Below are positions 1 to 64,000 of a stretch of DNA of 64,000 bases, piece by piece. The notes under the pieces are model-generated. The model was given only the letters and a program-made list of their open reading frames with translations. It was not told where the DNA came from and did no database searches. The translations under genes and the position numbers were made by a program. How positions within the stretch are numbered: position 1 is the stretch's first letter; the number at the start of each line of letters is the position of its first letter. The stretch is from Limnohabitans lacus (GTDB taxonomy: Bacteria; Pseudomonadota; Gammaproteobacteria; Burkholderiales; Burkholderiaceae_C): contig NZ_JASGBH010000003.1 in assembly GCF_030053395.1 (NCBI RefSeq), forward strand, positions 310,001-374,000, in the 5' to 3' direction.

Positions 1-805
1 CATGCTCTGACAGCCCTTGGGCCTGGGCATGGTCGACCAGTCTTTTGACGATGGTGGGCGCGGCAAACATGGTCAGCGGCCCGACTTGCTGGCCCAAGTT
101 AAAGAGCTCGGCAGGATCAAAACCGCCCGACGGCGGCACCATGTGCCGAGCGCCGGCCATCAGGTGCGGAATGGCGTAAATGCCTGCGCCGTGCGACATG
201 GGCGCGGCGTAGGCGATGGTGTCGTGCGCATCAATCGTATCCACATCGCAGAAATAACCCAGCCCCATGGTCATCAGGTTGCGGTGCGTGATCATCACGC
301 CTTTGGGGCGGCCGGTGGTGCCGCTGGTGTAGAACAACCAGGCCAAGTCATCGGCTCCGCGGTCGGTGATGGGGGTGTCTTGCTGGCTTGCAGGCAGTTG
401 CCACAAGTCATTGGCTTCGTCGCTGTCCACGTCGATCACGTGCTCCAAGCCGGTGAGGTTTTCACCAGCCTCGCTGGTGATGTCGGCCGTCACAAAGGCC
501 CAGCGGGCCTGGGCGTTGTCGATGATCCATTGCGCTTCGCGCACATGCAGTTTGGCGTTGATGGGCACCACCGCCAAACCGGCCCACCAGGCGCCAAAGA
601 CGATTTCGAGGTAACGCACATGGTTGCGCATGAACAGGGCCACGCGGTCACCCGGCTGAAAGCCTGCCGTTCGAAACTGCACCGCCAGGTGGGCGCAGCG
701 CTCAGCCCACTGGCCGTAGGTGGCCACCACTTCGGTGCCATGCAAGATGGCAGGCCGCAGGGCGTCCATGCGGGCTTGGCGTTGCAGCAAATGGGCGAGG
801 TTCAA
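1..805 (-). CDS. AMP-forming acyl-CoA synthetase, C-terminus beyond window
   Basis: This is the N-terminal part of an acyl-CoA/acid-CoA ligase, which activates a carboxylic acid to acyl-AMP and then acyl-CoA in the cytoplasm. About 268 residues are present before the gene leaves the left edge. The adenylate-forming P-loop YTSGTTGRPKGVMITH is readable near residue 157, after a typical N-terminal lobe. The start chosen is TTG at 805, because GGAG lies seven bases upstream and the family N-terminus begins there; no ATG fits. It lies 68 bases downstream of ribD on the same strand and may be co-transcribed. The acid substrate (fatty, aromatic or other) cannot be told from this half. Confidence 0.88.
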   Translation of the reverse strand, partial: MNLAHLLQRQARMDALRPAILHGTEVVATYGQWAERCAHLAVQFRTAGFQPGDRVALFMRNHVRYLEIVFGAWWAGLAVVPINAKLHVREAQWIIDNAQARWAFVTADITSEAGENLTGLEHVIDVDSDEANDLWQLPASQQDTPITDRGADDLAWLFYTSGTTGRPKGVMITHRNLMTMGLGYFCDVDTIDAHDTIAYAAPMSHGAGIYAIPHLMAGARHMVPPSGGFDPAELFNLGQQVGPLTMFAAPTIVKRLVDHAQAQGLSEH

Positions 806-873
806 TTCAGGGCTCCGGCAATAAGACCTTGATTGTGATGGTGGCAGGCGGCTCGGGTCTGTCCCGTGGACGT

Positions 874-2022
874 CTAGCTGCGGCGCAGCAGCAATCGCAC
901 ATCCGACCCGATCTGCGCTACGGAGTGGAAGGCCAATTTCACGGCACCGTTCAAGTCCGTCAGGGCCGGCAAATTGGCCATGCCTTGCCCCGGTCCCAGC
1001 AGTTGAGGGGCCAAATACACCAACCATTCGTCCACCAAGCCTTCGCGGATCAAAGAGCCGTTGAGCTTGTGACCGGCTTCGACATGCAACTCGTTGATTT
1101 CCCGCTGGGCCAAGTCGCGCAGCATGGCGGCCAAATCGACCTTGCCGCCAGGGCCGGGCATGTCGATCACGGTGGCGCCTTGTTGTTGCAAGGCCGCACG
1201 TTTTGCTTCAAGACCTTTGGCGGCGTTGTAAATCCAGATCTGCCGAGCTTGATCGCCTGTCCTGAGCGTGTCGAACAGACGCGCGTCCAAGGGGGTTTCC
1301 AGGCGGCTGTCCACAATCACCAAATGCGGCTGGCGAGGGGTGTTGTGGCCCCGAACGTCCAGACGCGGGTTGTCCTCCAGCACCGTGCCAATGCCGGTGA
1401 GCACCGCGCAGGCACGCGCCCGCCAAGCATGGCCGTCGGTGCGTGCGGCTTCGCTGGTGATCCACTGGCTTTGGCCGTTTTGCAGCGAGGTCTGGCCGTC
1501 CAGTGAGGCGGCGATTTTCATGCGCACCCAGGGCAGTCCACGTTCCATGCGGCTGAAAAATCCGACGTTCAGCTCGCGGGCTTGTTGGGCTTCGTCACTG
1601 CGCGAATCCAGCGTTTCGGTTTGCACGCCAGCTGCAGCCAATCGCGCCATGCCTTGACCGGCCACTTGGGGGTTGGGGTCGGTGATCGCCGCGACCACGC
1701 GCCCGATGCCCGCAGCGGCCAGCGCTTCGCAACAGGGCCCCGTGCGGCCTTGGTGTGCACAAGGCTCCAGCGTGACCCAGGCGGTAGCGCCTTGCACGCT
1801 GTGGCCGCGCGCAGCGGCATCACGCAAGGCCATCACCTCGGCATGCGGCCCGCCTGCGCGTTGGGTGTGGCCTTCGCCCAGCACGGTGCCGTCGGGCGCG
1901 GTGATGACGCAGCCCACACGGGGGTTGGGCGAGGTCAGCCACAAAGCTTGCTGCGCCAATGCCAGTGCACGATGCATGGGGGGCTGGGTTACAGGGTCGA
2001 AGATCAGATCGGTAGAAGTCAC
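874..2022 (-). CDS. ribD: Bifunctional riboflavin biosynthesis deaminase/reductase RibD
   Basis: RibD carries out two successive steps of riboflavin synthesis: deamination of the pyrimidine product of GTP cyclohydrolase II, then NADPH-dependent reduction of its ribosyl group. The N-terminal half has the zinc deaminase signature (GGPHAEVMAL, then LEPCAHQGRTGPC). The C-terminal half has the reductase core, with the substrate-binding KIAASLDGQTSL stretch. From GTG 2022 the protein has 382 residues; ATG 1977 would give 367, equal to the E. coli protein, and neither start has a clear ribosome site. It follows pilV by 17 bases, so it may be read from the pilin operon. No other rib genes are in the window. 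Confidence 0.93.
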   Translation of the reverse strand: MTSTDLIFDPVTQPPMHRALALAQQALWLTSPNPRVGCVITAPDGTVLGEGHTQRAGGPHAEVMALRDAAARGHSVQGATAWVTLEPCAHQGRTGPCCEALAAAGIGRVVAAITDPNPQVAGQGMARLAAAGVQTETLDSRSDEAQQARELNVGFFSRMERGLPWVRMKIAASLDGQTSLQNGQSQWITSEAARTDGHAWRARACAVLTGIGTVLEDNPRLDVRGHNTPRQPHLVIVDSRLETPLDARLFDTLRTGDQARQIWIYNAAKGLEAKRAALQQQGATVIDMPGPGGKVDLAAMLRDLAQREINELHVEAGHKLNGSLIREGLVDEWLVYLAPQLLGPGQGMANLPALTDLNGAVKLAFHSVAQIGSDVRLLLRRS

Positions 2023-2039
2023 GGTGAATAAGCAACAGT

Positions 2040-2459
2040 TCAGGGCAAGGATACGCCAACCCAAGTCGGGACTTGAGCATAACTGCTGTGCCAATCCATG
2101 GCCACTTCAGAAGTGCCTGATGTTGTCTTGGCTGCCCATGTGGATGGCCAAGACACAGTGACTTTCACATCGAAGAGGTCGCCGCTGCCGCGTGGCGTGG
2201 TGCTGATCTGACGGGTGAAGCGCGTCGACGCTGTGTTCACAACCGTTGGCAAAGTGCATGCCCCTCGGTTGACCGTTGCGCAGTCCATGGCCTCTTGAGC
2301 GAGCATTTGGGCCACTGCGCGTTGGCGGCTGTCTTGAGATGCTTGAAACGCCGTCAGTGCCAGCTGGATGGCGCCCAGCATGCCGATGCCCAGGACGGCT
2401 GAGGCCATCAAGGCCTCGATCAAAGCCATGCCTGCTTCCGATCGGGTGTGATGGCTCAT
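2040..2459 (-). CDS. pilV: Type IV pilus minor pilin PilV
   Basis: This is a prepilin-like protein of 139 residues. A short basic leader ends in Gly, followed by MALIEALMASAVLGIGML, the class III prepilin peptidase site with Glu at +5 and a hydrophobic helix. This layout and the position in a pilW-pilX-pilV block fit PilV, one of the minor pilins that prime pilus assembly at the inner membrane. Its ATG overlaps the pilX stop in an ATGA, indicating translational coupling. The C-terminal part has two cysteines (positions about 59 and 67) and no recognised domain. PilV/PilI-type naming varies between species. Confidence 0.82.
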   Translation of the reverse strand: MSHHTRSEAGMALIEALMASAVLGIGMLGAIQLALTAFQASQDSRQRAVAQMLAQEAMDCATVNRGACTLPTVVNTASTRFTRQISTTPRGSGDLFDVKVTVSWPSTWAAKTTSGTSEVAMDWHSSYAQVPTWVGVSLP

Positions 2460-3667
2460 TCAGACCAACTTCCATTGATGCGTTGAACCCTGGAGGTGTC
2501 GATGCCATCGGGCCAGTTCAGGATGTAGGCATCGCGCCCGTAATGACGTGCCCAAACAATGCCCGATTGCCACTCGGGGATGCCACCTTCCACCACCAGT
2601 TGACCTTCAATCCAGCCACCTTTCCAGCCGCGCATTTTTTCATCGTCGCACCCCGCATCCAGGATCACGCTGCCGTGGATGTGTGCATTGGCGCTGATGC
2701 GAGGACAGCGCACCGCGCAGGCCTGACTCGAAAAGATCAAGACCGCTGGCACTTCGGCCGAGCCGACACTCCAGGTCCAATCGGCGGGGCTGTCGATCCA
2801 GTAAACCGTGCGCTGCGGGGTGCTCCAAGCTGACAGGCCGTTGGCTTCTTGGGCGGCAGACCATGCTTGCAGTTGTTGCGCGCTGATGTCGCCCAATACG
2901 CTGCGCCAAGCCGCTTTGTTGCAGGGCGTGCGAGAGCTTGCAGAGTTAGGGCCGCTTCGGCTGCCGCCGCCCGGCAAACTCTGGCTGCTCAAGGCCATGC
3001 AGGCGGTTTTTTCTGAGGTGGAGATGCTGCCGTTGCGGTTGGTATCCACCACGTAATGGCTTTGGATGGCAGATGCAACGGCATTGTCGACGCAAATTTT
3101 CCCCTTGCTGGAGGTCAATGGACACACTTGGATATTGGCACCAGTTGCCTCACTCAGACAGCCATTGATGATCAGTCCTGCATTGGGGGCATTGTCAGGT
3201 GCTGGCGAGATGACAGGGATGAACAAACTTTCGCGGACCGAGGCTTGGCTTTTGCTTGAGATGGACGAAGTTCGTGCTCTGATTTGGACAACATGCGGCG
3301 ACATGATCAGATCACGCACCAAGGTGACTGTGTTCAGATGGTCTGGCATTTCAGGGTGTGACGGCGTTTGCAACCCCACACATTGCCAATGAGGTGTCCT
3401 GCTGTCCGCGGGGCAGTTGGCAGGACTTGCGAAGACTTGCAACCATTGCGGCGAGCGCATCGCGATGTCCGATTGCGCCCAAGCCAAGGCAGATTGCGCG
3501 GCCATCTGCGAGCGCTGTGCCTCCAAATGGTTGTGGCCTGCCAACTTGTCCATCAAAACGCTGCGGCTGCTGTAAAGAGTGGCCAATGCGGCCAGAAAGA
3601 CCAAGCCAGTGGCCATCAACAAGGTGATAGCGCCTGAAGTTTGTGCACGCATCAAAGTAGGCTTCAT
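2456..3667 (-). CDS. pilX: PilX-type minor pilin/assembly protein
   Basis: This protein of about 403 residues begins MKPTLMRAQTSGAITLLMA, followed by a long hydrophobic helix and a polar coiled segment, the PilX N-terminal layout. It lacks the Glu at +5 of ordinary pilins, as PilX and GspK-like proteins do. PilX proteins sit at the pilus tip complex or act against retraction. The start ATG 3667 overlaps the pilW stop (ATGA), so an upstream extension of the reading frame is not used. The soluble domain has many cysteines and a possible calcium-type DTNRNGSISTSEKTAC loop. At about 400 residues it is much longer than the usual PilX (about 200). Confidence 0.72.
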   Translation of the reverse strand: MKPTLMRAQTSGAITLLMATGLVFLAALATLYSSRSVLMDKLAGHNHLEAQRSQMAAQSALAWAQSDIAMRSPQWLQVFASPANCPADSRTPHWQCVGLQTPSHPEMPDHLNTVTLVRDLIMSPHVVQIRARTSSISSKSQASVRESLFIPVISPAPDNAPNAGLIINGCLSEATGANIQVCPLTSSKGKICVDNAVASAIQSHYVVDTNRNGSISTSEKTACMALSSQSLPGGGSRSGPNSASSRTPCNKAAWRSVLGDISAQQLQAWSAAQEANGLSAWSTPQRTVYWIDSPADWTWSVGSAEVPAVLIFSSQACAVRCPRISANAHIHGSVILDAGCDDEKMRGWKGGWIEGQLVVEGGIPEWQSGIVWARHYGRDAYILNWPDGIDTSRVQRINGSWSE

Positions 3668-4314
3668 GTGCAAAACTTTTCTTGGACCACAGCAGGCAGA
3701 TCGTTTCGAAGTTCGATCGTCTGCTCCAAGCTGATTTTTTGAGATGCGTTTCCTGGCCAGTGTCCGGAGACCGAGAGGCGAACCGATCGGTGAAACCAGC
3801 CTTGGGTCAAGGTGCACAACAGTTCCCAATGCATGTCTGTGATGACGATGTTCTGGGGGCTGGTCATTGGTTGCCATTGACCACCGTCCTTGCATGATCG
3901 TTTGACCATGACGGCGTTGTCGGCCAATCGAAACCCCGTGCATTCATTGTCGTCTTTTTCCCCGTTGTGGTTCCTGTCGAAGGAGAAATCGATCCAGTCT
4001 TTCAAAATACTGAAGTCTTCGTAGCCATCGGAGTCTTTTGAGTCATCGCAAAAAGGATCGATGCAGCGGGTGGGCGAGCGGGTCTGCCAAGCTTTTGCGG
4101 AATATTGGGCGTGTCTCAGTTCACGCGCCATCCAGTCCATGGCCACCCTGAGATCTTGTTGCAGGTGGCTGGTTTGCAGATTGCGACGATGTCCTTGCAT
4201 CAGCTGCGCCAGCATCAGGGTGCCCGCGGCCAAGACGGTAAGCCCGATGGCCAGGCCCACCAACAGGCCCATGAGCGTTTCACCGCTTTGCTGGGGGGAT
4301 TTTTTCATCTTCAT
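3664..4314 (-). CDS. pilW: PilW-like minor pilin
   Basis: This is a prepilin-like protein of 216 residues with a leader ending SG, followed by ETLMGLLVGLAIGLTVLAAG and then a DLRVAMDWMARELRHAQY segment typical of PilW. PilW is a minor pilin needed for pilus assembly. The ATG at 4314 overlaps the stop of the upstream pilE-like gene (ATGA). Residue +5 of the mature form is Gly, where most PilW proteins have Glu, although the rest of the helix is preserved. A mid-domain DRNHNGEKDDNECTG stretch resembles a metal-binding loop. The identification rests on order and N-terminal motif. Confidence 0.75.
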   Translation of the reverse strand: MKMKKSPQQSGETLMGLLVGLAIGLTVLAAGTLMLAQLMQGHRRNLQTSHLQQDLRVAMDWMARELRHAQYSAKAWQTRSPTRCIDPFCDDSKDSDGYEDFSILKDWIDFSFDRNHNGEKDDNECTGFRLADNAVMVKRSCKDGGQWQPMTSPQNIVITDMHWELLCTLTQGWFHRSVRLSVSGHWPGNASQKISLEQTIELRNDLPAVVQEKFCT

Positions 4315-4766
4315 TGCCGCCAGCAACGGTCTGGATCACTGCTGGGATGGATCCCCGCGCTCAGGATGACTGTGCCACTGTCTTGCCATGTCAAACGCAT
4401 GGGGCTGCAGGATTGATCATGGGCTTGACCACCTTGGGCGTGCGCCTCCAGGGTGTAGCTTTGGGCGCTCGATTGGCTGATGCGGATTTGGTAATGCCCT
4501 TGCGCAGAGAGGTTGTGGGCGCGTCCTAAGTCAGCCAATGACGGCGCATAAGTTTCATGCGTGCTGCGCCACTGGCTTTGTTCAAATTGCAGTTGCTGCA
4601 GTGCCACCTGCGCATCACTGCGTCTGGTTTGTCGTTGCTGTTGTTGGTAAGTCGGCACTGCCACTGCCGCCAAGACACTCATGAGTGACAAGCTGATGAG
4701 CAACTCGCTCAGCGTCCAACCTCGGGCCAGTCGTGGCGTTGACGCGTCCATTCCTGCACGGCGCAT
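4311..4766 (-). CDS. pilE: PilE-like type IV pilin
   Basis: This is a small pilin of 151 residues. The leader ends ARG, followed by WTLSELLISLSLMSVLAAVA, with Glu at +5 and a Pro at about +22, then a helix with QQLQFEQSQWR. This is the N-terminal domain of PilE/minor pilins; in this cluster PilE is normally the accessory pilin, not the main subunit. Two cysteines near the C-terminus (CSP and CWRQ) may form the pilin disulfide loop. A strong ribosome site (GGGAGGAGG) precedes the ATG. It is the first gene of a minus-strand run pilE-pilW-pilX-pilV-ribD and diverges from fimT. Confidence 0.78.
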   Translation of the reverse strand: MRRAGMDASTPRLARGWTLSELLISLSLMSVLAAVAVPTYQQQQRQTRRSDAQVALQQLQFEQSQWRSTHETYAPSLADLGRAHNLSAQGHYQIRISQSSAQSYTLEAHAQGGQAHDQSCSPMRLTWQDSGTVILSAGIHPSSDPDRCWRQ

Positions 4767-4830
4767 GCGGGCCTCCTCCCTGAATCTTTTTTACGCATTG
4801 TGAATGGCCTGTCATCCCTTGTACAGGTCT

Positions 4831-4846
4831 TGGCAAGTAGTGGGCA
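4831..4846 (+). promoter_or_regulatory. Candidate sigma54 (-24/-12) promoter of fimT
   Basis: TGGCAAGTAGTGGGCA keeps the GG and GC core with ten bases between, but has mismatches at the C of GGCAC and the TT before GC. The predicted start lies about 21 bases before the fimT GTG. Pilin genes are often sigma54/PilR-controlled, which makes this worth noting, but the match is moderate. Confidence 0.35.
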
Positions 4847-4877
4847 GTGCATTAATCTTTCCTGCGGGAGGAACAAT

Positions 4878-5435
4878 GTGTTTAAAAAGAAAAAATCGCC
4901 ATTCGTTCGACACCGTGGCTTTAGCTTTTTGGAAGTGCTGGTGGTGCTCGCTGTTGTGGCTGTGTTGGTGTCATTGGCCGCGCCATCACTGGCCTCTTTG
5001 CGACAGCAGCATCGGTTGCAGTCCTTGGCTGAAAGCTTTTTCAACAGCATGTCTTTGGCGCGCTCTGAAGCTTTGCGAAGGCAACAAACCGTGACGCTGT
5101 GCCCCCGTGCTAGCGATGTCGAGTGCGACGCGTCGGACAACTGGCAGCAAGGTTGGCTCGTGTTTGTGGATGCCAATGGCAATGCCCGAAGAGAGCCTGA
5201 TGAGCCCTTGCTGGAGGTCAAGCAAGCGTTGTGGAGCGCTGCACGCCTGAATGTCAGCAACACCGCTGAAGCCTATTTTTCTTATGGAGCTCTGGGGCGC
5301 AGCCAGACGGTCAATGGCGGATTCATGGCGGGCACGTGGCGCTTTTGTTTGCCGGCATCACCCAAGGGTTGGCAAGTGGTGGTCAATCCGCTGGGCAGGC
5401 CTCGTGTCGAGACTTATACGCCTCAAACGTGCTGA
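4878..5435 (+). CDS. fimT: FimT/GspH-type pseudopilin
   Basis: This is a minor pilin or GspH-family protein of 185 residues. The basic leader KKKKSPFVRHRG precedes FSFLEVLVVLAVVAVLVSLA, a class III prepilin site with Glu at +5, and then a GspH domain with LARSEALRRQQTVTLCP and the C-terminal WRFCLPASPKGWQVVVN that GspH/FimT proteins share. The start is GTG 4878, six bases after a GGGAGGA ribosome site; the longer upstream reading has no ribosome site and no leader. It diverges from the pilE-like gene and converges on nrdR. In related bacteria FimT works with PilE, PilV, PilW and PilX at the pilus tip and can bind DNA during uptake; that role here is inferred. Confidence 0.85.
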   Translation: MFKKKKSPFVRHRGFSFLEVLVVLAVVAVLVSLAAPSLASLRQQHRLQSLAESFFNSMSLARSEALRRQQTVTLCPRASDVECDASDNWQQGWLVFVDANGNARREPDEPLLEVKQALWSAARLNVSNTAEAYFSYGALGRSQTVNGGFMAGTWRFCLPASPKGWQVVVNPLGRPRVETYTPQTC

Positions 5436-5440
5436 ACGGA

Positions 5441-5887
5441 TCAGCGAACTTCGTCCACCAGGGTCTTGAAGTCGTCGATGTCTTCAAAGCTGCGATACAC
5501 GCTGGCAAAGCGCACATAGGCCACTTTGTCGAGCTTTTTCAATTCGCGCATGACCAACTCGCCTATGCGGTTGGAGGCGACTTCGCGGCTGGGCAGGGCC
5601 AGCAGTTTTTCTTCGATGCGTTCGATGGCCCCATCCACCTGTTCGGTGCTGACTGGGCGCTTGCGCAGGGCCAAGTTCAGGCTGGCGCGCAGTTTGTCGC
5701 GTTGGTATTCGATGCGCCGACCGTCTTTTTTGACGATGGCCGGGAAGGTGACTTCAGGTTTCTCGTAGGTCGTGAAGCGCTTTTCACAGGCGCCGCACTG
5801 GCGGCGACGCCGGATGAAGCCCCCGTCTTCGGCCAACCGTGTTTCAACCACTTGGGTTTCGAGGTGACCGCAGAAGGGGCATTTCAT
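5441..5887 (-). CDS. nrdR: Transcriptional repressor NrdR
   Basis: NrdR is the ATP/dATP-sensing repressor of ribonucleotide reductase genes. The 148 residues show the N-terminal zinc ribbon (CPFCG near residue 3, and [17 protein letters not shown] near residue 26), followed by an ATP-cone domain from about residue 46 to 136 ([21 protein letters not shown] begins it). Length equals the family norm. It lies 15 bases after glyA on the same strand, the usual betaproteobacterial glyA-nrdR operon. The end converges on fimT with five bases between and no visible terminator. Confidence 0.97.
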
Positions 5888-5902
5888 CGCTGTGTTTCCA
5901 GA

Positions 5903-7147
5903 TTACTTGTAGACCGGGAAACGTGCGGTCAAGGCGTTGACCTTGGCGCGCACGGCGGCGATGTTGGCTTCGTCTTTGGGGTTGTCCAGCACGTCAGCGA
6001 TCAGGTTGGCCGTGATGCGGGCTTCCTCATCCTTGAAGCCACGGGTGGTCATGGCGGGAGTTCCGATGCGCACGCCGCTGGTGACGAACGGCTTTTCGGG
6101 GTCGTTCGGGATCGCGTTTTTGTTGATCGTCATGTGGGCAGCGCCCAAAGCGGCTTCGGCTTCCTTGCCGGTGATGCCCTTGGCGCGCAGGTCCACCAGC
6201 ATGACGTGGCTTTGGGTGCCGCCGCTCACAATGCGCAAACCGCGCTGGGTCAGGGTCTCGGCCACGATTTGGGCGTTCTTGATCACCTGGGCTTGGTAGG
6301 CCTTAAACTCAGGCGCCAGCGCTTCTTTGAAAGCCACGGCCTTGGCCGCAATGACGTGCATCAATGGGCCACCTTGCAGGCCAGGGAAGATGGCGCTGTT
6401 GATGGCTTTCTCGTGCTCGGCCTTCATCAAGATGATGCCGCCGCGTGGGCCGCGCAAGCTCTTGTGGGTTGTCGAGGTCACCACGTCCGCGTGGGGCACG
6501 GGATTGGGGTACACGCCAGCCGCAATCAAGCCTGCGTAGTGGGCCATGTCAACCATGAAGATCGCCCCGACTTCTTTGGCCACTTTGGCAAAGCGCGCCC
6601 AGTCGATGTGCAGGGAGTAGGCCGAAGCGCCTGCGACGATCAGCTTGGGCTTGTGTTCGCGGGCTTTGGCTTCCATCGCGTCGTAGTCGATGGCTTCATT
6701 TTTGTCGAGGCCGTAGCTCACGACGTTGAACCATTTGCCCGACATGTTCAGCGGCATGCCGTGGGTCAGGTGACCGCCTTCGGCCAGGCTCATGCCCATG
6801 ATGGTGTCGCCGGGTTTGAGGAACGCCAGGAAGACGGCTTCGTTGGCCGATGCGCCGCAGTGCGGCTGCACGTTGGCGCAGTCGGCACCAAAGATCTGTT
6901 TGATGCGGTCTATGGCCAGTTGCTCGGCGATGTCGACGAATTCGCAGCCACCGTAGTAGCGCTTGCCAGGGTAGCCTTCGGCGTATTTGTTGGTGAGCTG
7001 CGAGCCTTGTGCGGCCATGACGGCGGGCGAAGCGTAGTTTTCGCTGGCGATCAGCTCGATGTGGTGTTCCTGACGCGCGTTTTCGGCCTGGATGGCGGCG
7101 AAAATTTCGGGGTCGGCTTGTTCAATCAGAATGTTGCGGTCGTACAT
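5903..7147 (-). CDS. glyA: Serine hydroxymethyltransferase GlyA
   Basis: GlyA interconverts serine plus tetrahydrofolate with glycine plus methylene-tetrahydrofolate and is the main source of one-carbon units. The 414-residue protein has the standard length and the PLP-binding lysine in [14 protein letters not shown] near residue 228, plus the N-terminal [15 protein letters not shown] signature. Start ATG 7147 has GAAGGA nine bases upstream. It heads the glyA-nrdR operon. The 5' leader of more than 200 bases holds a candidate structured RNA (7282-7374), so control at the RNA level is possible. Confidence 0.98.
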
Positions 7148-7281
7148 GGCAGTCCTTCAAAAGAGATGGAACCTTGGCTCAAACAAAGGTGTTGTTGACA
7201 AGGGCTGCCCAGGCGAACGGCTGAAAACCCATGTCGGGGCCAGCGTGGCCGCCTTGGGGGCTGCGCGCTTCCCAGTGGTTT

Positions 7282-7374
7282 GGGGTGAGTCTTATGCAAG
7301 GGGTCACCACGGTCCACGTCAGAGTGGGCTGCCTCATCGAGGGTCAACACTCCTATCGCCAGTTGCGCACCCCT
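7282..7374 (-). ncRNA. Candidate structured RNA in the glyA 5' leader
   Basis: On the minus strand GGGGTG (7374-7369) pairs with CACCCC (7287-7282), enclosing a second stem GGAGTG (7353-7348) with CACTCT (7326-7321) and an inner hairpin CCTC-GAT-GAGG (7342-7332). A -10-like TACACT sits at 7382-7377, so transcription would begin almost at the first stem. The remaining bases down to the glyA start (about 134) show no clear terminator. I do not recognise it as the glycine, THF-I or SAM classes. The rest of the 317-base gap (7375-7464) holds only a possible hairpin (CACCGC/GCGGTG, 7435-7458) behind the transglycosylase gene. Confidence 0.4.
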
Positions 7375-7464
7375 TGAGTGTAGCCGAGACCGGTTTGGTG
7401 ACGGTCAGTTTTTGCCACTTTGCGGCATGCTCAGCACCGCCAGGACCGCATCGCGGTGACGGCA

Positions 7465-8178
7465 TCAAAGCATTTTTTCCAGTAATTTCTGTTCGTTGAG
7501 CACGCGTTCAACGTAGAGGTTTTCATCGCTTTGACCCGAGGCTGCCGCATATTGCCGAAGGGCTTCTTCAATGGATTCGCTTTGGCGGATCAAATCTTGC
7601 AAGTGGCGGGCGCCCACTCGCAGGTTGGTCACAGGGTCAAACACGGCCAGTCTTCCGCCAAAAGGGGAGAAATCATGGCGTGGTGCGGCGGGATCGATTT
7701 GCATCAGCCCCATGGCGCCTTGGGTGCCCGCCGTGAAAGGATTGAACTTGGATTCGATCGCCATGATGGCCAGCAACAACGTGGGAGGGATCTGGCTGCG
7801 CTCACCCACGACCCAGGCCTCGGTGACCAAAGCGGCAATCGGCTCAGGCGACACCCTGTAACGGCGACTGAGCCAATACGTGATGGCCAGTTGGTTTTTC
7901 GGCAGGCCCTTGACCGAGGTGGCTGTCGATCGGTAAGCGGCGTCGTTGGTGGGCGGGTCCATTGAATCGGCTTGGCGCATTTCAAGCCAGCCCAGCACCA
8001 ACTCATTGACGGTCAATTGCAAGCCGGGGCGGGCCACGAAGGTCAAAGTAACCGCCACCACCACCAGCCCCACCAGGGCCAGGCTGTGGCGGCTGATTTC
8101 GATGAACCCGTCGCGCACGTCTTTGACCAAGGTTCGAAGAACCAGCCAAAGGCGTGTAAGTGGGGCATTTGCAGTCAT
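7465..8178 (-). CDS. Membrane-anchored lytic transglycosylase (SLT domain)
   Basis: This is a peptidoglycan lytic transglycosylase of 237 residues, which cleaves the MurNAc-GlcNAc bond with formation of anhydro-MurNAc. One N-terminal membrane segment (about residues 30-52, HSLALVGLVVVAVTLTFVA) anchors it. The SLT core follows: LLLAIMAIESKFNPF with the catalytic Glu, then GAMGLMQI, and a DPVTNLRVGARHLQDLI segment. It is shorter than MltC or Slt and lacks a lipobox. ATG 8178 is preferred; an ATG at 8202 is possible and neither has a good ribosome site. It stands alone, upstream of and in the same direction as glyA but 317 bases away. Confidence 0.88.
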   Translation of the reverse strand: MTANAPLTRLWLVLRTLVKDVRDGFIEISRHSLALVGLVVVAVTLTFVARPGLQLTVNELVLGWLEMRQADSMDPPTNDAAYRSTATSVKGLPKNQLAITYWLSRRYRVSPEPIAALVTEAWVVGERSQIPPTLLLAIMAIESKFNPFTAGTQGAMGLMQIDPAAPRHDFSPFGGRLAVFDPVTNLRVGARHLQDLIRQSESIEEALRQYAAASGQSDENLYVERVLNEQKLLEKML

Positions 8179-8560
8179 GGAAATGGCGACTGTGCAATGC
8201 ACAGGCTTTGCCGCCTCACGGTGGGGTTGATGTCAGGGACAAAGCTGGACGCTTTGTCGTTCGGTTGTCTGCATGCTTTGAAAGAGGTGCAGAACAAATG
8301 CGTGATATTTGTGAGAATCGAAAGAATTCTAGGAATAATTCATAACCCGTCAAGAATATCATTTGAATTTGAATGCTTCGATTGGGTATAAACAAGGCTT
8401 GGCATGGCGGTCTTGCGCAGAGATTGCAGGCGATTGCGCTGCTTCGCAGGGCGCGAGTCAATTACCGGCGAAAATACCGGTTGAAAGGTGTGGCTCATTT
8501 CCTGAGTCAGACCGTGATGCCGTGTTTGGCATGTGCTGTATTTTTTAAAGCGTTTTGACC
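8179..8560. other. Intergenic region with AT-rich patch
   Basis: This gap separates the divergent transglycosylase and DUF349 genes. It contains a clearly AT-rich stretch (about 8275-8395), with ATTCTAGGAATAATTCAT and repeated GAAT/ATTTGAA words, in a GC-rich neighbourhood, and a small inverted repeat ACCGG/CCGGT at 8465-8482. I see no convincing gene in it; promoters for both flanking genes probably lie here. Confidence 0.5.
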
Positions 8561-11341
8561 GTGACTTCTTCCAAGCCCCTTGACCTCGCATCCCTTGACC
8601 AACTGACCGGTGGGGCTTTTTCTGCCGCCACTTCGGGCGAGCGCGGTGCGCGTTTGCGTGAATGGCTGTTGACCGAACCCTCGGAAGCCCTCATGCACGA
8701 TGTCTACCGCGAACTGTCTTCCCGCGACAAAGGAGTCGCCAAGATCCTCAAGGAAAAAATCGACGAAATCAAACGCGCCCATGGTCAAGAAGCCCTGGCC
8801 AGCGACTGGGCGCAAAAGGCTGAGCAAATGTTGCAAGCCTCTCGTCTGAACATTGCCGATGCCCTGGCTTGGCAGCGTGATGCGGCCAAGGCTGGCGCAC
8901 CCCTGTCGCGTGAACCTTTGGCCAGCTTGAAGCTCCGTTTGGCCGAAGTGGTCAAAGGCGTGGAAGACCTTCAGCACCAAGTGATGGTGCAGCGCGAAGC
9001 GGCTGTCTTGCTGGCCCAGCGCATTGAAGTGTTGTCAACCAAGCCCTTGACCGAAGCGCAATCGGGCCAAACCGGCCTGCATGCCGATGTGGCCCAGTGG
9101 CAAGCCCAGGCCGATGCGCTCACGCACAACGCGGTATGGCCCAGCGTGGACCTGAAATATCCGGGTCAGCTCGAAACCGCTCGCAGCCAGCTGCAAGCCG
9201 TGTGGGATGGTTTCTCCGCAGCCCTGACCCTGGCAGCCGTTGCGCAAGCCGATGCCGCAGCCCCATTGCCTCCCGTGCCGGTGTGGGCCGATGAGATTCG
9301 CCGCCTGCGTGGCGAGACCGTAACCGCAGCCGCAGCCGCAGCCGCAGCACCTGCCGATGCCCCCAAGGCCGCCAAACCCAAGATCGACCCGGCCCAGCGT
9401 CAAGCCATGCGTGAGCAGGCCACAGCCGCTGTGACCGAAGTGCTCGAAGCCGTTGAAAAAGAAGTCACCGAAGGCCACGGCAAAGCCAGCGCTGGTGCAG
9501 CAGTGGCTTTGCGCGCTGTACTCAAGACCCATGGCAAAAATCTGGACACCGCACTCGACGCCCGCGTGCACGCCGCATTGACCGCGGCAGGCGAGCTCGA
9601 AGGCTGGCAGCGCTGGCGCGCTGACCAGATCCGTTTGGAACTGGTCAGCAAGGCCGAAGCCTTGTTGGGTGAGGATAAGACACCCGCCATGGGTGGTCGC
9701 AAGATGCAGGAAAACCTGCGCCAACTGCGCGAAAGCTGGAAGCAGACCGACCAAGGCGGCTTGCCCAACCACGGCTTGTGGAAGCGTTTTGATGCTGCCT
9801 GCAACGAAGCCTACAAAGCCGTGCAGACCTGGCTGGATCAGATCAAGCAGGAATCGGCTGCTCACCGCGCCCAACGCGTCGCTTTGATGGAAGAAGTCAA
9901 AGCCTGGACCGTGGCCAATGCCGAGAGCAGCGATTGGCGTGCTCAGTTGCGAGCCTTGCACCAGTTTGGCGAGCGATGGCGCAATGCCGGTCACTTGAGC
10001 GAAAAGTCTTTCGCCGAGATGCAGTCGCAATGGAAAGCCACCATCAAAGCCGCCGCAGCCCGCGTGGATGGTGCCCAAAAAGCCAGCATCGAGCGCCGTC
10101 AGGCCTTGATCGCCGAAGCCAAAGACATGAGCGCTGCCCCCTTGCGTGTGGATGCGGTCAAAGCTTTGCAGCAACGCTGGCAAACCGAAGCCCAAGCGGT
10201 GCCTTTGGACCGCAAGACCGAGCAAAAATTGTGGGAAGTCTTCCGTGCGCCTTTGGACGAAGCCTTCCAGCGCAAAGGTGCCGAACGACAGCAAGCTGCG
10301 GGTGCACTGAGCGCCCGCGACCGCGCCGTGATCGAAGCCTCCAAGGCTTTGGATGCCGCCAACGCCAGCGGCGATGCGGCCAAGATCCGCGCCGCCATGG
10401 CGGCTTTGGACGCCGCATTGCGTGGCCAAGCCCAAGAGGCGGCCGACAAGGCCAACGCCCAAGAAGCCGCTCCGGCTGCCCAAGCTGCGGTCGAAACGGC
10501 TGAAGCGTTAGTGCCCGAAGCCAGCGCGCAAGCTTCTGCAGAAACTGATGCTTCCAGCGATGCACCAAGTGCGGATGCCGCAGATGCGGTAGAGGTTGTG
10601 GCCGAATCGGCTGAAGAACAAGCGGCGCCCGCACCCGTGGTCGCCCCCAAATCGGCCAAGCCCGTGGTGGCCGTGCGCGGCGATGACCGCCCCGGTCAGA
10701 AGAAAACCGAAGCCCCGGCAGGGCGTGATGGTCGCCGCGATGGCCGCCCTGGTGAGCGCAACGCTCGTCCAGGTGATCGCACAGGCGACCGTCCTGGTCG
10801 CACCGGCGATCGCGGCCCCCGCACGGGCGAGCGTGGTGACCGTTTCCCGCGTGGCGATTTCGCAGACCGTGGCGAACGCGCCCCCCGCTTGGGCGATACC
10901 GCTTTCCGCGCCCAGCGCGAGGCCATGGAACGCGCCGAGATGTCGCTGCGCAAGCTGGCCGCCCAAGCCCATGGCGAGACCTTGACCCGCCTGATGAGCG
11001 CGTGGCAAGACCGCCAAGCCGATGCACTGCCCAGCGCGCACGAGTTGGGCAAGGCCATCAATGCCGCGACCCGTCAGGCCTGGACACAAGCCGTCAGTGC
11101 CCAAGCCGCAGCACCGGCTGCGACCGCCTTGTTGCGTCTGGAGATGGCTGCCGAGGTCCCCACGCCCGCCGAGCACCTGAACGAGCGCCGCGCTTTGCAA
11201 CTGCAGTTGCTGACCCAGCGCAACCAGCCAGGCCCCGCTGAAACTTGGGGTCAGGATGTGGCCCAGGTTTTGTCTGGTCCGCATGAGGCCAACACGGCAC
11301 GTCGTTTGCAAAACGTTCTGAAGAACCTCTTGCGCCGTTGA
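8561..11341 (+). CDS. DUF349 domain-containing protein
   Basis: This large cytoplasmic protein of about 926 residues belongs to a family of unknown function. DUF349 repeats are recognisable as helical units with W-x(n)-FR and KWK-like pairs, for example LWKRFDAACNEAYKAVQTW and KLWEVFRAPLDEAFQRKG. An alanine run (residues about 250-265) separates an N-terminal helical region. An Ala/Glu-rich linker and then a strongly Arg/Gly/Asp-rich stretch (about residues 705-785, repeats of RPGDR/TGDR/RGDR) precede a final helical domain. Start GTG 8561 is preferred over TTG 8555. A clean intrinsic terminator follows. The basic low-complexity block suggests nucleic-acid contact, but this is inference. Confidence 0.85.
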   Translation: MTSSKPLDLASLDQLTGGAFSAATSGERGARLREWLLTEPSEALMHDVYRELSSRDKGVAKILKEKIDEIKRAHGQEALASDWAQKAEQMLQASRLNIADALAWQRDAAKAGAPLSREPLASLKLRLAEVVKGVEDLQHQVMVQREAAVLLAQRIEVLSTKPLTEAQSGQTGLHADVAQWQAQADALTHNAVWPSVDLKYPGQLETARSQLQAVWDGFSAALTLAAVAQADAAAPLPPVPVWADEIRRLRGETVTAAAAAAAAPADAPKAAKPKIDPAQRQAMREQATAAVTEVLEAVEKEVTEGHGKASAGAAVALRAVLKTHGKNLDTALDARVHAALTAAGELEGWQRWRADQIRLELVSKAEALLGEDKTPAMGGRKMQENLRQLRESWKQTDQGGLPNHGLWKRFDAACNEAYKAVQTWLDQIKQESAAHRAQRVALMEEVKAWTVANAESSDWRAQLRALHQFGERWRNAGHLSEKSFAEMQSQWKATIKAAAARVDGAQKASIERRQALIAEAKDMSAAPLRVDAVKALQQRWQTEAQAVPLDRKTEQKLWEVFRAPLDEAFQRKGAERQQAAGALSARDRAVIEASKALDAANASGDAAKIRAAMAALDAALRGQAQEAADKANAQEAAPAAQAAVETAEALVPEASAQASAETDASSDAPSADAADAVEVVAESAEEQAAPAPVVAPKSAKPVVAVRGDDRPGQKKTEAPAGRDGRRDGRPGERNARPGDRTGDRPGRTGDRGPRTGERGDRFPRGDFADRGERAPRLGDTAFRAQREAMERAEMSLRKLAAQAHGETLTRLMSAWQDRQADALPSAHELGKAINAATRQAWTQAVSAQAAAPAATALLRLEMAAEVPTPAEHLNERRALQLQLLTQRNQPGPAETWGQDVAQVLSGPHEANTARRLQNVLKNLLRR

Positions 11342-11370
11342 TGCCCATGCCGTAAGGCGTTTTGACAAGT

Positions 11371-11399
11371 CAAAAGGCCGCTCAGTGAGCGGCCTTTTG
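11371..11399. terminator. Bidirectional intrinsic terminator
   Basis: AAAAGGCCGCTC and GAGCGGCCTTTT form a perfect 12-base stem with a three-base loop, flanked by A and T runs. It sits between the convergent DUF349 gene and lpxH and can serve both. Confidence 0.9.
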
Positions 11400-11415
11400 C
11401 ATGGTGCGAGGTGGT

Positions 11416-12195
11416 TCAGCGCCAGTCGATGCGCTCTGAACTGCCATCCGCATGCAGCCGCAAAATCTGGGCGCGCATGGGCGCATGGTCCAATGACCAG
11501 TCGCTCAAGACCTGGCGCTTGAGGCCGTCACCCAGCAGGTGGTCGGCAGGGCGGTGCGTGTGGCCGTGGATCAGCCGATTGGCCTGGGCCTGCGACAGCC
11601 ATTGCACACAAAGGGCGGTGTCGGCATCGGCGTAATCCATGCCGCTTTGTTTTTGCGATTCGCTTTGCGTGCGCATGGCGCGGGCCAAAGCCAGGCGCTC
11701 GTTCAGTGGCTTGGCCAAAAATTCAGATTGCCAAGCTGCCGAGCGCACTTGCTGGCGAAAACTTTGGTAGGCCGTGTCGCCCAGGCAAAGGGCGTCACCG
11801 TGGCTCAGCAAGATGCGTTGATCGCCCCAGCTCAGCAAGGTGGGGTCGTTCAGCGCGTGGACGCCGCAGGCCGCCAAAAAAGCAGGGCCCACGAGGAAAT
11901 CCCGGTTACCCGGCATGAAGCCCACATGGTGGTTGGGGGCGGTCTGTTGCAAAACCGCGGCGCATTGCTGCCAAAAAGGATCATGGGCTACAGCGTCGTC
12001 GCCCACCCAGACTTCAAACAAATCACCCAGCATCAAGACGGCTTGGGCGGGCGTGGTGGCCATGTGGTGGCGCCAGGCCTCAAAGGTGGCCGTCTCGGAC
12101 GCTTGCAGGTGCAGGTCCGAGATCAGGTCCACGGTTTGCCATGACGCGGGCGCTTTGAGCTGGCCGATGGCCGGCGTTGGGGGCAGCGCGTGCAT
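11416..12195 (-). CDS. lpxH: UDP-2,3-diacylglucosamine diphosphatase LpxH
   Basis: LpxH hydrolyses UDP-2,3-diacylglucosamine to lipid X and UMP at the cytoplasmic membrane face, the fourth step of lipid A synthesis. The calcineurin-type dimetal motifs are all present: SDLHL, GDLFEVWVGDD, MPGNRDF, LLSHGD and IHGHTHRPA. Length is 259 residues against about 240 in E. coli, with a 15-residue N-terminal extension. It is the last gene of the TPR-ppiA-ppiB-lpxH operon, 12 bases after ppiB, and ends at a bidirectional terminator. Confidence 0.95.
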   Translation of the reverse strand: MHALPPTPAIGQLKAPASWQTVDLISDLHLQASETATFEAWRHHMATTPAQAVLMLGDLFEVWVGDDAVAHDPFWQQCAAVLQQTAPNHHVGFMPGNRDFLVGPAFLAACGVHALNDPTLLSWGDQRILLSHGDALCLGDTAYQSFRQQVRSAAWQSEFLAKPLNERLALARAMRTQSESQKQSGMDYADADTALCVQWLSQAQANRLIHGHTHRPADHLLGDGLKRQVLSDWSLDHAPMRAQILRLHADGSSERIDWR

Positions 12196-12207
12196 GGCGG
12201 GCTGGCC

Positions 12208-12714
12208 TTACAGCGCGACAGCCTTTTCGATGATGACGTCTTCTTTGGGCACGTCGTCATGGAAGCCTTTGCGGCCGGTTTTGACACCTTTGATCTGGTC
12301 GACCACTTCGGTGCCCTTGACCACTTTGCCAAACACGGCGTAACCCCAGCCTTGCAGCGAAGGGGCGGTGTGGTTCAAAAAGCCGTTGTCGGCCACGTTG
12401 ATGAAGAACTGTGCCGTGGCGGAGTGGGGCGCTTGGGTGCGGGCCATGGCCACGGTGTAGTTGTCGTTTTTCAAGCCGTTGTTGGCTTCGTTCTCGATGG
12501 CCGCGTCGGTCGGCTTTTGTTCCATGCCGGGCTCAAAGCCGCCGCCTTGGACCATGAAGCCGGGGATCACACGGTGAAAAATCGTGTTGTTGTAGTGGCC
12601 TTTGTTCACATAGGCCAAGAAGTTGGCGGTCGACTTGGGGGCTTTTTCGGCGTCCAGTTCGAGGGTGATCACGCCATGGCCGGCGATGTGCAGTTCAACT
12701 TGAGGATTGCTCAT
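12208..12714 (-). CDS. ppiB: Cytoplasmic peptidyl-prolyl isomerase PpiB (cyclophilin)
   Basis: This cyclophilin speeds cis-trans isomerisation at proline during protein folding. The 168-residue protein is a single cyclophilin domain without a signal peptide. The active-site [14 protein letters not shown] stretch with catalytic Arg, and the [10 protein letters not shown] and [12 protein letters not shown] motifs are present. It lies four bases after the signal-peptide-bearing paralogue ppiA and 12 bases before lpxH, giving the pair a cytoplasmic and a periplasmic member in one operon. Confidence 0.96.
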
Positions 12715-12718
12715 GGTC

Positions 12719-13408
12719 TTATTTCAACAAAGTGATGGATTGGATGACGATCGGTGTTTTGGGAACATCGCTCGGGAAGGGTCCGCCTGCGCCCGTGGGC
12801 GTGTTGCGGATTTTTTGGACCACGTCCATGCCGGACGTGACTTTGCCAAAAACGGTGTAGCCAAACAGCTGTGGGGCGTTGACCAGTTGTGAGCGGGCGA
12901 CGTTTTCGTACACGCGGCCTTGGTATTCAAATTTGGCCACCGGATCGCCATCGGGAATCGGTGTGGGGTCCAGAAAAGCGTTGTCCACCACATTGATGAA
13001 AAACTGCGAAGACGCCGAGTGCGGATCGCCCGTGCGGGCCATGGCCAATGTGCCGGTGCTGTTGCGCAGGCCCGCTGCCAAGGATTTACGACCTTCGTGT
13101 TCGATGGGTGCGCGGGTGGGCTTTTGCTGGTACTTGGCGTCGTAGCCGCCGCCTTGGACCATGAAGCTGGCGATCACGCGGTGAAAAATGGTGCCGTCGT
13201 AGTGCTTGTCTTTGACGTATTGCAAAAAGTTGGCCACGGTGCGGGGGGCTTTGTCGGCGTAAAGCTCGGCCTCGATGTCACCTGCCGAGGTGCTGATACG
13301 TACTTTGCTCACGCTTTGGGTCTGGGCCTGAACGCTGGGGGGCAGTAAAGCGCTGGTCAAAACCGTTGTGGCCAGGGCGCATGCGGCAAAAAAGCGAGAG
13401 ATGTTCAT
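12719..13408 (-). CDS. ppiA: Periplasmic peptidyl-prolyl isomerase PpiA (cyclophilin)
   Basis: This is a cyclophilin of 229 residues with an N-terminal secretion signal (about 28 residues, hydrophobic core then SVQA before QTQ), so it should act in the periplasm. The isomerase core keeps [14 protein letters not shown] and [14 protein letters not shown]. An insert around residues 150-170 ([19 protein letters not shown]) separates the catalytic strands; its role is unknown. It is 14 bases after the TPR gene and four before ppiB, within the same operon. Confidence 0.95.
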
Positions 13409-13422
13409 GGTTTCAAGCGGGC

Positions 13423-13932
13423 TCAGGGCGCGGATTTGAGCATTTGGTCAATGCCGGCGCGTTTGTTCTGGATATGGCGCATGTTCGGGGTGATTTGCAA
13501 GGCTTTGCCATAGGCTTGGCTGGCCAATGCGGCATACACATCGCCCATGTTTTCGAGGGCCATCGCGTAGTCAGGGCGGGCCTGCACGGCCGCTTGCAGA
13601 GAAGCCAAGGCTTCAGCGTGCCGGTTTTCCCGGGACAGCAAAACCGCCAGGTTGTTGTGCGGCTCGGGCAATTCCGGAAAAGATTGGGTCAGGCCCTGCA
13701 ACGTTTCCATGGCCGCTTGGGTTTGGCCTTGCGCGTCCTGAATGCGGCTGAGCAGCAAACGCATCTGCGGATCGGTGGGGGCGGTTTTCAGTCGGGCCTC
13801 GGCCTGCTTTTGGGCTTTGTCCCATTGGCCGGTTTGAATGAGGCGGTTGACCTCGCTGTACAGGTCGGCCCAAGCTCCGGCACTGAACGCCATCAGGGCG
13901 CAAGACAAAGCCAAAGAAATGAGAGGACGCAT
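13423..13932 (-). CDS. Secreted TPR-repeat protein
   Basis: This 169-residue protein has a signal peptide (cleavage likely after GAWA) and about three tetratricopeptide repeats, for example AEALASLQAAVQARPDYAMA and AQTQAAMETL-type units. It should be periplasmic and act as a protein-binding scaffold. It is the first gene of an operon with ppiA, ppiB and lpxH, an arrangement I recognise from Comamonadaceae. A -10-like TACAAT at 14010-14005 on this strand could drive it. The partner cannot be told from sequence. Confidence 0.85.
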   Translation of the reverse strand: MRPLISLALSCALMAFSAGAWADLYSEVNRLIQTGQWDKAQKQAEARLKTAPTDPQMRLLLSRIQDAQGQTQAAMETLQGLTQSFPELPEPHNNLAVLLSRENRHAEALASLQAAVQARPDYAMALENMGDVYAALASQAYGKALQITPNMRHIQNKRAGIDQMLKSAP

Positions 13933-14158
13933 GCAGCAATCAGGAGTGGGTCAGGGGGAGCTGAAAACAGCCGAGAGAGGCCTGGCAAGGCTATACTGAC
14001 GGCCATTGTAGCGGAGGCCCTGTTTTTGGCCTTGCTTGTTCAAGCCGCTGTCCACGTGTACGACAGCCATCCATGTGTCCGATTTCCAGCATTGATTTGA
14101 CCGCGCGCCGAAGGCGCAGCATGGTGGCTTTTGTTTTCCGAACGTTCCCTGATTTGTC
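13933..14158. promoter_or_regulatory. Divergent promoter region between TPR gene and cysS
   Basis: This 226-base gap has facing -10-like hexamers: TATACT at 13992-13997 (plus) and TACAAT at 14010-14005 (minus). They overlap within 20 bases, so the two operons may compete for polymerase. Neither has a good -35 box. Confidence 0.4.
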
Positions 14159-15544
14159 ATGAGTCTGCGCATTTACAACACACTCACCCGTGCGGTGTCC
14201 AAGTTCACGCCCGCCGAGCCTGGCCATGTGCGCATGTACGTGTGTGGCATGACGGTGTATGACCTGTGCCACTTGGGCCATGCCCGGTCGATGATCGCTT
14301 TTGATGTGGTGCAGCGCTGGCTCAAAGCCAGTGGCCTGAAGGTCACTTACGTGCGCAACATCACCGACATCGACGACAAGATCATCAAGCGCGCCTTGGA
14401 AAACGGTGAAACCATCCGCCACCTGACCGACCGCATGATCGACGCGCTGCACCAGGATGCCGATGCCTTGGGCATCGAGCGCCCCCAGCACGAACCCCGC
14501 GCCACCGACTTTGTGCCCCAAATGCTGTCGATGATCGGCACCTTGGAGCAAAAAGGCTTGGCCTATCGCGCGGGCAATGGCGATGTGAACTATGCGGTGC
14601 GCAAATTCCCTGGCTACGGCAAGTTGTCGGGCAAGTCGCTTGACGAGTTGAATGCTGGCGAACGCGTGGCCGTGAACGCCGAAGAGGGCGGCAAGCTCGA
14701 TCCGCTGGACTTTGTGTTGTGGAAGAGCGCCAAGGCCACCGAGCCGGCTGACTGTAAATGGGACAGCGAATTTGGATCAGGCCGCCCCGGCTGGCACATC
14801 GAGTGCTCGGCCATGGCTTGCCAATTGCTCGGCGAGACCTTTGACATTCACGGTGGTGGTGCCGACTTGCAGTTCCCACACCACGAAAACGAAATCGCCC
14901 AAAGTGAAGGGGCCAACGGCCAGCCTTTTGCCCGCACCTGGATGCACAACGGCTTCATCAATGTGGACAACGAAAAAATGTCCAAGAGTTTGGGCAACTT
15001 TTTCACCATCCGTGATGTGCTCAAAGAATTTGATGCCGAGACGGTGCGATTCTTTGTGGTGCGCAGCCACTACCGCAGCCCGCTGAACTACAGCGATGTG
15101 CACTTGAACGACGCCAAGGGGGCCTTGAAGCGCCTGTACACCGCGTTGCAAGCGGTGCCACCGGCCGATGTGCGCATCGACTGGGTCGATCCGATGGCTG
15201 CACGCTTCAAAGCGGCCATGGACGAAGACTTCGGAACCCCCGATGCGGTGGCGGTGTTGTTTGAGTTGGCCAGCGAGGTCAACCGCAGCCAGTCAGCCGA
15301 GCGTGCGGGCCTGCTCAAGGCCTTGGGTGGCTTGCTGGGCTTGCTGCAAACCGAGCCGACCGCTTACCTGCAGTCCGGCGCGGGCTTGGATGAAGCCGCC
15401 ATTCAGGCGCAGATTCAGGCACGGGCCGATGCCAAGAAGGCGAAAAACTTCGCCGAGGCCGACCGCATTCGCTACGATTTGCTGGCGCAGGGCATTGTCT
15501 TGAAAGACTCGGCCACCGGCACCACCTGGGAGGCCGCTCAGTGA
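14159..15544 (+). CDS. cysS: Cysteinyl-tRNA synthetase
   Basis: CysS charges tRNA-Cys with cysteine. The 461-residue protein matches the family length. Class I motifs are visible: CHLGHARS (HIGH box) near residue 39 and KMSKSLGNF (KMSKS) near residue 278. Zinc ligands are present in [16 protein letters not shown] and FPHHENE. It opens a plus-strand run in which the next gene (alkA-like) overlaps its stop by four bases. Two tRNA-Cys genes occur later in the window. Confidence 0.98.
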
Positions 15545-16188
15545 GCGTTGCGTCCAAAACGGTCAGCCCCGTCACGCCCGAGTACTGGGCGCTGGCCTGC
15601 GCGCACCTGGCCAAAAAAGACCGGGTCATGAAAAAGCTGATCCCCCAGTTTGGCAATGCCATCTTGGAAACGCGGGGCGATGCTTTTGTGACCTTGGCGC
15701 GCTCCATCGTGGGCCAGCAGATTTCGGTCAAAGCCGCCCAAACCGTGTGGGACAAATTCTCGCTGCTGACCAAAAAGCTCACGCCCGCCGCCGTGCTCAA
15801 ACTCAAGGTGGACGACATGCGTGCGGCGGGCCTGTCGGCCCGCAAGGTGGAATACCTGGTCGACTTGGCCTTGCATTTCAGCAATGGCACCGTGCACGTG
15901 AAAGACTGGCAAGCGATGGACGACGAGGCCATCATTGAGGAGTTGGTGGCCATCCGTGGCATTGGTCGCTGGACGGCCGAGATGTTTTTGATCTTCCACC
16001 TCATGCGGCCCAATGTGCTGCCACTTGACGATGTGGGTCTGATCAACGGCATCAGCCGCAACTATTTCTCGGGCGAGCCGGTCAGCCGCAGCGATGCCCG
16101 CGAGGTGGCCCAGGCCTGGAGCCCGTATTGCACGGTGGCAACTTGGTATATTTGGCGCTCGCTGGACCCGGTTCCAGTGGCGTATTGA
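15541..16188 (+). CDS. DNA-3-methyladenine glycosylase II (AlkA-like, HhH-GPD)
   Basis: This is a base-excision repair glycosylase of 215 residues. The helix-hairpin-helix is [17 protein letters not shown], followed by the Gly/Pro-rich loop and catalytic aspartate in LPLDDVGL. It lacks the iron-sulfur cluster cysteines of Nth/MutY and the N-terminal domain of E. coli AlkA, so it is the short AlkA/MPG-II type. The GTG start overlaps the cysS stop in GTGA, implying translational coupling. Substrate is probably alkylated purines; this is by family. Confidence 0.88.
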
Positions 16189-16233
16189 GGGCAGGACGTG
16201 CTGTCCGCCCGTTGATGAACAGAGGAGTCAAAC

Positions 16234-17208
16234 TTGGCCAAAAGAACATTTCTCGACTTTGAGCAACCCGTTGCCGAACTCGAAGCCAAGATCGAAGAGC
16301 TGCGCTATGTGCAAAGCGAGTCAGCGGTGGACATCACCCTGGAGATCGATCAGCTGAGCAAGAAAAGCCAGCAACTGACCAAGGACATTTACAGCGACTT
16401 GACCCCATGGCAAGTCACCAAAATCTCGCGTCACCCTGAGCGCCCCTACACGCTGGACTACATCAACGGCATCTTCACCGACTTTGTCGAGATGCACGGT
16501 GACCGTCACTTTGCCGATGACCTGTCCATCGTGGGTGGTTTGGCCCGCTTCAACGGCCAGGCTTGCATGGTGCTGGGCCACCAAAAAGGCCGCGACACCA
16601 AAGAGCGCACCATGCGCAACTTTGGCATGAGCAAGCCCGAGGGCTACCGCAAGGCCTTGCGCCTGATGAAGACGGCCGAGAAATTCAAACTGCCCGTGTT
16701 CACTTTTGTGGATACGCCTGGGGCCTATCCCGGCATCGACGCTGAAGAGCGCGGCCAGTCCGAGGCGATTGGCCGCAACATTTTCGAGATGGCCCAGCTG
16801 GAAGTGCCGATCATCACCACCATCATTGGTGAAGGTGGCTCCGGCGGTGCATTGGCCATCTCGGTGGCAGATCAGGTGCTCATGCTCCAGTATTCGGTGT
16901 ACTCGGTGATCAGCCCCGAAGGCTGCGCCTCGATTCTGTGGAAGACCGGCGAAAAAGCCGAGCTGGCCGCCGAAGCCTTGGGCATCACGGCCCACCGCCT
17001 GAAAGCGCTGAATTTGGTTGACAAGATCGTCAGCGAGCCCGTGGGCGGCGCCCACCGCGACCACGAGCAAATGATCGCCTTGCTCAAACGCGCCTTGGGC
17101 GATGCCTGGCGCCAATTGGCTGACCTCAAGCCCAAAGAGTTGCAAGAGCGTCGCTACGAGCGCCTCAACAGCTACGGTCGTTTCACCGACACCAAAGCCG
17201 GCAAGTAA
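16234..17208 (+). CDS. accA: Acetyl-CoA carboxylase carboxyltransferase subunit alpha
   Basis: AccA with AccD transfers the carboxyl group from carboxybiotin to acetyl-CoA, making malonyl-CoA for fatty acid synthesis. The 324-residue protein has the crotonase-like fold markers [20 protein letters not shown] and [12 protein letters not shown] that form the oxyanion holes. The start is TTG 16234, decided by AGAGGAG seven bases upstream and by the conserved N-terminus. It is 45 bases after the glycosylase and 33 before tilS. The protein is 5-10 residues longer than E. coli AccA. Confidence 0.97.
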
Positions 17209-17241
17209 CACCGGCAAGCGAGCCACAAGGCTTTCGCACAG

Positions 17242-18186
17242 ATGGCTCGAACCCTCGAACAGGCCCTGGCTGATTTCAGCCCGGGCCTTCCTTTTGCAGT
17301 GGCCTTCAGTGGCGGTGCGGACTCGACCGCCTTGCTTTTGGCTTGTGCCGAGCGCTGGCCTGGGCAGGTGAGGGCGGTCCACATCCACCATGGCCTGCAA
17401 GCGGCCGCCGATGATTTTGAGCGGCACTGCCAGCGGGTGTGTGATGGCTTGGGTGTGCCTTTGCAGGTGCGCCGTGTTCAAGCTGGGCATGCCCCAGGCC
17501 AAAGCCCCGAAGATGCCGCCCGTCAGGCCCGTTACCTGTCCTTGGCCGATGCGGTCACCACCGCATGGCCCGAAGTGCGCGATGTGGCGGTGGCCCAGCA
17601 TGCCGACGACCAGGTCGAAACCTTGCTGATCGCCTTGTCGCGCGGGGCTGGCTTGCCGGGGCTGGCCAGCATGCCTGCGCACTGGCAGCGCTTGGGCTTG
17701 AGTTGGCATCGTCCTTTGCTGGCTGTGCCAGGGGCTGACTTGCGTGAGTACTTGCACCAAAGAGGCCAGTCCTGGGTGGAGGATCCGACCAACCGCGACG
17801 AGCAGTTCACCCGCAACCGCATCCGTGCGCGGGTCTTGCCAGTCTTGCAAGAAGCTTTACCGGCGTTCAGAGAGACTTTCGCCCGCAGTGCTACGCACGC
17901 TGCGCAGGCTCAAGAGGTGCTCAACGAAGTGGCCGAACAGGACCTGGCTCTGGTGGGCGATCCGCCTGAAATTCGTGTTCTTCAAAGCCTCAGCCGCGCT
18001 CGGCAGGCATTGGTGTTGCGCCATTGGCTTCGCTTGGTGCACGGCACCACCCCCTCTGCGGCGCAACTGCACGAACTGCTCGGCCAGGTGGCCGCTTGCA
18101 CGACCCGAGGGCACAAAATGAACATCAAAGTGGGGTCAGGGCATGTTGTCCGCCAAGGTCCCGTATTGATCTGGTTGCCCGCCTGA
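17242..18186 (+). CDS. tilS: tRNA(Ile)-lysidine synthetase TilS
   Basis: TilS modifies C34 of the tRNA-Ile CAU anticodon to lysidine so that it reads AUA. The ATP-pyrophosphatase P-loop FSGGADSTALLL is at residues 17-28, and the NRDEQFTRNRIRARVLP segment is family-typical. The protein has 314 residues against about 430 in E. coli and lacks most of the C-terminal TilS_C domain, ending in a short VGSGHVVRQGPVLIWLP. Short TilS proteins exist in other bacteria, so this is probably functional. It follows accA by 33 bases. Confidence 0.93.
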   Translation: MARTLEQALADFSPGLPFAVAFSGGADSTALLLACAERWPGQVRAVHIHHGLQAAADDFERHCQRVCDGLGVPLQVRRVQAGHAPGQSPEDAARQARYLSLADAVTTAWPEVRDVAVAQHADDQVETLLIALSRGAGLPGLASMPAHWQRLGLSWHRPLLAVPGADLREYLHQRGQSWVEDPTNRDEQFTRNRIRARVLPVLQEALPAFRETFARSATHAAQAQEVLNEVAEQDLALVGDPPEIRVLQSLSRARQALVLRHWLRLVHGTTPSAAQLHELLGQVAACTTRGHKMNIKVGSGHVVRQGPVLIWLPA

Positions 18187-18294
18187 ATGGGGCCAGCGGG
18201 CATATGGGGTCAATTCAGTGTCAGGCCGAAGGCTACAATCTAGGGTTTTGCTGAAAGTGATTTCGGCGCAAATTCCCTCTCTTTAAAACTTCAC

Positions 18295-19557
18295 ATGGCT
18301 TTGATCGTTCACAAATACGGCGGCACCTCGATGGGCTCGACCGAGCGCATCCGCAATGTCGCCAAGCGCGTGGCCAAATGGGCGCGTGCGGGTCACCAGA
18401 TCGTGGTGGTGCCCAGCGCCATGAGCGGCGAGACCAATCGCTTGCTCGGCTTGGCCAAAGAATTGGCACCCGCCAAACCCGACACCTCGTACAGCCGCGA
18501 ACTCGACATGTTGGCCTCGACTGGCGAGCAAGCATCGTCGGCCCTGTTGGCCATCGCCTTGCAATCCGAAGGCCAGCCTTCGGTGAGCTACGCCGGCTGG
18601 CAAGTCCCCATCAAGACCAACAGCGCTTTCACCAAAGCCCGCATCGAGTCCATCGATGACGTGCGTGTGCGCGCGGACCTGAACGCTGGCAAAGTCGTGA
18701 TCATCACGGGCTTTCAGGGGGTGGACGAGCAAGGCAACATCACCACTTTGGGCCGTGGCGGCTCCGACACCTCGGCTGTCGCCGTGGCTGCCGCCCTCAA
18801 AGCGGACGAATGCCTGATCTACACCGACGTGGACGGCGTGTACACCACCGACCCCCGCGTGGTGCCCGAAGCGCGTCGCCTGCAGACCGTGAGCTTTGAA
18901 GAAATGCTGGAGATGGCATCGCTGGGCTCCAAGGTTTTGCAAATCCGCTCGGTCGAATTTGCGGGCAAATACAAAGTGCCCATGCGCGTGCTCTCGAGCT
19001 TCACGCCCTGGGACATCGACATCAACGAAGAAGCCGCCTCTGGCACCCTGATCACTTTTGAGGAAGACGAACAAATGGAACAAGCCGTCGTTTCCGGCAT
19101 CGCTTTCAACCGCGACGAAGCCAAAATCTCCGTGTTGGGTGTGCCCGACAAGCCTGGCATTGCCTACCAAATTCTGGGCGCTGTGGCCGATGCCAACATC
19201 GAAGTGGACGTGATCATCCAGAACCTGAGCAAAGACGGCAAGACCGACTTCAGCTTCACCGTTCACCGCAACGACTACGCCAAGACCATCGACTTGCTCA
19301 AAGAAAAAGTCTTGCCCAGCCTGGGTGCGACCGAAGTGTCTGGCGATGCCAAGATCTGCAAAGTGTCGATCGTTGGCATCGGCATGCGCAGCCATGTCGG
19401 CGTGGCCAGCAAGATGTTCCGCAGCTTGAGCGAAGAGGGCATCAACATCCAGATGATCTCCACATCCGAAATCAAGACCTCGGTCGTGATCGACGAAAAA
19501 TACATGGAATTGGCCGTGCGTGCTTTGCACAAAGCCTTCGATCTGGATCAAGCCTAA
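18295..19557 (+). CDS. lysC: Aspartate kinase
   Basis: LysC phosphorylates aspartate, the first step towards lysine, threonine, methionine and diaminopimelate. The 420-residue protein begins VHKYGGTSMGSTERIRN (kinase nucleotide site). RGGSDTSAVAVAAAL lies near residue 153, and two ACT domains follow from about residue 265, which usually bind lysine and threonine for feedback inhibition. An internal start giving a separate regulatory beta subunit is known in some relatives but not evident here. The 108 bases upstream include a -10-like TACAAT at 18232. Confidence 0.97.
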   Translation: MALIVHKYGGTSMGSTERIRNVAKRVAKWARAGHQIVVVPSAMSGETNRLLGLAKELAPAKPDTSYSRELDMLASTGEQASSALLAIALQSEGQPSVSYAGWQVPIKTNSAFTKARIESIDDVRVRADLNAGKVVIITGFQGVDEQGNITTLGRGGSDTSAVAVAAALKADECLIYTDVDGVYTTDPRVVPEARRLQTVSFEEMLEMASLGSKVLQIRSVEFAGKYKVPMRVLSSFTPWDIDINEEAASGTLITFEEDEQMEQAVVSGIAFNRDEAKISVLGVPDKPGIAYQILGAVADANIEVDVIIQNLSKDGKTDFSFTVHRNDYAKTIDLLKEKVLPSLGATEVSGDAKICKVSIVGIGMRSHVGVASKMFRSLSEEGINIQMISTSEIKTSVVIDEKYMELAVRALHKAFDLDQA

Positions 19558-19559
19558 GC

Positions 19560-19565
19560 TATAAT
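19560..19565 (+). promoter_or_regulatory. -10 box of the tRNA-Ser promoter
   Basis: A perfect TATAAT lies two bases after the lysC stop and 10 bases before the tRNA. The corresponding -35 (TTCGAT, weak) would lie inside the last codons of lysC. Confidence 0.6.
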
Positions 19566-19575
19566 TTGACCCACT

Positions 19576-19668
19576 GGAAACGTGACCGAGTGGCCGAAGG
19601 TGCTCCCCTGCTAAGGGAGTATGGGGTGTAGAGCCTCATCGAGGGTTCGAATCCCTCCGTTTCCGCCA
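19576..19668 (+). tRNA. tRNA-Ser(GCU)
   Basis: This is a 93-base class II tRNA with acceptor arm GGAAACG/CGTTTCC, anticodon GCT in the CCCCTGCTAAGGGG loop, long variable arm, T-loop GGTTCGAATCC and encoded CCA. It reads AGC/AGU serine codons. A terminator follows four bases later. Confidence 0.97.
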
Positions 19669-19672
19669 GAGC

Positions 19673-19704
19673 AAAGCCCGTGAGATTCGTCTCACGGGCT
19701 TTTT
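19673..19704 (+). terminator. Intrinsic terminator after tRNA-Ser
   Basis: AAAGCCCGTGAG pairs with CTCACGGGCTTT over 12 bases around a six-base loop, and is followed by a T run. Confidence 0.92.
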
Positions 19705-19780
19705 CTTTGGAGCTGATGTGACACCCCTTGGTTTGGTGCTCAGGTAAATTAAGCATCAGCTCAACTCTCGGCATTCCATC

Positions 19781-20497
19781 ATGAAGACACCACGCAATGT
19801 CTTGGTCGCAGGCGCAAGCAGCGGCATTGGTGAGGCCATCGCACGGGCTTTTGCTAAGCAAGGCGATACCGTCACAGCAACGGGCGCTACCGAGGCCGAG
19901 GTTCATGCGGCCATGGGCCGCCTACCCACAACGGTGAGGTTTGTCCAATTGGATGTGCGTGACGGGGCTGCAGTGACCCAGTTGGTCTCTGAGCTCGGTG
20001 ACTTGGATGTGCTGGTCAATTGCGCCGGCATCATCCGCCGCGGTCAGGAGCATGAGCCGGAGGTCTTCGAAGAGGTGCTGGACATCAACCTCGTCGGGAC
20101 CCTGCGGCTTTGCGCGGCAGCCCGCCAAGGGTTGGCCAACAAGAGTGGCTCCATCGTCAACACGGCCTCGATGCTGTCCTTTTTTGGCGGTGGGCTCGTG
20201 CCGGCTTACAGCGCCAGCAAAGGCGGCATCGCTCAGCTGACGAAATCATTGGCCATCGCTTATGCGGAGCAGGGAATTCGTGTCAATGCGATTGCGCCTG
20301 GCTGGATCGCCACGCCGCTGACCCAGGCCCTTCAAGACGATCCGGCGCGTTCGGCCCCCATCATGGCCAGAACGCCTATGAAGCGGTGGGGCACGCCCGA
20401 TGACCTGGTTGGGCCTGTGCTATTTTTGGCCAGTCCTGAGGCGAAATTTGTGACGGGTGTGGTGTTACCTGTGGATGGTGGCTACTTGATCACTTGA
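19781..20497 (+). CDS. SDR-family NAD(P)-dependent oxidoreductase
   Basis: This is a classical short-chain dehydrogenase of 238 residues. The cofactor motif GASSGIGEA is at residues 11-19, NCAG near residue 83, the catalytic serine in NTASML, and YSASK near residue 147. The C-terminus VDGGYLIT is typical of the FabG-like branch. It oxidises or reduces a hydroxyl/keto group on an unknown substrate. It precedes an orphan binding lipoprotein on the same strand by 57 bases; with the opposing CoA transferase, the patch hints at catabolism of an organic acid. Confidence 0.9.
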   Translation: MKTPRNVLVAGASSGIGEAIARAFAKQGDTVTATGATEAEVHAAMGRLPTTVRFVQLDVRDGAAVTQLVSELGDLDVLVNCAGIIRRGQEHEPEVFEEVLDINLVGTLRLCAAARQGLANKSGSIVNTASMLSFFGGGLVPAYSASKGGIAQLTKSLAIAYAEQGIRVNAIAPGWIATPLTQALQDDPARSAPIMARTPMKRWGTPDDLVGPVLFLASPEAKFVTGVVLPVDGGYLIT

Positions 20498-20515
20498 AAT
20501 CAGCACGAGCCCCTT

Positions 20516-20536
20516 CCATACTTTCTGTGGTTTTTT
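20516..20536 (+). terminator. Weak candidate terminator
   Basis: CCATA-CTTTC-TGTGG, a five-base stem with one G-T pair, is directly followed by six T. It lies between the SDR gene and the binding-protein gene and could partly separate them. Confidence 0.3.
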
Positions 20537-20554
20537 CTTTAAAGAGGCGACACG

Positions 20555-21565
20555 ATGACATTCAAGCTCACGTCTTTTCTGATGCTGGCGACTTCTGCAT
20601 GGCTGGTCGGTTGTGCCGGGACCGCTTCGAAGCCCCCCGCGAATGACCCTGCCACGCTTCGCGTGAATGTCTTTCGCAGTGCCACGAATATTCCCATCTA
20701 CATGGCCGAAGAAAAGGGTGCCTACGCCAAGCGCAACCTCCGCATCGAATTGCAGTTCACGCCCAACTCTTCTGAACAACGTGCTGGACTGGCTGCGGGC
20801 CGCAGCGACATCGCGCACACGGCCGCTGACAATGCCGTGGCCATGGTCGAGGTGGCCAAAGTGGATGCGGTGATTGTCGGGGGTGGCGACAGCGGCTTGC
20901 TGGAGCTGTTTGTTCGCCCTGAGATCCGCACGCTGGCTGATGTGCGCGGCAAGGCGATGGTGGTGGATGCACCCAACACCGCCTACGCACTGGTGGCGCG
21001 CAAGATCTTGAAAAATGCAGGCCTCATCGATGGGCGCGATTACCGTCTATTGCCCATTGGCGGTACAGAAAGCCGGATCAAAGCGTTTTCACAGAGCCCA
21101 GACCATGCCGTGGGCATGCTGAACCCGCCGTGGACTTACCTGGCGCAAAGCCAAGGGGCGAGAAGCTTTGGCTTGGTCAAAGACATTTACGGGCCTTACC
21201 AGGCGATCGCGCCCATTGCCATGCGTTCCTGGGCCCATTCAAACAGTGGTGCGCTTGAGCGGTATTTGGCCGCTTACATCGAGGGCTGCCGAATGACCCT
21301 TGACCCCGCTAACCGCGCAGAGGTGATTGCCGTGCTTCGCAAGAGACTGAACCTGAGCGAGGAGGTCGCCAGCCGAAGCTACGAGGGTTTGATCCAGCCT
21401 GGATATGGGCTCGCACGCGATTGCCGGTTTGACATGGCTGGATTTCGCAATGCCTTGGCGCTGCGTGCTGAGATCGAGGGGCAGTGGGGCGGCGTTGCCC
21501 CAGAGCCCGGCAAATACCTGGAGCTGGGCTATTTCGAGCGTGCGCTGAAATTCGCCTCACCTTGA
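20555..21565 (+). CDS. NMT1/THI5-like ABC substrate-binding lipoprotein
   Basis: This 336-residue binding protein belongs to the SsuA/ThiY/NMT1 group. The lipobox AWLVGC (residues about 15-20) shows export and lipid anchoring. The core has LRVNVFRSATNIPIYMAEEK, AAGRSDIAHTAADNAV and a VVDAPNTAYALVARKIL stretch, the layout of periplasmic binding proteins for sulfonates, nitrate or pyrimidine precursors. No permease or ATPase gene of that transporter type is adjacent, so its partners must lie elsewhere or it acts as a sensor. It ends two bases from the convergent CoA transferase gene. Confidence 0.85.
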   Translation: MTFKLTSFLMLATSAWLVGCAGTASKPPANDPATLRVNVFRSATNIPIYMAEEKGAYAKRNLRIELQFTPNSSEQRAGLAAGRSDIAHTAADNAVAMVEVAKVDAVIVGGGDSGLLELFVRPEIRTLADVRGKAMVVDAPNTAYALVARKILKNAGLIDGRDYRLLPIGGTESRIKAFSQSPDHAVGMLNPPWTYLAQSQGARSFGLVKDIYGPYQAIAPIAMRSWAHSNSGALERYLAAYIEGCRMTLDPANRAEVIAVLRKRLNLSEEVASRSYEGLIQPGYGLARDCRFDMAGFRNALALRAEIEGQWGGVAPEPGKYLELGYFERALKFASP

Positions 21566-21567
21566 GG

Positions 21568-22779
21568 TCAGGCCACGATGCCCTTGTCGCGCAGCGCTTG
21601 GATCTGATCGGCTTTGAGTCCCATTTCTTGCAGCACGGCATCCGTGTCTTGGCCAATGCTGGGGGCATTGCGCCGGTGTCCGCCTGGGGTGCGTGAGAGC
21701 TTGGGCACGATGCCGGGCAGTGACAGTTCTGTGCCATCGTCGAGGTCGATTTTTTCGATCATGCCGCGCGCCTGGTAGTGCGGGTCGGCCGCGATATCGG
21801 CCACGTTGTAAATGCGTCCAGCGGGCACGCCCGCCGTGTCCAATACCTTGAGCACTTCCAGAATGTCGCGTTCTGCCGTCCAGGCGCCGATGGCGCCATC
21901 GATTTCCTGTACACGTTTGACGCGACCGGCGTTGTCCTTGAGTTCTGGGTCTTGGCCCAAATCATCGCGGCCAATGGCATGCATCAAACGTTTATAGATG
22001 CTGTCGCCGTTGCCTGCCACCAACACATAGGCATCGCCCTGACAGCGGTAGGCGTTGGTGGGGGCAATGCCGGGCAGGGCGCTGCCGGCGGGCTGCCGGA
22101 TGGCACCAAAAGCACTGTATTCGGGCAGCAGGCTTTCCATGCAATTGAAGACAGCTTCGTAGAGCGCCACATCGATCACCTGGCCTTGGCCGCTGCGCTG
22201 GCGTTCGTGCAGCGCCATCAAGATGCCGATCACGCCGTGCAGTGAGGCCAGGGTGTCGCCAATGCTGATGCCCACACGCACGGGCACTCGGCCAGGCTCG
22301 GCCGTCAGGTGCCTGAGGCCACTCATGGCTTCGGCCACCACGCCAAATCCAGGTTTGTCGCGGTAGGGGCCGGTTTGTCCATAGCCGCTGATGCGCAGCA
22401 TGATCAGTCGCGGGTTGATGGCCTGCAAGGCGTCGGGACCCAGCCCCCACCCTTCCATGGCGCCGGGGCGGAAGTTTTCAATCAGCACATCGGCGTCTTG
22501 CACCAATTGCCGGACGATGTCCTGGGCTTGTGGCTCTTTCAGATCCAAGGCCACAGAGCGCTTGTTCCTCGACTGGATTTGCCACCAGATGGAGGTGCCA
22601 TCCTTGAGCAAGCGCCATTGGCGCAGCGGGTCGCCGCTGCCTGGCGGCTCGATCTTGATGATGTCTGCGCCAAAGTCGGCCAGCGTCTTGGCCGCAAAGG
22701 GTCCGGCGATGAGTTGGCCGAGTTCAACGACCTTCAGACCCTGTAAGGGGCCTGCGAGGGAATCTTGTGAAACATGCAT
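21568..22779 (-). CDS. CaiB/BaiF family CoA transferase
   Basis: This is a class III CoA transferase of 403 residues that moves CoA between acids. The N-terminal signature GLKVVELGQLIAGPFAAKTL, EPPGSGDPLRQW and RNKRSVALDLK are typical; the catalytic Asp appears in VLIENFRPG-type context further on (family Asp near residue 165). ATG 22779 is chosen over an in-frame ATG at 22803 by family alignment. A -10-like TATAGT (22791-22786) ends only six bases before the ATG, so the mRNA may be nearly leaderless. Substrate unknown. Confidence 0.92.
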   Translation of the reverse strand: MHVSQDSLAGPLQGLKVVELGQLIAGPFAAKTLADFGADIIKIEPPGSGDPLRQWRLLKDGTSIWWQIQSRNKRSVALDLKEPQAQDIVRQLVQDADVLIENFRPGAMEGWGLGPDALQAINPRLIMLRISGYGQTGPYRDKPGFGVVAEAMSGLRHLTAEPGRVPVRVGISIGDTLASLHGVIGILMALHERQRSGQGQVIDVALYEAVFNCMESLLPEYSAFGAIRQPAGSALPGIAPTNAYRCQGDAYVLVAGNGDSIYKRLMHAIGRDDLGQDPELKDNAGRVKRVQEIDGAIGAWTAERDILEVLKVLDTAGVPAGRIYNVADIAADPHYQARGMIEKIDLDDGTELSLPGIVPKLSRTPGGHRRNAPSIGQDTDAVLQEMGLKADQIQALRDKGIVA

Positions 22780-22955
22780 GCGGACACTATAAAAGATCGT
22801 CACGGGGACCCAAATTACAAATTGATGGTTTTGATCATTGGGTGTAAGCCAAATGGGTTATTTGATTTTGAAGAATTTCATTCAAGATACTCCGATATCT
22901 TTTTGGATGTCGGTTTCATTTCTTGGTGACTCAACAAAGGATGTGGTGTTGAGGT

Positions 22956-23294
22956 ATGAAAAACAAGCTCCTTTCGGTCACTTTCGCAGGTCTCACGGTC
23001 ATGGGTGCTTTTTTCGGTCTCGCAGCACGAGCGGATAGCTTGCTCGATTTCTCGATTTTCAAGCCACCCACCTCAGAGCAACGGACCATTTCTGAGCCTG
23101 TGGTGTCGTGGCTGGTCAGGCCGAATGCACAAACCTTCTGCGAACAGGCGCAACCCAAGGATGGTTTTTTTGCGCGTCCGGAGGGTTGTGTGTACTGGCA
23201 TCGCAAGAATGCTTCTTGCACCATCGTGACCACCAACAGCACCACGCATTCGCAGCTGGGGCATTTGTTTGTTCGCTGCATGACAGGTCAATGA
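22956..23294 (+). CDS. Small secreted cysteine protein, degenerate HExxH paralogue
   Basis: This 112-residue protein has a signal peptide (about 26 residues, GLAARA before DSLL). The mature part has four cysteines spaced as in the next gene and shares RTISEP, WLVR, GCVYW, CTIVT and QLGH with it. At the position where the neighbour has LGHELRHCF this protein has LGHLFVRCM, so the HExxH-like zinc motif is lost. The stop overlaps the start of the neighbour (ATGA), so the two are translated together. Function unknown; likely exported to the periplasm or outside. Confidence 0.75.
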   Translation: MKNKLLSVTFAGLTVMGAFFGLAARADSLLDFSIFKPPTSEQRTISEPVVSWLVRPNAQTFCEQAQPKDGFFARPEGCVYWHRKNASCTIVTTNSTTHSQLGHLFVRCMTGQ

Positions 23295-23665
23295 ACTTGC
23301 AGACCTCTGGGAACCCCTTCGTCGCTCGAATGCTTGTGCGTTCAATTGCCTGCTGCGCTTTGTTGGGGTTGGGCGCTTGCCAAACCTTGCAGCCGCCAGT
23401 GGTTGATCAGGTGCGCTTCATGCCAGCTGCTTTGGCCAAGAGGACCATCCCTGAGCCCAAAGTCAAATACCTGGTGAGGGCAGACGGGTATGAGTACTGC
23501 GCACGCATCACGGGGATTCCAGTCACGCCCACCTCGCGCCCGATGGCCTGCGCTTATTGGAATACCCGGCGCCTAGAGTGCACCATCGTCACCCCCTTGG
23601 AGACGGGCTACAACTATTTAGGGCATGAGTTGCGGCATTGTTTTGAGGGAAGCTTTCATGATTGA
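23291..23665 (+). CDS. Small lipoprotein with HExxH-like motif
   Basis: This 124-residue lipoprotein has a lipobox LLGLGAC at residues about 23-29. The mature region carries four conserved cysteines and the motif YLGHELRHCFEGSFHD at the end, in which HELRH fits the zinc-protease HExxH pattern. It is a tandem paralogue of the upstream gene, sharing RTIPEP, YLVR, ACAYW and CTIVT. Similar small GHE..HCF proteins are common but uncharacterised in Burkholderiales, as far as I can recall. ATG 23291 is set by the ATGA overlap. A protease role is not shown; the domain is very short. Confidence 0.72.
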   Translation: MNLQTSGNPFVARMLVRSIACCALLGLGACQTLQPPVVDQVRFMPAALAKRTIPEPKVKYLVRADGYEYCARITGIPVTPTSRPMACAYWNTRRLECTIVTPLETGYNYLGHELRHCFEGSFHD

Positions 23666-23828
23666 TCAAGAACAGCGACTTTGCGGGTGGCTGATGAGCC
23701 CAACCTGTGGATGGCGCGCATCTTGTCCCATGGCATGAGGATCCTGCGCCAATCCAGGCCATTCAAGAAAAATTCAAGCGCGTAGGGGGCATCGATGAGA
23801 GCCTTGCCACCATTTGGAGCGGGGATGT

Positions 23829-24467
23829 TCAGCCGAAGACTTCGAAGATCCGGCGTTTGTCATCGATCGACAACTCGATCAGCTCAGGCAGGGTCTCGCA
23901 ACCCATTTTGTCGAGCACGCGGCTGCGATGGAGTTTGACGGTGGAGGGGGCCGATCCATTGAGCTCTGCAATTTCCTTGTTGCCGTAGCCTTTGATCATC
24001 CATCGGCAAATCTCTTGCTCTTTTTCAGTCAAGCGGCTGAACCGTTGCCGAATGTCCATGACGCGCACCAATTGCTGTTGGCGGGCACGGTCCTTGTTCA
24101 AGCCATTTTCAATGGCCGTCATCAGCGATTCCATGCTGAAGGGCTTGAGCAGAAAATCAATGGCCCCATGTTTCATGGCATTGATGATTTCGGAGGGTTG
24201 ACTTTCCCCGCTGATGAAAATGATGGGCGTTTCTCGACCGCTTTGGAGCAGGGTATTTTGCAACTCGGTGCCTGTCATACCGGGCATGCGCATGTCCAAC
24301 AAAATCACTGCGGGTGAAATCGGCAGGGAGTCTTTTAAGAAGGCCTGGGGACTGTCGAAAGTCTGGACAGAATAATTGGACGAACTGAGTGTGAACGCCA
24401 GACTGCGACAGATCGATGGATCGTCATCGATCAAATAGACATGGCCTCTGAAATCGTCGAAATTCAT
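23829..24467 (-). CDS. FixJ/NarL-type two-component response regulator
   Basis: This 212-residue regulator has a receiver domain (residues 1-125: LIDDDPS acidic pocket, phospho-acceptor Asp in VILLDMRMPGMTG, conserved Lys in FLLKPF) and a LuxR-type helix-turn-helix (about 140-200: LTEKEQEICRWMIKGYGNKEIA, then STVKLHRSRVLDKMG). No histidine kinase gene is next to it, so it is an orphan here. An 18-base perfect palindrome lies 34 bases upstream of its start, a likely binding site, perhaps its own. It diverges from the sigma54 activator gene. Confidence 0.93.
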   Translation of the reverse strand: MNFDDFRGHVYLIDDDPSICRSLAFTLSSSNYSVQTFDSPQAFLKDSLPISPAVILLDMRMPGMTGTELQNTLLQSGRETPIIFISGESQPSEIINAMKHGAIDFLLKPFSMESLMTAIENGLNKDRARQQQLVRVMDIRQRFSRLTEKEQEICRWMIKGYGNKEIAELNGSAPSTVKLHRSRVLDKMGCETLPELIELSIDDKRRIFEVFG

Positions 24468-24500
24468 GAATTGATGTTAATTTCTTTTACATCATGGGAT

Positions 24501-24518
24501 ATACGCCAATTGGCGTAT
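24501..24518. promoter_or_regulatory. Perfect 18-bp palindrome (candidate operator)
   Basis: ATACGCCAATTGGCGTAT reads the same on both strands. It lies in the 161-base gap between the divergent response regulator and sigma54-activator genes. LuxR-type regulators bind such inverted repeats, so autoregulation is plausible. Confidence 0.55.
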
Positions 24519-24628
24519 CCATCTTGCGCTGGCCTCTGGGGTGCGCTCAAAAGTATGCTCTTCAGTGAGTGTGGCACTGTCGAGTCGCAGAAGCGGTCGT
24601 TCTCAGACCCCACCCTTAGAATGAACCT

Positions 24629-26122
24629 ATGCCATCTTCACCTTCGGAACTGCTGACCGACCTGCCCAAAGATGCGCAAAGCATCCTGAATCTGGCGGCA
24701 CGCTCTCTTTTTGATGTTTTTGCCAATGCCAGCGAAGGGATGTTGCTGGTGGATCGTTCTGGCCGTGTGGTTTGGATCAACGACCAATACCGCCGGTTTT
24801 TGCCCGCCTTGGGTTTCACCCGCGAAGAAGATTTTGTGGGGCAAACCGTCTCAGCGGTCGTTCAAAACACCTTGATGCACCAGGTGCTGGCAACCGGCAA
24901 ACCCATCCTGATCGATTTGCTGACCAACAAGGCCGGCACCTTCGTGGTCAGCCGCTACCCCTTGCGTGACGATGCGGGCCGGGTCATTGGGGCTTTGGGC
25001 GTGGTTTTGTTTGACCAGCCGCAATCGAACCTCCAGCCCTTGATGGCCAAGTTCGCGCTCATGCAGCGCGAGCTTGACGAAGCCCGTGATGCCTTGGCGG
25101 TGCAGCGCCGCTCCAACGCGGGCTTGCGGCAGGCCAAACACAGCTTTGCCAGCTTCGTCGGCAGCAGTGCGGTGGTGTCCGACCTCAAGCGCCAGGCACG
25201 CCGGGCAGCGCAATCCAGCAGCCCTGTTTTGCTGTTGGGCGAGACAGGCACCGGCAAGGAATTGCTGGCCCACGCCATCCATGCCGCATCGCCGCGCGCA
25301 CGGGGTCCTTTGGTGAGCATCAACATCGCGGCGGTGCCTGAAACGCTGCTCGAAGCCGAATTTTTTGGTGTCGCGCCGGGCGCCTACACGGGTGCGGACC
25401 GCAAGGGCCGGGTGGGCAAGTTCAAGCTGGCCGATGGTGGCACTTTGTTCCTGGACGAGATTGGCGACATGCCTTTGGGCCTGCAAGCCAAGCTTTTGCG
25501 CGCCTTGCAAGAAAACGAATTCGAAGCTTTGGGTTCCAACCGGCTGGAGCATTTTGATGCCCGCGTTATCGCGGCCACCTCACGTGACTTGGTGCAGCTG
25601 GTGAGGGAAGGGCGCTTTCGCGAAGACCTGTATTACCGCTTGAACGTGCTGCCTTTGCGCGTGCCGCCTTTGAGGGACCGCGCCAGCGACATCCCTGCGG
25701 TGCTGGAGGTGATGACCGAGGAGCTGGCCCTGCGCAATGGCCTGCCGCATCCGGAATTCACGCCGCAGGCCCTGGCGCTGCTTTGTGCCCAGCACTGGCG
25801 CGGTAATGTGCGCGAGCTGCGCAACGTGATCGAGCAGCTGCTCTTGCGAGGCGAAGGCGCGGTGATCGACGACGAAGCGGCGGCAGTGGTTTTGCAGGCC
25901 TCGGGCTTGGCCCATATTGAGGCGCCCCATGCGGTGAGCGCTTCAGAGCGAGCTGTCGGAGTAGCGGATCAACAGGCCTTGCTCAGGCCGCTGAATCAGC
26001 AGGTGCGTGAATTGGAAGCCCAAGCCATTCAGGCGGCTTTGCGAGCCACTTCTGGCAACAAAGTCGCGGCGGCCAAGTTGCTGGACATGTCGCGGGCCAA
26101 GCTTTACCAAAGACTGGATTGA
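24629..26122 (+). CDS. Sigma54-dependent PAS-AAA-Fis transcriptional activator
   Basis: This is an enhancer-binding protein of 497 residues that remodels sigma54 polymerase by ATP hydrolysis. A PAS domain (about 25-130) senses a signal. The AAA+ domain has Walker A GETGTGKE (204-211), the sigma54 contact loop GAYTGA (about 251), Walker B GGTLFLDEIGDM and the Arg finger FREDLYYRLNVL. A Fis-type HTH ends the protein (NKVAAAKLLDMSRAKLYQRL). The GAFTGA loop has Tyr for Phe, an accepted variant. A near-consensus -24/-12 promoter lies 145 bases downstream, before livK, making that operon the obvious target. Confidence 0.95.
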   Translation: MPSSPSELLTDLPKDAQSILNLAARSLFDVFANASEGMLLVDRSGRVVWINDQYRRFLPALGFTREEDFVGQTVSAVVQNTLMHQVLATGKPILIDLLTNKAGTFVVSRYPLRDDAGRVIGALGVVLFDQPQSNLQPLMAKFALMQRELDEARDALAVQRRSNAGLRQAKHSFASFVGSSAVVSDLKRQARRAAQSSSPVLLLGETGTGKELLAHAIHAASPRARGPLVSINIAAVPETLLEAEFFGVAPGAYTGADRKGRVGKFKLADGGTLFLDEIGDMPLGLQAKLLRALQENEFEALGSNRLEHFDARVIAATSRDLVQLVREGRFREDLYYRLNVLPLRVPPLRDRASDIPAVLEVMTEELALRNGLPHPEFTPQALALLCAQHWRGNVRELRNVIEQLLLRGEGAVIDDEAAAVVLQASGLAHIEAPHAVSASERAVGVADQQALLRPLNQQVRELEAQAIQAALRATSGNKVAAAKLLDMSRAKLYQRLD

Positions 26123-26266
26123 TTGTCTATATATTGGGCGTTTGTTTAAAATAAATACATTTGGATGTCTGATAAATGGACGCTCATCAGGGGCATCATG
26201 GCAAGACCTTTCTTCAATTTCCAGCGCTGACAAGCACTTAGCCCATCACCTCGGTGACTGGCCTCC

Positions 26267-26282
26267 TGGCACGGCTTGTGCA
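26267..26282 (+). promoter_or_regulatory. Sigma54 (-24/-12) promoter of the liv operon
   Basis: TGGCACGGCTTGTGCA differs from the consensus TGGCACG-N4-TTGCA at one base and keeps the GG-N10-GC spacing. The transcript would start near 26293, 27 bases before the livK ATG. The gap upstream (26123-26266) is AT-rich and could hold activator sites. Confidence 0.8.
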
Positions 26283-26319
26283 AAGATACATTTGCACTAG
26301 CACTACTCAGGAGACCTGC

Positions 26320-27507
26320 ATGATCCGTCGACACCTCATTTCTTGGGCCGCACTCAGCGTTTGTGCCGCCATCGCCCCCGCCGCCATGGCCCAGGGCAAA
26401 GACATCAAAATCGCCCACATCTACAGCAAGACCGGCCCGCTGGAGGCCTATGGCAAGCAGACCCAAGTCGGTTTGATGATGGGCTTGGACTACGCCACGG
26501 GTGGCACCATGACCGTGGGTGGTCGCAAGATTGTGGTGATCGAAAAAGACGATCAGGGCAAGCCTGACCTGGGCAAGAACCTGTTGGCCGCTGCTTACGG
26601 CGACGACAAAGTGGACCTGGCCGTGGGCCCGACCGCTTCGCCCGTGGCTTTGGCCATGCTGCCCGTGGCTGAAGAGTACAAAAAGATTTTGCTGGTCGAG
26701 CCCGCCGTGGCCGACTCCATCACCGGTGACAAGTGGAACAAATACATCTTCCGTACCGGCCGCAACAGCAGCCAGGACGCGATTGCCAACGCCGTGGCGG
26801 TGGACAAGGATGGCGTGAGCATCGTCACCATGGCCCAAGACTCGGCTTTTGGCCGTGACGGCGTCAAGGCCTTCAAGGAGGCCCTGAAAAAATCCAAGCT
26901 GGTGCACGAAGAGTACCTGCCGCCTGCCACCACCGACTTCACCGCCGGTGCGCAGCGCATGATCGACAAGCTCAAAGGTCAGCCTGGCCGCAAGATCATT
27001 TTCATCATCTGGGCCGGTGGCAACCCCTTCAAGATCGCCGACATGGACTTGAAGCGCTACGGCATCGAGATCGCCACGGGCGGCAACATCTTGCCTGCGA
27101 TGGTGTCTTACAAGCAGTTCCCGGGCATGGAAGGCGCGGCCTACTACTACTTCGGGATGCCCAAGAACCCGGTGAACGACGCGATGGTGTCGATGCACTA
27201 CACCCAGTTCAAGACGCCGCCAGACTTCTTCACCGCTGGCGGCTTCTCGTCGGCCATGGCCTTGGTCACAGCATTGAAGAAAACCAACGGTGACACCAGC
27301 GCCAACAAGCTGATCGGCGCCATGGAAGGCATGAGCTTTGACACGCCCAAGGGCAAGATGACCTTCCGCAAGGAAGACCACCAAGCCATGCAAAGCATGT
27401 ACCACTTCAAGATCAAAGTGGACCCGGCTTTCGCCTGGGGCGTGCCCGAGCTGATCCGCGAGATCAAGCCTGAAGAAATGAACGTGCCGATCCGCAACAA
27501 GCGTTGA
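26320..27507 (+). CDS. livK: Branched-chain amino acid-type ABC substrate-binding protein
   Basis: This is a periplasmic binding protein of 395 residues of the LivK family, with a signal peptide (24 residues, APAAMA before QGK). The start ATG 26320 has AGGAGA six bases before it. The mature protein shows IAHIYSKTGPLEAYGKQ and AMAQDSAFGRDGV-type motifs of the two-lobed fold. Many relatives bind aromatic acids, amides or other small carboxylates instead of leucine, so the substrate is open. It heads an operon livK-G-F-H-M-hydrolase under a sigma54 promoter. A 245-base gap with palindromic repeats separates it from livG. Confidence 0.9.
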   Translation: MIRRHLISWAALSVCAAIAPAAMAQGKDIKIAHIYSKTGPLEAYGKQTQVGLMMGLDYATGGTMTVGGRKIVVIEKDDQGKPDLGKNLLAAAYGDDKVDLAVGPTASPVALAMLPVAEEYKKILLVEPAVADSITGDKWNKYIFRTGRNSSQDAIANAVAVDKDGVSIVTMAQDSAFGRDGVKAFKEALKKSKLVHEEYLPPATTDFTAGAQRMIDKLKGQPGRKIIFIIWAGGNPFKIADMDLKRYGIEIATGGNILPAMVSYKQFPGMEGAAYYYFGMPKNPVNDAMVSMHYTQFKTPPDFFTAGGFSSAMALVTALKKTNGDTSANKLIGAMEGMSFDTPKGKMTFRKEDHQAMQSMYHFKIKVDPAFAWGVPELIREIKPEEMNVPIRNKR

Positions 27508-27582
27508 CCTTGAGGGCCTGCCTGCTCGCGATGCGGCGTTTGCTGCTCGCTTGCAGGCCTAGCGCCCACAGACGGTGAGCGG

Positions 27583-27652
27583 GTAGGAGCCAGCCCTGCT
27601 GGCGATGAATCCATGTGGTGGTTCAGTTATCGCTTGCAGGGCAAGCGCCTAC
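27583..27652. repeat. Imperfect inverted repeat (REP/BIME-like)
   Basis: Arms at 27583-27606 and 27629-27652 are complementary at 19 of 24 positions, starting GTAGGAGC and ending GCGCCTAC, with a 22-base loop. It lies between livK and livG. Confidence 0.65.
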
Positions 27653-27671
27653 AAATGTGTGGCTATGGCGC

Positions 27672-27700
27672 GTAGGTCGGTGGCTTTAGCCCCGACCTAC
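27672..27700. repeat. REP-like palindrome, GTAGGTCGG family
   Basis: GTAGGTCGG and CCGACCTAC bracket a short GGCTTTAGC core, giving a compact hairpin. Related copies lie at 39747-39772, 39835-39860 and, in the other direction and more diverged, 39879-39904. Confidence 0.7.
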
Positions 27701-27752
27701 AAAAATCACGTTCTTTTGAATTGACGGGTTCGCCCTTTTTTGAACTGATCAC

Positions 27753-28517
27753 ATGCTTGAAACCCAAAACCTGACCGTGCGGTTTGGCGGTCATGTGGCC
27801 GTCAATGCGGTCTCCTGCCGCTTTGAACCCGGCACGCTGACCGCCATCGTCGGCCCCAACGGGGCGGGCAAAACGACGTACTTCAACCTGATCTCGGGGC
27901 AGTTGCCTGCCTCGGCAGGTGCTGTGCACCTGAACGGTCGCGAGTTGACCGGCCTGAGCGCCTCGGCCCGCACCCGCGCAGGCTTGGGCCGGGCGTTTCA
28001 GCTGACCAATCTGTTCCCCAACCTGTCGGTGCTCGAGAACGTGCGCTTGGCCGTGCAGGCCACGAAAGAGGGCGCTCACCGCCGGGGCCTGAACCTGTGG
28101 AGCATCTGGAGCGATCACGCGGCTTTGACGAACCGCGCTGTGGAGATTTTGCAATCCGTGTCGATGACCGCGCAGCAAGATGCTCCGGTGGCCAGCCTGC
28201 CGCACGGTGACCAGCGCAAGCTGGAGGTGGCGCTGCTCATGGCGCTTGAACCCTCGGTCTACATGTTTGACGAGCCCACCGCAGGCATGAGCCACGACGA
28301 AGCGCCGGTGATCCTGGATTTGATCCGGCAGCTCAAAAAGGACAAGACCAAAACCATTTTGTTGGTGGAGCACAAGATGGACGTGGTGCGCGAGTTGGCC
28401 GACCGCATCATCGTGCTGCACAACGGCGCTTTGGTGGCCGATGGCGAGCCGAACGAGGTGATCACGTCGCCCATCGTGCAAGAGGCCTATCTGGGCAAAG
28501 CCAGGGAGGCCGCATGA
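27753..28517 (+). CDS. livG: Branched-chain-type ABC transporter ATPase LivG
   Basis: This is one of the two ATPases that power the importer at the inner face of the membrane. The 254-residue protein has Walker A VGPNGAGKTTYF (residues about 34-45), signature VASLPHGDQRKLEVALLMA and Walker B YMFDEPTAGM, plus the long RAGLGRAFQLTNLFPNLSV loop of LivG. Its stop overlaps the livF start (ATGA). No ribosome site stands out before the ATG, which follows TTTTTTGAACTGATCAC. Confidence 0.94.
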   Translation: MLETQNLTVRFGGHVAVNAVSCRFEPGTLTAIVGPNGAGKTTYFNLISGQLPASAGAVHLNGRELTGLSASARTRAGLGRAFQLTNLFPNLSVLENVRLAVQATKEGAHRRGLNLWSIWSDHAALTNRAVEILQSVSMTAQQDAPVASLPHGDQRKLEVALLMALEPSVYMFDEPTAGMSHDEAPVILDLIRQLKKDKTKTILLVEHKMDVVRELADRIIVLHNGALVADGEPNEVITSPIVQEAYLGKAREAA

Positions 28518-29239
28518 GCCAGAACCTGTTAACCCTCGAAGGCGTGCACACGCACATCGGGGCGTACCACATCCTGCACGGCGTGGACTTGGTGGTGCCG
28601 CGTGGCGAACTCACCATGCTGCTGGGCCGCAACGGCGCGGGCAAGACCACCACGCTGCGCACCATCATGGGCCTGTGGCAGGCTTCGCTAGGGCGCATCA
28701 CCTTTGGCGGTGAAGACATCACGCAGCTGAATACCCCTGCGATTGCGCAAAAGAACATCGCCTATGTGCCTGAAAACATGGGCATCTTCTCGGACCTGAC
28801 CGTGAAAGAAAACATGCTGCTGGCCGCCCGCAACGCACAGCATGCGGCGCAGATGGACGAGGCGCGTTTGCAGTGGATTTTCAAACTGTTCCCCGCGGTG
28901 GAGAAGTTCTGGAACCACCCGGCAGGCAAATTGTCCGGCGGGCAAAAGCAGATGCTGGCCGTCTCGCGGGCCATTGTGGAGCCGCGTGACCTGCTGATCA
29001 TCGACGAGCCCAGCAAGGGCCTGGCCCCTGCCATCATCCAGAACATGATCGAGGCCTTCCAGCAACTCAAGGCCAGCGGCGTGACGATTTTGTTGGTGGA
29101 ACAAAACATCCACTTCGCCCAGCAGCTGGGCGACACCGTGGCCGTGATGGACAACGGCCGTGTGGTGCACGCGGGCCGCATGCAGGCGCTCGCCGAAGAC
29201 ACGGCATTGCAGCAATCCTTGTTGGGACTGGCTTTATGA
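28514..29239 (+). CDS. livF: Branched-chain-type ABC transporter ATPase LivF
   Basis: This is the second ATPase of the importer, 241 residues. Walker A is GRNGAGKTTTLRTIMG (residues about 37-52), signature KLSGGQKQMLAVSRAI and Walker B LLIIDEPSKGLAP. LivF pairs with LivG as a heterodimer under LivH-LivM. It overlaps livG and livH by four bases each, so translation of the three genes is coupled. Confidence 0.94.
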   Translation: MSQNLLTLEGVHTHIGAYHILHGVDLVVPRGELTMLLGRNGAGKTTTLRTIMGLWQASLGRITFGGEDITQLNTPAIAQKNIAYVPENMGIFSDLTVKENMLLAARNAQHAAQMDEARLQWIFKLFPAVEKFWNHPAGKLSGGQKQMLAVSRAIVEPRDLLIIDEPSKGLAPAIIQNMIEAFQQLKASGVTILLVEQNIHFAQQLGDTVAVMDNGRVVHAGRMQALAEDTALQQSLLGLAL

Positions 29240-30222
29240 AATTCCTGCAAGACATCGATACCCGGCCTTTGCTGCTGGTGCCTGTGTTGGCGCTGTTGGC
29301 TTGGCCCTTGATCGGGTCGGGCTCGACCTGGCTCACGCTGACCGTGGCGGGCCTGGCCATGGGCATGATCATCTTCATCATGGCCTCGGGCCTGACGCTG
29401 GTGTTTGGCCTGATGGACGTGCTGAACTTCGGCCACGGCCTGTTCATCGCGCTGGGCGCTTTTGTGGCCACCAGTGTGCTGGGCGCCATGGGCGACTGGA
29501 CCGGCTCGGGCGAGTGGTGGCGCAACATGGTGGCGGTGCTGCCGGCCATGTTGATCGCCATGGCCGTGGCCGCCGCTGTGGGCCTGGCGTTTGAGCGCTT
29601 CATCGTGCGGCCCGTGTATGGCCAGCACCTCAAGCAGATCCTGATCACCATGGGCGGCATGATCATTGGTGAGGAACTCATCAAGGTCATCTGGGGGCCG
29701 CTGCAAATCGCCTTGCCTTTGCCCGAAGCCATGCGAGGATCGGTGTTTTGGGGCGATGCGGCCATCGAGAAATACCGCCTGTTGGCCGTGGCTGTGGGCT
29801 TGGCCGTGTTTGTCGCGCAAATGTGGGTGCTGGGCCGCACCAAGATCGGCCTGCTCATTCGCGCGGGTGTGCAAGACCGCGAGATGGTCGAGTCGCTGGG
29901 CTACCGCATCCGCCGCCTGTTTGTGGGTGTGTTTGTGGTGGGCAGCGCGCTGGCCGGGCTGGGCGGCGTCATGTGGGGCCTTTACCAGCAAAACGTGGTG
30001 CCGCAGATGGGCGCACAGGTCAATGTGTTGATCTTCATCGTCATCATCATCGGCGGGCTGGGCTCCACGGGTGGGGCGCTGATCGGGGCTTTGCTGGTGG
30101 GCCTGATGGCCAACTACACCGGCTTTCTGGCCCCCAAGTTGGCGCTGTTTTCCAACATCGCGCTGATGGCAGGCATCCTGCTGTGGCGTCCGCAGGGTGT
30201 GTACCCCGTGGCCAACCGTTGA
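29236..30222 (+). CDS. livH: Branched-chain-type ABC transporter permease LivH
   Basis: This is an integral membrane subunit of 328 residues with about eight hydrophobic segments. Family motifs VFGLMDVLNFGHGLFIALGAF and the later GLGSTGGALIGALLVGLMANY place it in the LivH branch. It forms the translocation path with LivM. ATG 29236 overlaps the livF stop. The reverse strand carries a long open frame across livH-livM that is a shadow of GC-rich codon use, not a gene. Confidence 0.93.
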   Translation: MKFLQDIDTRPLLLVPVLALLAWPLIGSGSTWLTLTVAGLAMGMIIFIMASGLTLVFGLMDVLNFGHGLFIALGAFVATSVLGAMGDWTGSGEWWRNMVAVLPAMLIAMAVAAAVGLAFERFIVRPVYGQHLKQILITMGGMIIGEELIKVIWGPLQIALPLPEAMRGSVFWGDAAIEKYRLLAVAVGLAVFVAQMWVLGRTKIGLLIRAGVQDREMVESLGYRIRRLFVGVFVVGSALAGLGGVMWGLYQQNVVPQMGAQVNVLIFIVIIIGGLGSTGGALIGALLVGLMANYTGFLAPKLALFSNIALMAGILLWRPQGVYPVANR

Positions 30223-30232
30223 AAGTCCGGAC

Positions 30233-31324
30233 ATGTTCAACCGTTTGATTTCCAACGACCAGCCGCGCAGCCGCCTGCTGGCCGTCTTGCTGGCCCTCAC
30301 CTTGCTAGGTCTGGCCTTTGCGCCTTTTCTGTTCCCCGGTGTCAAGGCCTTGTCGGTCGCGGCCAAGGTGCTGATTTTTGTGGTGCTGGTGGCGGGCTTT
30401 GACCTGCTCTTGGGCTACACCGGCATCGTCAGCTTTGCGCACACCATGTTCTTTGGCATCGGCGCTTATGGCATTGCCATCTCTTCAAACACCTGGGGGC
30501 CGACCTGGGGCGCTTTGGCCGCAGGCTTTGCTTTGTCGCTGGCCCTCACGCTGGTGTTGTCTCTGGCCATTGGCCTGTTTTCACTGCGCGTGCGGGCCAT
30601 CTTTTTCGCCATGATCACGCTGGCCGTGGCGGCAGCTTTTCAGACGCTGGCCTCGCAGTTGTCCGATTTCACGGGCGGTGAAGATGGCCTGAGCTTCAAG
30701 CTGCCCGAGCTGCTCTTGCCCAGCACCGAGTTCAGCGAAGAGCCCTTCCTCGGCGTGTCGCTGGATGGGCGTTTGCTCTGCTACTACCTGTTGTTTGTGC
30801 TGGCTGTGGGAATGCTGTTGTCGCTGCTGCGCATCGTCAACTCGCCCTTTGGCCGCGTGCTGCAAGCCATTCGTGAAAATGAATTCCGCGCCGAGGCGAT
30901 TGGTTACCGCGTGGTGGTGTACCGCACCCTGTCGAGTGTGTTGTCGGCGCTGTATGCCTGTGTGGCCGGTGCCATGCTGGCGCTTTGGCTGCGTTACAAC
31001 GGGCCGGACACCTCGCTGAGTTTTGAAATCATGATGGACGTGCTGCTGATCGTGGTGATTGGCGGCATGGGCACCATCTATGGCGCGGCCATCGGCTCGG
31101 TGCTGTTCTTGCTGGCGCAAAGCTATTTGCAAGACTTGCTTCGACTGGGCAGCGAGGCCACGGCTGCCCTGCCTTTGCTGTCGGCATTGCTCTCGCCCGA
31201 CCGCTGGCTGCTCTGGCTGGGTCTGCTGTTTGTGCTGTCGGTCTATTACTTTCCGACCGGGGTGGTGGGCCGCTTGCGCACCCGCGCCGCACTGCGGGCC
31301 CTGGCATCGTCTAAACAGGCATGA
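30233..31324 (+). CDS. livM: Branched-chain-type ABC transporter permease LivM
   Basis: This is the second membrane subunit, 363 residues, with about ten hydrophobic segments and the LivM motifs GYTGIVSFAHTMFFGIGAY, SPFGRVLQAIRENEFRAEAIGY and VIGGMGTIYGAAIGSVL. The start ATG 30233 is 10 bases after the livH stop; a 12-residue upstream extension is not supported. The hydrolase gene starts seven bases downstream, so the hydrolase belongs to the operon. Confidence 0.93.
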   Translation: MFNRLISNDQPRSRLLAVLLALTLLGLAFAPFLFPGVKALSVAAKVLIFVVLVAGFDLLLGYTGIVSFAHTMFFGIGAYGIAISSNTWGPTWGALAAGFALSLALTLVLSLAIGLFSLRVRAIFFAMITLAVAAAFQTLASQLSDFTGGEDGLSFKLPELLLPSTEFSEEPFLGVSLDGRLLCYYLLFVLAVGMLLSLLRIVNSPFGRVLQAIRENEFRAEAIGYRVVVYRTLSSVLSALYACVAGAMLALWLRYNGPDTSLSFEIMMDVLLIVVIGGMGTIYGAAIGSVLFLLAQSYLQDLLRLGSEATAALPLLSALLSPDRWLLWLGLLFVLSVYYFPTGVVGRLRTRAALRALASSKQA

Positions 31325-31331
31325 GGCTGAC

Positions 31332-32198
31332 ATGACGTTCACATCCAACTACATCACCTGCGCTGGGCTTGAAATCCATTACACCGACTGGGGCAAGGCC
31401 GACAAAGGCACCGTGATCGCCTGGCACGGGCTGGCCCGAACAGGCCGCGACATGGACGAGCTGGCCACGCACCTGAGTGCTCGCGGCTGGCGCGTGATTT
31501 GCCCCGACACGGTGGGCCGAGGCCTGTCGCAGTGGAGCAGCGCCCCCGAGCAAGAGTATTGCTTGGCGTTTTACGCCCGCATCGCCCGCGAACTGATCGA
31601 CAGCCTGCAGCTGCGCGCTGTGCACTGGGTCGGCACCTCCATGGGCGGGGCCATTGGCACGCTGTGCGCGGCGGGCTTGCTGGAACCCACTTTGAAGCAC
31701 CGCATCCTCAGCCTCACGCTCAATGACAACGCACCTGAGCTGGCCCAGGCAGCGATCGACCGCATCAAAGCCTATGCGGGCACGCCCCCGGCCTTTGCCA
31801 CGGTGACCGAACTCGAAGCCTTTTTGCGCCAGGTCTACAAACCCTATGGGTGGCTCAGCGATGCGCAGTGGCGTCGCTTGACCGAAACATCAACCCGCCG
31901 CTTGCCCGATGGGCGCGTCACGCCGCATTACGACCCGGCCATGGTGATGCAGTTCACGGCGCATCCCAACGACTACCTGATCTGGAACCACTACGACGCG
32001 CTCAAGCTGCCCGTGATGCTTTTGCGTGGCGCGCAATCGGACCTGGTCCTGCCCGAGACGGTCAACGAAATGCGCAGGCGTGGCCCGGGTGCCTTGGGCT
32101 TGCTCAAGCACATCGAGGTGCCCGGTTGTGGCCACGCCCCCGCGCTGAATGTGTTGCAGCAAATGGAGTGGGTGCAGCGCTTCATCGCGGGCGATTGA
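31332..32198 (+). CDS. Alpha/beta hydrolase in the liv operon
   Basis: This is an alpha/beta-hydrolase fold enzyme of 288 residues. The oxyanion HG appears in AWHGLARTGRD, the nucleophile in VGTSMGGAIG (residue about 101), the acid Asp in GAQSDLVLP and the His in VPGCGHAPAL near the C-terminus, so the catalytic triad is complete. It has no signal peptide, so it acts in the cytoplasm. Its position as the last gene of a sigma54-controlled importer operon suggests that it hydrolyses the imported compound, an ester, lactone or C-C bond; the substrate is not known. Confidence 0.88.
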   Translation: MTFTSNYITCAGLEIHYTDWGKADKGTVIAWHGLARTGRDMDELATHLSARGWRVICPDTVGRGLSQWSSAPEQEYCLAFYARIARELIDSLQLRAVHWVGTSMGGAIGTLCAAGLLEPTLKHRILSLTLNDNAPELAQAAIDRIKAYAGTPPAFATVTELEAFLRQVYKPYGWLSDAQWRRLTETSTRRLPDGRVTPHYDPAMVMQFTAHPNDYLIWNHYDALKLPVMLLRGAQSDLVLPETVNEMRRRGPGALGLLKHIEVPGCGHAPALNVLQQMEWVQRFIAGD

Positions 32199-32217
32199 GC
32201 ATGGGTATTTCCACGCT

Positions 32218-32258
32218 GAACTGAAGGGCGTTTTGCAAGGACAATGGCATTTCAGTTC
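32218..32258 (+). promoter_or_regulatory. 8-bp inverted repeat before the AfuA-like gene
   Basis: GAACTGAA (32218-32225) and TTCAGTTC (32251-32258) are perfect complements separated by 25 bases. The right arm ends one base before the GGAG ribosome site at 32260, so it could act as an operator or hinder ribosome access. Confidence 0.35.
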
Positions 32259-32269
32259 CGGAGTCGTGA

Positions 32270-33286
32270 ATGCGTTTTTTCAAGTGGATCCCTTGTGTGG
32301 CCATGATCGCCACAGGCGCACAAGCCCAAAACCGCGAGGTCAACATCATCTGCTCGGCCCAAGCGGCCTGGTGCAGCATGATTGCGGTCACTTTTGAAAA
32401 GAGCCAAGGCATCAAGGTCAACATGACCGCCAAGGGCTCGGGCGAGGCGATTGCCCAGCTGGCCGCAGAAAAAGCGAACCCCAAAACCGACATCTGGTTT
32501 GGTGGCACCGGTGACCCCCACCTGCAGGCGGCCGAGCAAAACCTGAGCCTCGAATACAAATCGCCCACGCTGCCCAAGCTGCACGACTGGGCCCAAAAGC
32601 AAGCCGCGCAATCGGGCTACAAAACGGTGGGCATTTACTCTGGCCCACTGGGCTTTGGCTACAACACCGAGCTGCTGGCCAAGAAAAAACTGCCCGTGCC
32701 CAAGACCTGGGGCGACCTCCTGAAGCCCGAATACAAGGGCGAAATCCAGTCAGCCAACCCAGCATCCAGCGGCACGGCCTACACCATGATCGCCACGCTG
32801 GTGCAGCTCATGGGCGAAGACAAAGCCTTTGAGTACCTCAAGGGCCTGCACAAAAACATCGGCACTTATACCCGCTCTGGCACCGGCCCTATCAAGGCGG
32901 TGGCGCGGGGCGAGACGGCCGTGTCCATCAGCTTTGTGCACGACGGCCCCGGTGAAAAAGCCCAAGGCTTTCCCATCGAGACCATCACCCCAGCCGACGG
33001 TACGGGCGCTGAGATCGGCTCCATGTCCATCGTGCGCGGCAGCCGCAACCTGGAGGCCGCCAAGAAGTTTTACGAATGGGCCTTGACCCCGTCGGCCCAA
33101 GAGCTGGCGGCGGCCACCTTGCAGTTTCAGCTGCCATCCCACAAAGAGGCCAAGGTCGACCCGCGTGTGCCGGACTTTCGCAAGATCAAGCTGATCCACT
33201 ACGACTACGCCAAATACGGCCAGACGGCCGAGCGCAAGCGCCTGATCCAGCGCTGGGAAAAAGACGTCAACAGCCTGCCTCGTTGA
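32270..33286 (+). CDS. COG1840/AfuA-type ABC substrate-binding protein
   Basis: This is a periplasmic binding protein of 338 residues with a signal peptide (about 19 residues, ATGAQA before QNR). Family motifs are VNIICSAQAAWCSMIAVTF, TDIWFGGTGDPH, SANPASSGTAYTMIA and YTRSGTGPIKAVARGETA. Annotation pipelines often call this family iron(III)-binding, but the adjacent tyrosine pair that holds iron in FbpA is not seen. Relatives bind sugar phosphates or phosphonates. The permease and ATPase follow at 13 and 4 bases, and a sugar-phosphatase-like HAD gene after that. Confidence 0.88.
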   Translation: MRFFKWIPCVAMIATGAQAQNREVNIICSAQAAWCSMIAVTFEKSQGIKVNMTAKGSGEAIAQLAAEKANPKTDIWFGGTGDPHLQAAEQNLSLEYKSPTLPKLHDWAQKQAAQSGYKTVGIYSGPLGFGYNTELLAKKKLPVPKTWGDLLKPEYKGEIQSANPASSGTAYTMIATLVQLMGEDKAFEYLKGLHKNIGTYTRSGTGPIKAVARGETAVSISFVHDGPGEKAQGFPIETITPADGTGAEIGSMSIVRGSRNLEAAKKFYEWALTPSAQELAAATLQFQLPSHKEAKVDPRVPDFRKIKLIHYDYAKYGQTAERKRLIQRWEKDVNSLPR

Positions 33287-33299
33287 ATGACTGCTTGAG

Positions 33300-35507
33300 A
33301 TGAATCCTGCGCTCCGTTTACAACGCGCTTTGCAAGCGTGGGTCCTGCTGGGCTTGTTGAGCTTCGCGCTGCTGCCTTGGTATTTCCTGCAACAAATGTC
33401 TTTGGTCGAGGCGCTGCCCGGTATCTGGGCCGGGGCCGAAACGGCCAGTGGCTGGGTCCAGGCGGCGCAGCATGGGCGGCCTTGGTTGTGGTCGGGGTTG
33501 GTGGGTTTGTTGCTATGCGGCCTGGCCGTAGCGCGGCCTTGGCCTGCCCGTGCACAAGGCGGGCTGCTGCTGTTGGGCAGCTTGATAGGCCTGTTGGGCT
33601 TGCTGGGCAGTGGCTTCGTCATTGGGGCCACGGGCTGGTCCTTCGAGTCGCTGGAAGCCTTGTGGGGTGCTTTGCCCACCGGCCAATACGGCATGGGCTG
33701 GGGCGCTGCCGTGGTCTTGCTCAGCTTGGTGGTTTTGCTGGGCGCGGCGCTGGCGCGGCTGGGCGCGTTTCGTGGCGATGTGTTCGTGGCCGCTGCCGTG
33801 GTGCTGTGCAGCGCTTTGCTGGCGCTGTTTGTGGTCTACCCGGTGCTGCGCTCTTTGGTGGCCGCTTGGGTGGACGAGATCGGAGCCTATGCCATGGTGC
33901 ACCTGCTGGACCGCGTGGCCACCGAGCGCATATGGGGTCTGGGCTGTGTGCAGGGGGCAGGGCGCTGCGGCGTGGCCTGGAACACCTTGTGGTTGGCCTT
34001 CATCACCGCCACTGGCACCACCATCATGGGCACTTTTCTGGCCCTGTGGGCTGAGCGGGGCGGCACGCGCTTGGCCAAGCCGCTCAACATTTTGGCCATG
34101 CTGCCCATCATCACGCCGCCCTTTGTGGTGGGCTTGGGTTTGATTCTTTTGTTTGGCCGTGCGGGTCTGTTCAACCAGGGTTTGGAGTGGGCCTTGGGCA
34201 TCGAGCCCGGGCGCTGGTTTTATGGCGTGTTTGGCATCTGGCTGGCGCAGATGTTCGCCTTCACGCCGATAGCCTTCTTGATCATGCGCGGTGTGGTGCA
34301 GGGTGTGAGCCCCAGCATGGAAGAGGCCGCGCAAACCCTGCGGGCCAGCCGCATGAAGACCTTCTGGACGGTGACGCTGCCCTTGCTCAAACCCGGCTTG
34401 GCCAACGCGTTTTTGGTGGGCTTCATCGAAAGCATGGCCGACTTTGGCAACCCCATCATCGTGGGCGGGCAGTACGCGGTGCTGTCCACCGAGATCTTCT
34501 TTGCCATCGTGGGCGCGGCGATGGACCCCGGCATGGCGGCCGCGCTGGCGCTGGTGCTGACGGGCTTTGCGCTGGCGGTGTTTTTGGTGCAGCGCCGGGT
34601 GCTCTCGGGCAGCAGTTTCACCACCGTTTCGGGCAAGGGCGATGCGGGTGTGGCCATGGCTTTGCCGCCAGCGGTGCTGCGCGTGTGCCGTGGCGTGGCG
34701 GGGCCGTGGCTCTTGTTCACCGTGGTGGTGTATTTGTTTGCCTTTGCCGGCGGCTTTGTGCAGACCTGGGGGCGCGACTTCACCTTCACACTGGCGCATT
34801 TCAAGACGGCCTTCGACGTGCAGATGGGTGACTTTGGCTGGGTGTTTGCGGGCACAGCCTGGAAGTCGCTGTTCACCACGCTCAGCCTCTCGGCCATGGC
34901 CGCACCCATTTGTGCGGGCTCGGGCTTGCTCATGGCCTGGCTGCTGGCCCGCACCGAGTTCCGGGGCAAGGCGGCGTTTGAGTTTTCTGCATTGCTCACT
35001 TTTGCCATTCCGGGCACGGTGCTGGGCGTGAGCTACATCCTGGCCTTCAACGTGCCGCCGGTGGAACTGACGGGCACTGGTTTGGTCATCGTGTTGTGTT
35101 TTGTGTTCCGCAACTTGCCCGTTGGCGTGCGGGCTGGCACGGCGGCCTTCAAGCAGCTGGACCGCTCGCTGGACGAAGCCTCGCAAATGCTGCGGGCCAG
35201 CACGCTCACCACGTTGCGCCGGGTGGTGCTGCCGCTGCTCAAGCCCGCGCTGGTGGCGGCGCTGGTGTACAGCTTTGTGCGCTCCATGACCACGGTGTCG
35301 GCGGTGATTTTTTTGGTCACGGCGCAGTATGAGTTGGCCACCACCTACATCATTGGCCGCGTGGGCAATGGCGACTATGGCGTGGCGTTGGCATATTGCA
35401 CGGTGCTCATGGTGCTCATGTCGGTCATCACCTGGGGCATTCAAAAGCTGGTGGGCCAGCGGCAGCTGGGGCGACGTGCCGCGCTGCAGCAAGAAACAAA
35501 GGTTTAA
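33300..35507 (+). CDS. ABC transporter permease, two fused membrane domains (AfuB/FbpB-type)
   Basis: This 735-residue membrane protein contains two binding-protein-dependent transport domains in one chain. Each has the EAA loop that docks on the ATPase: EEAAQTLRASRMKTFWTVTL near residue 342 and DEASQMLRASTLTTLRRVVL near residue 625. An extra N-terminal block of about 180 residues with four or five hydrophobic segments precedes the first domain, making the protein longer than FbpB (about 550) and like AfuB-type permeases. It lies between its binding protein and ATPase in one operon. The reverse strand has a 668-codon shadow frame. Confidence 0.92.
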   Translation: MNPALRLQRALQAWVLLGLLSFALLPWYFLQQMSLVEALPGIWAGAETASGWVQAAQHGRPWLWSGLVGLLLCGLAVARPWPARAQGGLLLLGSLIGLLGLLGSGFVIGATGWSFESLEALWGALPTGQYGMGWGAAVVLLSLVVLLGAALARLGAFRGDVFVAAAVVLCSALLALFVVYPVLRSLVAAWVDEIGAYAMVHLLDRVATERIWGLGCVQGAGRCGVAWNTLWLAFITATGTTIMGTFLALWAERGGTRLAKPLNILAMLPIITPPFVVGLGLILLFGRAGLFNQGLEWALGIEPGRWFYGVFGIWLAQMFAFTPIAFLIMRGVVQGVSPSMEEAAQTLRASRMKTFWTVTLPLLKPGLANAFLVGFIESMADFGNPIIVGGQYAVLSTEIFFAIVGAAMDPGMAAALALVLTGFALAVFLVQRRVLSGSSFTTVSGKGDAGVAMALPPAVLRVCRGVAGPWLLFTVVVYLFAFAGGFVQTWGRDFTFTLAHFKTAFDVQMGDFGWVFAGTAWKSLFTTLSLSAMAAPICAGSGLLMAWLLARTEFRGKAAFEFSALLTFAIPGTVLGVSYILAFNVPPVELTGTGLVIVLCFVFRNLPVGVRAGTAAFKQLDRSLDEASQMLRASTLTTLRRVVLPLLKPALVAALVYSFVRSMTTVSAVIFLVTAQYELATTYIIGRVGNGDYGVALAYCTVLMVLMSVITWGIQKLVGQRQLGRRAALQQETKV

Positions 35508-35511
35508 CGCG

Positions 35512-36567
35512 ATGGGCATTCAATTCAAACAAGTCACCAAACGCTATGGCGGGGCTGACTCGCCGCTGGTGGTGCAGGGCATCGACTTTGTCGTGCCCAA
35601 GGGGAGCCTCGCCACCATCCTCGGGCCGTCGGGCTGCGGCAAAACCACCACCTTGCGCATGATCGCCGGGCTGGAAGCGCCCACAGGCGGGCAGATCGTG
35701 ATCGACGGCGTGGACGTGACGCACCTGGGCCCGTCCGAGCGCAATGTGAGCATGGTGTTCCAAAGCTACGCGCTCTTCCCCCACATGAATGTGATCGGCA
35801 ACGTGCGCTATGGCTTGGACGTGAGCGGTGTGCACAAAACCGAAGCCTTGGAGCGGGCCCAAAAAAGCCTGGCTCTGGTGGGGCTGGCGGGCTACGAAGA
35901 GCGCTTGCCCAGTGAACTGTCGGGCGGTCAGCAGCAGCGCGTGGCCTTGGCCCGCGCCTTGGTGTTGGAGCCCGCGGTTTTGCTGTTTGACGAACCACTG
36001 TCCAACCTGGACGCTCGCCTGCGCCGTTCAATGCGGGACGAAATCCGTCACCTGCAGCAGCGCTTGGGCTTGACGGTGGCCTACGTCACACACGACCAAA
36101 GCGAAGCCCTGGCCGTGAGCGACCAGATCATCGTGATGGAGGCCGGACGCATCGCCCAAGCGGGCACGCCGCAAGACCTGTACGAAAGGCCCGCATCGGC
36201 TTTTGTGGCCGGCTTCATGGGCGAGGCGGTGCTGTTTGACGGCCAATCGCTGGCCGATGGTTCGGTGCAGGTGGGTCCTCTTCGCTTGTTGCCACGCCAT
36301 GCGGTGGCCCCAGGCGCGGTGCGTGCAGCGGTGCGGCCCGAAGCTTGGTTGGTTGGGCGCGAACTGCTGGGCAGTGAAACCTTGCAGGGCAGCTTGTCTG
36401 CCGAGCTCAAGCAATGGTCTTACCTGGGCAGCTTTGTGGAGCTGAGCTTTGACACCGCGCTGGGCCCGGTGTTTGTGGTCTCGCCCGAGGTTGAGCGCGA
36501 CTGGCGCATCGGCCAAGTGCTGGCTCTCAGCTTGCCGGGTCGTGGTGTCTCGGTGGTGGCGGTTTGA
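35512..36567 (+). CDS. ABC transporter ATPase (AfuC/FbpC/PotA-type)
   Basis: This 351-residue ATPase has Walker A GPSGCGKTTTLRMIAG (residues about 38-53), signature ELSGGQQQRVALARALVL, Walker B VLLFDEPLSNLDARL and the His of VTHDQSEALAVSD. A C-terminal TOBE-like region (about 240-350) is typical of the COG3842 branch. ATG 35512 is four bases after the permease stop. It completes the importer begun at 32270. Confidence 0.93.
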   Translation: MGIQFKQVTKRYGGADSPLVVQGIDFVVPKGSLATILGPSGCGKTTTLRMIAGLEAPTGGQIVIDGVDVTHLGPSERNVSMVFQSYALFPHMNVIGNVRYGLDVSGVHKTEALERAQKSLALVGLAGYEERLPSELSGGQQQRVALARALVLEPAVLLFDEPLSNLDARLRRSMRDEIRHLQQRLGLTVAYVTHDQSEALAVSDQIIVMEAGRIAQAGTPQDLYERPASAFVAGFMGEAVLFDGQSLADGSVQVGPLRLLPRHAVAPGAVRAAVRPEAWLVGRELLGSETLQGSLSAELKQWSYLGSFVELSFDTALGPVFVVSPEVERDWRIGQVLALSLPGRGVSVVAV

Positions 36568-36581
36568 ATGAAAGTGCAGTC

Positions 36582-37211
36582 ATGAGCCAAGACGTGGTGT
36601 TCGATCTGGGCGGTGTGGTGTTCCGCTGGCAGCCGCTGGTGCTGCTGCAAGAGTTTTTCCCCGAGCAGGTGCGCAATGAAGCCGAGGCCCGTGAGTGGGC
36701 CAGCCAGATTTTTCAGACCTTTCACCCCGACGCCGACTGGGCGCAGTTTGACTTGGGCCGCATCGAGCCCGAGCCGCTGGCGAAGCGCATCGCCAAGCGC
36801 ACCGGGCTGGCCGAGGCCGATGTGCGCCACTTGATCGCCAGCATCCCCACGCACCTGCTGCCCATGCAAGGCACGGTGGACTTGATCCACGAGCTGAAAG
36901 CGCAAGGCCACCGCCTGTATTACCTGTCCAATATGCCTGCAGGCTATGCCGAACATCTGGTGCGGGTGAACCCGTTTTTCAGTCAGTTTGAGGGCGGCAT
37001 CTTTTCAGCGCATGTGCAGCAGATCAAACCATTGCCCGATATCTTTGCCACCGCGCAAGCGCGTTGGCCATTGCGCGGCCAGCCTGTGTTCATCGACGAT
37101 GTGCAACACAATATCGACGCCGCCCATGAGCACGGTTGGCAAGCCATCCGCTTTGAATCCCCAGAGCAGGTCAGGTCGGCGTTGGTGGCGCACGGCTATT
37201 TGATGGGCTGA
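36582..37211 (+). CDS. HAD-IA phosphatase, YihX-like
   Basis: This is a haloacid-dehalogenase-type phosphatase of 209 residues. Motif I is VVFDLGGVVF, motif II YYLSNMPAGY, the conserved Lys is in QQIKPLPDIF, and motif IV FIDDVQHNIDAAHEHGW. The first motif has DLG where classical phosphatases have DxD, as in E. coli YihX, a glucose-1-phosphatase. ATG 36582 is used; a TTG at 36564 would overlap the ATPase stop. Following the AfuA-type transporter by 14 bases, it may dephosphorylate the imported compound (inference). Confidence 0.85.
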   Translation: MSQDVVFDLGGVVFRWQPLVLLQEFFPEQVRNEAEAREWASQIFQTFHPDADWAQFDLGRIEPEPLAKRIAKRTGLAEADVRHLIASIPTHLLPMQGTVDLIHELKAQGHRLYYLSNMPAGYAEHLVRVNPFFSQFEGGIFSAHVQQIKPLPDIFATAQARWPLRGQPVFIDDVQHNIDAAHEHGWQAIRFESPEQVRSALVAHGYLMG

Positions 37212-37292
37212 CTTAACCCTTGACGCAGCGGTGTTTCGTGGTCTGTGAGACATTGCCAGACCGATTGTGCGGTGACCAAAGGAGAGCAAACC

Positions 37293-37469
37293 ATGGAAGA
37301 CGAACGCTGCTGCGGCACAGGCACTTGCATCATCAACCCCGATGGCTATTGCTGGTGCGGCCAAAGATGGGATGGCGAAAAAATGTGTTTCCCAGACCCG
37401 CAGGCACTTTCAAAGCCTTCGTTTCCGGCTGAAGAGCCTGTGAAAGTCAAAAACGACGGCGCGGCTTGA
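37293..37469 (+). CDS. Cysteine-rich 58-residue protein
   Basis: This miniprotein has six cysteines at residues 6, 7, 12, 20, 22 and 32 (CCGTGTCIINPDGYCWCG is the core) and a disordered Pro/Lys-rich tail. GGAG lies nine bases before the ATG. No signal peptide is present, so the cysteines probably bind a metal in the cytoplasm. The pattern is not one I can name. It lies between the HAD gene and a DUF2237 gene that also has a Cys pair. The ORF is supported by the ribosome site and codon use. Confidence 0.7.
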   Translation: MEDERCCGTGTCIINPDGYCWCGQRWDGEKMCFPDPQALSKPSFPAEEPVKVKNDGAA

Positions 37470-37542
37470 GTGGCTCTCCGACGGCCACTTGTGCCGGGCA
37501 TGAAATGTCTGAGCCCGCTCCCACCTTATGGAATAAATCAAC

Positions 37543-37914
37543 ATGCAAACAGAAGCTTTGAACGTGCTCGGGCAAGCGCTGATGGCCTGCTCTTATGACC
37601 CGCTGACCGGTTATTTTCGGGACGGGTGCTGCAACACGCAGGAAGACGACACCGGCTCGCATGTCATCTGCGCACGCATGACGGATGAATTCCTGAAGTA
37701 TTCCTTGTCGCGCGGCAACGACTTGATGACCCCCCGCCCTGAATACCGGTTCAAGGGCCTGAAGCCGGGCGATCGATGGTGTCTATGCGCTTTGCGCTGG
37801 AAAGAGGCCTTTGATGTCGGCCTCGCCCCGCCCGTGGTTTTGGAGTCCACGCACCTGCGTGCCTTGGACTTTGTGACCCTGCAGCAGCTGCAGTCTTGCG
37901 CGTTCTCTCAGTGA
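37543..37914 (+). CDS. DUF2237 family protein
   Basis: This 123-residue protein matches the DUF2237 family almost end to end: NVLGQALMACSYDPLTGYF, RDGCCNT, GSHVICARMTDEFL, SRGNDLMTPRPEYRF and LKPGDRWCLCALRW with VVLESTHLRAL. Function is unknown. Several conserved cysteines suggest a metal or redox role. It follows the cysteine-rich miniprotein by 73 bases on the same strand and ends 19 bases from the convergent hemH stop. Confidence 0.93.
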   Translation: MQTEALNVLGQALMACSYDPLTGYFRDGCCNTQEDDTGSHVICARMTDEFLKYSLSRGNDLMTPRPEYRFKGLKPGDRWCLCALRWKEAFDVGLAPPVVLESTHLRALDFVTLQQLQSCAFSQ

Positions 37915-37933
37915 GTCAGCGCAGCTCTGAACG

Positions 37934-39022
37934 TCAGACTTGCGATCCCGCCGCCAAAGCCCGAGCCCGGCTGGCCTGAAGTGCCTTTTCGTCGGGCGCT
38001 GACAAATCCCAGCCCTGCATGTGGCCCAGGCTGATGTCGGCCAACGCCTCGATCCACTGCGCATGGTTGTTCAGGCAGGGGATGTAGCTGAAGCCTTCGC
38101 CGCCGGCGTGTAAAAACGCTTCTTGCGCTTCTTGCTGGATTTCTTCCAACGTTTCCAAGCAGTCGCCGGTGAAGCCCGGGCAGATCACGTCGACTTTTTT
38201 GACGCCTTGCTGCGCCAGGGCGATCAGCGTGGGCTCGGTGTAGGGCTCCAGCCACTTGGCTTTGCCAAAGCGCGACTGGAAAGTCAGCTTGTACTGGTCT
38301 TTGGACAGGCCCAGCGCCTCGGCCAGCAAGCGGCCGGTTTTCATGCACTCGCAGTGGTATGGGTCGCCCAGGTACAGGGTGCGTTCGGGCACGCCGTGAA
38401 AGCTCATCACCAGCTTCTCGGCTTGGCCGTGGGTGGCCCAGTGTTCGCGCACCGTTTGGGCCAGCGCGGCGATGTAGCGCGGGTCGTCGTGGTAGCGGTT
38501 GACAAAGCGCATCTCCGGCACCAGCCGGGTTTTCAGGCCCCAGCGGTAGACCGCATCAAACACGCTGGCCGTGGTCGTGCCGCTGTATTGCGGGTAAGCA
38601 GGCACGATCAGCACGCGCTGCACACCTTCGGCTTTGAGGGCGTCCAGTTGCTCGGGGATGGACGGCTGGCCGTAGCGCATGGCGTAACGCACCGTCACGC
38701 TGTGGCCGCGCTCATGCAGGGCGGTGCCCAATGACTGGGCCTGTTGTTCGGTGAAAACTTTGAGGGGCGAGCCGCCTTCGGTCCAGATGCTGGCGTATTT
38801 GGCGGCCGATTTCTTGGGGCGCACGCGCAAGATGATGCCGTGCAGGATCAGCCACCAGATGGGTTTGGGGATCTCGACCACGCGGCTGTCGCCCAAAAAT
38901 TCGGCCAAGTATTTGCGCAATGCAGGGGCGGTGGGTGCACTGGGTGTGCCCAGGTTGCAATACAGAACAGCCGTTTTGGCGGCCTGACCATGCTGGAAGG
39001 AGGGTTCTTTGTTGAATGCCAT
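37934..39022 (-). CDS. hemH: Ferrochelatase HemH
   Basis: HemH inserts Fe2+ into protoporphyrin IX, the last step of heme synthesis. The 362-residue protein has the N-terminal AVLYCNLGTPSAPTAPALRKYL, the catalytic His in VMSFHGVPERTL (about residue 208) and the Glu of ICPGFTGDCLETLEEI. Length fits the betaproteobacterial form. Its start is 20 bases from the divergent YigB-like HAD gene, so the promoters must overlap. Confidence 0.97.
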   Translation of the reverse strand: MAFNKEPSFQHGQAAKTAVLYCNLGTPSAPTAPALRKYLAEFLGDSRVVEIPKPIWWLILHGIILRVRPKKSAAKYASIWTEGGSPLKVFTEQQAQSLGTALHERGHSVTVRYAMRYGQPSIPEQLDALKAEGVQRVLIVPAYPQYSGTTTASVFDAVYRWGLKTRLVPEMRFVNRYHDDPRYIAALAQTVREHWATHGQAEKLVMSFHGVPERTLYLGDPYHCECMKTGRLLAEALGLSKDQYKLTFQSRFGKAKWLEPYTEPTLIALAQQGVKKVDVICPGFTGDCLETLEEIQQEAQEAFLHAGGEGFSYIPCLNNHAQWIEALADISLGHMQGWDLSAPDEKALQASRARALAAGSQV

Positions 39023-39042
39023 GTCGGGTATTCTCCCTCACC

Positions 39043-39750
39043 ATGCTTGATATTTCCCGCATCCGCGCCATTACCCTCGATCTGGACGACACCTTGTGGC
39101 CCGTCTGGCCCACCATTCACCGCGCTGAACAGGTGTTGACCGACTGGCTGACGCAGCACGCGCCCGCCACAGCGGCGCTGTCTGGCCAAGCCGAGGTCAA
39201 AAAAGCCGTGCGCGCCGAGATCAACGCCCGCCACGCCGACCGGGCACACGATTTGTCATTCTTGCGGCTAGAGGCCATCCGCGCGCTGATGCTGCAAGCC
39301 GGTGACCCGGGCCACTTGGCCGAGCCCGCGTTTGAGGTCTTTTTTGCCGAACGCCAGCGGGTCGATTTGTTTGACGATGCGCTGCCCGCCTTGACGTTCT
39401 GGAGCCAGCGCTACCCGGTGGTGGCGCTGTCGAACGGCAACGCCGATGTGCACCGCGTGGGCATTGGCCAGCACTTTCATGCCAGTGTCAGCGCCAAGTC
39501 CATGGGGGTGGCCAAGCCGGATTTGCGGGTCTTTGTGGCCGGTGCCCAGGCCGCAGGCGTGGCCCCGCACGAAGTCTTGCACATCGGAGACGACGCCCAC
39601 GCCGATTGCGTGGGGGCGCTGGCCGCAGGCATGCAAGTGGCTTGGCTCAACCGCGAAGGCCACGACTGGAGCCACGGAGACACCCGCCCGCACCTGGAGG
39701 TGCGAGACTTGCACCAACTGTGTGCTTGCTGGCCTGAATACTTGGCGTAG
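39043..39750 (+). CDS. HAD phosphatase, YigB-like
   Basis: This is a HAD-superfamily hydrolase of 235 residues. Motifs: ITLDLDDTLWPVWP (I), VALSNGNADVH (II), MGVAKPDLRVF with the Lys (III) and HIGDDAHADCVGAL (IV). The N-terminal region resembles E. coli YigB, an FMN/PLP phosphatase. ATG 39043 is chosen; a nine-residue upstream extension would overlap hemH. Its stop codon lies inside a REP-like repeat (39747-39772). It diverges from hemH. Confidence 0.88.
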   Translation: MLDISRIRAITLDLDDTLWPVWPTIHRAEQVLTDWLTQHAPATAALSGQAEVKKAVRAEINARHADRAHDLSFLRLEAIRALMLQAGDPGHLAEPAFEVFFAERQRVDLFDDALPALTFWSQRYPVVALSNGNADVHRVGIGQHFHASVSAKSMGVAKPDLRVFVAGAQAAGVAPHEVLHIGDDAHADCVGALAAGMQVAWLNREGHDWSHGDTRPHLEVRDLHQLCACWPEYLA

Positions 39751-39905
39751 ATCGTTGGCTTCAGCCACGACAAGTGCCTGCGCTGAAACCACCCAAGTGG
39801 CAGCTGAAGCTTTCGACCCACTTGAGCACCATTTGTAGGTCGGCGGCTTCAGCACCGACATTCGTTCCGGATGACACAGCGTTGGCGCTGAACCGCCAAG
39901 CTACA
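39747..39905. repeat. Cluster of REP-like palindromic repeats
   Basis: The stretch between the HAD and GST genes contains two direct copies of the family (39747-39772 and 39835-39860: GTAG-TCG--GGCTTCAGC--CGAC) and one diverged copy in the opposite direction (39879-39904). A related GCGCTGAAACCACC lies at 39780. The first copy overlaps the HAD stop codon. No gene is visible in it. Confidence 0.65.
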
Positions 39906-39944
39906 GGCAACAGCCCACTTCGACCGACCCAACAGGAGACCAAC

Positions 39945-40595
39945 ATGACTTTGAAAATTTACGGCATCGGCGCATCCCGTGCACAACGCCCCTTGTGGAC
40001 GGCTTTGGAGCTGGACGTGCCGTTTGAACTCGTCTCTACGCCCTATGCCGGTGGCGCCACCCGCACGCCGGAGTTTTTGGCGATCAATCCCAACGGCCAC
40101 ATTCCGGCGCTGATCGACGAGCGCCCCGAAGGCGCAGTCACCGTTTGGGAAAGCATGGCTTGCGCGCTCTACATTGCCCGCGTGCACGGCAAGGCTGACG
40201 GCCAAACGATTGCGCCTGCCACGCCCCGCGAAGAGGCCGAGGCCTTGCGCTGGAGTTTTTGGACCGTGTCCGAGCTGGAATCTGATGCGCTCACCGTGCT
40301 GATGCACCGCATGGCCATGCCCGAAGACCAGCGCAAACCCGAGTTGGCCGACAAAGCGGAAAGCCGATTGAAAGTGCCGTTGGCCGTGCTCGAAGCCCAC
40401 CTGCAAGCCCAAAACGCCAAAGGCGAGGCTTACCTGGCCGCTAACCGTTTCACCGTCGCCGATGTGTGCGTGGCTTGCGTCGCCAGCTGGGTGCGCCCAG
40501 CCGCTGCGCTGCTGGCGCAATACCCAGCGGTGTCGGCTTGGCTCAAACTTTGTTTGGTTCGGCCAGCGCAGGCTCAGGCGCGAGGCTTGAAGTAG
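39945..40595 (+). CDS. Glutathione S-transferase family protein
   Basis: This 216-residue protein has a GST thioredoxin-like N-terminal domain (KIYGIGASRAQRPLWTALEL, then NPNGHIPALID and a WESMACALYIA segment with the glutathione-binding Glu-Ser) and an all-helical C-terminal domain with the N-capping motif FTVADVCVA. CAGGAG precedes the ATG. The substrate cannot be told. It stands alone downstream of a REP cluster and converges on the presqualene synthase gene. Confidence 0.93.
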   Translation: MTLKIYGIGASRAQRPLWTALELDVPFELVSTPYAGGATRTPEFLAINPNGHIPALIDERPEGAVTVWESMACALYIARVHGKADGQTIAPATPREEAEALRWSFWTVSELESDALTVLMHRMAMPEDQRKPELADKAESRLKVPLAVLEAHLQAQNAKGEAYLAANRFTVADVCVACVASWVRPAAALLAQYPAVSAWLKLCLVRPAQAQARGLK

Positions 40596-40666
40596 GCGCG
40601 TGCCTTTGAGCCCCTGTTGGCGATGGACTCAAGTTTCAGGGTCAGAGGGTGCCCACTGAGGTCGCT

Positions 40667-41506
40667 TCAAAACCGACCCAGCGCCTGCATCTTCCACGCC
40701 AGCCACAGCTTGCGCAGCGGCGTGAGCGCAATGCGCTGGTGCAGCACTTGGTAGCCCGAGGCTTCGATTTCACGCAGCAAGGTGCGGTAGATGCTGGCCA
40801 TCATGAGGCCCGGCTTTTGGGCGCGGCGGTCGGCCGCAGGCAACAGTGCCAGGGCTTCGTCGTACAGGGCGTGTGCACGGTCGGTTTGGAACTTCATCAG
40901 CGCAGTGAAGCGGTCTGAATAGTCGCGCTGCATCAGGTCTTGCGCTTTGACGCCAAAGCGTTGCTGCTCGTCCAGCGGCAGGTAGATGCGTCCGCGCAGG
41001 GCGTCTTCGCCCACGTCACGGATGATGTTGGTCATCTGAAAGGCCAGGCCCAGCTTGTGCGCGTAAGCCGTGGTCGCCTCGTCGGTCTGGCCAAAAATGC
41101 GGGCGGCGACTTCACCCACCACGCCAGCCACCAAATGGCAGTAAGTTGTGAGGCCCGTAAAGTCCAAGTAGCGGGTCTGGTTCAGGTCCATCTGGCAGCC
41201 GTCGATCACGGCCATCAGGTGGCGGCTTTCGATGCCAAAGGGCTGGGTGTGCGGCATCAACGCCTGCATGACCGGGTGGCTGGGCTGGCCGGCATAGGCT
41301 TGTTGCACTTCTTTTTGCCACCAGCCGAGCTTGGCTGCGGCCACGCTGGAGTCTTTGATTTCATCGACCACGTCGTCCACTTCGCGGCAAAAGGCATAAA
41401 ACGCGGTGATGGCGGCGCGGCGCTCGGCCGGCAGAAAGAGGAAGGCGTAATAAAAGCTGCTGCCCGAGGCGGCGGCTTTTTGCTGGACGTAGTCTTGCGG
41501 GCTCAT
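40667..41506 (-). CDS. hpnD: Presqualene diphosphate synthase HpnD
   Basis: HpnD condenses two farnesyl diphosphates to presqualene diphosphate, for hopanoid or carotenoid synthesis. The 279-residue protein has the two Asp-rich motifs: REVDDVVDEIKD near residue 42 and NIIRDVGEDALRGRIYLP near residue 162. ATG 41506 is used because the start of the conserved domain (PQDYVQQKAAASGSSF) follows at once. It is 14 bases after the other synthase gene. No hpnE or shc gene is in the window. Confidence 0.92.
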   Translation of the reverse strand: MSPQDYVQQKAAASGSSFYYAFLFLPAERRAAITAFYAFCREVDDVVDEIKDSSVAAAKLGWWQKEVQQAYAGQPSHPVMQALMPHTQPFGIESRHLMAVIDGCQMDLNQTRYLDFTGLTTYCHLVAGVVGEVAARIFGQTDEATTAYAHKLGLAFQMTNIIRDVGEDALRGRIYLPLDEQQRFGVKAQDLMQRDYSDRFTALMKFQTDRAHALYDEALALLPAADRRAQKPGLMMASIYRTLLREIEASGYQVLHQRIALTPLRKLWLAWKMQALGRF

Positions 41507-41520
41507 GGGCTGGGATTGTC

Positions 41521-42555
41521 TCACTGCGAGAGGTGCTGAAATTCTCGGGCCACGGCATCGGGCGATGCCAGTCGCCACAGCAATCGCCACAGCAAGGTAC
41601 GCATTTCGTGGCGCGGCATTTTCACGCGTTGGGTCAGCGCTTGTGGGCCGGCTTGGCGCAACAGGGCCACGGTGCGCGCACCGATCAAGGCGGGCAGGGC
41701 GCAGGCCAAGCGCAGGCGCCGACTGGTCAGGCACTGGCTGTAGTGCACGCCTTCGCTCAGTTGCTGGTGGGTTTGCTGCAGGTAATCGCTCCACAAGGGG
41801 GCCAGTTGCTGCAGCGTGGCCGCGTCACCCGTGCGTGCGGCCGTGATCAGGCGCTCTGGGCTCAGGCCCAAGGGGCTCAGGCGTTCTTCGGGCAGGTAGC
41901 AGCGGCCAGCAACCAAGTCGGCCCCGGCGTCGCGCAGGATGTTCAGCCGTTGCAAGCCCATGCCGTAGGCGCGGCCCGCCAGGCGCATGGCGTCTGCGCT
42001 TTGGGTGGCAAAGCCGGGCAGGTGGCGCTCGCACAGCTCGGTCCAGAACTCGCCCACGCATCCGGCCACGAGCCAGGTGTAGTCGTCCAGGGCTGCTTCG
42101 GTCATCAATGCTGCTGGCCCTTGTCCAAAGCGCTCGACGTCCAGCACCTGCCCGCGTGTGATGTGGCCCAGCACCCAGCGCACGCTGCGCTGGTCAGGCG
42201 TGCTCAGGTCTTGCATCAGTTGCAGGCAAGCGGGCAGGGCGTGCATCAGGGCTTGTTCGTGCGGGTCGCTTTGCCGCTGGGCAAAGGTTTTGATTTGGTC
42301 TTGCAGCGCGGTGGGCAGCGTTGCCAAGGTATCGAAGCTGGCAGCCAAGCCTTGCAGCAAGTCCAGTCGTTCGGCTGCAGGCATGTGGGTGGTGTCGGCC
42401 ACGGTGTCGGTCGCGCGTGCCAGCAGGTAGCCCACCGCGATAGGGCCTTGCAAAGCGGCAGGCAGCAGTCGGATCGTCAGGTAAAAAGAGCGCGAAACAC
42501 CGCGCAAAAGCTGCAGTTGGTCGCGGGTCAAAAGGGCGTTTTTGGGCATGGTCAA
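41521..42555 (-). CDS. Squalene/phytoene synthase family protein (HpnC or squalene synthase-like)
   Basis: This is a 344-residue all-helical prenyl synthase. The first Asp-rich motif is ARATDTVADT near residue 50 and the second LNILRDAGADLVAGRCYLP near residue 207. The N-terminus QLLRGVSRSFYLTIRLLP resembles classical squalene synthases more than HpnC, but it precedes hpnD as HpnC does. It may make squalene directly or act with HpnD. The start is ATG 42555 or 42549. The gene diverges from the RND operon across an 80-base control region. Confidence 0.85.
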   Translation of the reverse strand: MTMPKNALLTRDQLQLLRGVSRSFYLTIRLLPAALQGPIAVGYLLARATDTVADTTHMPAAERLDLLQGLAASFDTLATLPTALQDQIKTFAQRQSDPHEQALMHALPACLQLMQDLSTPDQRSVRWVLGHITRGQVLDVERFGQGPAALMTEAALDDYTWLVAGCVGEFWTELCERHLPGFATQSADAMRLAGRAYGMGLQRLNILRDAGADLVAGRCYLPEERLSPLGLSPERLITAARTGDAATLQQLAPLWSDYLQQTHQQLSEGVHYSQCLTSRRLRLACALPALIGARTVALLRQAGPQALTQRVKMPRHEMRTLLWRLLWRLASPDAVAREFQHLSQ

Positions 42556-42568
42556 TCCCTATTGTCGC

Positions 42569-42618
42569 TTGACACAGATCATCGCTTTGATTAGATTACT
42601 AACCAGTCAGTCATTAAT
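42569..42618 (+). promoter_or_regulatory. Sigma70 promoter with overlapping palindromic operator
   Basis: TTGACA (42569-42574), 17 bases, then TAGATT (42592-42597) makes a good promoter for the RND operon. An imperfect palindrome ATTACTAACCAG/TCAGTCATTAAT (42595-42618) covers the -10 and start site, like TetR/AcrR operators of efflux pumps. No regulator gene is next to it. Confidence 0.6.
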
Positions 42619-42635
42619 TTTTCAGGGACGAAGTC

Positions 42636-43778
42636 ATGCATCACCACTCCACCCACGTCACCAGAGGCCGTTCGGGCTGGCCGATGAGCGCCATCGCCGC
42701 TGTTGGTGTCGCTTTGGCTTTGTCGGCTTGTTCCCGTCAAGAAGCTGCCCAAGAGCCGATTCGCGCGGTCAAGTTGTTGACCGTGGGCGGCTCGGCGCTG
42801 AACGTGCAAGGCGAATACGCCGCCGAGGTGCGCGCCCGCATCGAATCGCGTTTGGGCTTTCGGGTCGGCGGCAAATTGGTCCAGCGCCAAGCCGAGGTGG
42901 GCCAGCGCGTGAATGCCGGTCAGGTGCTGGCGCAAATCGATGCGCAAGATTACCAACTGGGCGCCCAAGCGGCCATGGCCCAAGTGAGCGCGGCACAAAC
43001 CCAGCGGGACTTGGCCCTGTCCGATTTCAAGCGCTACGAATCGCTCAAGGCGCAAAACTTCATCAGTGGCGCAGAACTGGAGCGTCGCGAAGCCACCCTC
43101 AAGGCCGCAGAAGCGACCCTGACCCAAGCCAAAGCGCAGGCCCAGTCCCAGACCAACCAAGCGAATTACACCCAGCTCAATGCGACCACCGCCGGTGTCG
43201 TGACGGGCATCGAAGCCGAAATCGGTCAGGTGGTGGCCGCAGGCCAGCCCGTGGTGCGCCTGGCCCACGACGGCCCACGCGATGCGGTGTTTTCGGTGTC
43301 TGAACAAGCTGTTTTGGCGATCAAGCCTGGGCAGGCCATGCAGGCCGTGCTCAGCAGCACAGGTCAAGTCTTGCAGGGCCGTGTGCGCGAGGTGGGCGCC
43401 AGTGCCGATCCGGTGACTCGGACCTACCTGGTCAAGCTGGCGCTGGACAAAGCCGAACAGCTGCCTTTGGGGGCCACCGTCAACGTGTTGGCGGGCCAGT
43501 TGCCAGGCAGTCAGGCCGCGGCCATCCAACTGCCCACCAGCGCTTTGCGCCAGGATGGGAATGCCACGGCAGTGTGGGTGTTTGATCCGGCCAGCATGAG
43601 CGTGCGCTCGCAAGCCGTGCAAGTGGGTCCGATCGAAGGGAACCAAGTGGCCATTGTGTCGGGCCTGACGCCTGGCCAGAAGGTGGTGAGTGCGGGTGTG
43701 CATGTGCTGACCGCTGGTCAAAAGGTGAGCGAATACGGCGCGGCCGCCCAGCCTGCTGAACAGCCAGCCAAGCGGTGA
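42636..43778 (+). CDS. RND efflux periplasmic adaptor (lipoprotein)
   Basis: This membrane-fusion protein of 380 residues links an RND pump to an outer-membrane channel. The lipobox is ALALSAC (about residues 26-32). The biotinyl-lipoyl halves (LGFRVGGKLVQRQAEVGQRV and TTAGVVTGIEAEIGQVV) flank an alpha-hairpin (AAMAQVSAAQTQ to AQSQTNQANY). A beta-barrel and C-terminal domain follow. Its stop overlaps the pump gene start (GTGA). Transcription likely begins at the TTGACA/TAGATT promoter upstream. The N-terminus HHHSTH is unusual but short. Confidence 0.94.
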   Translation: MHHHSTHVTRGRSGWPMSAIAAVGVALALSACSRQEAAQEPIRAVKLLTVGGSALNVQGEYAAEVRARIESRLGFRVGGKLVQRQAEVGQRVNAGQVLAQIDAQDYQLGAQAAMAQVSAAQTQRDLALSDFKRYESLKAQNFISGAELERREATLKAAEATLTQAKAQAQSQTNQANYTQLNATTAGVVTGIEAEIGQVVAAGQPVVRLAHDGPRDAVFSVSEQAVLAIKPGQAMQAVLSSTGQVLQGRVREVGASADPVTRTYLVKLALDKAEQLPLGATVNVLAGQLPGSQAAAIQLPTSALRQDGNATAVWVFDPASMSVRSQAVQVGPIEGNQVAIVSGLTPGQKVVSAGVHVLTAGQKVSEYGAAAQPAEQPAKR

Positions 43779-46700
43779 GCCCCATGCAAGAGACCAATAC
43801 CCGATTCAACCTCTCGCGCTGGGCGCTGGAGCACCCGGCCCTCACGCGCTACCTGATGGTGGCGCTCATGGTGCTGGGCATGTCGTCTTACTTTCAGCTG
43901 GGGCAAGACGAAGACCCGCCTTTCACCTTCCGAGCCATGGTGGTGCGCACCTATTGGCCCGGGGCCACGGCCCAGCAAGTGGCCGAGCAGGTGACCGACA
44001 AGCTCGAGCGCACCCTGCAAGAAGTGCCTTACGCCGACAAGATCCGCAGCTACTCCAAGCCTGGCGAATCGCAAATCATTTTGGAGTTGAAGGACTACTC
44101 CAAGCCGGGCGAAGTGCCCCAGGTTTGGTACACCGTGCGCAAAAAAATCGGGGATATGCGCGCCACCTTGCCCCTGGGCGTGGTGGGGCCGTTTTTCAAC
44201 GATGACTTTGGCGATGTCTATGGGGTGATTTACGCCCTGAGCGGCGAAGGGTTCACACCAGCCGAAGTCAAGTTGCAGGCTGACCGTGTGCGCCAAACGC
44301 TTTTGCGTGTGCGCGATGTGGCCAAGGTCGAATTGTTTGGCGTGCAAGACGAAAAAGTTTTCGTCGAGATTTCGCAGAAAAAGCTCGCTCAGATGAACCT
44401 GGACATGGGCGCTGTGTTGGCCCAGTTGGGTCAACAAAACGCGGTGGAATCCGCCGGCACCATCCAGTCGCCCAGCGATGTGGTGCAGGTGCGCGTAGGC
44501 GGGCAGTTCCAGAACCTGGACGATTTGCGCGCCATGCCGATCCGAGGTGCTTCGGGGTCACAACTTCGCTTGTCGGACATTGCCCAGGTCAGCCGTGGCT
44601 ATGTGGACCCTCCGTCGGTCAAGGTGCGCCACGAGGGGCAAGAAGTCATTGGCTTGGGCGTGAGCATGGCCAAGGGCGGCGACATCATCGCTTTGGGCCA
44701 CGCCTTGCAAGCGAGCATCAAGGACATTGAAACCAGCTTGCCCGTGGGCTTGACGCTCACGCAGATCCAAGACCAGCCTTCGGCCGTGTCCAAATCTGTC
44801 AACGAGTTCATCAAGGTGCTGATCGAGGCGGTGGTGATCGTCTTGGCGGTGAGCTTCTTGGCGCTGGGCTTGCACAAGCGCCCAGGGCACAACCCGTTGT
44901 GGCGCCGCTGGACGCTCGACATCCGCCCGGGGCTGGTGGTGGGCATCACCATCCCGCTGGTGTTGGCGGTGACCTTTTTGGCCATGAATTACTTTGGCAT
45001 TGGCCTGCACAAAATTTCGCTGGGCTCGCTCATCATTGCGCTGGGCCTGCTGGTGGACGACGCGATCATCGCGGTCGAGATGATGGTGCGCAAAATGGAA
45101 GAGGGCTACGACAAGTTCCGCTCGGCCACCTTTGCGTACGAACTCACGGCCATGCCCATGCTCACGGGCACCTTGATCACGGCGGCAGGCTTTTTGCCGA
45201 TTGGCATCGCCAAGTCGGTCACGGGCGAATACACCTTTGCCATCTTTGCGGTCACGGTGATTGCGCTGATCGTCAGCTGGGTGGCTTCGGTTTACTTTGT
45301 GCCTTACCTGGGCGCTTGGCTGCTCAAGCCGCCAGCGCATGTGGTGGCGGGTGCGCACCATGACTCGGCCGAAATGTTCGACACGCCGTTTTACAGGCAC
45401 TTCCGCCAATGGGTGACTTGGTGCGTGACGCACCGCTGGAAGACGATTGGCATCACCATCGCCTTGTTTGCCCTGGGCATCCTGGGCATGGGCAAGGTCC
45501 AGCAGCAGTTCTTCCCTGACTCCAGCCGCCCCGAAATTTTGGTGGACCTGTGGTTGCCCGAAGGCTCGCCTTTTGTGGCCAGCGAAGAGGTGGCCAAACG
45601 GGTGGAAAAGCGCCTGGCGCAAGAAGAGGGCGTCAGCTCGGTGACCACTTGGGTGGGCTCGGGCGTGCCGCGTTTTTACCTGCCTTTGGACCAGGTTTTT
45701 CCGCAAACCAACGTCTCGCAACTGATCGTCTTGCCCAAGGATCTGAAGACGCGTGAAAGCCTGCGCGTGAAGCTGCCGGCCTTGCTGGCGCAGGAGTTTC
45801 CCGAGGTGCGTGGCCGGGTCAAGTTGCTGCCCAACGGGCCACCTGTGCCTTATCCGGTGCAGTTCCGCGTGGTCGGGACCGAGCCAGCGGCTTTGCGCCA
45901 AAAGGCCGAAGAAGTCAAAGCGGTCATGCGCCGCAACCCCAGCACACGGGGTGTCAATGACAACTGGAACGAGTCGGTCAAAACCGTTCGCCTGGAAGTG
46001 GACCAAGCCAAGGCCCGCGCCTTGGGGGTGACCAGCCAGTCCATTGCTCAGGCTTCTCGCACCTTGTTGTCGGGCTCGCCGGTGGGGCAGTACCGCGATG
46101 GCGACAAATTGATCGACATCGTCTTGCGTCAGCCGGTTCAAGAGCGCGATGCCTTGTCGGACTTGGGTCTGGCCTACGTGCCCACCGCTTCGGGCAAATC
46201 GATTCCGCTGGTGCAAATTGCCAAGCCCGTGCTGGGCTGGGAGCCGGGCGTGATGTGGCGCGAAGGTCGCCAATACGCCATCACGGTGCAATCGGACATC
46301 TCTGAGGGCGTGCAAGGGGCCACGGTGACGGCCCAGCTGCAGCCGGAGTTGAAAAAGCTCCAGGCCGAGTGGCTGGCCCAAGGTCAGGCCGATTACCGCA
46401 TCGAGGTGGCTGGCGCCGTGGAGCAAAGCTCCAAAGGCTCCGCCTCCATTGCGGCGGGTGTGCCCATCATGCTGTTCATCACCTTCACGCTCTTGATGCT
46501 GCAGCTGCAAAGCTTCAGCCGTTCGGTGCTGGTGTTTTTGACCGGACCCTTGGGCATGGCGGGTGTGGCGGCGGCTTTGCTGGCGCTGAACCGGCCGTTT
46601 GGCTTTGTGGCACTGCTGGGCGTGATCGCGCTCATGGGCATGATCCAGCGCAACTCGGTCATCTTGATCGACCAAATCGAGCAGGACCGCGCTGCGGGGG

Positions 46701-46942
46701 TGGAGCCCTGGATGGCGATTGTGGAGTCTGCCGTGCGCCGCTTGCGTCCCATCGTGTTGACGGCCGCCGCAGCGGTGCTGGCCATGATCCCGCTGTCGCG
46801 CAGCGTGTTTTGGGGCCCGATGGCGGTGGCCATCATGGGCGGCTTGATCGTGGCCACGGCGCTGACTTTGCTGGCGCTGCCGGCCATGTACGCCGCCTGG
46901 TTCCGTGTGCCGCGACCTGCGGATCGCTTGGCCAGCGTTTGA
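43775..46942 (+). CDS. RND efflux pump permease subunit
   Basis: This is a proton-driven multidrug-type RND transporter of 1055 residues in the inner membrane with twelve expected membrane helices. Markers: YWPGATAQQVAEQVTDKLE in the porter domain, the proton-relay aspartates in LGLLVDDAIIAVEMMVRKME and the C-terminal repeat LGVIALMGMIQRNSVILIDQ. GTG 43775 overlaps the adaptor stop; ATG 43784 is an alternative. No outer-membrane channel gene is adjacent, so it must borrow one. The reverse strand carries an 804-codon shadow frame. A hairpin-T run at 47033-47082 lies downstream. Confidence 0.95.
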   Translation: MSPMQETNTRFNLSRWALEHPALTRYLMVALMVLGMSSYFQLGQDEDPPFTFRAMVVRTYWPGATAQQVAEQVTDKLERTLQEVPYADKIRSYSKPGESQIILELKDYSKPGEVPQVWYTVRKKIGDMRATLPLGVVGPFFNDDFGDVYGVIYALSGEGFTPAEVKLQADRVRQTLLRVRDVAKVELFGVQDEKVFVEISQKKLAQMNLDMGAVLAQLGQQNAVESAGTIQSPSDVVQVRVGGQFQNLDDLRAMPIRGASGSQLRLSDIAQVSRGYVDPPSVKVRHEGQEVIGLGVSMAKGGDIIALGHALQASIKDIETSLPVGLTLTQIQDQPSAVSKSVNEFIKVLIEAVVIVLAVSFLALGLHKRPGHNPLWRRWTLDIRPGLVVGITIPLVLAVTFLAMNYFGIGLHKISLGSLIIALGLLVDDAIIAVEMMVRKMEEGYDKFRSATFAYELTAMPMLTGTLITAAGFLPIGIAKSVTGEYTFAIFAVTVIALIVSWVASVYFVPYLGAWLLKPPAHVVAGAHHDSAEMFDTPFYRHFRQWVTWCVTHRWKTIGITIALFALGILGMGKVQQQFFPDSSRPEILVDLWLPEGSPFVASEEVAKRVEKRLAQEEGVSSVTTWVGSGVPRFYLPLDQVFPQTNVSQLIVLPKDLKTRESLRVKLPALLAQEFPEVRGRVKLLPNGPPVPYPVQFRVVGTEPAALRQKAEEVKAVMRRNPSTRGVNDNWNESVKTVRLEVDQAKARALGVTSQSIAQASRTLLSGSPVGQYRDGDKLIDIVLRQPVQERDALSDLGLAYVPTASGKSIPLVQIAKPVLGWEPGVMWREGRQYAITVQSDISEGVQGATVTAQLQPELKKLQAEWLAQGQADYRIEVAGAVEQSSKGSASIAAGVPIMLFITFTLLMLQLQSFSRSVLVFLTGPLGMAGVAAALLALNRPFGFVALLGVIALMGMIQRNSVILIDQIEQDRAAGVEPWMAIVESAVRRLRPIVLTAAAAVLAMIPLSRSVFWGPMAVAIMGGLIVATALTLLALPAMYAAWFRVPRPADRLASV

Positions 46943-47004
46943 AACCCCACCCCAAGCGGGGAAAACCAGCACCGACCGGCCCCGAAAACGGGGTTGGGAA
47001 CGGC

Positions 47005-47082
47005 TAAAATAGAAAGTTGACCGATTTCAAACGGGCGGTCAGGTCTGCGGGTGGCATCCATCCCGACCTGTTCGCCCTTTTT
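47005..47082 (+). terminator. Intrinsic terminator downstream of RND operon, with a -10-like box before it
   Basis: GGGCG-CAGGTC-GGG (47033-47051) pairs with CCC-GACCTG-CGCCC (47062-47077), followed by TTTTT. A TAAAAT at 47005-47010 could start a short transcript that ends here. The rest of the 46943-47092 gap holds only small C/G hairpins such as CCCCG-AAAA-CGGGG (46980-46993). Confidence 0.7.
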
Positions 47083-47092
47083 GTTTGGATCC

Positions 47093-47179
47093 GCGCGGGT
47101 GGCGAAATTGGTAGACGCACCAGGTTTAGGTCCTGACGGTGGCAACACTGTGCGGGTTCGAGTCCCGCCCCGCGCACCA
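47093..47179 (+). tRNA. tRNA-Leu(UAG)
   Basis: This is an 87-base class II tRNA with acceptor GCGCGGG/CCCGCGC, anticodon TAG in AGGTTTAGGTCCT, a long variable arm, T-loop GGTTCGAGTCC and encoded CCA. It reads CUA and related leucine codons and lies 64 bases before tig. Confidence 0.97.
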
Positions 47180-47243
47180 ACCGACTTTGGGTCACTGGGG
47201 CAACCCTGTGGCATGAGAGAAATTCATTTAACCGAGAACGACG

Positions 47244-48557
47244 ATGACAGTGACTGTTGAAACCCTTGAAAAGCTGGAACGCAAGATCACCCTGACTGTG
47301 CCTGTGACGGCCATCCAGTCCGAGGTCGATGCACGCCTGAAGAAAATGGCCCGCACGGTCAAGATGGACGGTTTCCGTCCCGGCAAAGTGCCCATGAACG
47401 TTGTGGCCCAGCGCTACGGTTACTCGGTGCAGTACGAAGTGCTCAACGACAAAGTCGGTGAGGCTTTTGCTGTGGCCGCCAACGAAGCCCAAGTGCGTGT
47501 CGCTGGCCAGCCCCGCATCTCTGAAAAAGAAGGCGCGCCTGAAGGCGAGCTGAATTTCGAAGCCATTTTCGAGGTGTACCCCGAAGTCAAGCTCGGCAAC
47601 CTGGCCGACACCGAAGTTGAAAAACTGACGGCGGAAGTCTCTGACGCGGCCATCGACAAGACGGTGGACATCTTGCGCAAGCAGCGCCGCACCTTCGCTC
47701 AGCGCGCACAAGCTGACGCTGCGCAAGACGGCGACCGCGCCACCATCGACTTCGAAGGCAAGATCGACGGTGAAGTGTTCTCCGGCGGCAAAGCCGAAGA
47801 CTTCCAGTTCATCTTGGGCGATGGCCAGATGCTTAAAGAATTCGAAGACGCTGTGCGCGGCATGAAGTCCGGCGAAAGCAAGACTTTCCCCTTGGCTTTC
47901 CCCGCTGACTACCACGGTCAAGACGTCGCTGGCAAAACCGCCGACTTCCTGGTCACCGTCAAGAAACTCGAAGCCGCCAACCTGCCCGAAGTCAACGAAG
48001 CCTTGGCCAAGTCCTTGGGCATCGCCGATGGCACCGTTGAAGGCCTGCGCGCTGACATCCGCAAAAACCTCGAGCGCGAAGTGAAATTCCGCCTGCTGGC
48101 CCGCAACAAGCAAGCCGCCATGGACGCTTTGGTGGCCAAGGCCGAACTGGATCTGCCCCAGTCCATCGTTCAGTCCGAAATCGAGCGCTTGAAAGAAGGC
48201 GCCCGCGCCGATTTGAAGCAGCGCGGTGTCAAGGACGCTGACAAGGCCCCTATCCCTGACGACATCTTCCGTCCTCAAGCCGAGCAGCGCGTGCGCTTGG
48301 GCCTGGTGGTGGCCGAAGTCGTGCGTGGCAACACCTTGCATGCCAAGCCTGAGCAGATCAAAGCCCACATCGAAGAGCTGGCCGCCAGCTACGAGCGTCC
48401 TGAAGACGTGGTGCGTTGGTACAACAGTGACAACCAGCGTTTGGCTGAAGTCGAAGCCGTGGTCATCGAGAGCAATGTGTCCGATTTCGTCTTGGCACAA
48501 GCCAAGGTCAGCGAAAAGGCCATCTCTTTCGAAGAGCTGATGGGCCAACAAGGCTGA
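47244..48557 (+). CDS. tig: Trigger factor
   Basis: Trigger factor is the ribosome-bound chaperone and prolyl isomerase. The 437-residue protein has the ribosome-docking motif GFRPGKVP near residue 43, the FKBP-like isomerase domain (about 150-245: GDRATIDFEGKIDGEVFSGG begins it) and a C-terminal helical domain. Start ATG 47244 is preceded by GAGAACGACG. It opens the classical tig-clpP-clpX-lon block. An 11-base hairpin lies between it and clpP. Confidence 0.97.
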   Translation: MTVTVETLEKLERKITLTVPVTAIQSEVDARLKKMARTVKMDGFRPGKVPMNVVAQRYGYSVQYEVLNDKVGEAFAVAANEAQVRVAGQPRISEKEGAPEGELNFEAIFEVYPEVKLGNLADTEVEKLTAEVSDAAIDKTVDILRKQRRTFAQRAQADAAQDGDRATIDFEGKIDGEVFSGGKAEDFQFILGDGQMLKEFEDAVRGMKSGESKTFPLAFPADYHGQDVAGKTADFLVTVKKLEAANLPEVNEALAKSLGIADGTVEGLRADIRKNLEREVKFRLLARNKQAAMDALVAKAELDLPQSIVQSEIERLKEGARADLKQRGVKDADKAPIPDDIFRPQAEQRVRLGLVVAEVVRGNTLHAKPEQIKAHIEELAASYERPEDVVRWYNSDNQRLAEVEAVVIESNVSDFVLAQAKVSEKAISFEELMGQQG

Positions 48558-48579
48558 TCGGTCTTTGAACCACTGAAGA

Positions 48580-48622
48580 ATGGGGCTTGTGCCGGGCTTG
48601 CAGTCAGGCAGACAAGCCCCAT
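48580..48622 (+). other. Long hairpin between tig and clpP
   Basis: ATGGGGCTTGT (48580-48590) and ACAAGCCCCAT (48612-48622) are perfect complements around a 21-base loop. No T run follows, so it may slow or process the transcript instead of ending it. Confidence 0.6.
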
Positions 48623-48679
48623 CTCATTGGTGGGTTTGAAACTCGGGTTAAAGTCACCTTAGAAATTCTTGGAGAAAAG

Positions 48680-49288
48680 ATGAGCGCACTGGACATCACA
48701 AATTTGGGCATGGTGCCCATGGTCGTCGAGCAATCGGGCCGTGGCGAGCGCGCCTATGACATCTATTCGCGTCTGCTCAAGGAGCGCGTGATCTTTTTGG
48801 TGGGTGAGGTCAACGACCACATGGCCAACCTGATCGTGGCCCAGTTGCTGTTCTTGGAGAGCGAAAACCCTGAAAAGGACATCTCGCTGTACATCAACTC
48901 GCCTGGCGGTTCGGTCAGCGCCGGCATGGCGATTTACGACACCATGAACTTCATCAAGCCCGATGTGTCCACGCTGTGCAACGGCATGGCCGCGAGCATG
49001 GGCGCGTTCTTGTTGTCTTCGGGCGCCAAGGGCAAACGTTTTTCGCTGCCCAACTCCAAGATCATGATCCACCAGCCCTTGGGCGGTGCCCGTGGTCAGG
49101 CCACCGAGATCGAAATCGCGGCACGCGAAATCGTCAAAACCCGTGCTCATCTGAACCGGATCTTGGCCGAAAACACCGGCCAGCCGCTGTCGAAGATCGA
49201 GTTGGACACCGAGCGCGACTATTACCTGTCTGCCGATGAGGCCAAAGACTATGGTTTGGTCGATCAGGTGATCTCCAAGCGCTCCTGA
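48680..49288 (+). CDS. clpP: ATP-dependent Clp protease proteolytic subunit
   Basis: ClpP is the serine protease chamber of the Clp system. The 202-residue protein has the catalytic Ser in [13 protein letters not shown], His in [11 protein letters not shown] and Asp in the [15 protein letters not shown] segment. The N-terminal 10-15 residues are processed in relatives. The start ATG 48680 has GGAG nine bases upstream; upstream codons are not conserved. An intrinsic terminator stands between it and clpX. Confidence 0.97.
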
Positions 49289-49318
49289 TGGCAGCCGGTT
49301 TGACCGGCGCACAATCTG

Positions 49319-49352
49319 ACGGCGTTTACCTTGCGAGGTGAGCGCCGTTTTT
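49319..49352 (+). terminator. Intrinsic terminator between clpP and clpX
   Basis: ACGGCGTTTACCT pairs with AGGTGAGCGCCGT (13 positions, two of them G-T) around TGCG, and is followed by TTTTTC. clpX probably needs its own promoter or partial read-through. Confidence 0.8.
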
Positions 49353-49396
49353 CTTTCGTTATCATTGACGAATATCCGGATTCCGAGGCAACTTTT

Positions 49397-50662
49397 ATGG
49401 CCGATAAAAAAGGCTCAAGCACTGAAAAAAACCTGTACTGCTCCTTTTGCGGCAAGAGCCAGCACGAGGTCAAAAAGCTGATCGCAGGTCCGTCGGTTTT
49501 CATCTGCGACGAATGCATTGATTTGTGCAACGACATCGTGCGCGATGAACTGGCCACCACCACCGTGGCCGATGCCGCCAAAGACGGTTTGCCCACCCCT
49601 CTGGACTTGAAAACCAACCTCGACAACTACGTGATTGGTCAAGACAAAGCCAAGCGCAGTTTGGCCGTGGCGGTGTACAACCACTACAAACGCCTCAAGC
49701 ACAAAGACGGCGCCAAGAAAGACGATGTCGAGCTGGCCAAGAGCAATATCTTGCTGATCGGCCCCACGGGTTCGGGCAAAACGCTGCTGGCCCAGACCAT
49801 GGCCCGCATGTTGGATGTGCCGTTTGTGATGGCCGATGCCACCACCTTGACCGAAGCTGGATACGTGGGCGAAGACGTCGAGAACATCGTCGCCAAGTTG
49901 TTGCAGACTTGCAATTACGACGTTGAGCGTGCCCAGCGTGGCATTGTCTACATCGACGAGATCGACAAGATCACCCGCAAGTCGGACAACCCCTCCATCA
50001 CGCGCGACGTGTCGGGTGAGGGTGTTCAGCAAGCCTTGCTCAAGTTGGTCGAAGGCACCATGGCCAGCGTCCCCCCACAAGGCGGCCGCAAGCACCCCAA
50101 CCAAGACTTTTTGCAAATCGACACGACCAACATCTTATTCATTTGCGGTGGCGCGTTCGCCGGTCTGGAAAAGGTCATCGAAAGCCGCACCGAATCGGGC
50201 GGCATTGGGTTTGGCGCCACTGTCAAAAGCAAGAAGCAGCGTTCTTTGACCGAAGTGTTCACTGAAGTCGAGCCCGAGGATTTGATCAAGTTCGGCCTGA
50301 TTCCTGAGTTGGTCGGTCGTCTGCCCGTGGTGGCCACGCTGGCCGAGTTGACCGAAGACGCTTTGGTGCAGATCCTGACTGAGCCCAAGAATGCGGTCGT
50401 CAAGCAGTTCACCAAATTGCTGGCCATGGAAGGCGTTGAGCTGGAAGTGCGCCCCAATGCCCTGACCGCCATCGCCCGCAAGGCGCTGGCCCGCAAAACG
50501 GGCGCCCGTGGCCTGCGCTCCATCATGGAGCAAGCACTGATCGACACCATGTTTGAGTTGCCCAATGCGGTCAACGTCGAAAAGGTCGTGGTGGACGAGT
50601 CCGCCATCGACGACAACAAGCCACCACTTTTGGTTTACCGCGAGTCGGCCAAACAGGCCTGA
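49397..50662 (+). CDS. clpX: ATP-dependent Clp protease ATP-binding subunit ClpX
   Basis: ClpX unfolds tagged proteins and feeds them to ClpP. The 421-residue protein has the N-terminal zinc-binding domain ([19 protein letters not shown]), Walker [12 protein letters not shown] (about residue 119), Walker [11 protein letters not shown] and the pore/RKH region [13 protein letters not shown] 49397 is set by the conserved MADKKGSS N-terminus. It is 108 bases from clpP across an intrinsic terminator and 97 bases before lon. Confidence 0.98.
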
Positions 50663-50759
50663 ACCCCATGTGTGACCCGGCGATCAATACCCCTGCCACG
50701 CCACGGGTTGAAATCGCTGGAACAGCATCCATGTGCAGCTAATTGAACCGAGGGACACC

Positions 50760-53177
50760 ATGTCTGGACACACACCTTTGCCGCCCACCCCGATCGAACT
50801 GCCCATGTTGCCTTTGCGCGATGTGGTCGTGTTTCCTCACATGGTGATTCCTCTGTTTGTGGGGCGACCCAAGAGCATCAAGGCCTTGGAATCGGCCATG
50901 GCTGCCGAGCGCCGCATCATGCTGGTGGCCCAAAAGACCGCCGCCAAGGACGAACCGGCCATCGACGACATGTTCGATGTCGGTTGCGTCTCGACCATTT
51001 TGCAAATGCTCAAGTTGCCCGACGGCACCGTCAAGGTGCTGGTTGAAGGCCAGCAACGGGCCATGGTCAAATCCATCGTGGACGGCGAGGCCCATTTTGT
51101 GGCCACGGTCACGCCCGTGGAGCCTGCTGCCGAGCAGTCCGAGCCCAGCAGCGAGATCGAAGCCCTGCGCCGCGCCGTGATGCAGCAGTTTGATCAGTAC
51201 GTCAAACTCAACAAGAAAATCCCGCCCGAGATCCTGACTTCGATCTCCAGCATTGACGATGCAGGCCGCTTGGCCGACACCATCGCCGCACACCTGCCGC
51301 TCAAGCTTGAAAACAAGCAGCAAGTGCTGGATTTGGCCAGCATCAAAGCCCGCTTGGAAAACCTGTTTGCACAGCTTGAACACGAGGTGGACATCCTCAA
51401 CGTGGACAAGCGCATCCGTGGCCGCGTTAAGCGCCAAATGGAGAAGAACCAGCGCGACTTCTACCTGAACGAACAGGTCAAAGCCATTCAGAAAGAACTG
51501 GGCGAAGGCGAAGAGGGTGCGGACATCGAAGAGATCGAGAAAAAGATCAAGACCGCCAAGATGTCGGCCGAGGCCCGCAAAAAGGCCGAGGGCGAACTCA
51601 AAAAGCTCAAGCTGATGTCGCCCATGTCGGCCGAAGCCTCGGTGGTGCGCAACTACTTGGAGGTTCTGACGGGCTTGCCATGGAGCAAAAAGACCAAGCT
51701 CAAGCACGATCTGGGCAATGCCGAAGACGTCTTGAATCAGGACCACTACGGTCTGGACAAAGTCAAAGACCGCATCCTGGAATACCTTGCTGTGCAGCAA
51801 CGCGTGGACAAGGTCAAAGCCCCCATCTTGTGCTTGGTGGGGCCTCCCGGCGTGGGCAAGACCTCGCTGGGCCAGTCGATCGCCAAAGCCACGGGTCGCA
51901 AGTACGTGCGCATGGCCTTGGGCGGTATGCGTGACGAGGCCGAAATTCGCGGCCATCGCCGCACCTACATCGGCGCTTTGCCAGGCAAGGTGCTGCAAAA
52001 CCTGAACAAGGTCGGAACCAAGAATCCCTTGTTCTTGTTGGACGAGATCGACAAGTTGGGCACCGATTTCCGGGGTGACCCATCGAGTGCTTTGCTGGAA
52101 GTGCTCGACCCCGAGCAAAACCACACGTTTGGCGACCATTACGTCGAGGTCGACTTTGACCTGAGCGACGTGATGTTCGTGGCGACCTCCAACTCGATGA
52201 ACATCCCATCGGCTTTGCTGGACCGCATGGAAGTCATTCGCCTGTCGGGTTATACCGAAGACGAAAAGACCAACATCGCCATGAAGTACCTGTTGCCCAA
52301 GCAATTGGAGAACAACGGCGTCAAGCCCGCAGAGTTGAATGTGACCGAAGATGCTGTTCGCGATGTGGTGCGTTACTACACCCGCGAAGCCGGTGTGCGT
52401 TCGCTCGAGCGAGAGCTGGGCAAGATCTGCCGCAAGGTGGTCAAGGCCTTGTTGCTCAAGCAGATGAAGCCACAGGTTCAAGTCACGGTGGACAACCTCA
52501 ATGAATTCTTGGGGGTGCGCAAGTACAGCTACGGCCGCGCTGAGCAAAAGAACCAGGTCGGCCAAGTGGTCGGTTTGGCTTGGACCGAGGTGGGCGGCGA
52601 TCTGCTGACCATCGAAGCGGCCTTGATGCCCGGCAAAGGTGTCATCACCCGCACGGGTTCTTTGGGTGATGTGATGAAAGAGTCGGTGGAAGCGGCTCGC
52701 ACCGTGGTGCGCAGCCGTTCACGACTGCTTGGCATCAAGGACGAAGTCTTTGAAAAGAAAGACCTGCACATCCACGTGCCCGATGGCGCCACGCCCAAAG
52801 ACGGCCCGAGCGCCGGTGCGGCCATGACCACGGCCATGGTCTCTGCCATGACGGGCATTCCCGTTCGCGCCGATGTGGCCATGACCGGCGAGATCACCCT
52901 GCGTGGGGAAGTCACCGCCATTGGCGGTCTCAAGGAAAAGCTGCTGGCCGCTTTGCGGGGTGGCATCAAGACCGTGTTGATCCCCGAAGACAACGTCAAA
53001 GACTTGCAAGACATTCCTGAGAACGTCAAGAATGGTCTGGAGATCGTGCCCGTCAAGTGGATCGACCAGGTGCTGGACGTGGCCCTGGAAGCCAAGCCCG
53101 TGCCCTTGAGCGAGGAAGAGGTTGCAGCGGTCACGGCTGTTGCTGCCAGCCCCAAAGCCGAAGCCGTGAAACATTGA
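50760..53177 (+). CDS. lon: ATP-dependent protease Lon
   Basis: Lon degrades misfolded and regulatory proteins. The 805-residue protein has the N-terminal substrate domain (LPMLPLRDVVVFPHMVIPLF), AAA+ Walker A GPPGVGKTSLG (about residue 361) and the Ser-Lys dyad: PKDGPSAGAAMTTAM and GGLKEKLLAALRGGIKTV. ATG 50760 is preferred with GAGGGA upstream; a GTG nine codons earlier is possible. It is about 20 residues longer than E. coli Lon owing to the tail. It ends the tig-clpP-clpX-lon block and is followed by the tRNA-Gly/Cys region. Confidence 0.98.
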   Translation: MSGHTPLPPTPIELPMLPLRDVVVFPHMVIPLFVGRPKSIKALESAMAAERRIMLVAQKTAAKDEPAIDDMFDVGCVSTILQMLKLPDGTVKVLVEGQQRAMVKSIVDGEAHFVATVTPVEPAAEQSEPSSEIEALRRAVMQQFDQYVKLNKKIPPEILTSISSIDDAGRLADTIAAHLPLKLENKQQVLDLASIKARLENLFAQLEHEVDILNVDKRIRGRVKRQMEKNQRDFYLNEQVKAIQKELGEGEEGADIEEIEKKIKTAKMSAEARKKAEGELKKLKLMSPMSAEASVVRNYLEVLTGLPWSKKTKLKHDLGNAEDVLNQDHYGLDKVKDRILEYLAVQQRVDKVKAPILCLVGPPGVGKTSLGQSIAKATGRKYVRMALGGMRDEAEIRGHRRTYIGALPGKVLQNLNKVGTKNPLFLLDEIDKLGTDFRGDPSSALLEVLDPEQNHTFGDHYVEVDFDLSDVMFVATSNSMNIPSALLDRMEVIRLSGYTEDEKTNIAMKYLLPKQLENNGVKPAELNVTEDAVRDVVRYYTREAGVRSLERELGKICRKVVKALLLKQMKPQVQVTVDNLNEFLGVRKYSYGRAEQKNQVGQVVGLAWTEVGGDLLTIEAALMPGKGVITRTGSLGDVMKESVEAARTVVRSRSRLLGIKDEVFEKKDLHIHVPDGATPKDGPSAGAAMTTAMVSAMTGIPVRADVAMTGEITLRGEVTAIGGLKEKLLAALRGGIKTVLIPEDNVKDLQDIPENVKNGLEIVPVKWIDQVLDVALEAKPVPLSEEEVAAVTAVAASPKAEAVKH

Positions 53178-53221
53178 TGCAAAATTTCCTGCCTCTGTCC
53201 AAAAGGGGTGGGAAATGGCGC

Positions 53222-53257
53222 TATAATTCTATTATTGCAGCGAACAAAGCATACAAT
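53222..53257 (+). promoter_or_regulatory. Promoter region of first tRNA-Gly
   Basis: TATAAT (53222-53227) and TACAAT (53252-53257) are both -10-like. The second is 17 bases before the tRNA and is the better placed. The second tRNA-Gly has its own TATAAT at 53573. Confidence 0.45.
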
Positions 53258-53274
53258 GCTGAATTCACTGTTAC

Positions 53275-53350
53275 GCGGGAATAGCTCAGTTGGTAGAGCG
53301 CAACCTTGCCAAGGTTGAGGTCGCGAGTTCGAGCCTCGTTTCCCGCTCCA
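53275..53350 (+). tRNA. tRNA-Gly(GCC), copy 1
   Basis: This is a 76-base tRNA with acceptor GCGGGAA/TTCCCGC, anticodon GCC in the CTTGCCAAG loop and encoded CCA. It is identical over its whole length to the copy at 53594. Confidence 0.98.
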
Positions 53351-53385
53351 AACATTGAAAGAAGTGCCAACATCTTTCAGCCAAA

Positions 53386-53412
53386 AAGGGAAGCAAATGC
53401 TTCCCTTTTTTG
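53386..53412 (+). terminator. Terminator-like hairpin between tRNA-Gly 1 and tRNA-Cys 1
   Basis: AAGGGAAGC-AAAT-GCTTCCCTT is followed by TTTT. A second stem TGAAAGA/TCTTTCA lies just upstream. It may end or process the transcript between the two tRNAs. Confidence 0.7.
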
Positions 53413-53447
53413 TCGGTTTTTTTCAGGCGTTTGCTCTCTTGAAATCT

Positions 53448-53521
53448 GGCGCGGTAGCAAAGCGGTTATGCACCGGATTGCAAATCCGTGTAGGTCGGTT
53501 CGACTCCGGCCCGCGCCTCCA
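53448..53521 (+). tRNA. tRNA-Cys(GCA), copy 1
   Basis: This is a 74-base tRNA with acceptor GGCGCGG/CCGCGCC, anticodon GCA in the GATTGCAAATC loop and CCA encoded. The T stem is CGG-type (GGTCGGTTCGACTCCGGCC). Confidence 0.97.
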
Positions 53522-53593
53522 GAAAAATTCAAATTAAGGCTTTCATGTCTCCAAAAGACAAGACAAGCGATGTATAATTTGAGTCTTGCAAAT

Positions 53594-53669
53594 GCGGGAA
53601 TAGCTCAGTTGGTAGAGCGCAACCTTGCCAAGGTTGAGGTCGCGAGTTCGAGCCTCGTTTCCCGCTCCA
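53594..53669 (+). tRNA. tRNA-Gly(GCC), copy 2
   Basis: This is a 76-base tRNA identical to copy 1. It has a TATAAT (53573-53578) 16 bases upstream. Confidence 0.98.
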
Positions 53670-53703
53670 AACATTGAAAGAAGTACCAACGTCTTTCAGC
53701 AAA

Positions 53704-53732
53704 AAGGGAAGCCCAAAGCTTCCCTTTTTTGT
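53704..53732 (+). terminator. Terminator-like hairpin between tRNA-Gly 2 and tRNA-Cys 2
   Basis: AAGGGAAGC-CCAAA-GCTTCCCTT plus T run is the duplicate of the hairpin after copy 1, with a changed loop. Confidence 0.7.
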
Positions 53733-53749
53733 AAAATTTCTCGAGATTT

Positions 53750-53823
53750 GGCGCGATAGCAAATCGGTTATGCAACGGATTGCAAATCCGTCTAGCCCAG
53801 TTCGACTCTGGGTCGCGCCTCCA
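53750..53823 (+). tRNA. tRNA-Cys(GCA), copy 2, diverged
   Basis: This is a 74-base tRNA with the same anticodon GCA but changes from copy 1 at paired positions: acceptor GGCGCGA/TCGCGCC and T stem CCCAG/CTGGG. Pairing is kept, so it is probably functional. Confidence 0.95.
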
Positions 53824-53874
53824 AAAACAAAGCCGCTACAGCGCAAGCTGTGGCGGCTTCTATATTGGGCTGAA

Positions 53875-54153
53875 TCAATTGGCCCGAGCAACCCACACCG
53901 TGGCACCTTCCGCGCCGTAGAGCTCAGCGTGGGGCACATCCCGTGCCAGCCTGAAGAAGTCTCCGGCTTTGAGGTGTTTGACCTGATCGCCCACCGTCAA
54001 CCAATACTCGCCTCGGGCCACGTAGGCGCTGACGTCAAAGGGGTGGGTGTGGGTGGCCAGTTCCAGTTGCGGCGCCCATTCTCGGACAATGATTTCGTCA
54101 AAGCCTTCGTCCAAGGATTGGTCTGTGAAGCTCTCAAATGTGGGTGTGCTCAT
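53875..54153 (-). CDS. Small cupin-domain protein
   Basis: This is a single-domain cupin of 92 residues. The metal-binding motif appears as LATHTHPFDVSAYVARGEY and the second half as LKAGDFFRLARDVPHAELYG, giving the His/Glu ligands of a beta-barrel. It has no signal peptide. ATG 54153 is chosen with AGAGGG before it; the longer reading frame has no family support. The function (enzyme, storage or sensor) is unknown. It stands alone, converging on the tRNA cluster. Confidence 0.85.
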   Translation of the reverse strand: MSTPTFESFTDQSLDEGFDEIIVREWAPQLELATHTHPFDVSAYVARGEYWLTVGDQVKHLKAGDFFRLARDVPHAELYGAEGATVWVARAN

Positions 54154-54338
54154 GGGGTGCCCTCTGCTGGGTGGGTGAATGAGGCCCATCGTGGTGCATA
54201 CAGGGTCGGTTTGTCCAGCCAGCGGGTGACACCCAAAGATATTAGGGCAGGGCGATTGTGCTGATTGCTTGTCAGTCCCGAAAATCAGCACATTCTTGTG
54301 GCTTAATAACGCTTTGCATTATTTTCCTGGAGCCAGAG

Positions 54339-54509
54339 ATGGGCAACAAAATCGTTACCGAAGCAGATCGTAAATTCACACCTCCACTGCCAGCATTGCC
54401 CGGCGTGACATTGCGCACCCACGGCCGCGGCCAGCGCGTGAGCTTGGAGCGTGGCGTTGCCACCCGCAGCAAGAAGAACCCTGGCAAGCGCTCCAAAAAA
54501 GGCGGTTGA
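54339..54509 (+). CDS. Small basic protein of 56 residues
   Basis: This short protein has a Pro-rich first half (TPPLPALPGVTLRTHGRGQ) and a very basic tail (TRSKKNPGKRSKKGG), with no cysteines and no membrane segment. GGAG precedes the ATG by seven bases and a clean intrinsic terminator follows 38 bases later, so it is a separate transcription unit. The tail suggests nucleic-acid or ribosome binding, but I do not recognise the family. An inverted repeat AATAA-GC/GC-TTATT at 54305-54323 lies upstream. Confidence 0.6.
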   Translation: MGNKIVTEADRKFTPPLPALPGVTLRTHGRGQRVSLERGVATRSKKNPGKRSKKGG

Positions 54510-54547
54510 TTCTTTCGGATTCGACTTCGTTGTCGATCTGAATGCCA

Positions 54548-54573
54548 AGCCACTGAAATTCAGTGGCTTTTTT
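54548..54573 (+). terminator. Intrinsic terminator after the small basic protein
   Basis: AGCCACTGAA and TTCAGTGGCT form a perfect ten-base stem, followed by a T run. Confidence 0.9.
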
Positions 54574-54622
54574 GTTGGTGCTTGAGGCCCTGTTGGCCAT
54601 GGATGTTCACAAGGAGACAAAG

Positions 54623-55015
54623 ATGATCACTTCTTATGCGGCGATTTTGGTAGCAGGCTTGATGCCCGTGATTTGTGCGGGCATCGCCAAAGCTGGCGCC
54701 AAAGGCTATGACAACCACAACCCCCGCGAATGGATGACGCAGCAAACGGGCTACCGCGCACGCGCCAACGCGACGCAAGCCAACTGCTTGGAGGCCTTCC
54801 CGTTTTTTGCCGTGGGCGTGGTGCTGGCCTTGTTGACCGGCGTCGAGCCCATGGTGGTGGATTTGCTGTGTTTGCTCTTCACCGCTGCGCGCGTGGCTTA
54901 CGTGGCTTGTTACCTGAAAGACAAAGCCAAGTTCCGCTCTTTGTTCTGGCTGGTGGGCTACATCGCTGTCGTGTCTTTTTACGTCTTGGCGATGCTCAAT
55001 TTACAGATGGGCTGA
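54623..55015 (+). CDS. MAPEG family membrane protein
   Basis: This is a 130-residue inner-membrane protein with four hydrophobic segments. The MAPEG (membrane-associated eicosanoid/glutathione) signature is seen in the polar loop NPREWMTQQTGYRARANATQ and the FPFFAVGVVLAL helix that follows. Bacterial MAPEG proteins are of unknown or glutathione-transferase-like function. AAGGAG stands nine bases before the ATG. tRNA-Leu(UAA) follows by 40 bases. Confidence 0.9.
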   Translation: MITSYAAILVAGLMPVICAGIAKAGAKGYDNHNPREWMTQQTGYRARANATQANCLEAFPFFAVGVVLALLTGVEPMVVDLLCLLFTAARVAYVACYLKDKAKFRSLFWLVGYIAVVSFYVLAMLNLQMG

Positions 55016-55055
55016 ACCCGGAAAAGTCGCTTTATCAAGGCACAATAGAGACCCA

Positions 55056-55147
55056 GCCCCGGTGGTGAAACTGGTAGACACACCGGACTTAAAATCCGTT
55101 GCTTCCGTAAAAGGGGCGTGCCGGTTCGATTCCGGCTCGGGGCACCA
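55056..55147 (+). tRNA. tRNA-Leu(UAA)
   Basis: This is a 92-base class II tRNA with acceptor GCCCCGG/TCGGGGC, anticodon TAA in GGACTTAAAATCC, a long variable arm, T-loop GGTTCGATTCC and encoded CCA. It reads UUA/UUG and starts a run with the following conserved gene, 19 bases away. Confidence 0.97.
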
Positions 55148-55166
55148 CCGTTAGCAAAGCATCATC

Positions 55167-55790
55167 ATGAACCACGACAACGCACCGTTTGAGATCCACG
55201 TGCATGGTGATGTGCCGATCAAACCCGGCACCGACCTCAAAGCCGTGCAAGAAGCGCTCAAGCCGCTTTGGCACTACGCAGGCGCACGCACCTTGAGTGA
55301 AGGTTCGCTGAGCCTCTACGAGGAAGAGCCTGGCATCCGTTTTGATGTGAACACCCATGTCCTGCACATGTGCTGGACGGTGCGCGGCGATGAAGATTTC
55401 CGCATGGTCCTGGACGACCTGTGCATGAACCTCAATGAACTGTCTGCCGCAGGCACCCAGATCGAGGTCACTTTCTATGACACCGATTTCGATGACGAGG
55501 ACGAAGCCAACGGCGGCGAGTCTCGTGACGATTTCGTGATGCTGTTTGTCGGTCCGGACCCCGGCGCCATCATGCAAGCGCAGCGCGATTTGCTGGTGCA
55601 CGATGTGATCAACATGATGGAGCGGCACTTTGATGGCGCCGAGCTCGGCGGCGTTGTCTCGGAAATCGACAAATTGTTCAGCCAGCGCTTTGACAACCTG
55701 GTCAGCTCCCTCGACATCGGCAAACCGCCTAAAGGTTCGGGCGGCAGCGGCCATGGTGGCGGCAACCGCCGACCCCGGCACTTGCACTGA
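55167..55790 (+). CDS. Conserved hypothetical protein, acidic, possibly DUF6806
   Basis: This is a 207-residue cytoplasmic protein that I recognise only as a Burkholderiales family (perhaps DUF6806). The N-terminus NHDNAPFEIHVHGDVPIKPG begins a beta-rich part, then an acidic loop TDFDDEDEANGGESRDD, a helical region with MMERHFDGAELGGVVSEIDK and a Gly/Arg/His-rich tail (GSGGSGHGGGNRRPRHLH). No catalytic motif is evident. It follows tRNA-Leu(UAA) directly and precedes the MFS gene by 23 bases, so it may be co-transcribed with that gene. Confidence 0.75.
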   Translation: MNHDNAPFEIHVHGDVPIKPGTDLKAVQEALKPLWHYAGARTLSEGSLSLYEEEPGIRFDVNTHVLHMCWTVRGDEDFRMVLDDLCMNLNELSAAGTQIEVTFYDTDFDDEDEANGGESRDDFVMLFVGPDPGAIMQAQRDLLVHDVINMMERHFDGAELGGVVSEIDKLFSQRFDNLVSSLDIGKPPKGSGGSGHGGGNRRPRHLH

Positions 55791-55813
55791 CACTTTCACG
55801 GAAAGCCCCCGCC

Positions 55814-57121
55814 ATGAAAGCCCTGTTCTCAAGTGATGCGCTGAACCCCGGTGTTCGACTTCGAGAGGTTTTCGGTTGGGCCATGTACGACTTCGCCAAC
55901 TCCGGCTACACCACCGTGGTCATCACGGCGGTGTTCGCCGCCTATTTTGTGGGCGGTGTGGCGCAGGGCGCGTCATGGGCCACACTGGCCTGGACGGTGG
56001 GGTTGAGCATCTCCTACGCCATCGTGATGCTCACCATGCCTGGGCTCGGCGCTTGGGCAGACCGCACGGCCGGCAAAAAACGTTTGCTGATGGCCGTGAC
56101 CGCTGCTTGTGTGTTGAGCACCGCAGCCTTGGCATTGGTGGGGCCAGGGCAGGTGGCCTTGGGCTTGGGCCTGCTCATTTTGTCCAACACCTTTTACGCT
56201 TTCGGGGAGTCCTTGACGGCCTCCTTCTTGCCCGAGTTGGCCAAACCCGAAGCCATGGGGCGCGTCAGCGGTTGGGGCTGGGCGCTGGGTTACATCGGCG
56301 GCATGTTGACCTTGGGCGTGTGCTTGGCCTATGTGTTGGCCGCGCAAGCGCGGGGCGAAAGCGGCAGCCAGTTTGTGCCCATCACCATGCTCATCACGGC
56401 CGCCGTTTATGGCTTGGCCGCCAGCGTGACCTTTGCCTTGATGAAAGAACACTCGCCGCTGCAGCCCCATGCGCCCGTGGTGGGCCTGTTCCAAAGCCTG
56501 AAGCAGCTCAAGCAGACGCTGCAAGATGCGCGCCCCTACGAAGACTTCACCCGTTTGATGGCTTGTGCCGTGGCCTACCAAGGAGGCGTGGCGGTGGCGA
56601 TTTCGCTGGCGGCCATTTATGCCGAGCAGGTGATTGGCTTTCAGCCGCAAGAGACCATGGTGCTGATCTTCGTGCTCAACATCGCGGCCTTTGTGGGAGC
56701 CTTTGTGTTTGGCTATGCGCAAGACCGCATTGGCCACAAACTGGCGCTGGCTTTGACGCTGCTGGGCTGGATTTTGACCTGCGTGATCGCCGCCTTGTCG
56801 AGCACCAAAGAAGTGTTTTGGTGGGCTGCGGCCATCGCCGGTGTGTGCATGGGATCGAGCCAGTCATCTGGCCGGGCCATGGCGGGCTTGATGGTGCCTC
56901 CTGCACGTTTGGGTGAGTTTTTTGGTCTGTGGACTTTTGCCATCCGACTGGCCAGCATATTGGGTCCTTTGAGCTATGGCCTCATCACCTGGCTCAGCGG
57001 TGGCAACCAGCGCTTGGCCATTGGTTCAACCTCGCTGCTGTTCGTGCTGGGTTTGATCTTGCTGATGCCCGTGAATGTGGCGCGTGGACGCCGAATGGCG
57101 CTGGGACAGGCTGAGACCTGA
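55814..57121 (+). CDS. MFS transporter, Atg22/UMF1 type
   Basis: This is a membrane transporter of 435 residues with about twelve hydrophobic segments. The N-terminal FGWAMYDFANSGYTTVVIT is the hallmark of the Atg22/UMF1 branch of the major facilitator superfamily, whose eukaryotic member releases amino acids from vacuoles. Further MFS markers are GLGAWADRTAGKKRLLM and FVFGYAQDRIGHKLAL. The substrate of bacterial members is unknown. It ends directly against the convergent murI stop (no gap), so any terminator must lie in coding DNA. Confidence 0.9.
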   Translation: MKALFSSDALNPGVRLREVFGWAMYDFANSGYTTVVITAVFAAYFVGGVAQGASWATLAWTVGLSISYAIVMLTMPGLGAWADRTAGKKRLLMAVTAACVLSTAALALVGPGQVALGLGLLILSNTFYAFGESLTASFLPELAKPEAMGRVSGWGWALGYIGGMLTLGVCLAYVLAAQARGESGSQFVPITMLITAAVYGLAASVTFALMKEHSPLQPHAPVVGLFQSLKQLKQTLQDARPYEDFTRLMACAVAYQGGVAVAISLAAIYAEQVIGFQPQETMVLIFVLNIAAFVGAFVFGYAQDRIGHKLALALTLLGWILTCVIAALSSTKEVFWWAAAIAGVCMGSSQSSGRAMAGLMVPPARLGEFFGLWTFAIRLASILGPLSYGLITWLSGGNQRLAIGSTSLLFVLGLILLMPVNVARGRRMALGQAET

Positions 57122-57973
57122 TCAGACCCTCGGATCGGCCTTGTGACAGGCCGAATGGGGCAGCTGCAACCAGCGCGATGCCGCCGCTTGCAAGCCGCTC
57201 AATTCGCCATTGCTCATGAGCGTCAAACGTGCTGATGCCGCCAAAGGCGATGGCCCCTGGCGCAATTGCCCAGCAGCTTCCAGCAAGCGCCGTGTTTGGC
57301 GTGCCACGGGCTCGCCGGTGGACACCAGTTGCACCCCCGGGCCCAGCAGGCTTTGCAATTCGTTTTGCGCAAACACGTAATGGGTGCACCCCAACACGAG
57401 CGTGTCCATTTGCCCCGCAGCTGAGCCAAACGTGCCCATTTGCCCTGTGTAGTTGCGCAGCAGGGCGGAGATTTTTTCGGAGGACTGTGCGCTGACAGCC
57501 GTGTGCGTGCTTTCTTCAATGGCCAGCGCCAAGCCATTGCAGGGCTGCACGACAAATTCGGCTTGCCCCTGCAGACTGGAGAGCAGGCGGTGGAACTTGT
57601 CGCTGCCCAAAGTGCCCCGGGTGCCAATGACGCCGATGCGCCGGGTTTGGCTCAATGCGACGGCCGGCTTTAAGGCCGGCTCGACCCCAATCAAAGGCAA
57701 TCGCGGGTATTGCACACGCAGCTCGTGGATGGCCGCCGCCGTGGCCGTGTTGCAGGCCACCACCAAGGCCTTGATGCGGTGCTGCTCGACCAAATGACGC
57801 GCGATGGCCAGGCTGCGCTGGCGCACAAACACATCGCTTTTTTCGCCATAGGGCGCATGACCGCTGTCGGCCCAGTACACAAAGTGTTCGTGGGGCAGCT
57901 CGGCTTGCAGGGCCTGCAGCACGCTCAGGCCGCCGATGCCGCTGTCAAAAACGCCGATGGGGGATTCGGTCAT
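57122..57973 (-). CDS. murI: Glutamate racemase
   Basis: MurI makes D-glutamate for peptidoglycan. The 283-residue protein has the two catalytic cysteines in VVACNTATAAA (about residue 74) and VLGCTHYVFA (about residue 196), and the N-terminal GVFDSGIGGLSVLQAL. It is convergent with the MFS gene and follows the fumarase gene by 45 bases on the same strand. Confidence 0.97.
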   Translation of the reverse strand: MTESPIGVFDSGIGGLSVLQALQAELPHEHFVYWADSGHAPYGEKSDVFVRQRSLAIARHLVEQHRIKALVVACNTATAAAIHELRVQYPRLPLIGVEPALKPAVALSQTRRIGVIGTRGTLGSDKFHRLLSSLQGQAEFVVQPCNGLALAIEESTHTAVSAQSSEKISALLRNYTGQMGTFGSAAGQMDTLVLGCTHYVFAQNELQSLLGPGVQLVSTGEPVARQTRRLLEAAGQLRQGPSPLAASARLTLMSNGELSGLQAAASRWLQLPHSACHKADPRV

Positions 57974-58018
57974 GAATCGGGTGAGGGCGTTGACTTGCGG
58001 GTCACCGCCGCATCACAT

Positions 58019-59572
58019 TCAGGCAGCGGTCACGCCAATGCCTTTGAACTCGCCTGTGGCGATGCGCTTTTGCCATTCAGCAGGGCCGGTGATGTGGGCG
58101 CTGGTGCCGCCCGCATCGACCGCCACCGTGACAGGCATGTCGACCACATCGAATTCATAAATGGCTTCCATGCCCATGTCGGCAAAGCCCACCACTTTGG
58201 CGTGCTTGATGGCTTTGGACACGAGGTAAGCCGCGCCGCCCACGGCCATGAGGTATGCCGACTTGTGCTTTTTGATGGCTTCGATGGCGACCGGGCCGCG
58301 CTCGGCCTTGCCGATCATGGCGATCAGGCCGGTGTTGGCCAGCATCATTTCGGTGAAACCGTCCATGCGGGTGGCGGTGGTGGGGCCTGCGGGGCCCACG
58401 GCCTCGTCGCCCACGGGGTCCACGGGGCCCACGTAATAGATCACGCGGTTCTTGAAGTCCACGGGCAGGGGCTCGCCCTTGGCCAGCATGTCTTGGATGC
58501 GTTTGTGCGCCGCATCGCGGCCTGTGAGCATCTTGCCGTTGAGCAGCAAAGTCTGGCCGGGTTTCCATGCGGCCACTTGCTCGGGCGTCAGGGTGTTCAG
58601 GTCCACGCGCTGGCTCTTTTCGGTGTCGGCTGTCCAACCGACGTTGGGCCACAGGTCCAGAGAGGGCGCTTCGAGGTAGGAGGGACCTGAGCCGTCGAGC
58701 ACAAAGTGTGCGTGGCGTGTGGCCGCGCAGTTGGGGATCATGGCCACGGGCTTGCTGGCAGCGTGGGTGGGGTACATCTTGATCTTGATGTCCAGCACGG
58801 TGGTCAGGCCGCCCAAGCCTTGAGCGCCAATGCCCAAGGCGTTGACCTTGTGGTACAGCTCCAGGCGCATTTCTTCAACCTGGTCGAGCTTCTCGCCTTT
58901 GCTGGATTTTTCGAGCAGTTGGTACATGTCCAGGTCGTCCATCAGGCTTTCCTTGGCCATGAGCACGGCTTTTTCGGCGGTGCCGCCAATGCCAATGCCC
59001 AGCATGCCGGGCGGGCACCAGCCAGCGCCCATGGTGGGCACGGTTTTGAGCACCCAGTCGACGATGCTGTCACCGGGGTTGAGCATGATCATTTTGGACT
59101 TGTTCTCGCTGCCGCCGCCCTTGGCCGCCACGGTCACATGCACATGGTGGCCGGGGACGATCTTGGTGAAGATCACCGCGGGGGTGTTGTCCTTGGTGTT
59201 CTTGCGGTTGAAGTGCGGATCAGACACGACCGATGCGCGCAGCATGTTGTCGGGGTGGTTGTAGCCACGGCGCACGCCTTCGTTGACGGCGTCTTCCAGG
59301 CTGCCGGTGAAGCCGTCGAACTTCACGTCCATGCCGACTTCGAGGAACACGTTCACGATGCCGGTGTCCTGGCAGATCGGGCGATGGCCATAGGCGCTCA
59401 TTTTGCTGTTGGTCAGGATCTGCGCGATGGCGTCTTTGGCTGCGGGGCTTTGCTCGCGTTCATAGGCGCTGGCCAAATGCGAGATGAAGTCAGCGGGGTG
59501 GTAGTAGCTGATGTACTGCAGCGCAGCGGCGACGGATTCGATCAGGTCGTCTTGTTTGATCAGGGTGGTCAT
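58019..59572 (-). CDS. Class I fumarate hydratase
   Basis: This is an oxygen-sensitive 4Fe-4S fumarase of 517 residues that interconverts fumarate and malate in the TCA cycle. The cluster cysteines of FumA/FumB are seen in RPICQDTGIV (about residue 105), GAGWCPPGMLGIGIGG and MIPNCAATRHAHFV. The C-terminal beta domain shows TTATRMDGFTEMML. The protein is the single-chain (alpha plus beta) form. It is preceded by a membrane-protein gene 46 bases away and followed by murI. Confidence 0.96.
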   Translation of the reverse strand: MTTLIKQDDLIESVAAALQYISYYHPADFISHLASAYEREQSPAAKDAIAQILTNSKMSAYGHRPICQDTGIVNVFLEVGMDVKFDGFTGSLEDAVNEGVRRGYNHPDNMLRASVVSDPHFNRKNTKDNTPAVIFTKIVPGHHVHVTVAAKGGGSENKSKMIMLNPGDSIVDWVLKTVPTMGAGWCPPGMLGIGIGGTAEKAVLMAKESLMDDLDMYQLLEKSSKGEKLDQVEEMRLELYHKVNALGIGAQGLGGLTTVLDIKIKMYPTHAASKPVAMIPNCAATRHAHFVLDGSGPSYLEAPSLDLWPNVGWTADTEKSQRVDLNTLTPEQVAAWKPGQTLLLNGKMLTGRDAAHKRIQDMLAKGEPLPVDFKNRVIYYVGPVDPVGDEAVGPAGPTTATRMDGFTEMMLANTGLIAMIGKAERGPVAIEAIKKHKSAYLMAVGGAAYLVSKAIKHAKVVGFADMGMEAIYEFDVVDMPVTVAVDAGGTSAHITGPAEWQKRIATGEFKGIGVTAA

Positions 59573-59618
59573 GGTGTGGTGATCCAGTGGAGAGTCAATA
59601 AATCAGGAAATCAAGCGT

Positions 59619-60221
59619 TCAATGCGCGGCTTTGTCGTGGTGCGACATCAAGCGGTCTGCCCAAGCGATGGCGATCGCACTCAGGAGAAAGGCGATGTGG
59701 ATGATGGTTTGCCACATCAGCACTTTTTCGTCGTAGTTGGCCGCGTTGATGAAAGTCTTGAGCAGGTGGATCGAACTGATGCCGATGATGGCCGTGCCCA
59801 GCTTGACTTTGAGCACCGAGGCATTCACGTGGCTGAGCCACTCAGGCTGGTCGGGGTGGCCGTCAAGGTCCAGGCGCGAGACAAAGGTTTCGTAACCGCC
59901 CACGATCACCATGATGAGCAGGTTGGAGATCATGACCACGTCGATCAGGCCCAACACGACCAACATGATGACGGTTTCGTTCAGACTGGTGATGGAGGTG
60001 TCGGCTTTGTAGCCAATGCTGCTGATCAAGGCTTGCAGGGCGTGTTGGTTGCCAAATGCGGCTTCCAGCAAGTGGACCAGCTCGACCCAAAAATGGAAGA
60101 CGTAGACCGCTTGAGCGGCAATCAGGCCCAGGTACAAAGGCAGCTGCAACCAGCGGCTGGCAAAGATGAAATTGGGCAGGGGGCGCAAGGCGCGATGGCC
60201 AGTCTGTGTCGGTTTGGACAT
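59619..60221 (-). CDS. UPF0114/YqhA-type membrane protein (TIGR00645-like)
   Basis: This is a 200-residue inner-membrane protein with four hydrophobic segments. The core [39 protein letters not shown] and [20 protein letters not shown] matches the UPF0114/YqhA family of unknown function. It precedes fumarase by 46 bases on the same strand, so the two may share a transcript. The start lies 170 bases from the divergent acs gene. Confidence 0.9.
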
Positions 60222-60391
60222 GTGGGATCCGTCGTGATGACCGTGCGGTTGGTAAACCTCAGATTTTAGTAGCCTTGGCGTCGGAAAGACGTTCTACCTT
60301 GCAAGGCTGTTGTCAGTCAGTGCTAAGTAAGAGCTACCGTCGACATTTGCGGCAGTCAAACACGTTTTTTGTCATTGAGGAGACATTTCTG

Positions 60392-62356
60392 ATGAGTGCC
60401 AATGCCCTGTACCAACCCAGCGAAGCGTTTGTAAAAAACGCAAATGTTTCAGGCATGGCTGCCTATGAAGCTTTGTGCAAAGAAGCCGAAACCGATTACC
60501 AGGGCTACTGGGGTCGTTTGGCCAAAGAGCTGATCACCTGGAAGACGCCTTTCACCAAGGTGCTCGACGAATCCAATGCGCCTTTCTTCAAATGGTTTGA
60601 AGATGGCACCTTGAACGTGTCCTACAACTGCCTGGACCGCAACATCGAAAAAGGCTTGGGCGACAAGACCGCCATCATTTTTGAAGCCGACGGCGGTGAA
60701 GTGACCAAGGTCACCTACAGCCAGCTGCTGGCCAAAACCTGCCAGTACGCCAACGCACTCAAATCTTTGGGTATCAAAAAAGGTGACCGCGTGGTCATCT
60801 ACATCTCCATGTCCATCGAAGGCGTGGCCGCCATGCAAGCCTGCGCCCGCATCGGCGCGACCCACTCGGTGGTGTTCGGCGGCTTCTCCGCCCAGTCGCT
60901 GCGCGACCGCATCGAAGACACCGGCGCCGTGGCCGTGATCACTGCTGACAACCAGGTGCGCGGCGGCAAGCTGCTGCCCCTCAAATCCATCGTGGACGAA
61001 GCCATCGCCCTGGGCGGCTGCGAAGCCATCAAGAACGTTTTGGTCGTCAAGCGCTCGGGCGCCGACATCGCCATGACCGCAGGCCGTGACCTGTGGATGG
61101 CCGATGTGGCCGATCAACAAGCCACCACCTGCGAGCCTGAGTGGGTCGGTGCTGAGCACCCCCTGTTCTTGCTTTACACCTCCGGCTCCACCGGCAAACC
61201 CAAAGGTGTGCAGCACAGCACAGGCGGCTACCTGCTGCACGCGGCGCTGACCACCAAGTGGACCTTCGACTTGAAGGCTGACGACGTGTTCTGGTGTACG
61301 GCCGACATCGGCTGGGTCACCGGCCACACCTACATCACCTACGGCCCCTTGGCCTTGGGCGGCACCGAGATCGTGTTCGAAGGCGTGCCCACTTACCCTG
61401 ATGCAGGCCGCTTCTGGAAGATGATCCAAGACCACAAAGTCTCGATCTTCTACACCGCGCCCACGGCCATCCGTTCGCTCATCAAGGCCGCAGAAGCCAA
61501 CGACGCTGTGCACCCCAAGAGCTACAACCTCTCCAGCCTGCGCTTGTTGGGTTCGGTCGGCGAGCCGATCAACCCTGCCGCTTGGGAGTGGTACCACCAG
61601 CACGTGGGCGGCAGCCGTTGCCCCATCGTGGACACCTTCTGGCAAACCGAAACCGGTGGCCACATGATCACCCCGCTGCCTGGCGTGACCCCCATGGTCC
61701 CAGGTTCTTGCACACTGCCTTTCCCTGGCATCCAGGCCGCCATCGTGAGCGAAACCGGCGACGACATGCCCAATGGACAAGGCGGCATTTTGGTCGTCAA
61801 GCGCCCATGGCCATCCATGATCCGCAACATTTGGGGCGACCCCGAGCGCTTCAAGAAGAGCTACTACCCTGAAGACTTCAAGGGCAAGTACTACTTGGCT
61901 GGCGACGGCGCGATCCGTGACGAGAAAACCGGTTACTTCACCATCACCGGCCGCATCGACGATGTGCTGAACGTCTCCGGTCACCGCATGGGCACGATGG
62001 AAATCGAATCGGCACTGGTGAGCTGCACCGAGCTGGTGGCCGAGGCCGCTGTGGTGGGCCGTCCTGACGACACCACCGGCGAAGCGATTTGCGCTTTTGT
62101 GGTGCTCAAGCGCGCCTTGCCCAACACCGACGAAGGCAAAGCGATCGCCAAGCAATTGCGCGACCACATCGCCAAAGAAATCGGCCCGATCGCCAAACCC
62201 AAGGACATCCGCTTCGGTGAGAACTTGCCCAAGACCCGTTCCGGCAAGATCATGCGCCGCCTGCTGCGTTCGCTGGCCAAAGGCGAAGAGATCACGCAAG
62301 ACATCTCCACCTTGGAAAACCCAGCCATCCTGGGCCAGTTGGGTCAGGCTTACTGA
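60392..62356 (+). CDS. acs: Acetyl-CoA synthetase
   Basis: Acs activates acetate to acetyl-CoA via acetyl-AMP. The 654-residue protein has the P-loop [18 protein letters not shown] near residue 263, WWQTETGGH-type motif (here [14 protein letters not shown]) and the regulatory acetylation lysine in [12 protein letters not shown] near the C-terminus. ATG 60392 follows GAGGAGA. The upstream gap of 170 bases to the UPF0114 gene should hold its promoter; none is obvious. A bidirectional terminator follows. Confidence 0.97.
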
Positions 62357-62384
62357 TCTATGCGGGCAAACAGCCCGCCCCCAA

Positions 62385-62412
62385 AAAAACGGCAGCCTCG
62401 GCTGCCGTTTTT
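62385..62412. terminator. Bidirectional intrinsic terminator between acs and ggt
   Basis: AAAAACGGCAGC and GCTGCCGTTTTT form a perfect 12-base stem with CTCG loop, flanked by A and T runs. Confidence 0.92.
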
Positions 62413-62431
62413 CTTGAGCCTTGGGCTAACG

Positions 62432-64000
62432 TCAGTCGCCCAGCACCACACCTTCGCGGCGCGGGTCTGCGCCGCCAAACCAGCCGCTGGGCGTGCGCTC
62501 AATGGCTTGCAAGCCGCTGGTCATTTCCATTTCGCGCACGTCGTGGCCGCGTGCTTTGAGGGCATCCACCGTGCTGCTCGGAAAGCCTTTGGATTCGAGC
62601 AGTGTGGGGCCATTGAGCGAGCCAAAGTTGGGCAGGCTCACCGCTTGTTGGGCGTTCAGGCCCCAATGCAAGGTGCCTGTGAGCAGCTTGGCGGTGTAGT
62701 GGATGATCAGGGCCCCGCCAGGGCTGCCGCCGCTCATGAGCAACTGGCCGGTGGCTGGGTCAAACACCAGGGTGGGCGACATCGACGAACGCGGGCGCTT
62801 GCCGGGCTCCACCCGGTTGGCGATCAGGCGGCCTTGCGCATCGGCTGGGGCAAAGCTGAAATCGGTCAATTGGTTGTTGAGCAAAAAGCCGCCCGGGCGC
62901 GCAGGGTCGGTCGTCACCATGCGGCGTGCGCCAAAGGCCGCTTCAATGGTGGTGGTCATGGCCACAGCGCGGCCTTTGGCATCGACCACGCTGATGTGGC
63001 TGGTGCCGTATTCGGTTTGTGCGGGCATGGGCGCCCACGACGTGGCGGTGCCCGAAGGTTGACCCGGTGTGGCCAACTTCATGGACTGCGCACCGATGAG
63101 TTGGCTGCGCTGCGCCAAATAGGCGGGGGCCAGCAGGCTGCGCCAGTCGCCAGCGGGGGCACTCACAAAGTCCGGATCGGCCACGTATTGCGCTCGGTCG
63201 GCAAAGGCCAAGCGCGATGCCTCGGTGTAGCGGTGCAAAAAGTCGGGGGAGGGCAGGCCGCCCGCCAACTCAGGCCCCTGGGCGCTCGCTCGGGACAGCA
63301 TCCCCAAGATCTGCCCGATGGCGATTTGCCCCGAAGACGGCGGCGGAAAGCCACAAATGCGCAAGGCCCGCGCCTGGGCCGTGTGGTCAAAGCACAGCGC
63401 CTCGCGCTCGCGGGGCCGGTAGTCGCGCAGGTCTTGCAGGCTCAGGCTGCCCGGGCGTGGCGGCGACTGAACCCGCTGCACGATGGCCTGGGCGACTGGG
63501 CCTTCGTGCAGGGCAAGGCTGCCTTCGTTGGTGATGCGGCGCAGCACATGGGCGTATTCGGGGTTGCGCAGCACATGGCCCACCGGCCAAGCTTGCCCCT
63601 CAGCGGTGTAAAAAAAACGGGCCGCCAGTGGGTCTTTTTTCAGGTGGGGGTCGGTTTGCAGCAGCGTGTGCAGTCGCGGGCTGACCTTGAAGCCAAGCTC
63701 GGCCAAAGTGATGGCGGGTGTGAACAACTGCGCCCAAGGCAGCTGGCCATGCTGGCGGTGCGCCGCTTCGAGCATGCGCAAGGCGCCGGGCACACCCACC
63801 GAGCGCCCACTGAGAACGGCCTCGTCAAATGGCAGTGGCTTGCCGTCTGCGCCCAAGAACAGGTCGCTCTGGGCGGTGGCGGGCGCGGTTTCGCGGCCGT
63901 CGTGGGCCGTGACTTTTTGCCCGTCAAAGTGCAACAAAAAAGCCCCGCCCGCAATGCCGCTCGACTGCGGCTCCACCAAGCCCAGCACCATCTGCACGGC
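62432..64000 (-). CDS. ggt: Gamma-glutamyltransferase, N-terminus beyond window
   Basis: Ggt transfers or hydrolyses gamma-glutamyl groups, for example from glutathione, in the periplasm after autocleavage. About 522 residues are present; the signal peptide and first part are cut off by the right edge. The processing and catalytic Thr lies in TEYGTSHISVVDAKGRAVAM, with family motifs PQSSGIAGGAFLLHFD near the visible N-terminus and SMSPTLVF and SGGSPGGALI further on. The protein converges on acs across a shared terminator. Confidence 0.95.
   Translation of the reverse strand, partial: AVQMVLGLVEPQSSGIAGGAFLLHFDGQKVTAHDGRETAPATAQSDLFLGADGKPLPFDEAVLSGRSVGVPGALRMLEAAHRQHGQLPWAQLFTPAITLAELGFKVSPRLHTLLQTDPHLKKDPLAARFFYTAEGQAWPVGHVLRNPEYAHVLRRITNEGSLALHEGPVAQAIVQRVQSPPRPGSLSLQDLRDYRPREREALCFDHTAQARALRICGFPPPSSGQIAIGQILGMLSRASAQGPELAGGLPSPDFLHRYTEASRLAFADRAQYVADPDFVSAPAGDWRSLLAPAYLAQRSQLIGAQSMKLATPGQPSGTATSWAPMPAQTEYGTSHISVVDAKGRAVAMTTTIEAAFGARRMVTTDPARPGGFLLNNQLTDFSFAPADAQGRLIANRVEPGKRPRSSMSPTLVFDPATGQLLMSGGSPGGALIIHYTAKLLTGTLHWGLNAQQAVSLPNFGSLNGPTLLESKGFPSSTVDALKARGHDVREMEMTSGLQAIERTPSGWFGGADPRREGVVLGD

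Follow-up and report, generated by a model that had tools for sequence, protein, structure and literature searches.

Overlapping genes for a candidate zincin-like lipoprotein and its motif-less twin in Limnohabitans

Why should a freshwater bacterium encode, in two overlapping genes, a small exported protein with an HExxH motif together with a paralogue that has lost it? The question is raised by a locus in a stretch of 64,000 nucleotides (hereafter the window, meaning the whole stretch analysed) of the 3.15-Mb assembly of Limnohabitans lacus. The original prediction saw in the two genes, here called A and B, an active/inactive couple made by duplication and translated together. Our analysis favours, at a probability of about one half, a reading that takes B for a minimal metalloprotein of zincin-like type and probable peptidase activity, and A for an inactive, co-translated twin acting in the same pathway. 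Operons that join an enzyme to a dead twin offer a clean system for asking how enzymes are regulated by their inactive paralogues, and the A-B operon, conserved and with domains of some 80 residues, is a compact example. Activity of B, if confirmed, would make it a very small peptidase and provide the first known function for a family present on hundreds of uncultured viral contigs.

The A-B gene pair and its conservation

Both open reading frames were found as originally proposed, joined by an ATGA overlap (Table 1) that suggests translational coupling. As judged by eye, the product of gene A has an ordinary signal peptide ending ARA-D and that of gene B the lipobox LGAC-Q. The two proteins are 33% identical (BLASTP, E 7e-16) and all four cysteines correspond (C62, C78, C88 and C108 of A to C70, C87, C97 and C117 of B), which agrees with the earlier description of exported paralogues with four aligned cysteines and supports a common ancestry of the two sequences. 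The contrast between a lipoprotein and a soluble form, also drawn at the outset, holds in the window and is conserved only in part among relatives: a rough regular expression recognized a lipobox in 24 of 32 B proteins against 1 of 32 A proteins, and found none in seven of the eight B proteins of loci L053-L060. B ends in HELRHCFEGSFHD, with the pattern HExxHxxxGxxH, and its tail GHELRHCFEGSFHD faces GHLFVRCMTGQ in A, where the site is lost. The HExxH-like motif noted earlier in B is indeed present; what had been overlooked is a third histidine, H123, strictly conserved and followed by a single residue.

Table 1. Locations of the features discussed (positions of the window unless another genome address is given)
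Feature	Location	Strand	Length	Basis or remark
Gene A, secreted paralogue lacking a lipobox	22956..23294	+	112 aa	ORF and translation
Gene B, predicted lipoprotein with intact HExxHxxxGxxH end	23291..23665	+	124 aa	ORF and translation
ATGA overlap, stop of A and start of B	23291..23294	+		sequence
Codons for GHELRHCFEGSFHD, predicted metal site H112, E113, H116, H123	23621..23662	+		
Scar of the third gene	23658..23835	+		blastn against L032
C-type examples	own genome, G000:C22:50041-50388 (L027)			also L063-L104
D-type gene	own genome, G000:C1:325151-325573	-		L461, L463; also L464 and L120 in G321

A search of 60 genomes with B, the window's own included, returned 18 genomes with matches, all of the window's genus; B is present in nine of the 60 (again counting the own genome), and A adjoins it in the same nine. 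A GTDB scan yielded 95 relatives, the best 80 of which were kept and represent 78 loci; the nearest among named records come from Limnohabitans and Comamonadaceae bins. Within these best 80 of 95, the B subfamily occupies 31 loci (L032-L062) and a distant B is found in L105. An A-type gene lies directly upstream of B in all of these 32 loci, which overlap in organisms with the nine A-B genomes, and the nearest possible start of B falls between -8 and +2 bases from the A stop in every one of them. The intact/degenerate pair is therefore conserved in 32 of 32 loci, as the original prediction would have it, and this conservation, together with that in 9 of the 60 genomes, rules out chance as the origin of the pair.

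A might instead be a decaying duplicate and a pseudogene in the making; the same conservation largely refutes this idea, and we consider it hardly credible. A is more divergent than B in 486 of 496 locus pairs and its two remaining His positions drift, as such decay would predict; however, it stays open and adjoins B in 32 of 32 loci, and ten positions, including all four cysteines, Trp52 and His98, are invariant over 33 A proteins (P48, W52, C62, C78, C88, T92, H98, G102, L104 and C108). Between the window and L032, gene A has a dN of 0.271 and a dS of 1.092 (dN/dS about 0.25), and gene B a dN of 0.158 and a dS of 0.950; both genes are under purifying selection, the high dS making dN/dS a rough figure. 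Across the 32 loci the distances of A and B correlate (r 0.85), a figure to which shared descent by itself would contribute. A tree of 144 rows, limited by its few columns (97) and long branches, unites all A proteins in one clade (99/96) and 31 of the 32 B proteins in another (99/95), the B of L105 standing elsewhere on a long branch.

Beyond the pair, a third type of gene (C-type), to which the other matches of the 60-genome search belong, encodes a lipoprotein with the motif intact; its usual place is between two genes that we take, by eye, to be tex-like and short-chain dehydrogenase genes, and several strains carry two intact copies in tandem. The family as a whole is rare in bacteria: a phylum sample had it in 2 of 378 genomes, both belonging to the window's genus, and a family sample in 6 of 399, from two genera; a class sample of 369 (alignment A1) gave, besides the own genome, only weak matches, and tblastn of B in plasmids gave none. 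One of the weak matches of the class sample, L128, ends in GHEVLHCFYGSYHRY.

The metal-site motif in intact and motif-less members

The full motif is present in 32 of 32 B proteins and in 55 of 56 solitary C-type open reading frames, the remaining one being cut by the end of a contig, and G111, H112, E113, R115, H116, C117, F118, E119, G120 and H123 are invariant across 31 bacterial B/C proteins. The first sets of phage relatives were picked by patterns holding parts of the motif, and conservation of those parts is there by construction. In rescans that left a single position free (80 of 120 stretches each, the 80 collapsing to 68 distinct proteins for Glu and to 67 for the third His once duplicates were merged), Glu occupied its position in 67 of 68 distinct phage proteins and His the third position in 67 of 67, and 47 of the latter 67 proteins end 0 or 1 residue past that histidine. 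Free loss of the Glu among homologues, which had been named as an observation that would refute the original prediction, is thus not seen in intact-type relatives; in the A clade the loss is complete (33 of 33 proteins) and happened once, not freely. The single exception among the phage proteins has Lys (L347, 2606-2965, minus strand), its motif GHKLRHCFQGQFHD differing from the intact one by this Lys for Glu only, a natural loss.

This strictness bears on an alternative that we hold to be possible if rather improbable, namely that B binds metal without being a peptidase, in a structural role, for metal capture or for some other chemistry, and that A is a sibling binding module. Glu is not needed to hold a metal and is nevertheless kept in 67 of 68 proteins, which points to catalysis. 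The motif-less members, on the other hand, lend the alternative some weight, since they are retained in at least two forms. All 33 A proteins (window included) have Leu where the Glu would be and lack the third His; of the HExxH histidines, 23 proteins retain the first, 16 the second and 15 both. We read A as inactive because Glu and the third His are lost in all copies; as both HExxH histidines persist in those 15 proteins, A might still hold metal in some strains. The second form, the D-type, has a signal-like leader and no motif (LTNAVRSCVP / LGNAVRACSP); its gene overlaps the end of what is presumably, as named by eye, a hybrid histidine kinase/receiver gene, and it occurs in 2 of 299 family genomes, the own and one other. 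Retention of A and of the D-type without the motif suggests that the fold is useful without the site, and the D-type together with the 15 A proteins that keep both histidines favours a binding role of the fold and keeps the non-peptidase alternative alive. As a separate observation, the A protein of L062, from a Hydrogenophaga-labelled bin, ends in GHLVRFCFEG, near to the intact ending and devoid of the Glu and the second His.

The cysteines vary in a paired manner. Of 105 aligned rows, 74 have C70 as well as C87 and the other 31 have neither, one never occurring without the other, and C97 and C117 are present in 105 of 105 rows, C117 (not C97) being part of the search patterns. Therefore, disulfides C70-C87 and C97-C117 are predicted.

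The AlphaFold2 model of B has a mean pLDDT of 83.8, reaching 94-98 over residues 51-120, and consists of a strand (57-62), a helix (66-74), two strands (87-91 and 96-101) and a final helix (107-119). This strand-helix-strand-strand-helix order fits the N-terminal subdomain of zincins. H112 to H116 lie inside the predicted helix 107-119, the placement expected of a zincin HExxH, and the conserved Glu (67 of 68) and C-terminal third position (67 of 67) make H123 a putative ligand. The model of A (mean pLDDT 85.7) repeats the element order of B with one additional strand, a helix at 98-110 replacing the HExxH helix, and A has no motif to place on it.

Foldseek of the B model against solved structures returned none at E <= 0.001; in a viral structure library the sole match at that threshold, for both models, was A0A6J5LHA2, an uncultured phage protein (E 5.3e-7 for B and 1.2e-4 for A). 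A second aligner gave for B weak scores, at the level of unrelated rows, with MMP-11 (Z 2.8; 67 residues, rmsd 4.5) and IrrE (Z 2.3; 59 residues, rmsd 4.3). Many of its top rows, weak as well, were glyoxalase/VOC-type proteins for both models, mainly VOC-type for A, which again suits a metal-binding protein that is no peptidase. The lack of a clear fold match in the PDB excludes nothing; what carries the zincin reading is the motif, the strictness with which it is kept and the order of elements, not a fold match.

Sequence profiles were equally sparing. For the two window proteins Pfam returned no family at E <= 10, Pfam together with NCBIfam nothing but one chance match, and searches of the PDB by single sequence and by profile nothing below E 0.29. 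Of 105 relatives, one matched phrog_87, a metallo-protease family, at E 1.3e-6, and 42 matched phrog_27783 at E <= 0.001. The latter is a short profile with no function assigned, which meets the last 16 residues of B at E 0.0074 and does not match A; in 299 genomes of the phylum it gave one weak match, and in controls 0 of 14. The only broad profile match of the phage family in these searches is therefore a family of unknown function.

Phage-borne relatives and the closest known systems

The A/B domain with an intact site is carried by hundreds of uncultured-phage contigs. A DNA pattern of the motif found at least 120 stretches in viral contigs, and a search of viral contigs with an alignment (A3) gave 234 pattern stretches, 198 of which were confirmed as relatives and 80 kept. 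The phage proteins are short and mostly have signal-like leaders, with a lipobox in 36 of 92 according to a regular expression. Scanned with a profile, 320 viral loci yielded 315 matches, 313 of them with HExxH, the other two being L347 and a fragment; these loci were chosen by the motif and are informative for neighbouring genes only, and in this respect none of the 320 holds an intact/degenerate pair. In the tree, for which phage members were restricted to those with the CysX...GHExxHCF pattern and C-type members to 29, all but one of the 50 phage rows share one side, the exception, L122, grouping with the bacterial rows. Transfer from phage to Limnohabitans is the simpler reading of this distribution. 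In cultured phages, tblastn of B reached at best E 4, and that of two phage relatives found none.

The abundance of the family in phages raises the alternative of a domesticated surface or superinfection-exclusion protein resembling Cor, kept for protection, whose site destroys or masks a receptor. In its favour, the family is much more frequent among uncultured viral contigs (198 of 234 stretches) than in bacterial genomes (2 of 378), and the varied phage neighbours, which include radical SAM, endonuclease, MazG, PhoH and tail sheath genes, are those of an accessory gene. Moreover, 2 of 105 members match phrog_1119 (Cor), with a best E of 6e-5. However, in L251 the match stops short of the motif (residues 1-75 of 111), two further and weaker ones to Cor involve the first 21-25 residues only, neither A nor B matches phrog_1119 at E <= 10, and we noticed no phage genes around A-B in the stretch that was read. 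This origin seems to us doubtful. A place in a lysis cassette was also considered and dropped, no endolysin, holin or spanin being found among the 25 listed of the 80 families of 124 neighbour proteins; weak spanin-profile matches of members fall mostly, where positions were given, in the N-terminal half, and one member (L262) matches an endolysin profile at E 0.007. One group of phage members, on L150, L156, L158 and similar viral contigs, lies beside radical SAM genes and phrog_30201, a recurrent family of unknown function that accounts for 12 of the 124 neighbour proteins.

Our preferred reading of B as a zincin-like protein invites comparison with characterized families. Metzincins carry the signature HExxHxxGxxH, followed by a Met-turn. 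B shares with them three histidines and a Glu, catalytic in metzincins, in one run, with Gly before the third His; by contrast, it has one residue more between the second and third His, which lies 7 and not 6 residues past the second in the B protein of the window and in 31 aligned B/C proteins, and no Met-turn follows, nor is there room for one. The spacing is thus one residue off HExxHxxGxxH/D. Our literature search met with no description of the A/B family, and the string HExxHxxxGxxH appeared only in a review of nervous-system metzincins.

As described in PMC3890501, the mini-zincins (Acel_2062/PF06262, DUF1025) are, like B, very short HExxH proteins without a Met-turn, and both members with very little sequence after the third ligand and a relative with longer spacing before the Gly are known. 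Their third ligand is Asp (HExxHxxGxxD), whereas that of B would be His at a spacing one residue longer, and they are presumed intracellular, in contrast to the exported A and B with their predicted disulfides (PMC3890501). PF06262 did not match A or B, and it is absent from the 25 listed of the 34 families weakly matched by 105 members. The same paper reports a mini-Glu-zincin without detectable activity (PMC3890501); therefore, a complete site is no proof of catalysis, which speaks for the non-peptidase alternative, as does the existence of HEXXH enzymes of other chemistry (PMC12636437). Regarding the pairing, PMC8235301 describes in Listeria a phage-linked pair (Mtz-Tim) in which a secreted metzincin cleaves an exported partner. 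That partner is a TIMP-like lipoprotein cleaved by a soluble protease, whereas A is a site-less paralogue of B, whose model adds one strand to the element order predicted for B, and hence not of the TIMP-like kind, and it is the intact member that is usually the lipoprotein in A-B (PMC8235301).

The third operon gene, a proposed mechanism and the upstream modules

In 30 of 32 loci the gene directly after B encodes an extracellular solute-binding protein of family 3 (PF00497, SBP_bac_3) and in many of them overlaps the B stop codon; it is missing from L061, L105 and the window. When 21 genomes were searched with it, the eight other A-B genomes had an adjoining orthologue (55-100% identity), and the 12 genomes without A-B had either no match (six) or distant matches of 23-29% (six). 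No tblastn match was found in the window or in its genome, which hence keeps A-B without the third gene. What remains in the window is a scar made of the two ends of the solute-binding gene, its start overlapping the B stop and some 40 bases from its other end; everything between is gone. In blastn alignments, window 23031-23674 corresponds to L032 4741-5384 and the window from 23793 to L032 from 6153; the solute-binding gene spans L032 5368-6195, of which 5384-6153 is missing from the window. Upstream of A-B, the window also lacks L032 970-4741, which holds an adhesin-like gene. We call these gaps losses because other strains have the genes. Relative to the sister contig L032 they lie at window positions 22803-22956 and 23665-23835, and A-B is left alone between them.

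We can now propose how the pair might work. B would be a very small, disulfide-braced protein of the periplasm, usually lipid-anchored, in which H112 and H116 of the HExxH and the near-terminal H123 may hold one metal ion, probably zinc. With E113 as the putative general base, B would most likely be a one-metal hydrolase of the cell envelope, in all likelihood a peptidase whose target is narrow. A would be soluble and catalytically dead, with the fold and both disulfides kept, and its retention would reflect a part in the pathway of B, where it most likely binds B or the substrate of B as a decoy or regulator. The solute-binding third member present in most relatives may bring in a small-molecule signal. 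The active/inactive couple by duplication envisaged at the outset is supported in part, by common ancestry, conserved pairing, nearly absolute Glu and His in the intact members and purifying selection on A, whereas the metal, catalysis, contact between A and B and the role of the third gene are inferred. It is tempting to go further and imagine an undescribed group of tiny, disulfide-braced, phage-borne periplasmic metallopeptidases, with HExxHxxxGxxH and the third ligand at the C-terminus, that Limnohabitans has turned into an operon of enzyme, dead twin and ligand-binding protein, the latter two gating proteolysis at the surface. If true, a phage-type protein would have been domesticated by a freshwater genus, but we regard this extended scenario as speculative and unlikely to hold in full.

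The genes upstream of A-B differ between strains. In some, a Big_13 Ig-like adhesin gene follows an OmpA-family gene, or a YDG/PATR protein is encoded; in others, FecR-LysM and CHASE2 kinase genes follow a response regulator. The common theme of these modules is the cell surface, and the link to an adhesin is weak. They speak for a further explanation, in which A-B would be a release or maturation protease pair for the neighbouring surface adhesin and which we find very improbable: the module differs between clades, is missing in the window and was not seen in L052, L061 or L105. As the upstream module varies, the mechanism proposed above is not rested on the cell-surface theme. In the Hydrogenophaga-labelled bin (L062), the genes that precede the A-B pair and its solute-binding protein are instead MotA/ExbB- and MotB/OmpA-like, which also counts against the adhesin explanation.
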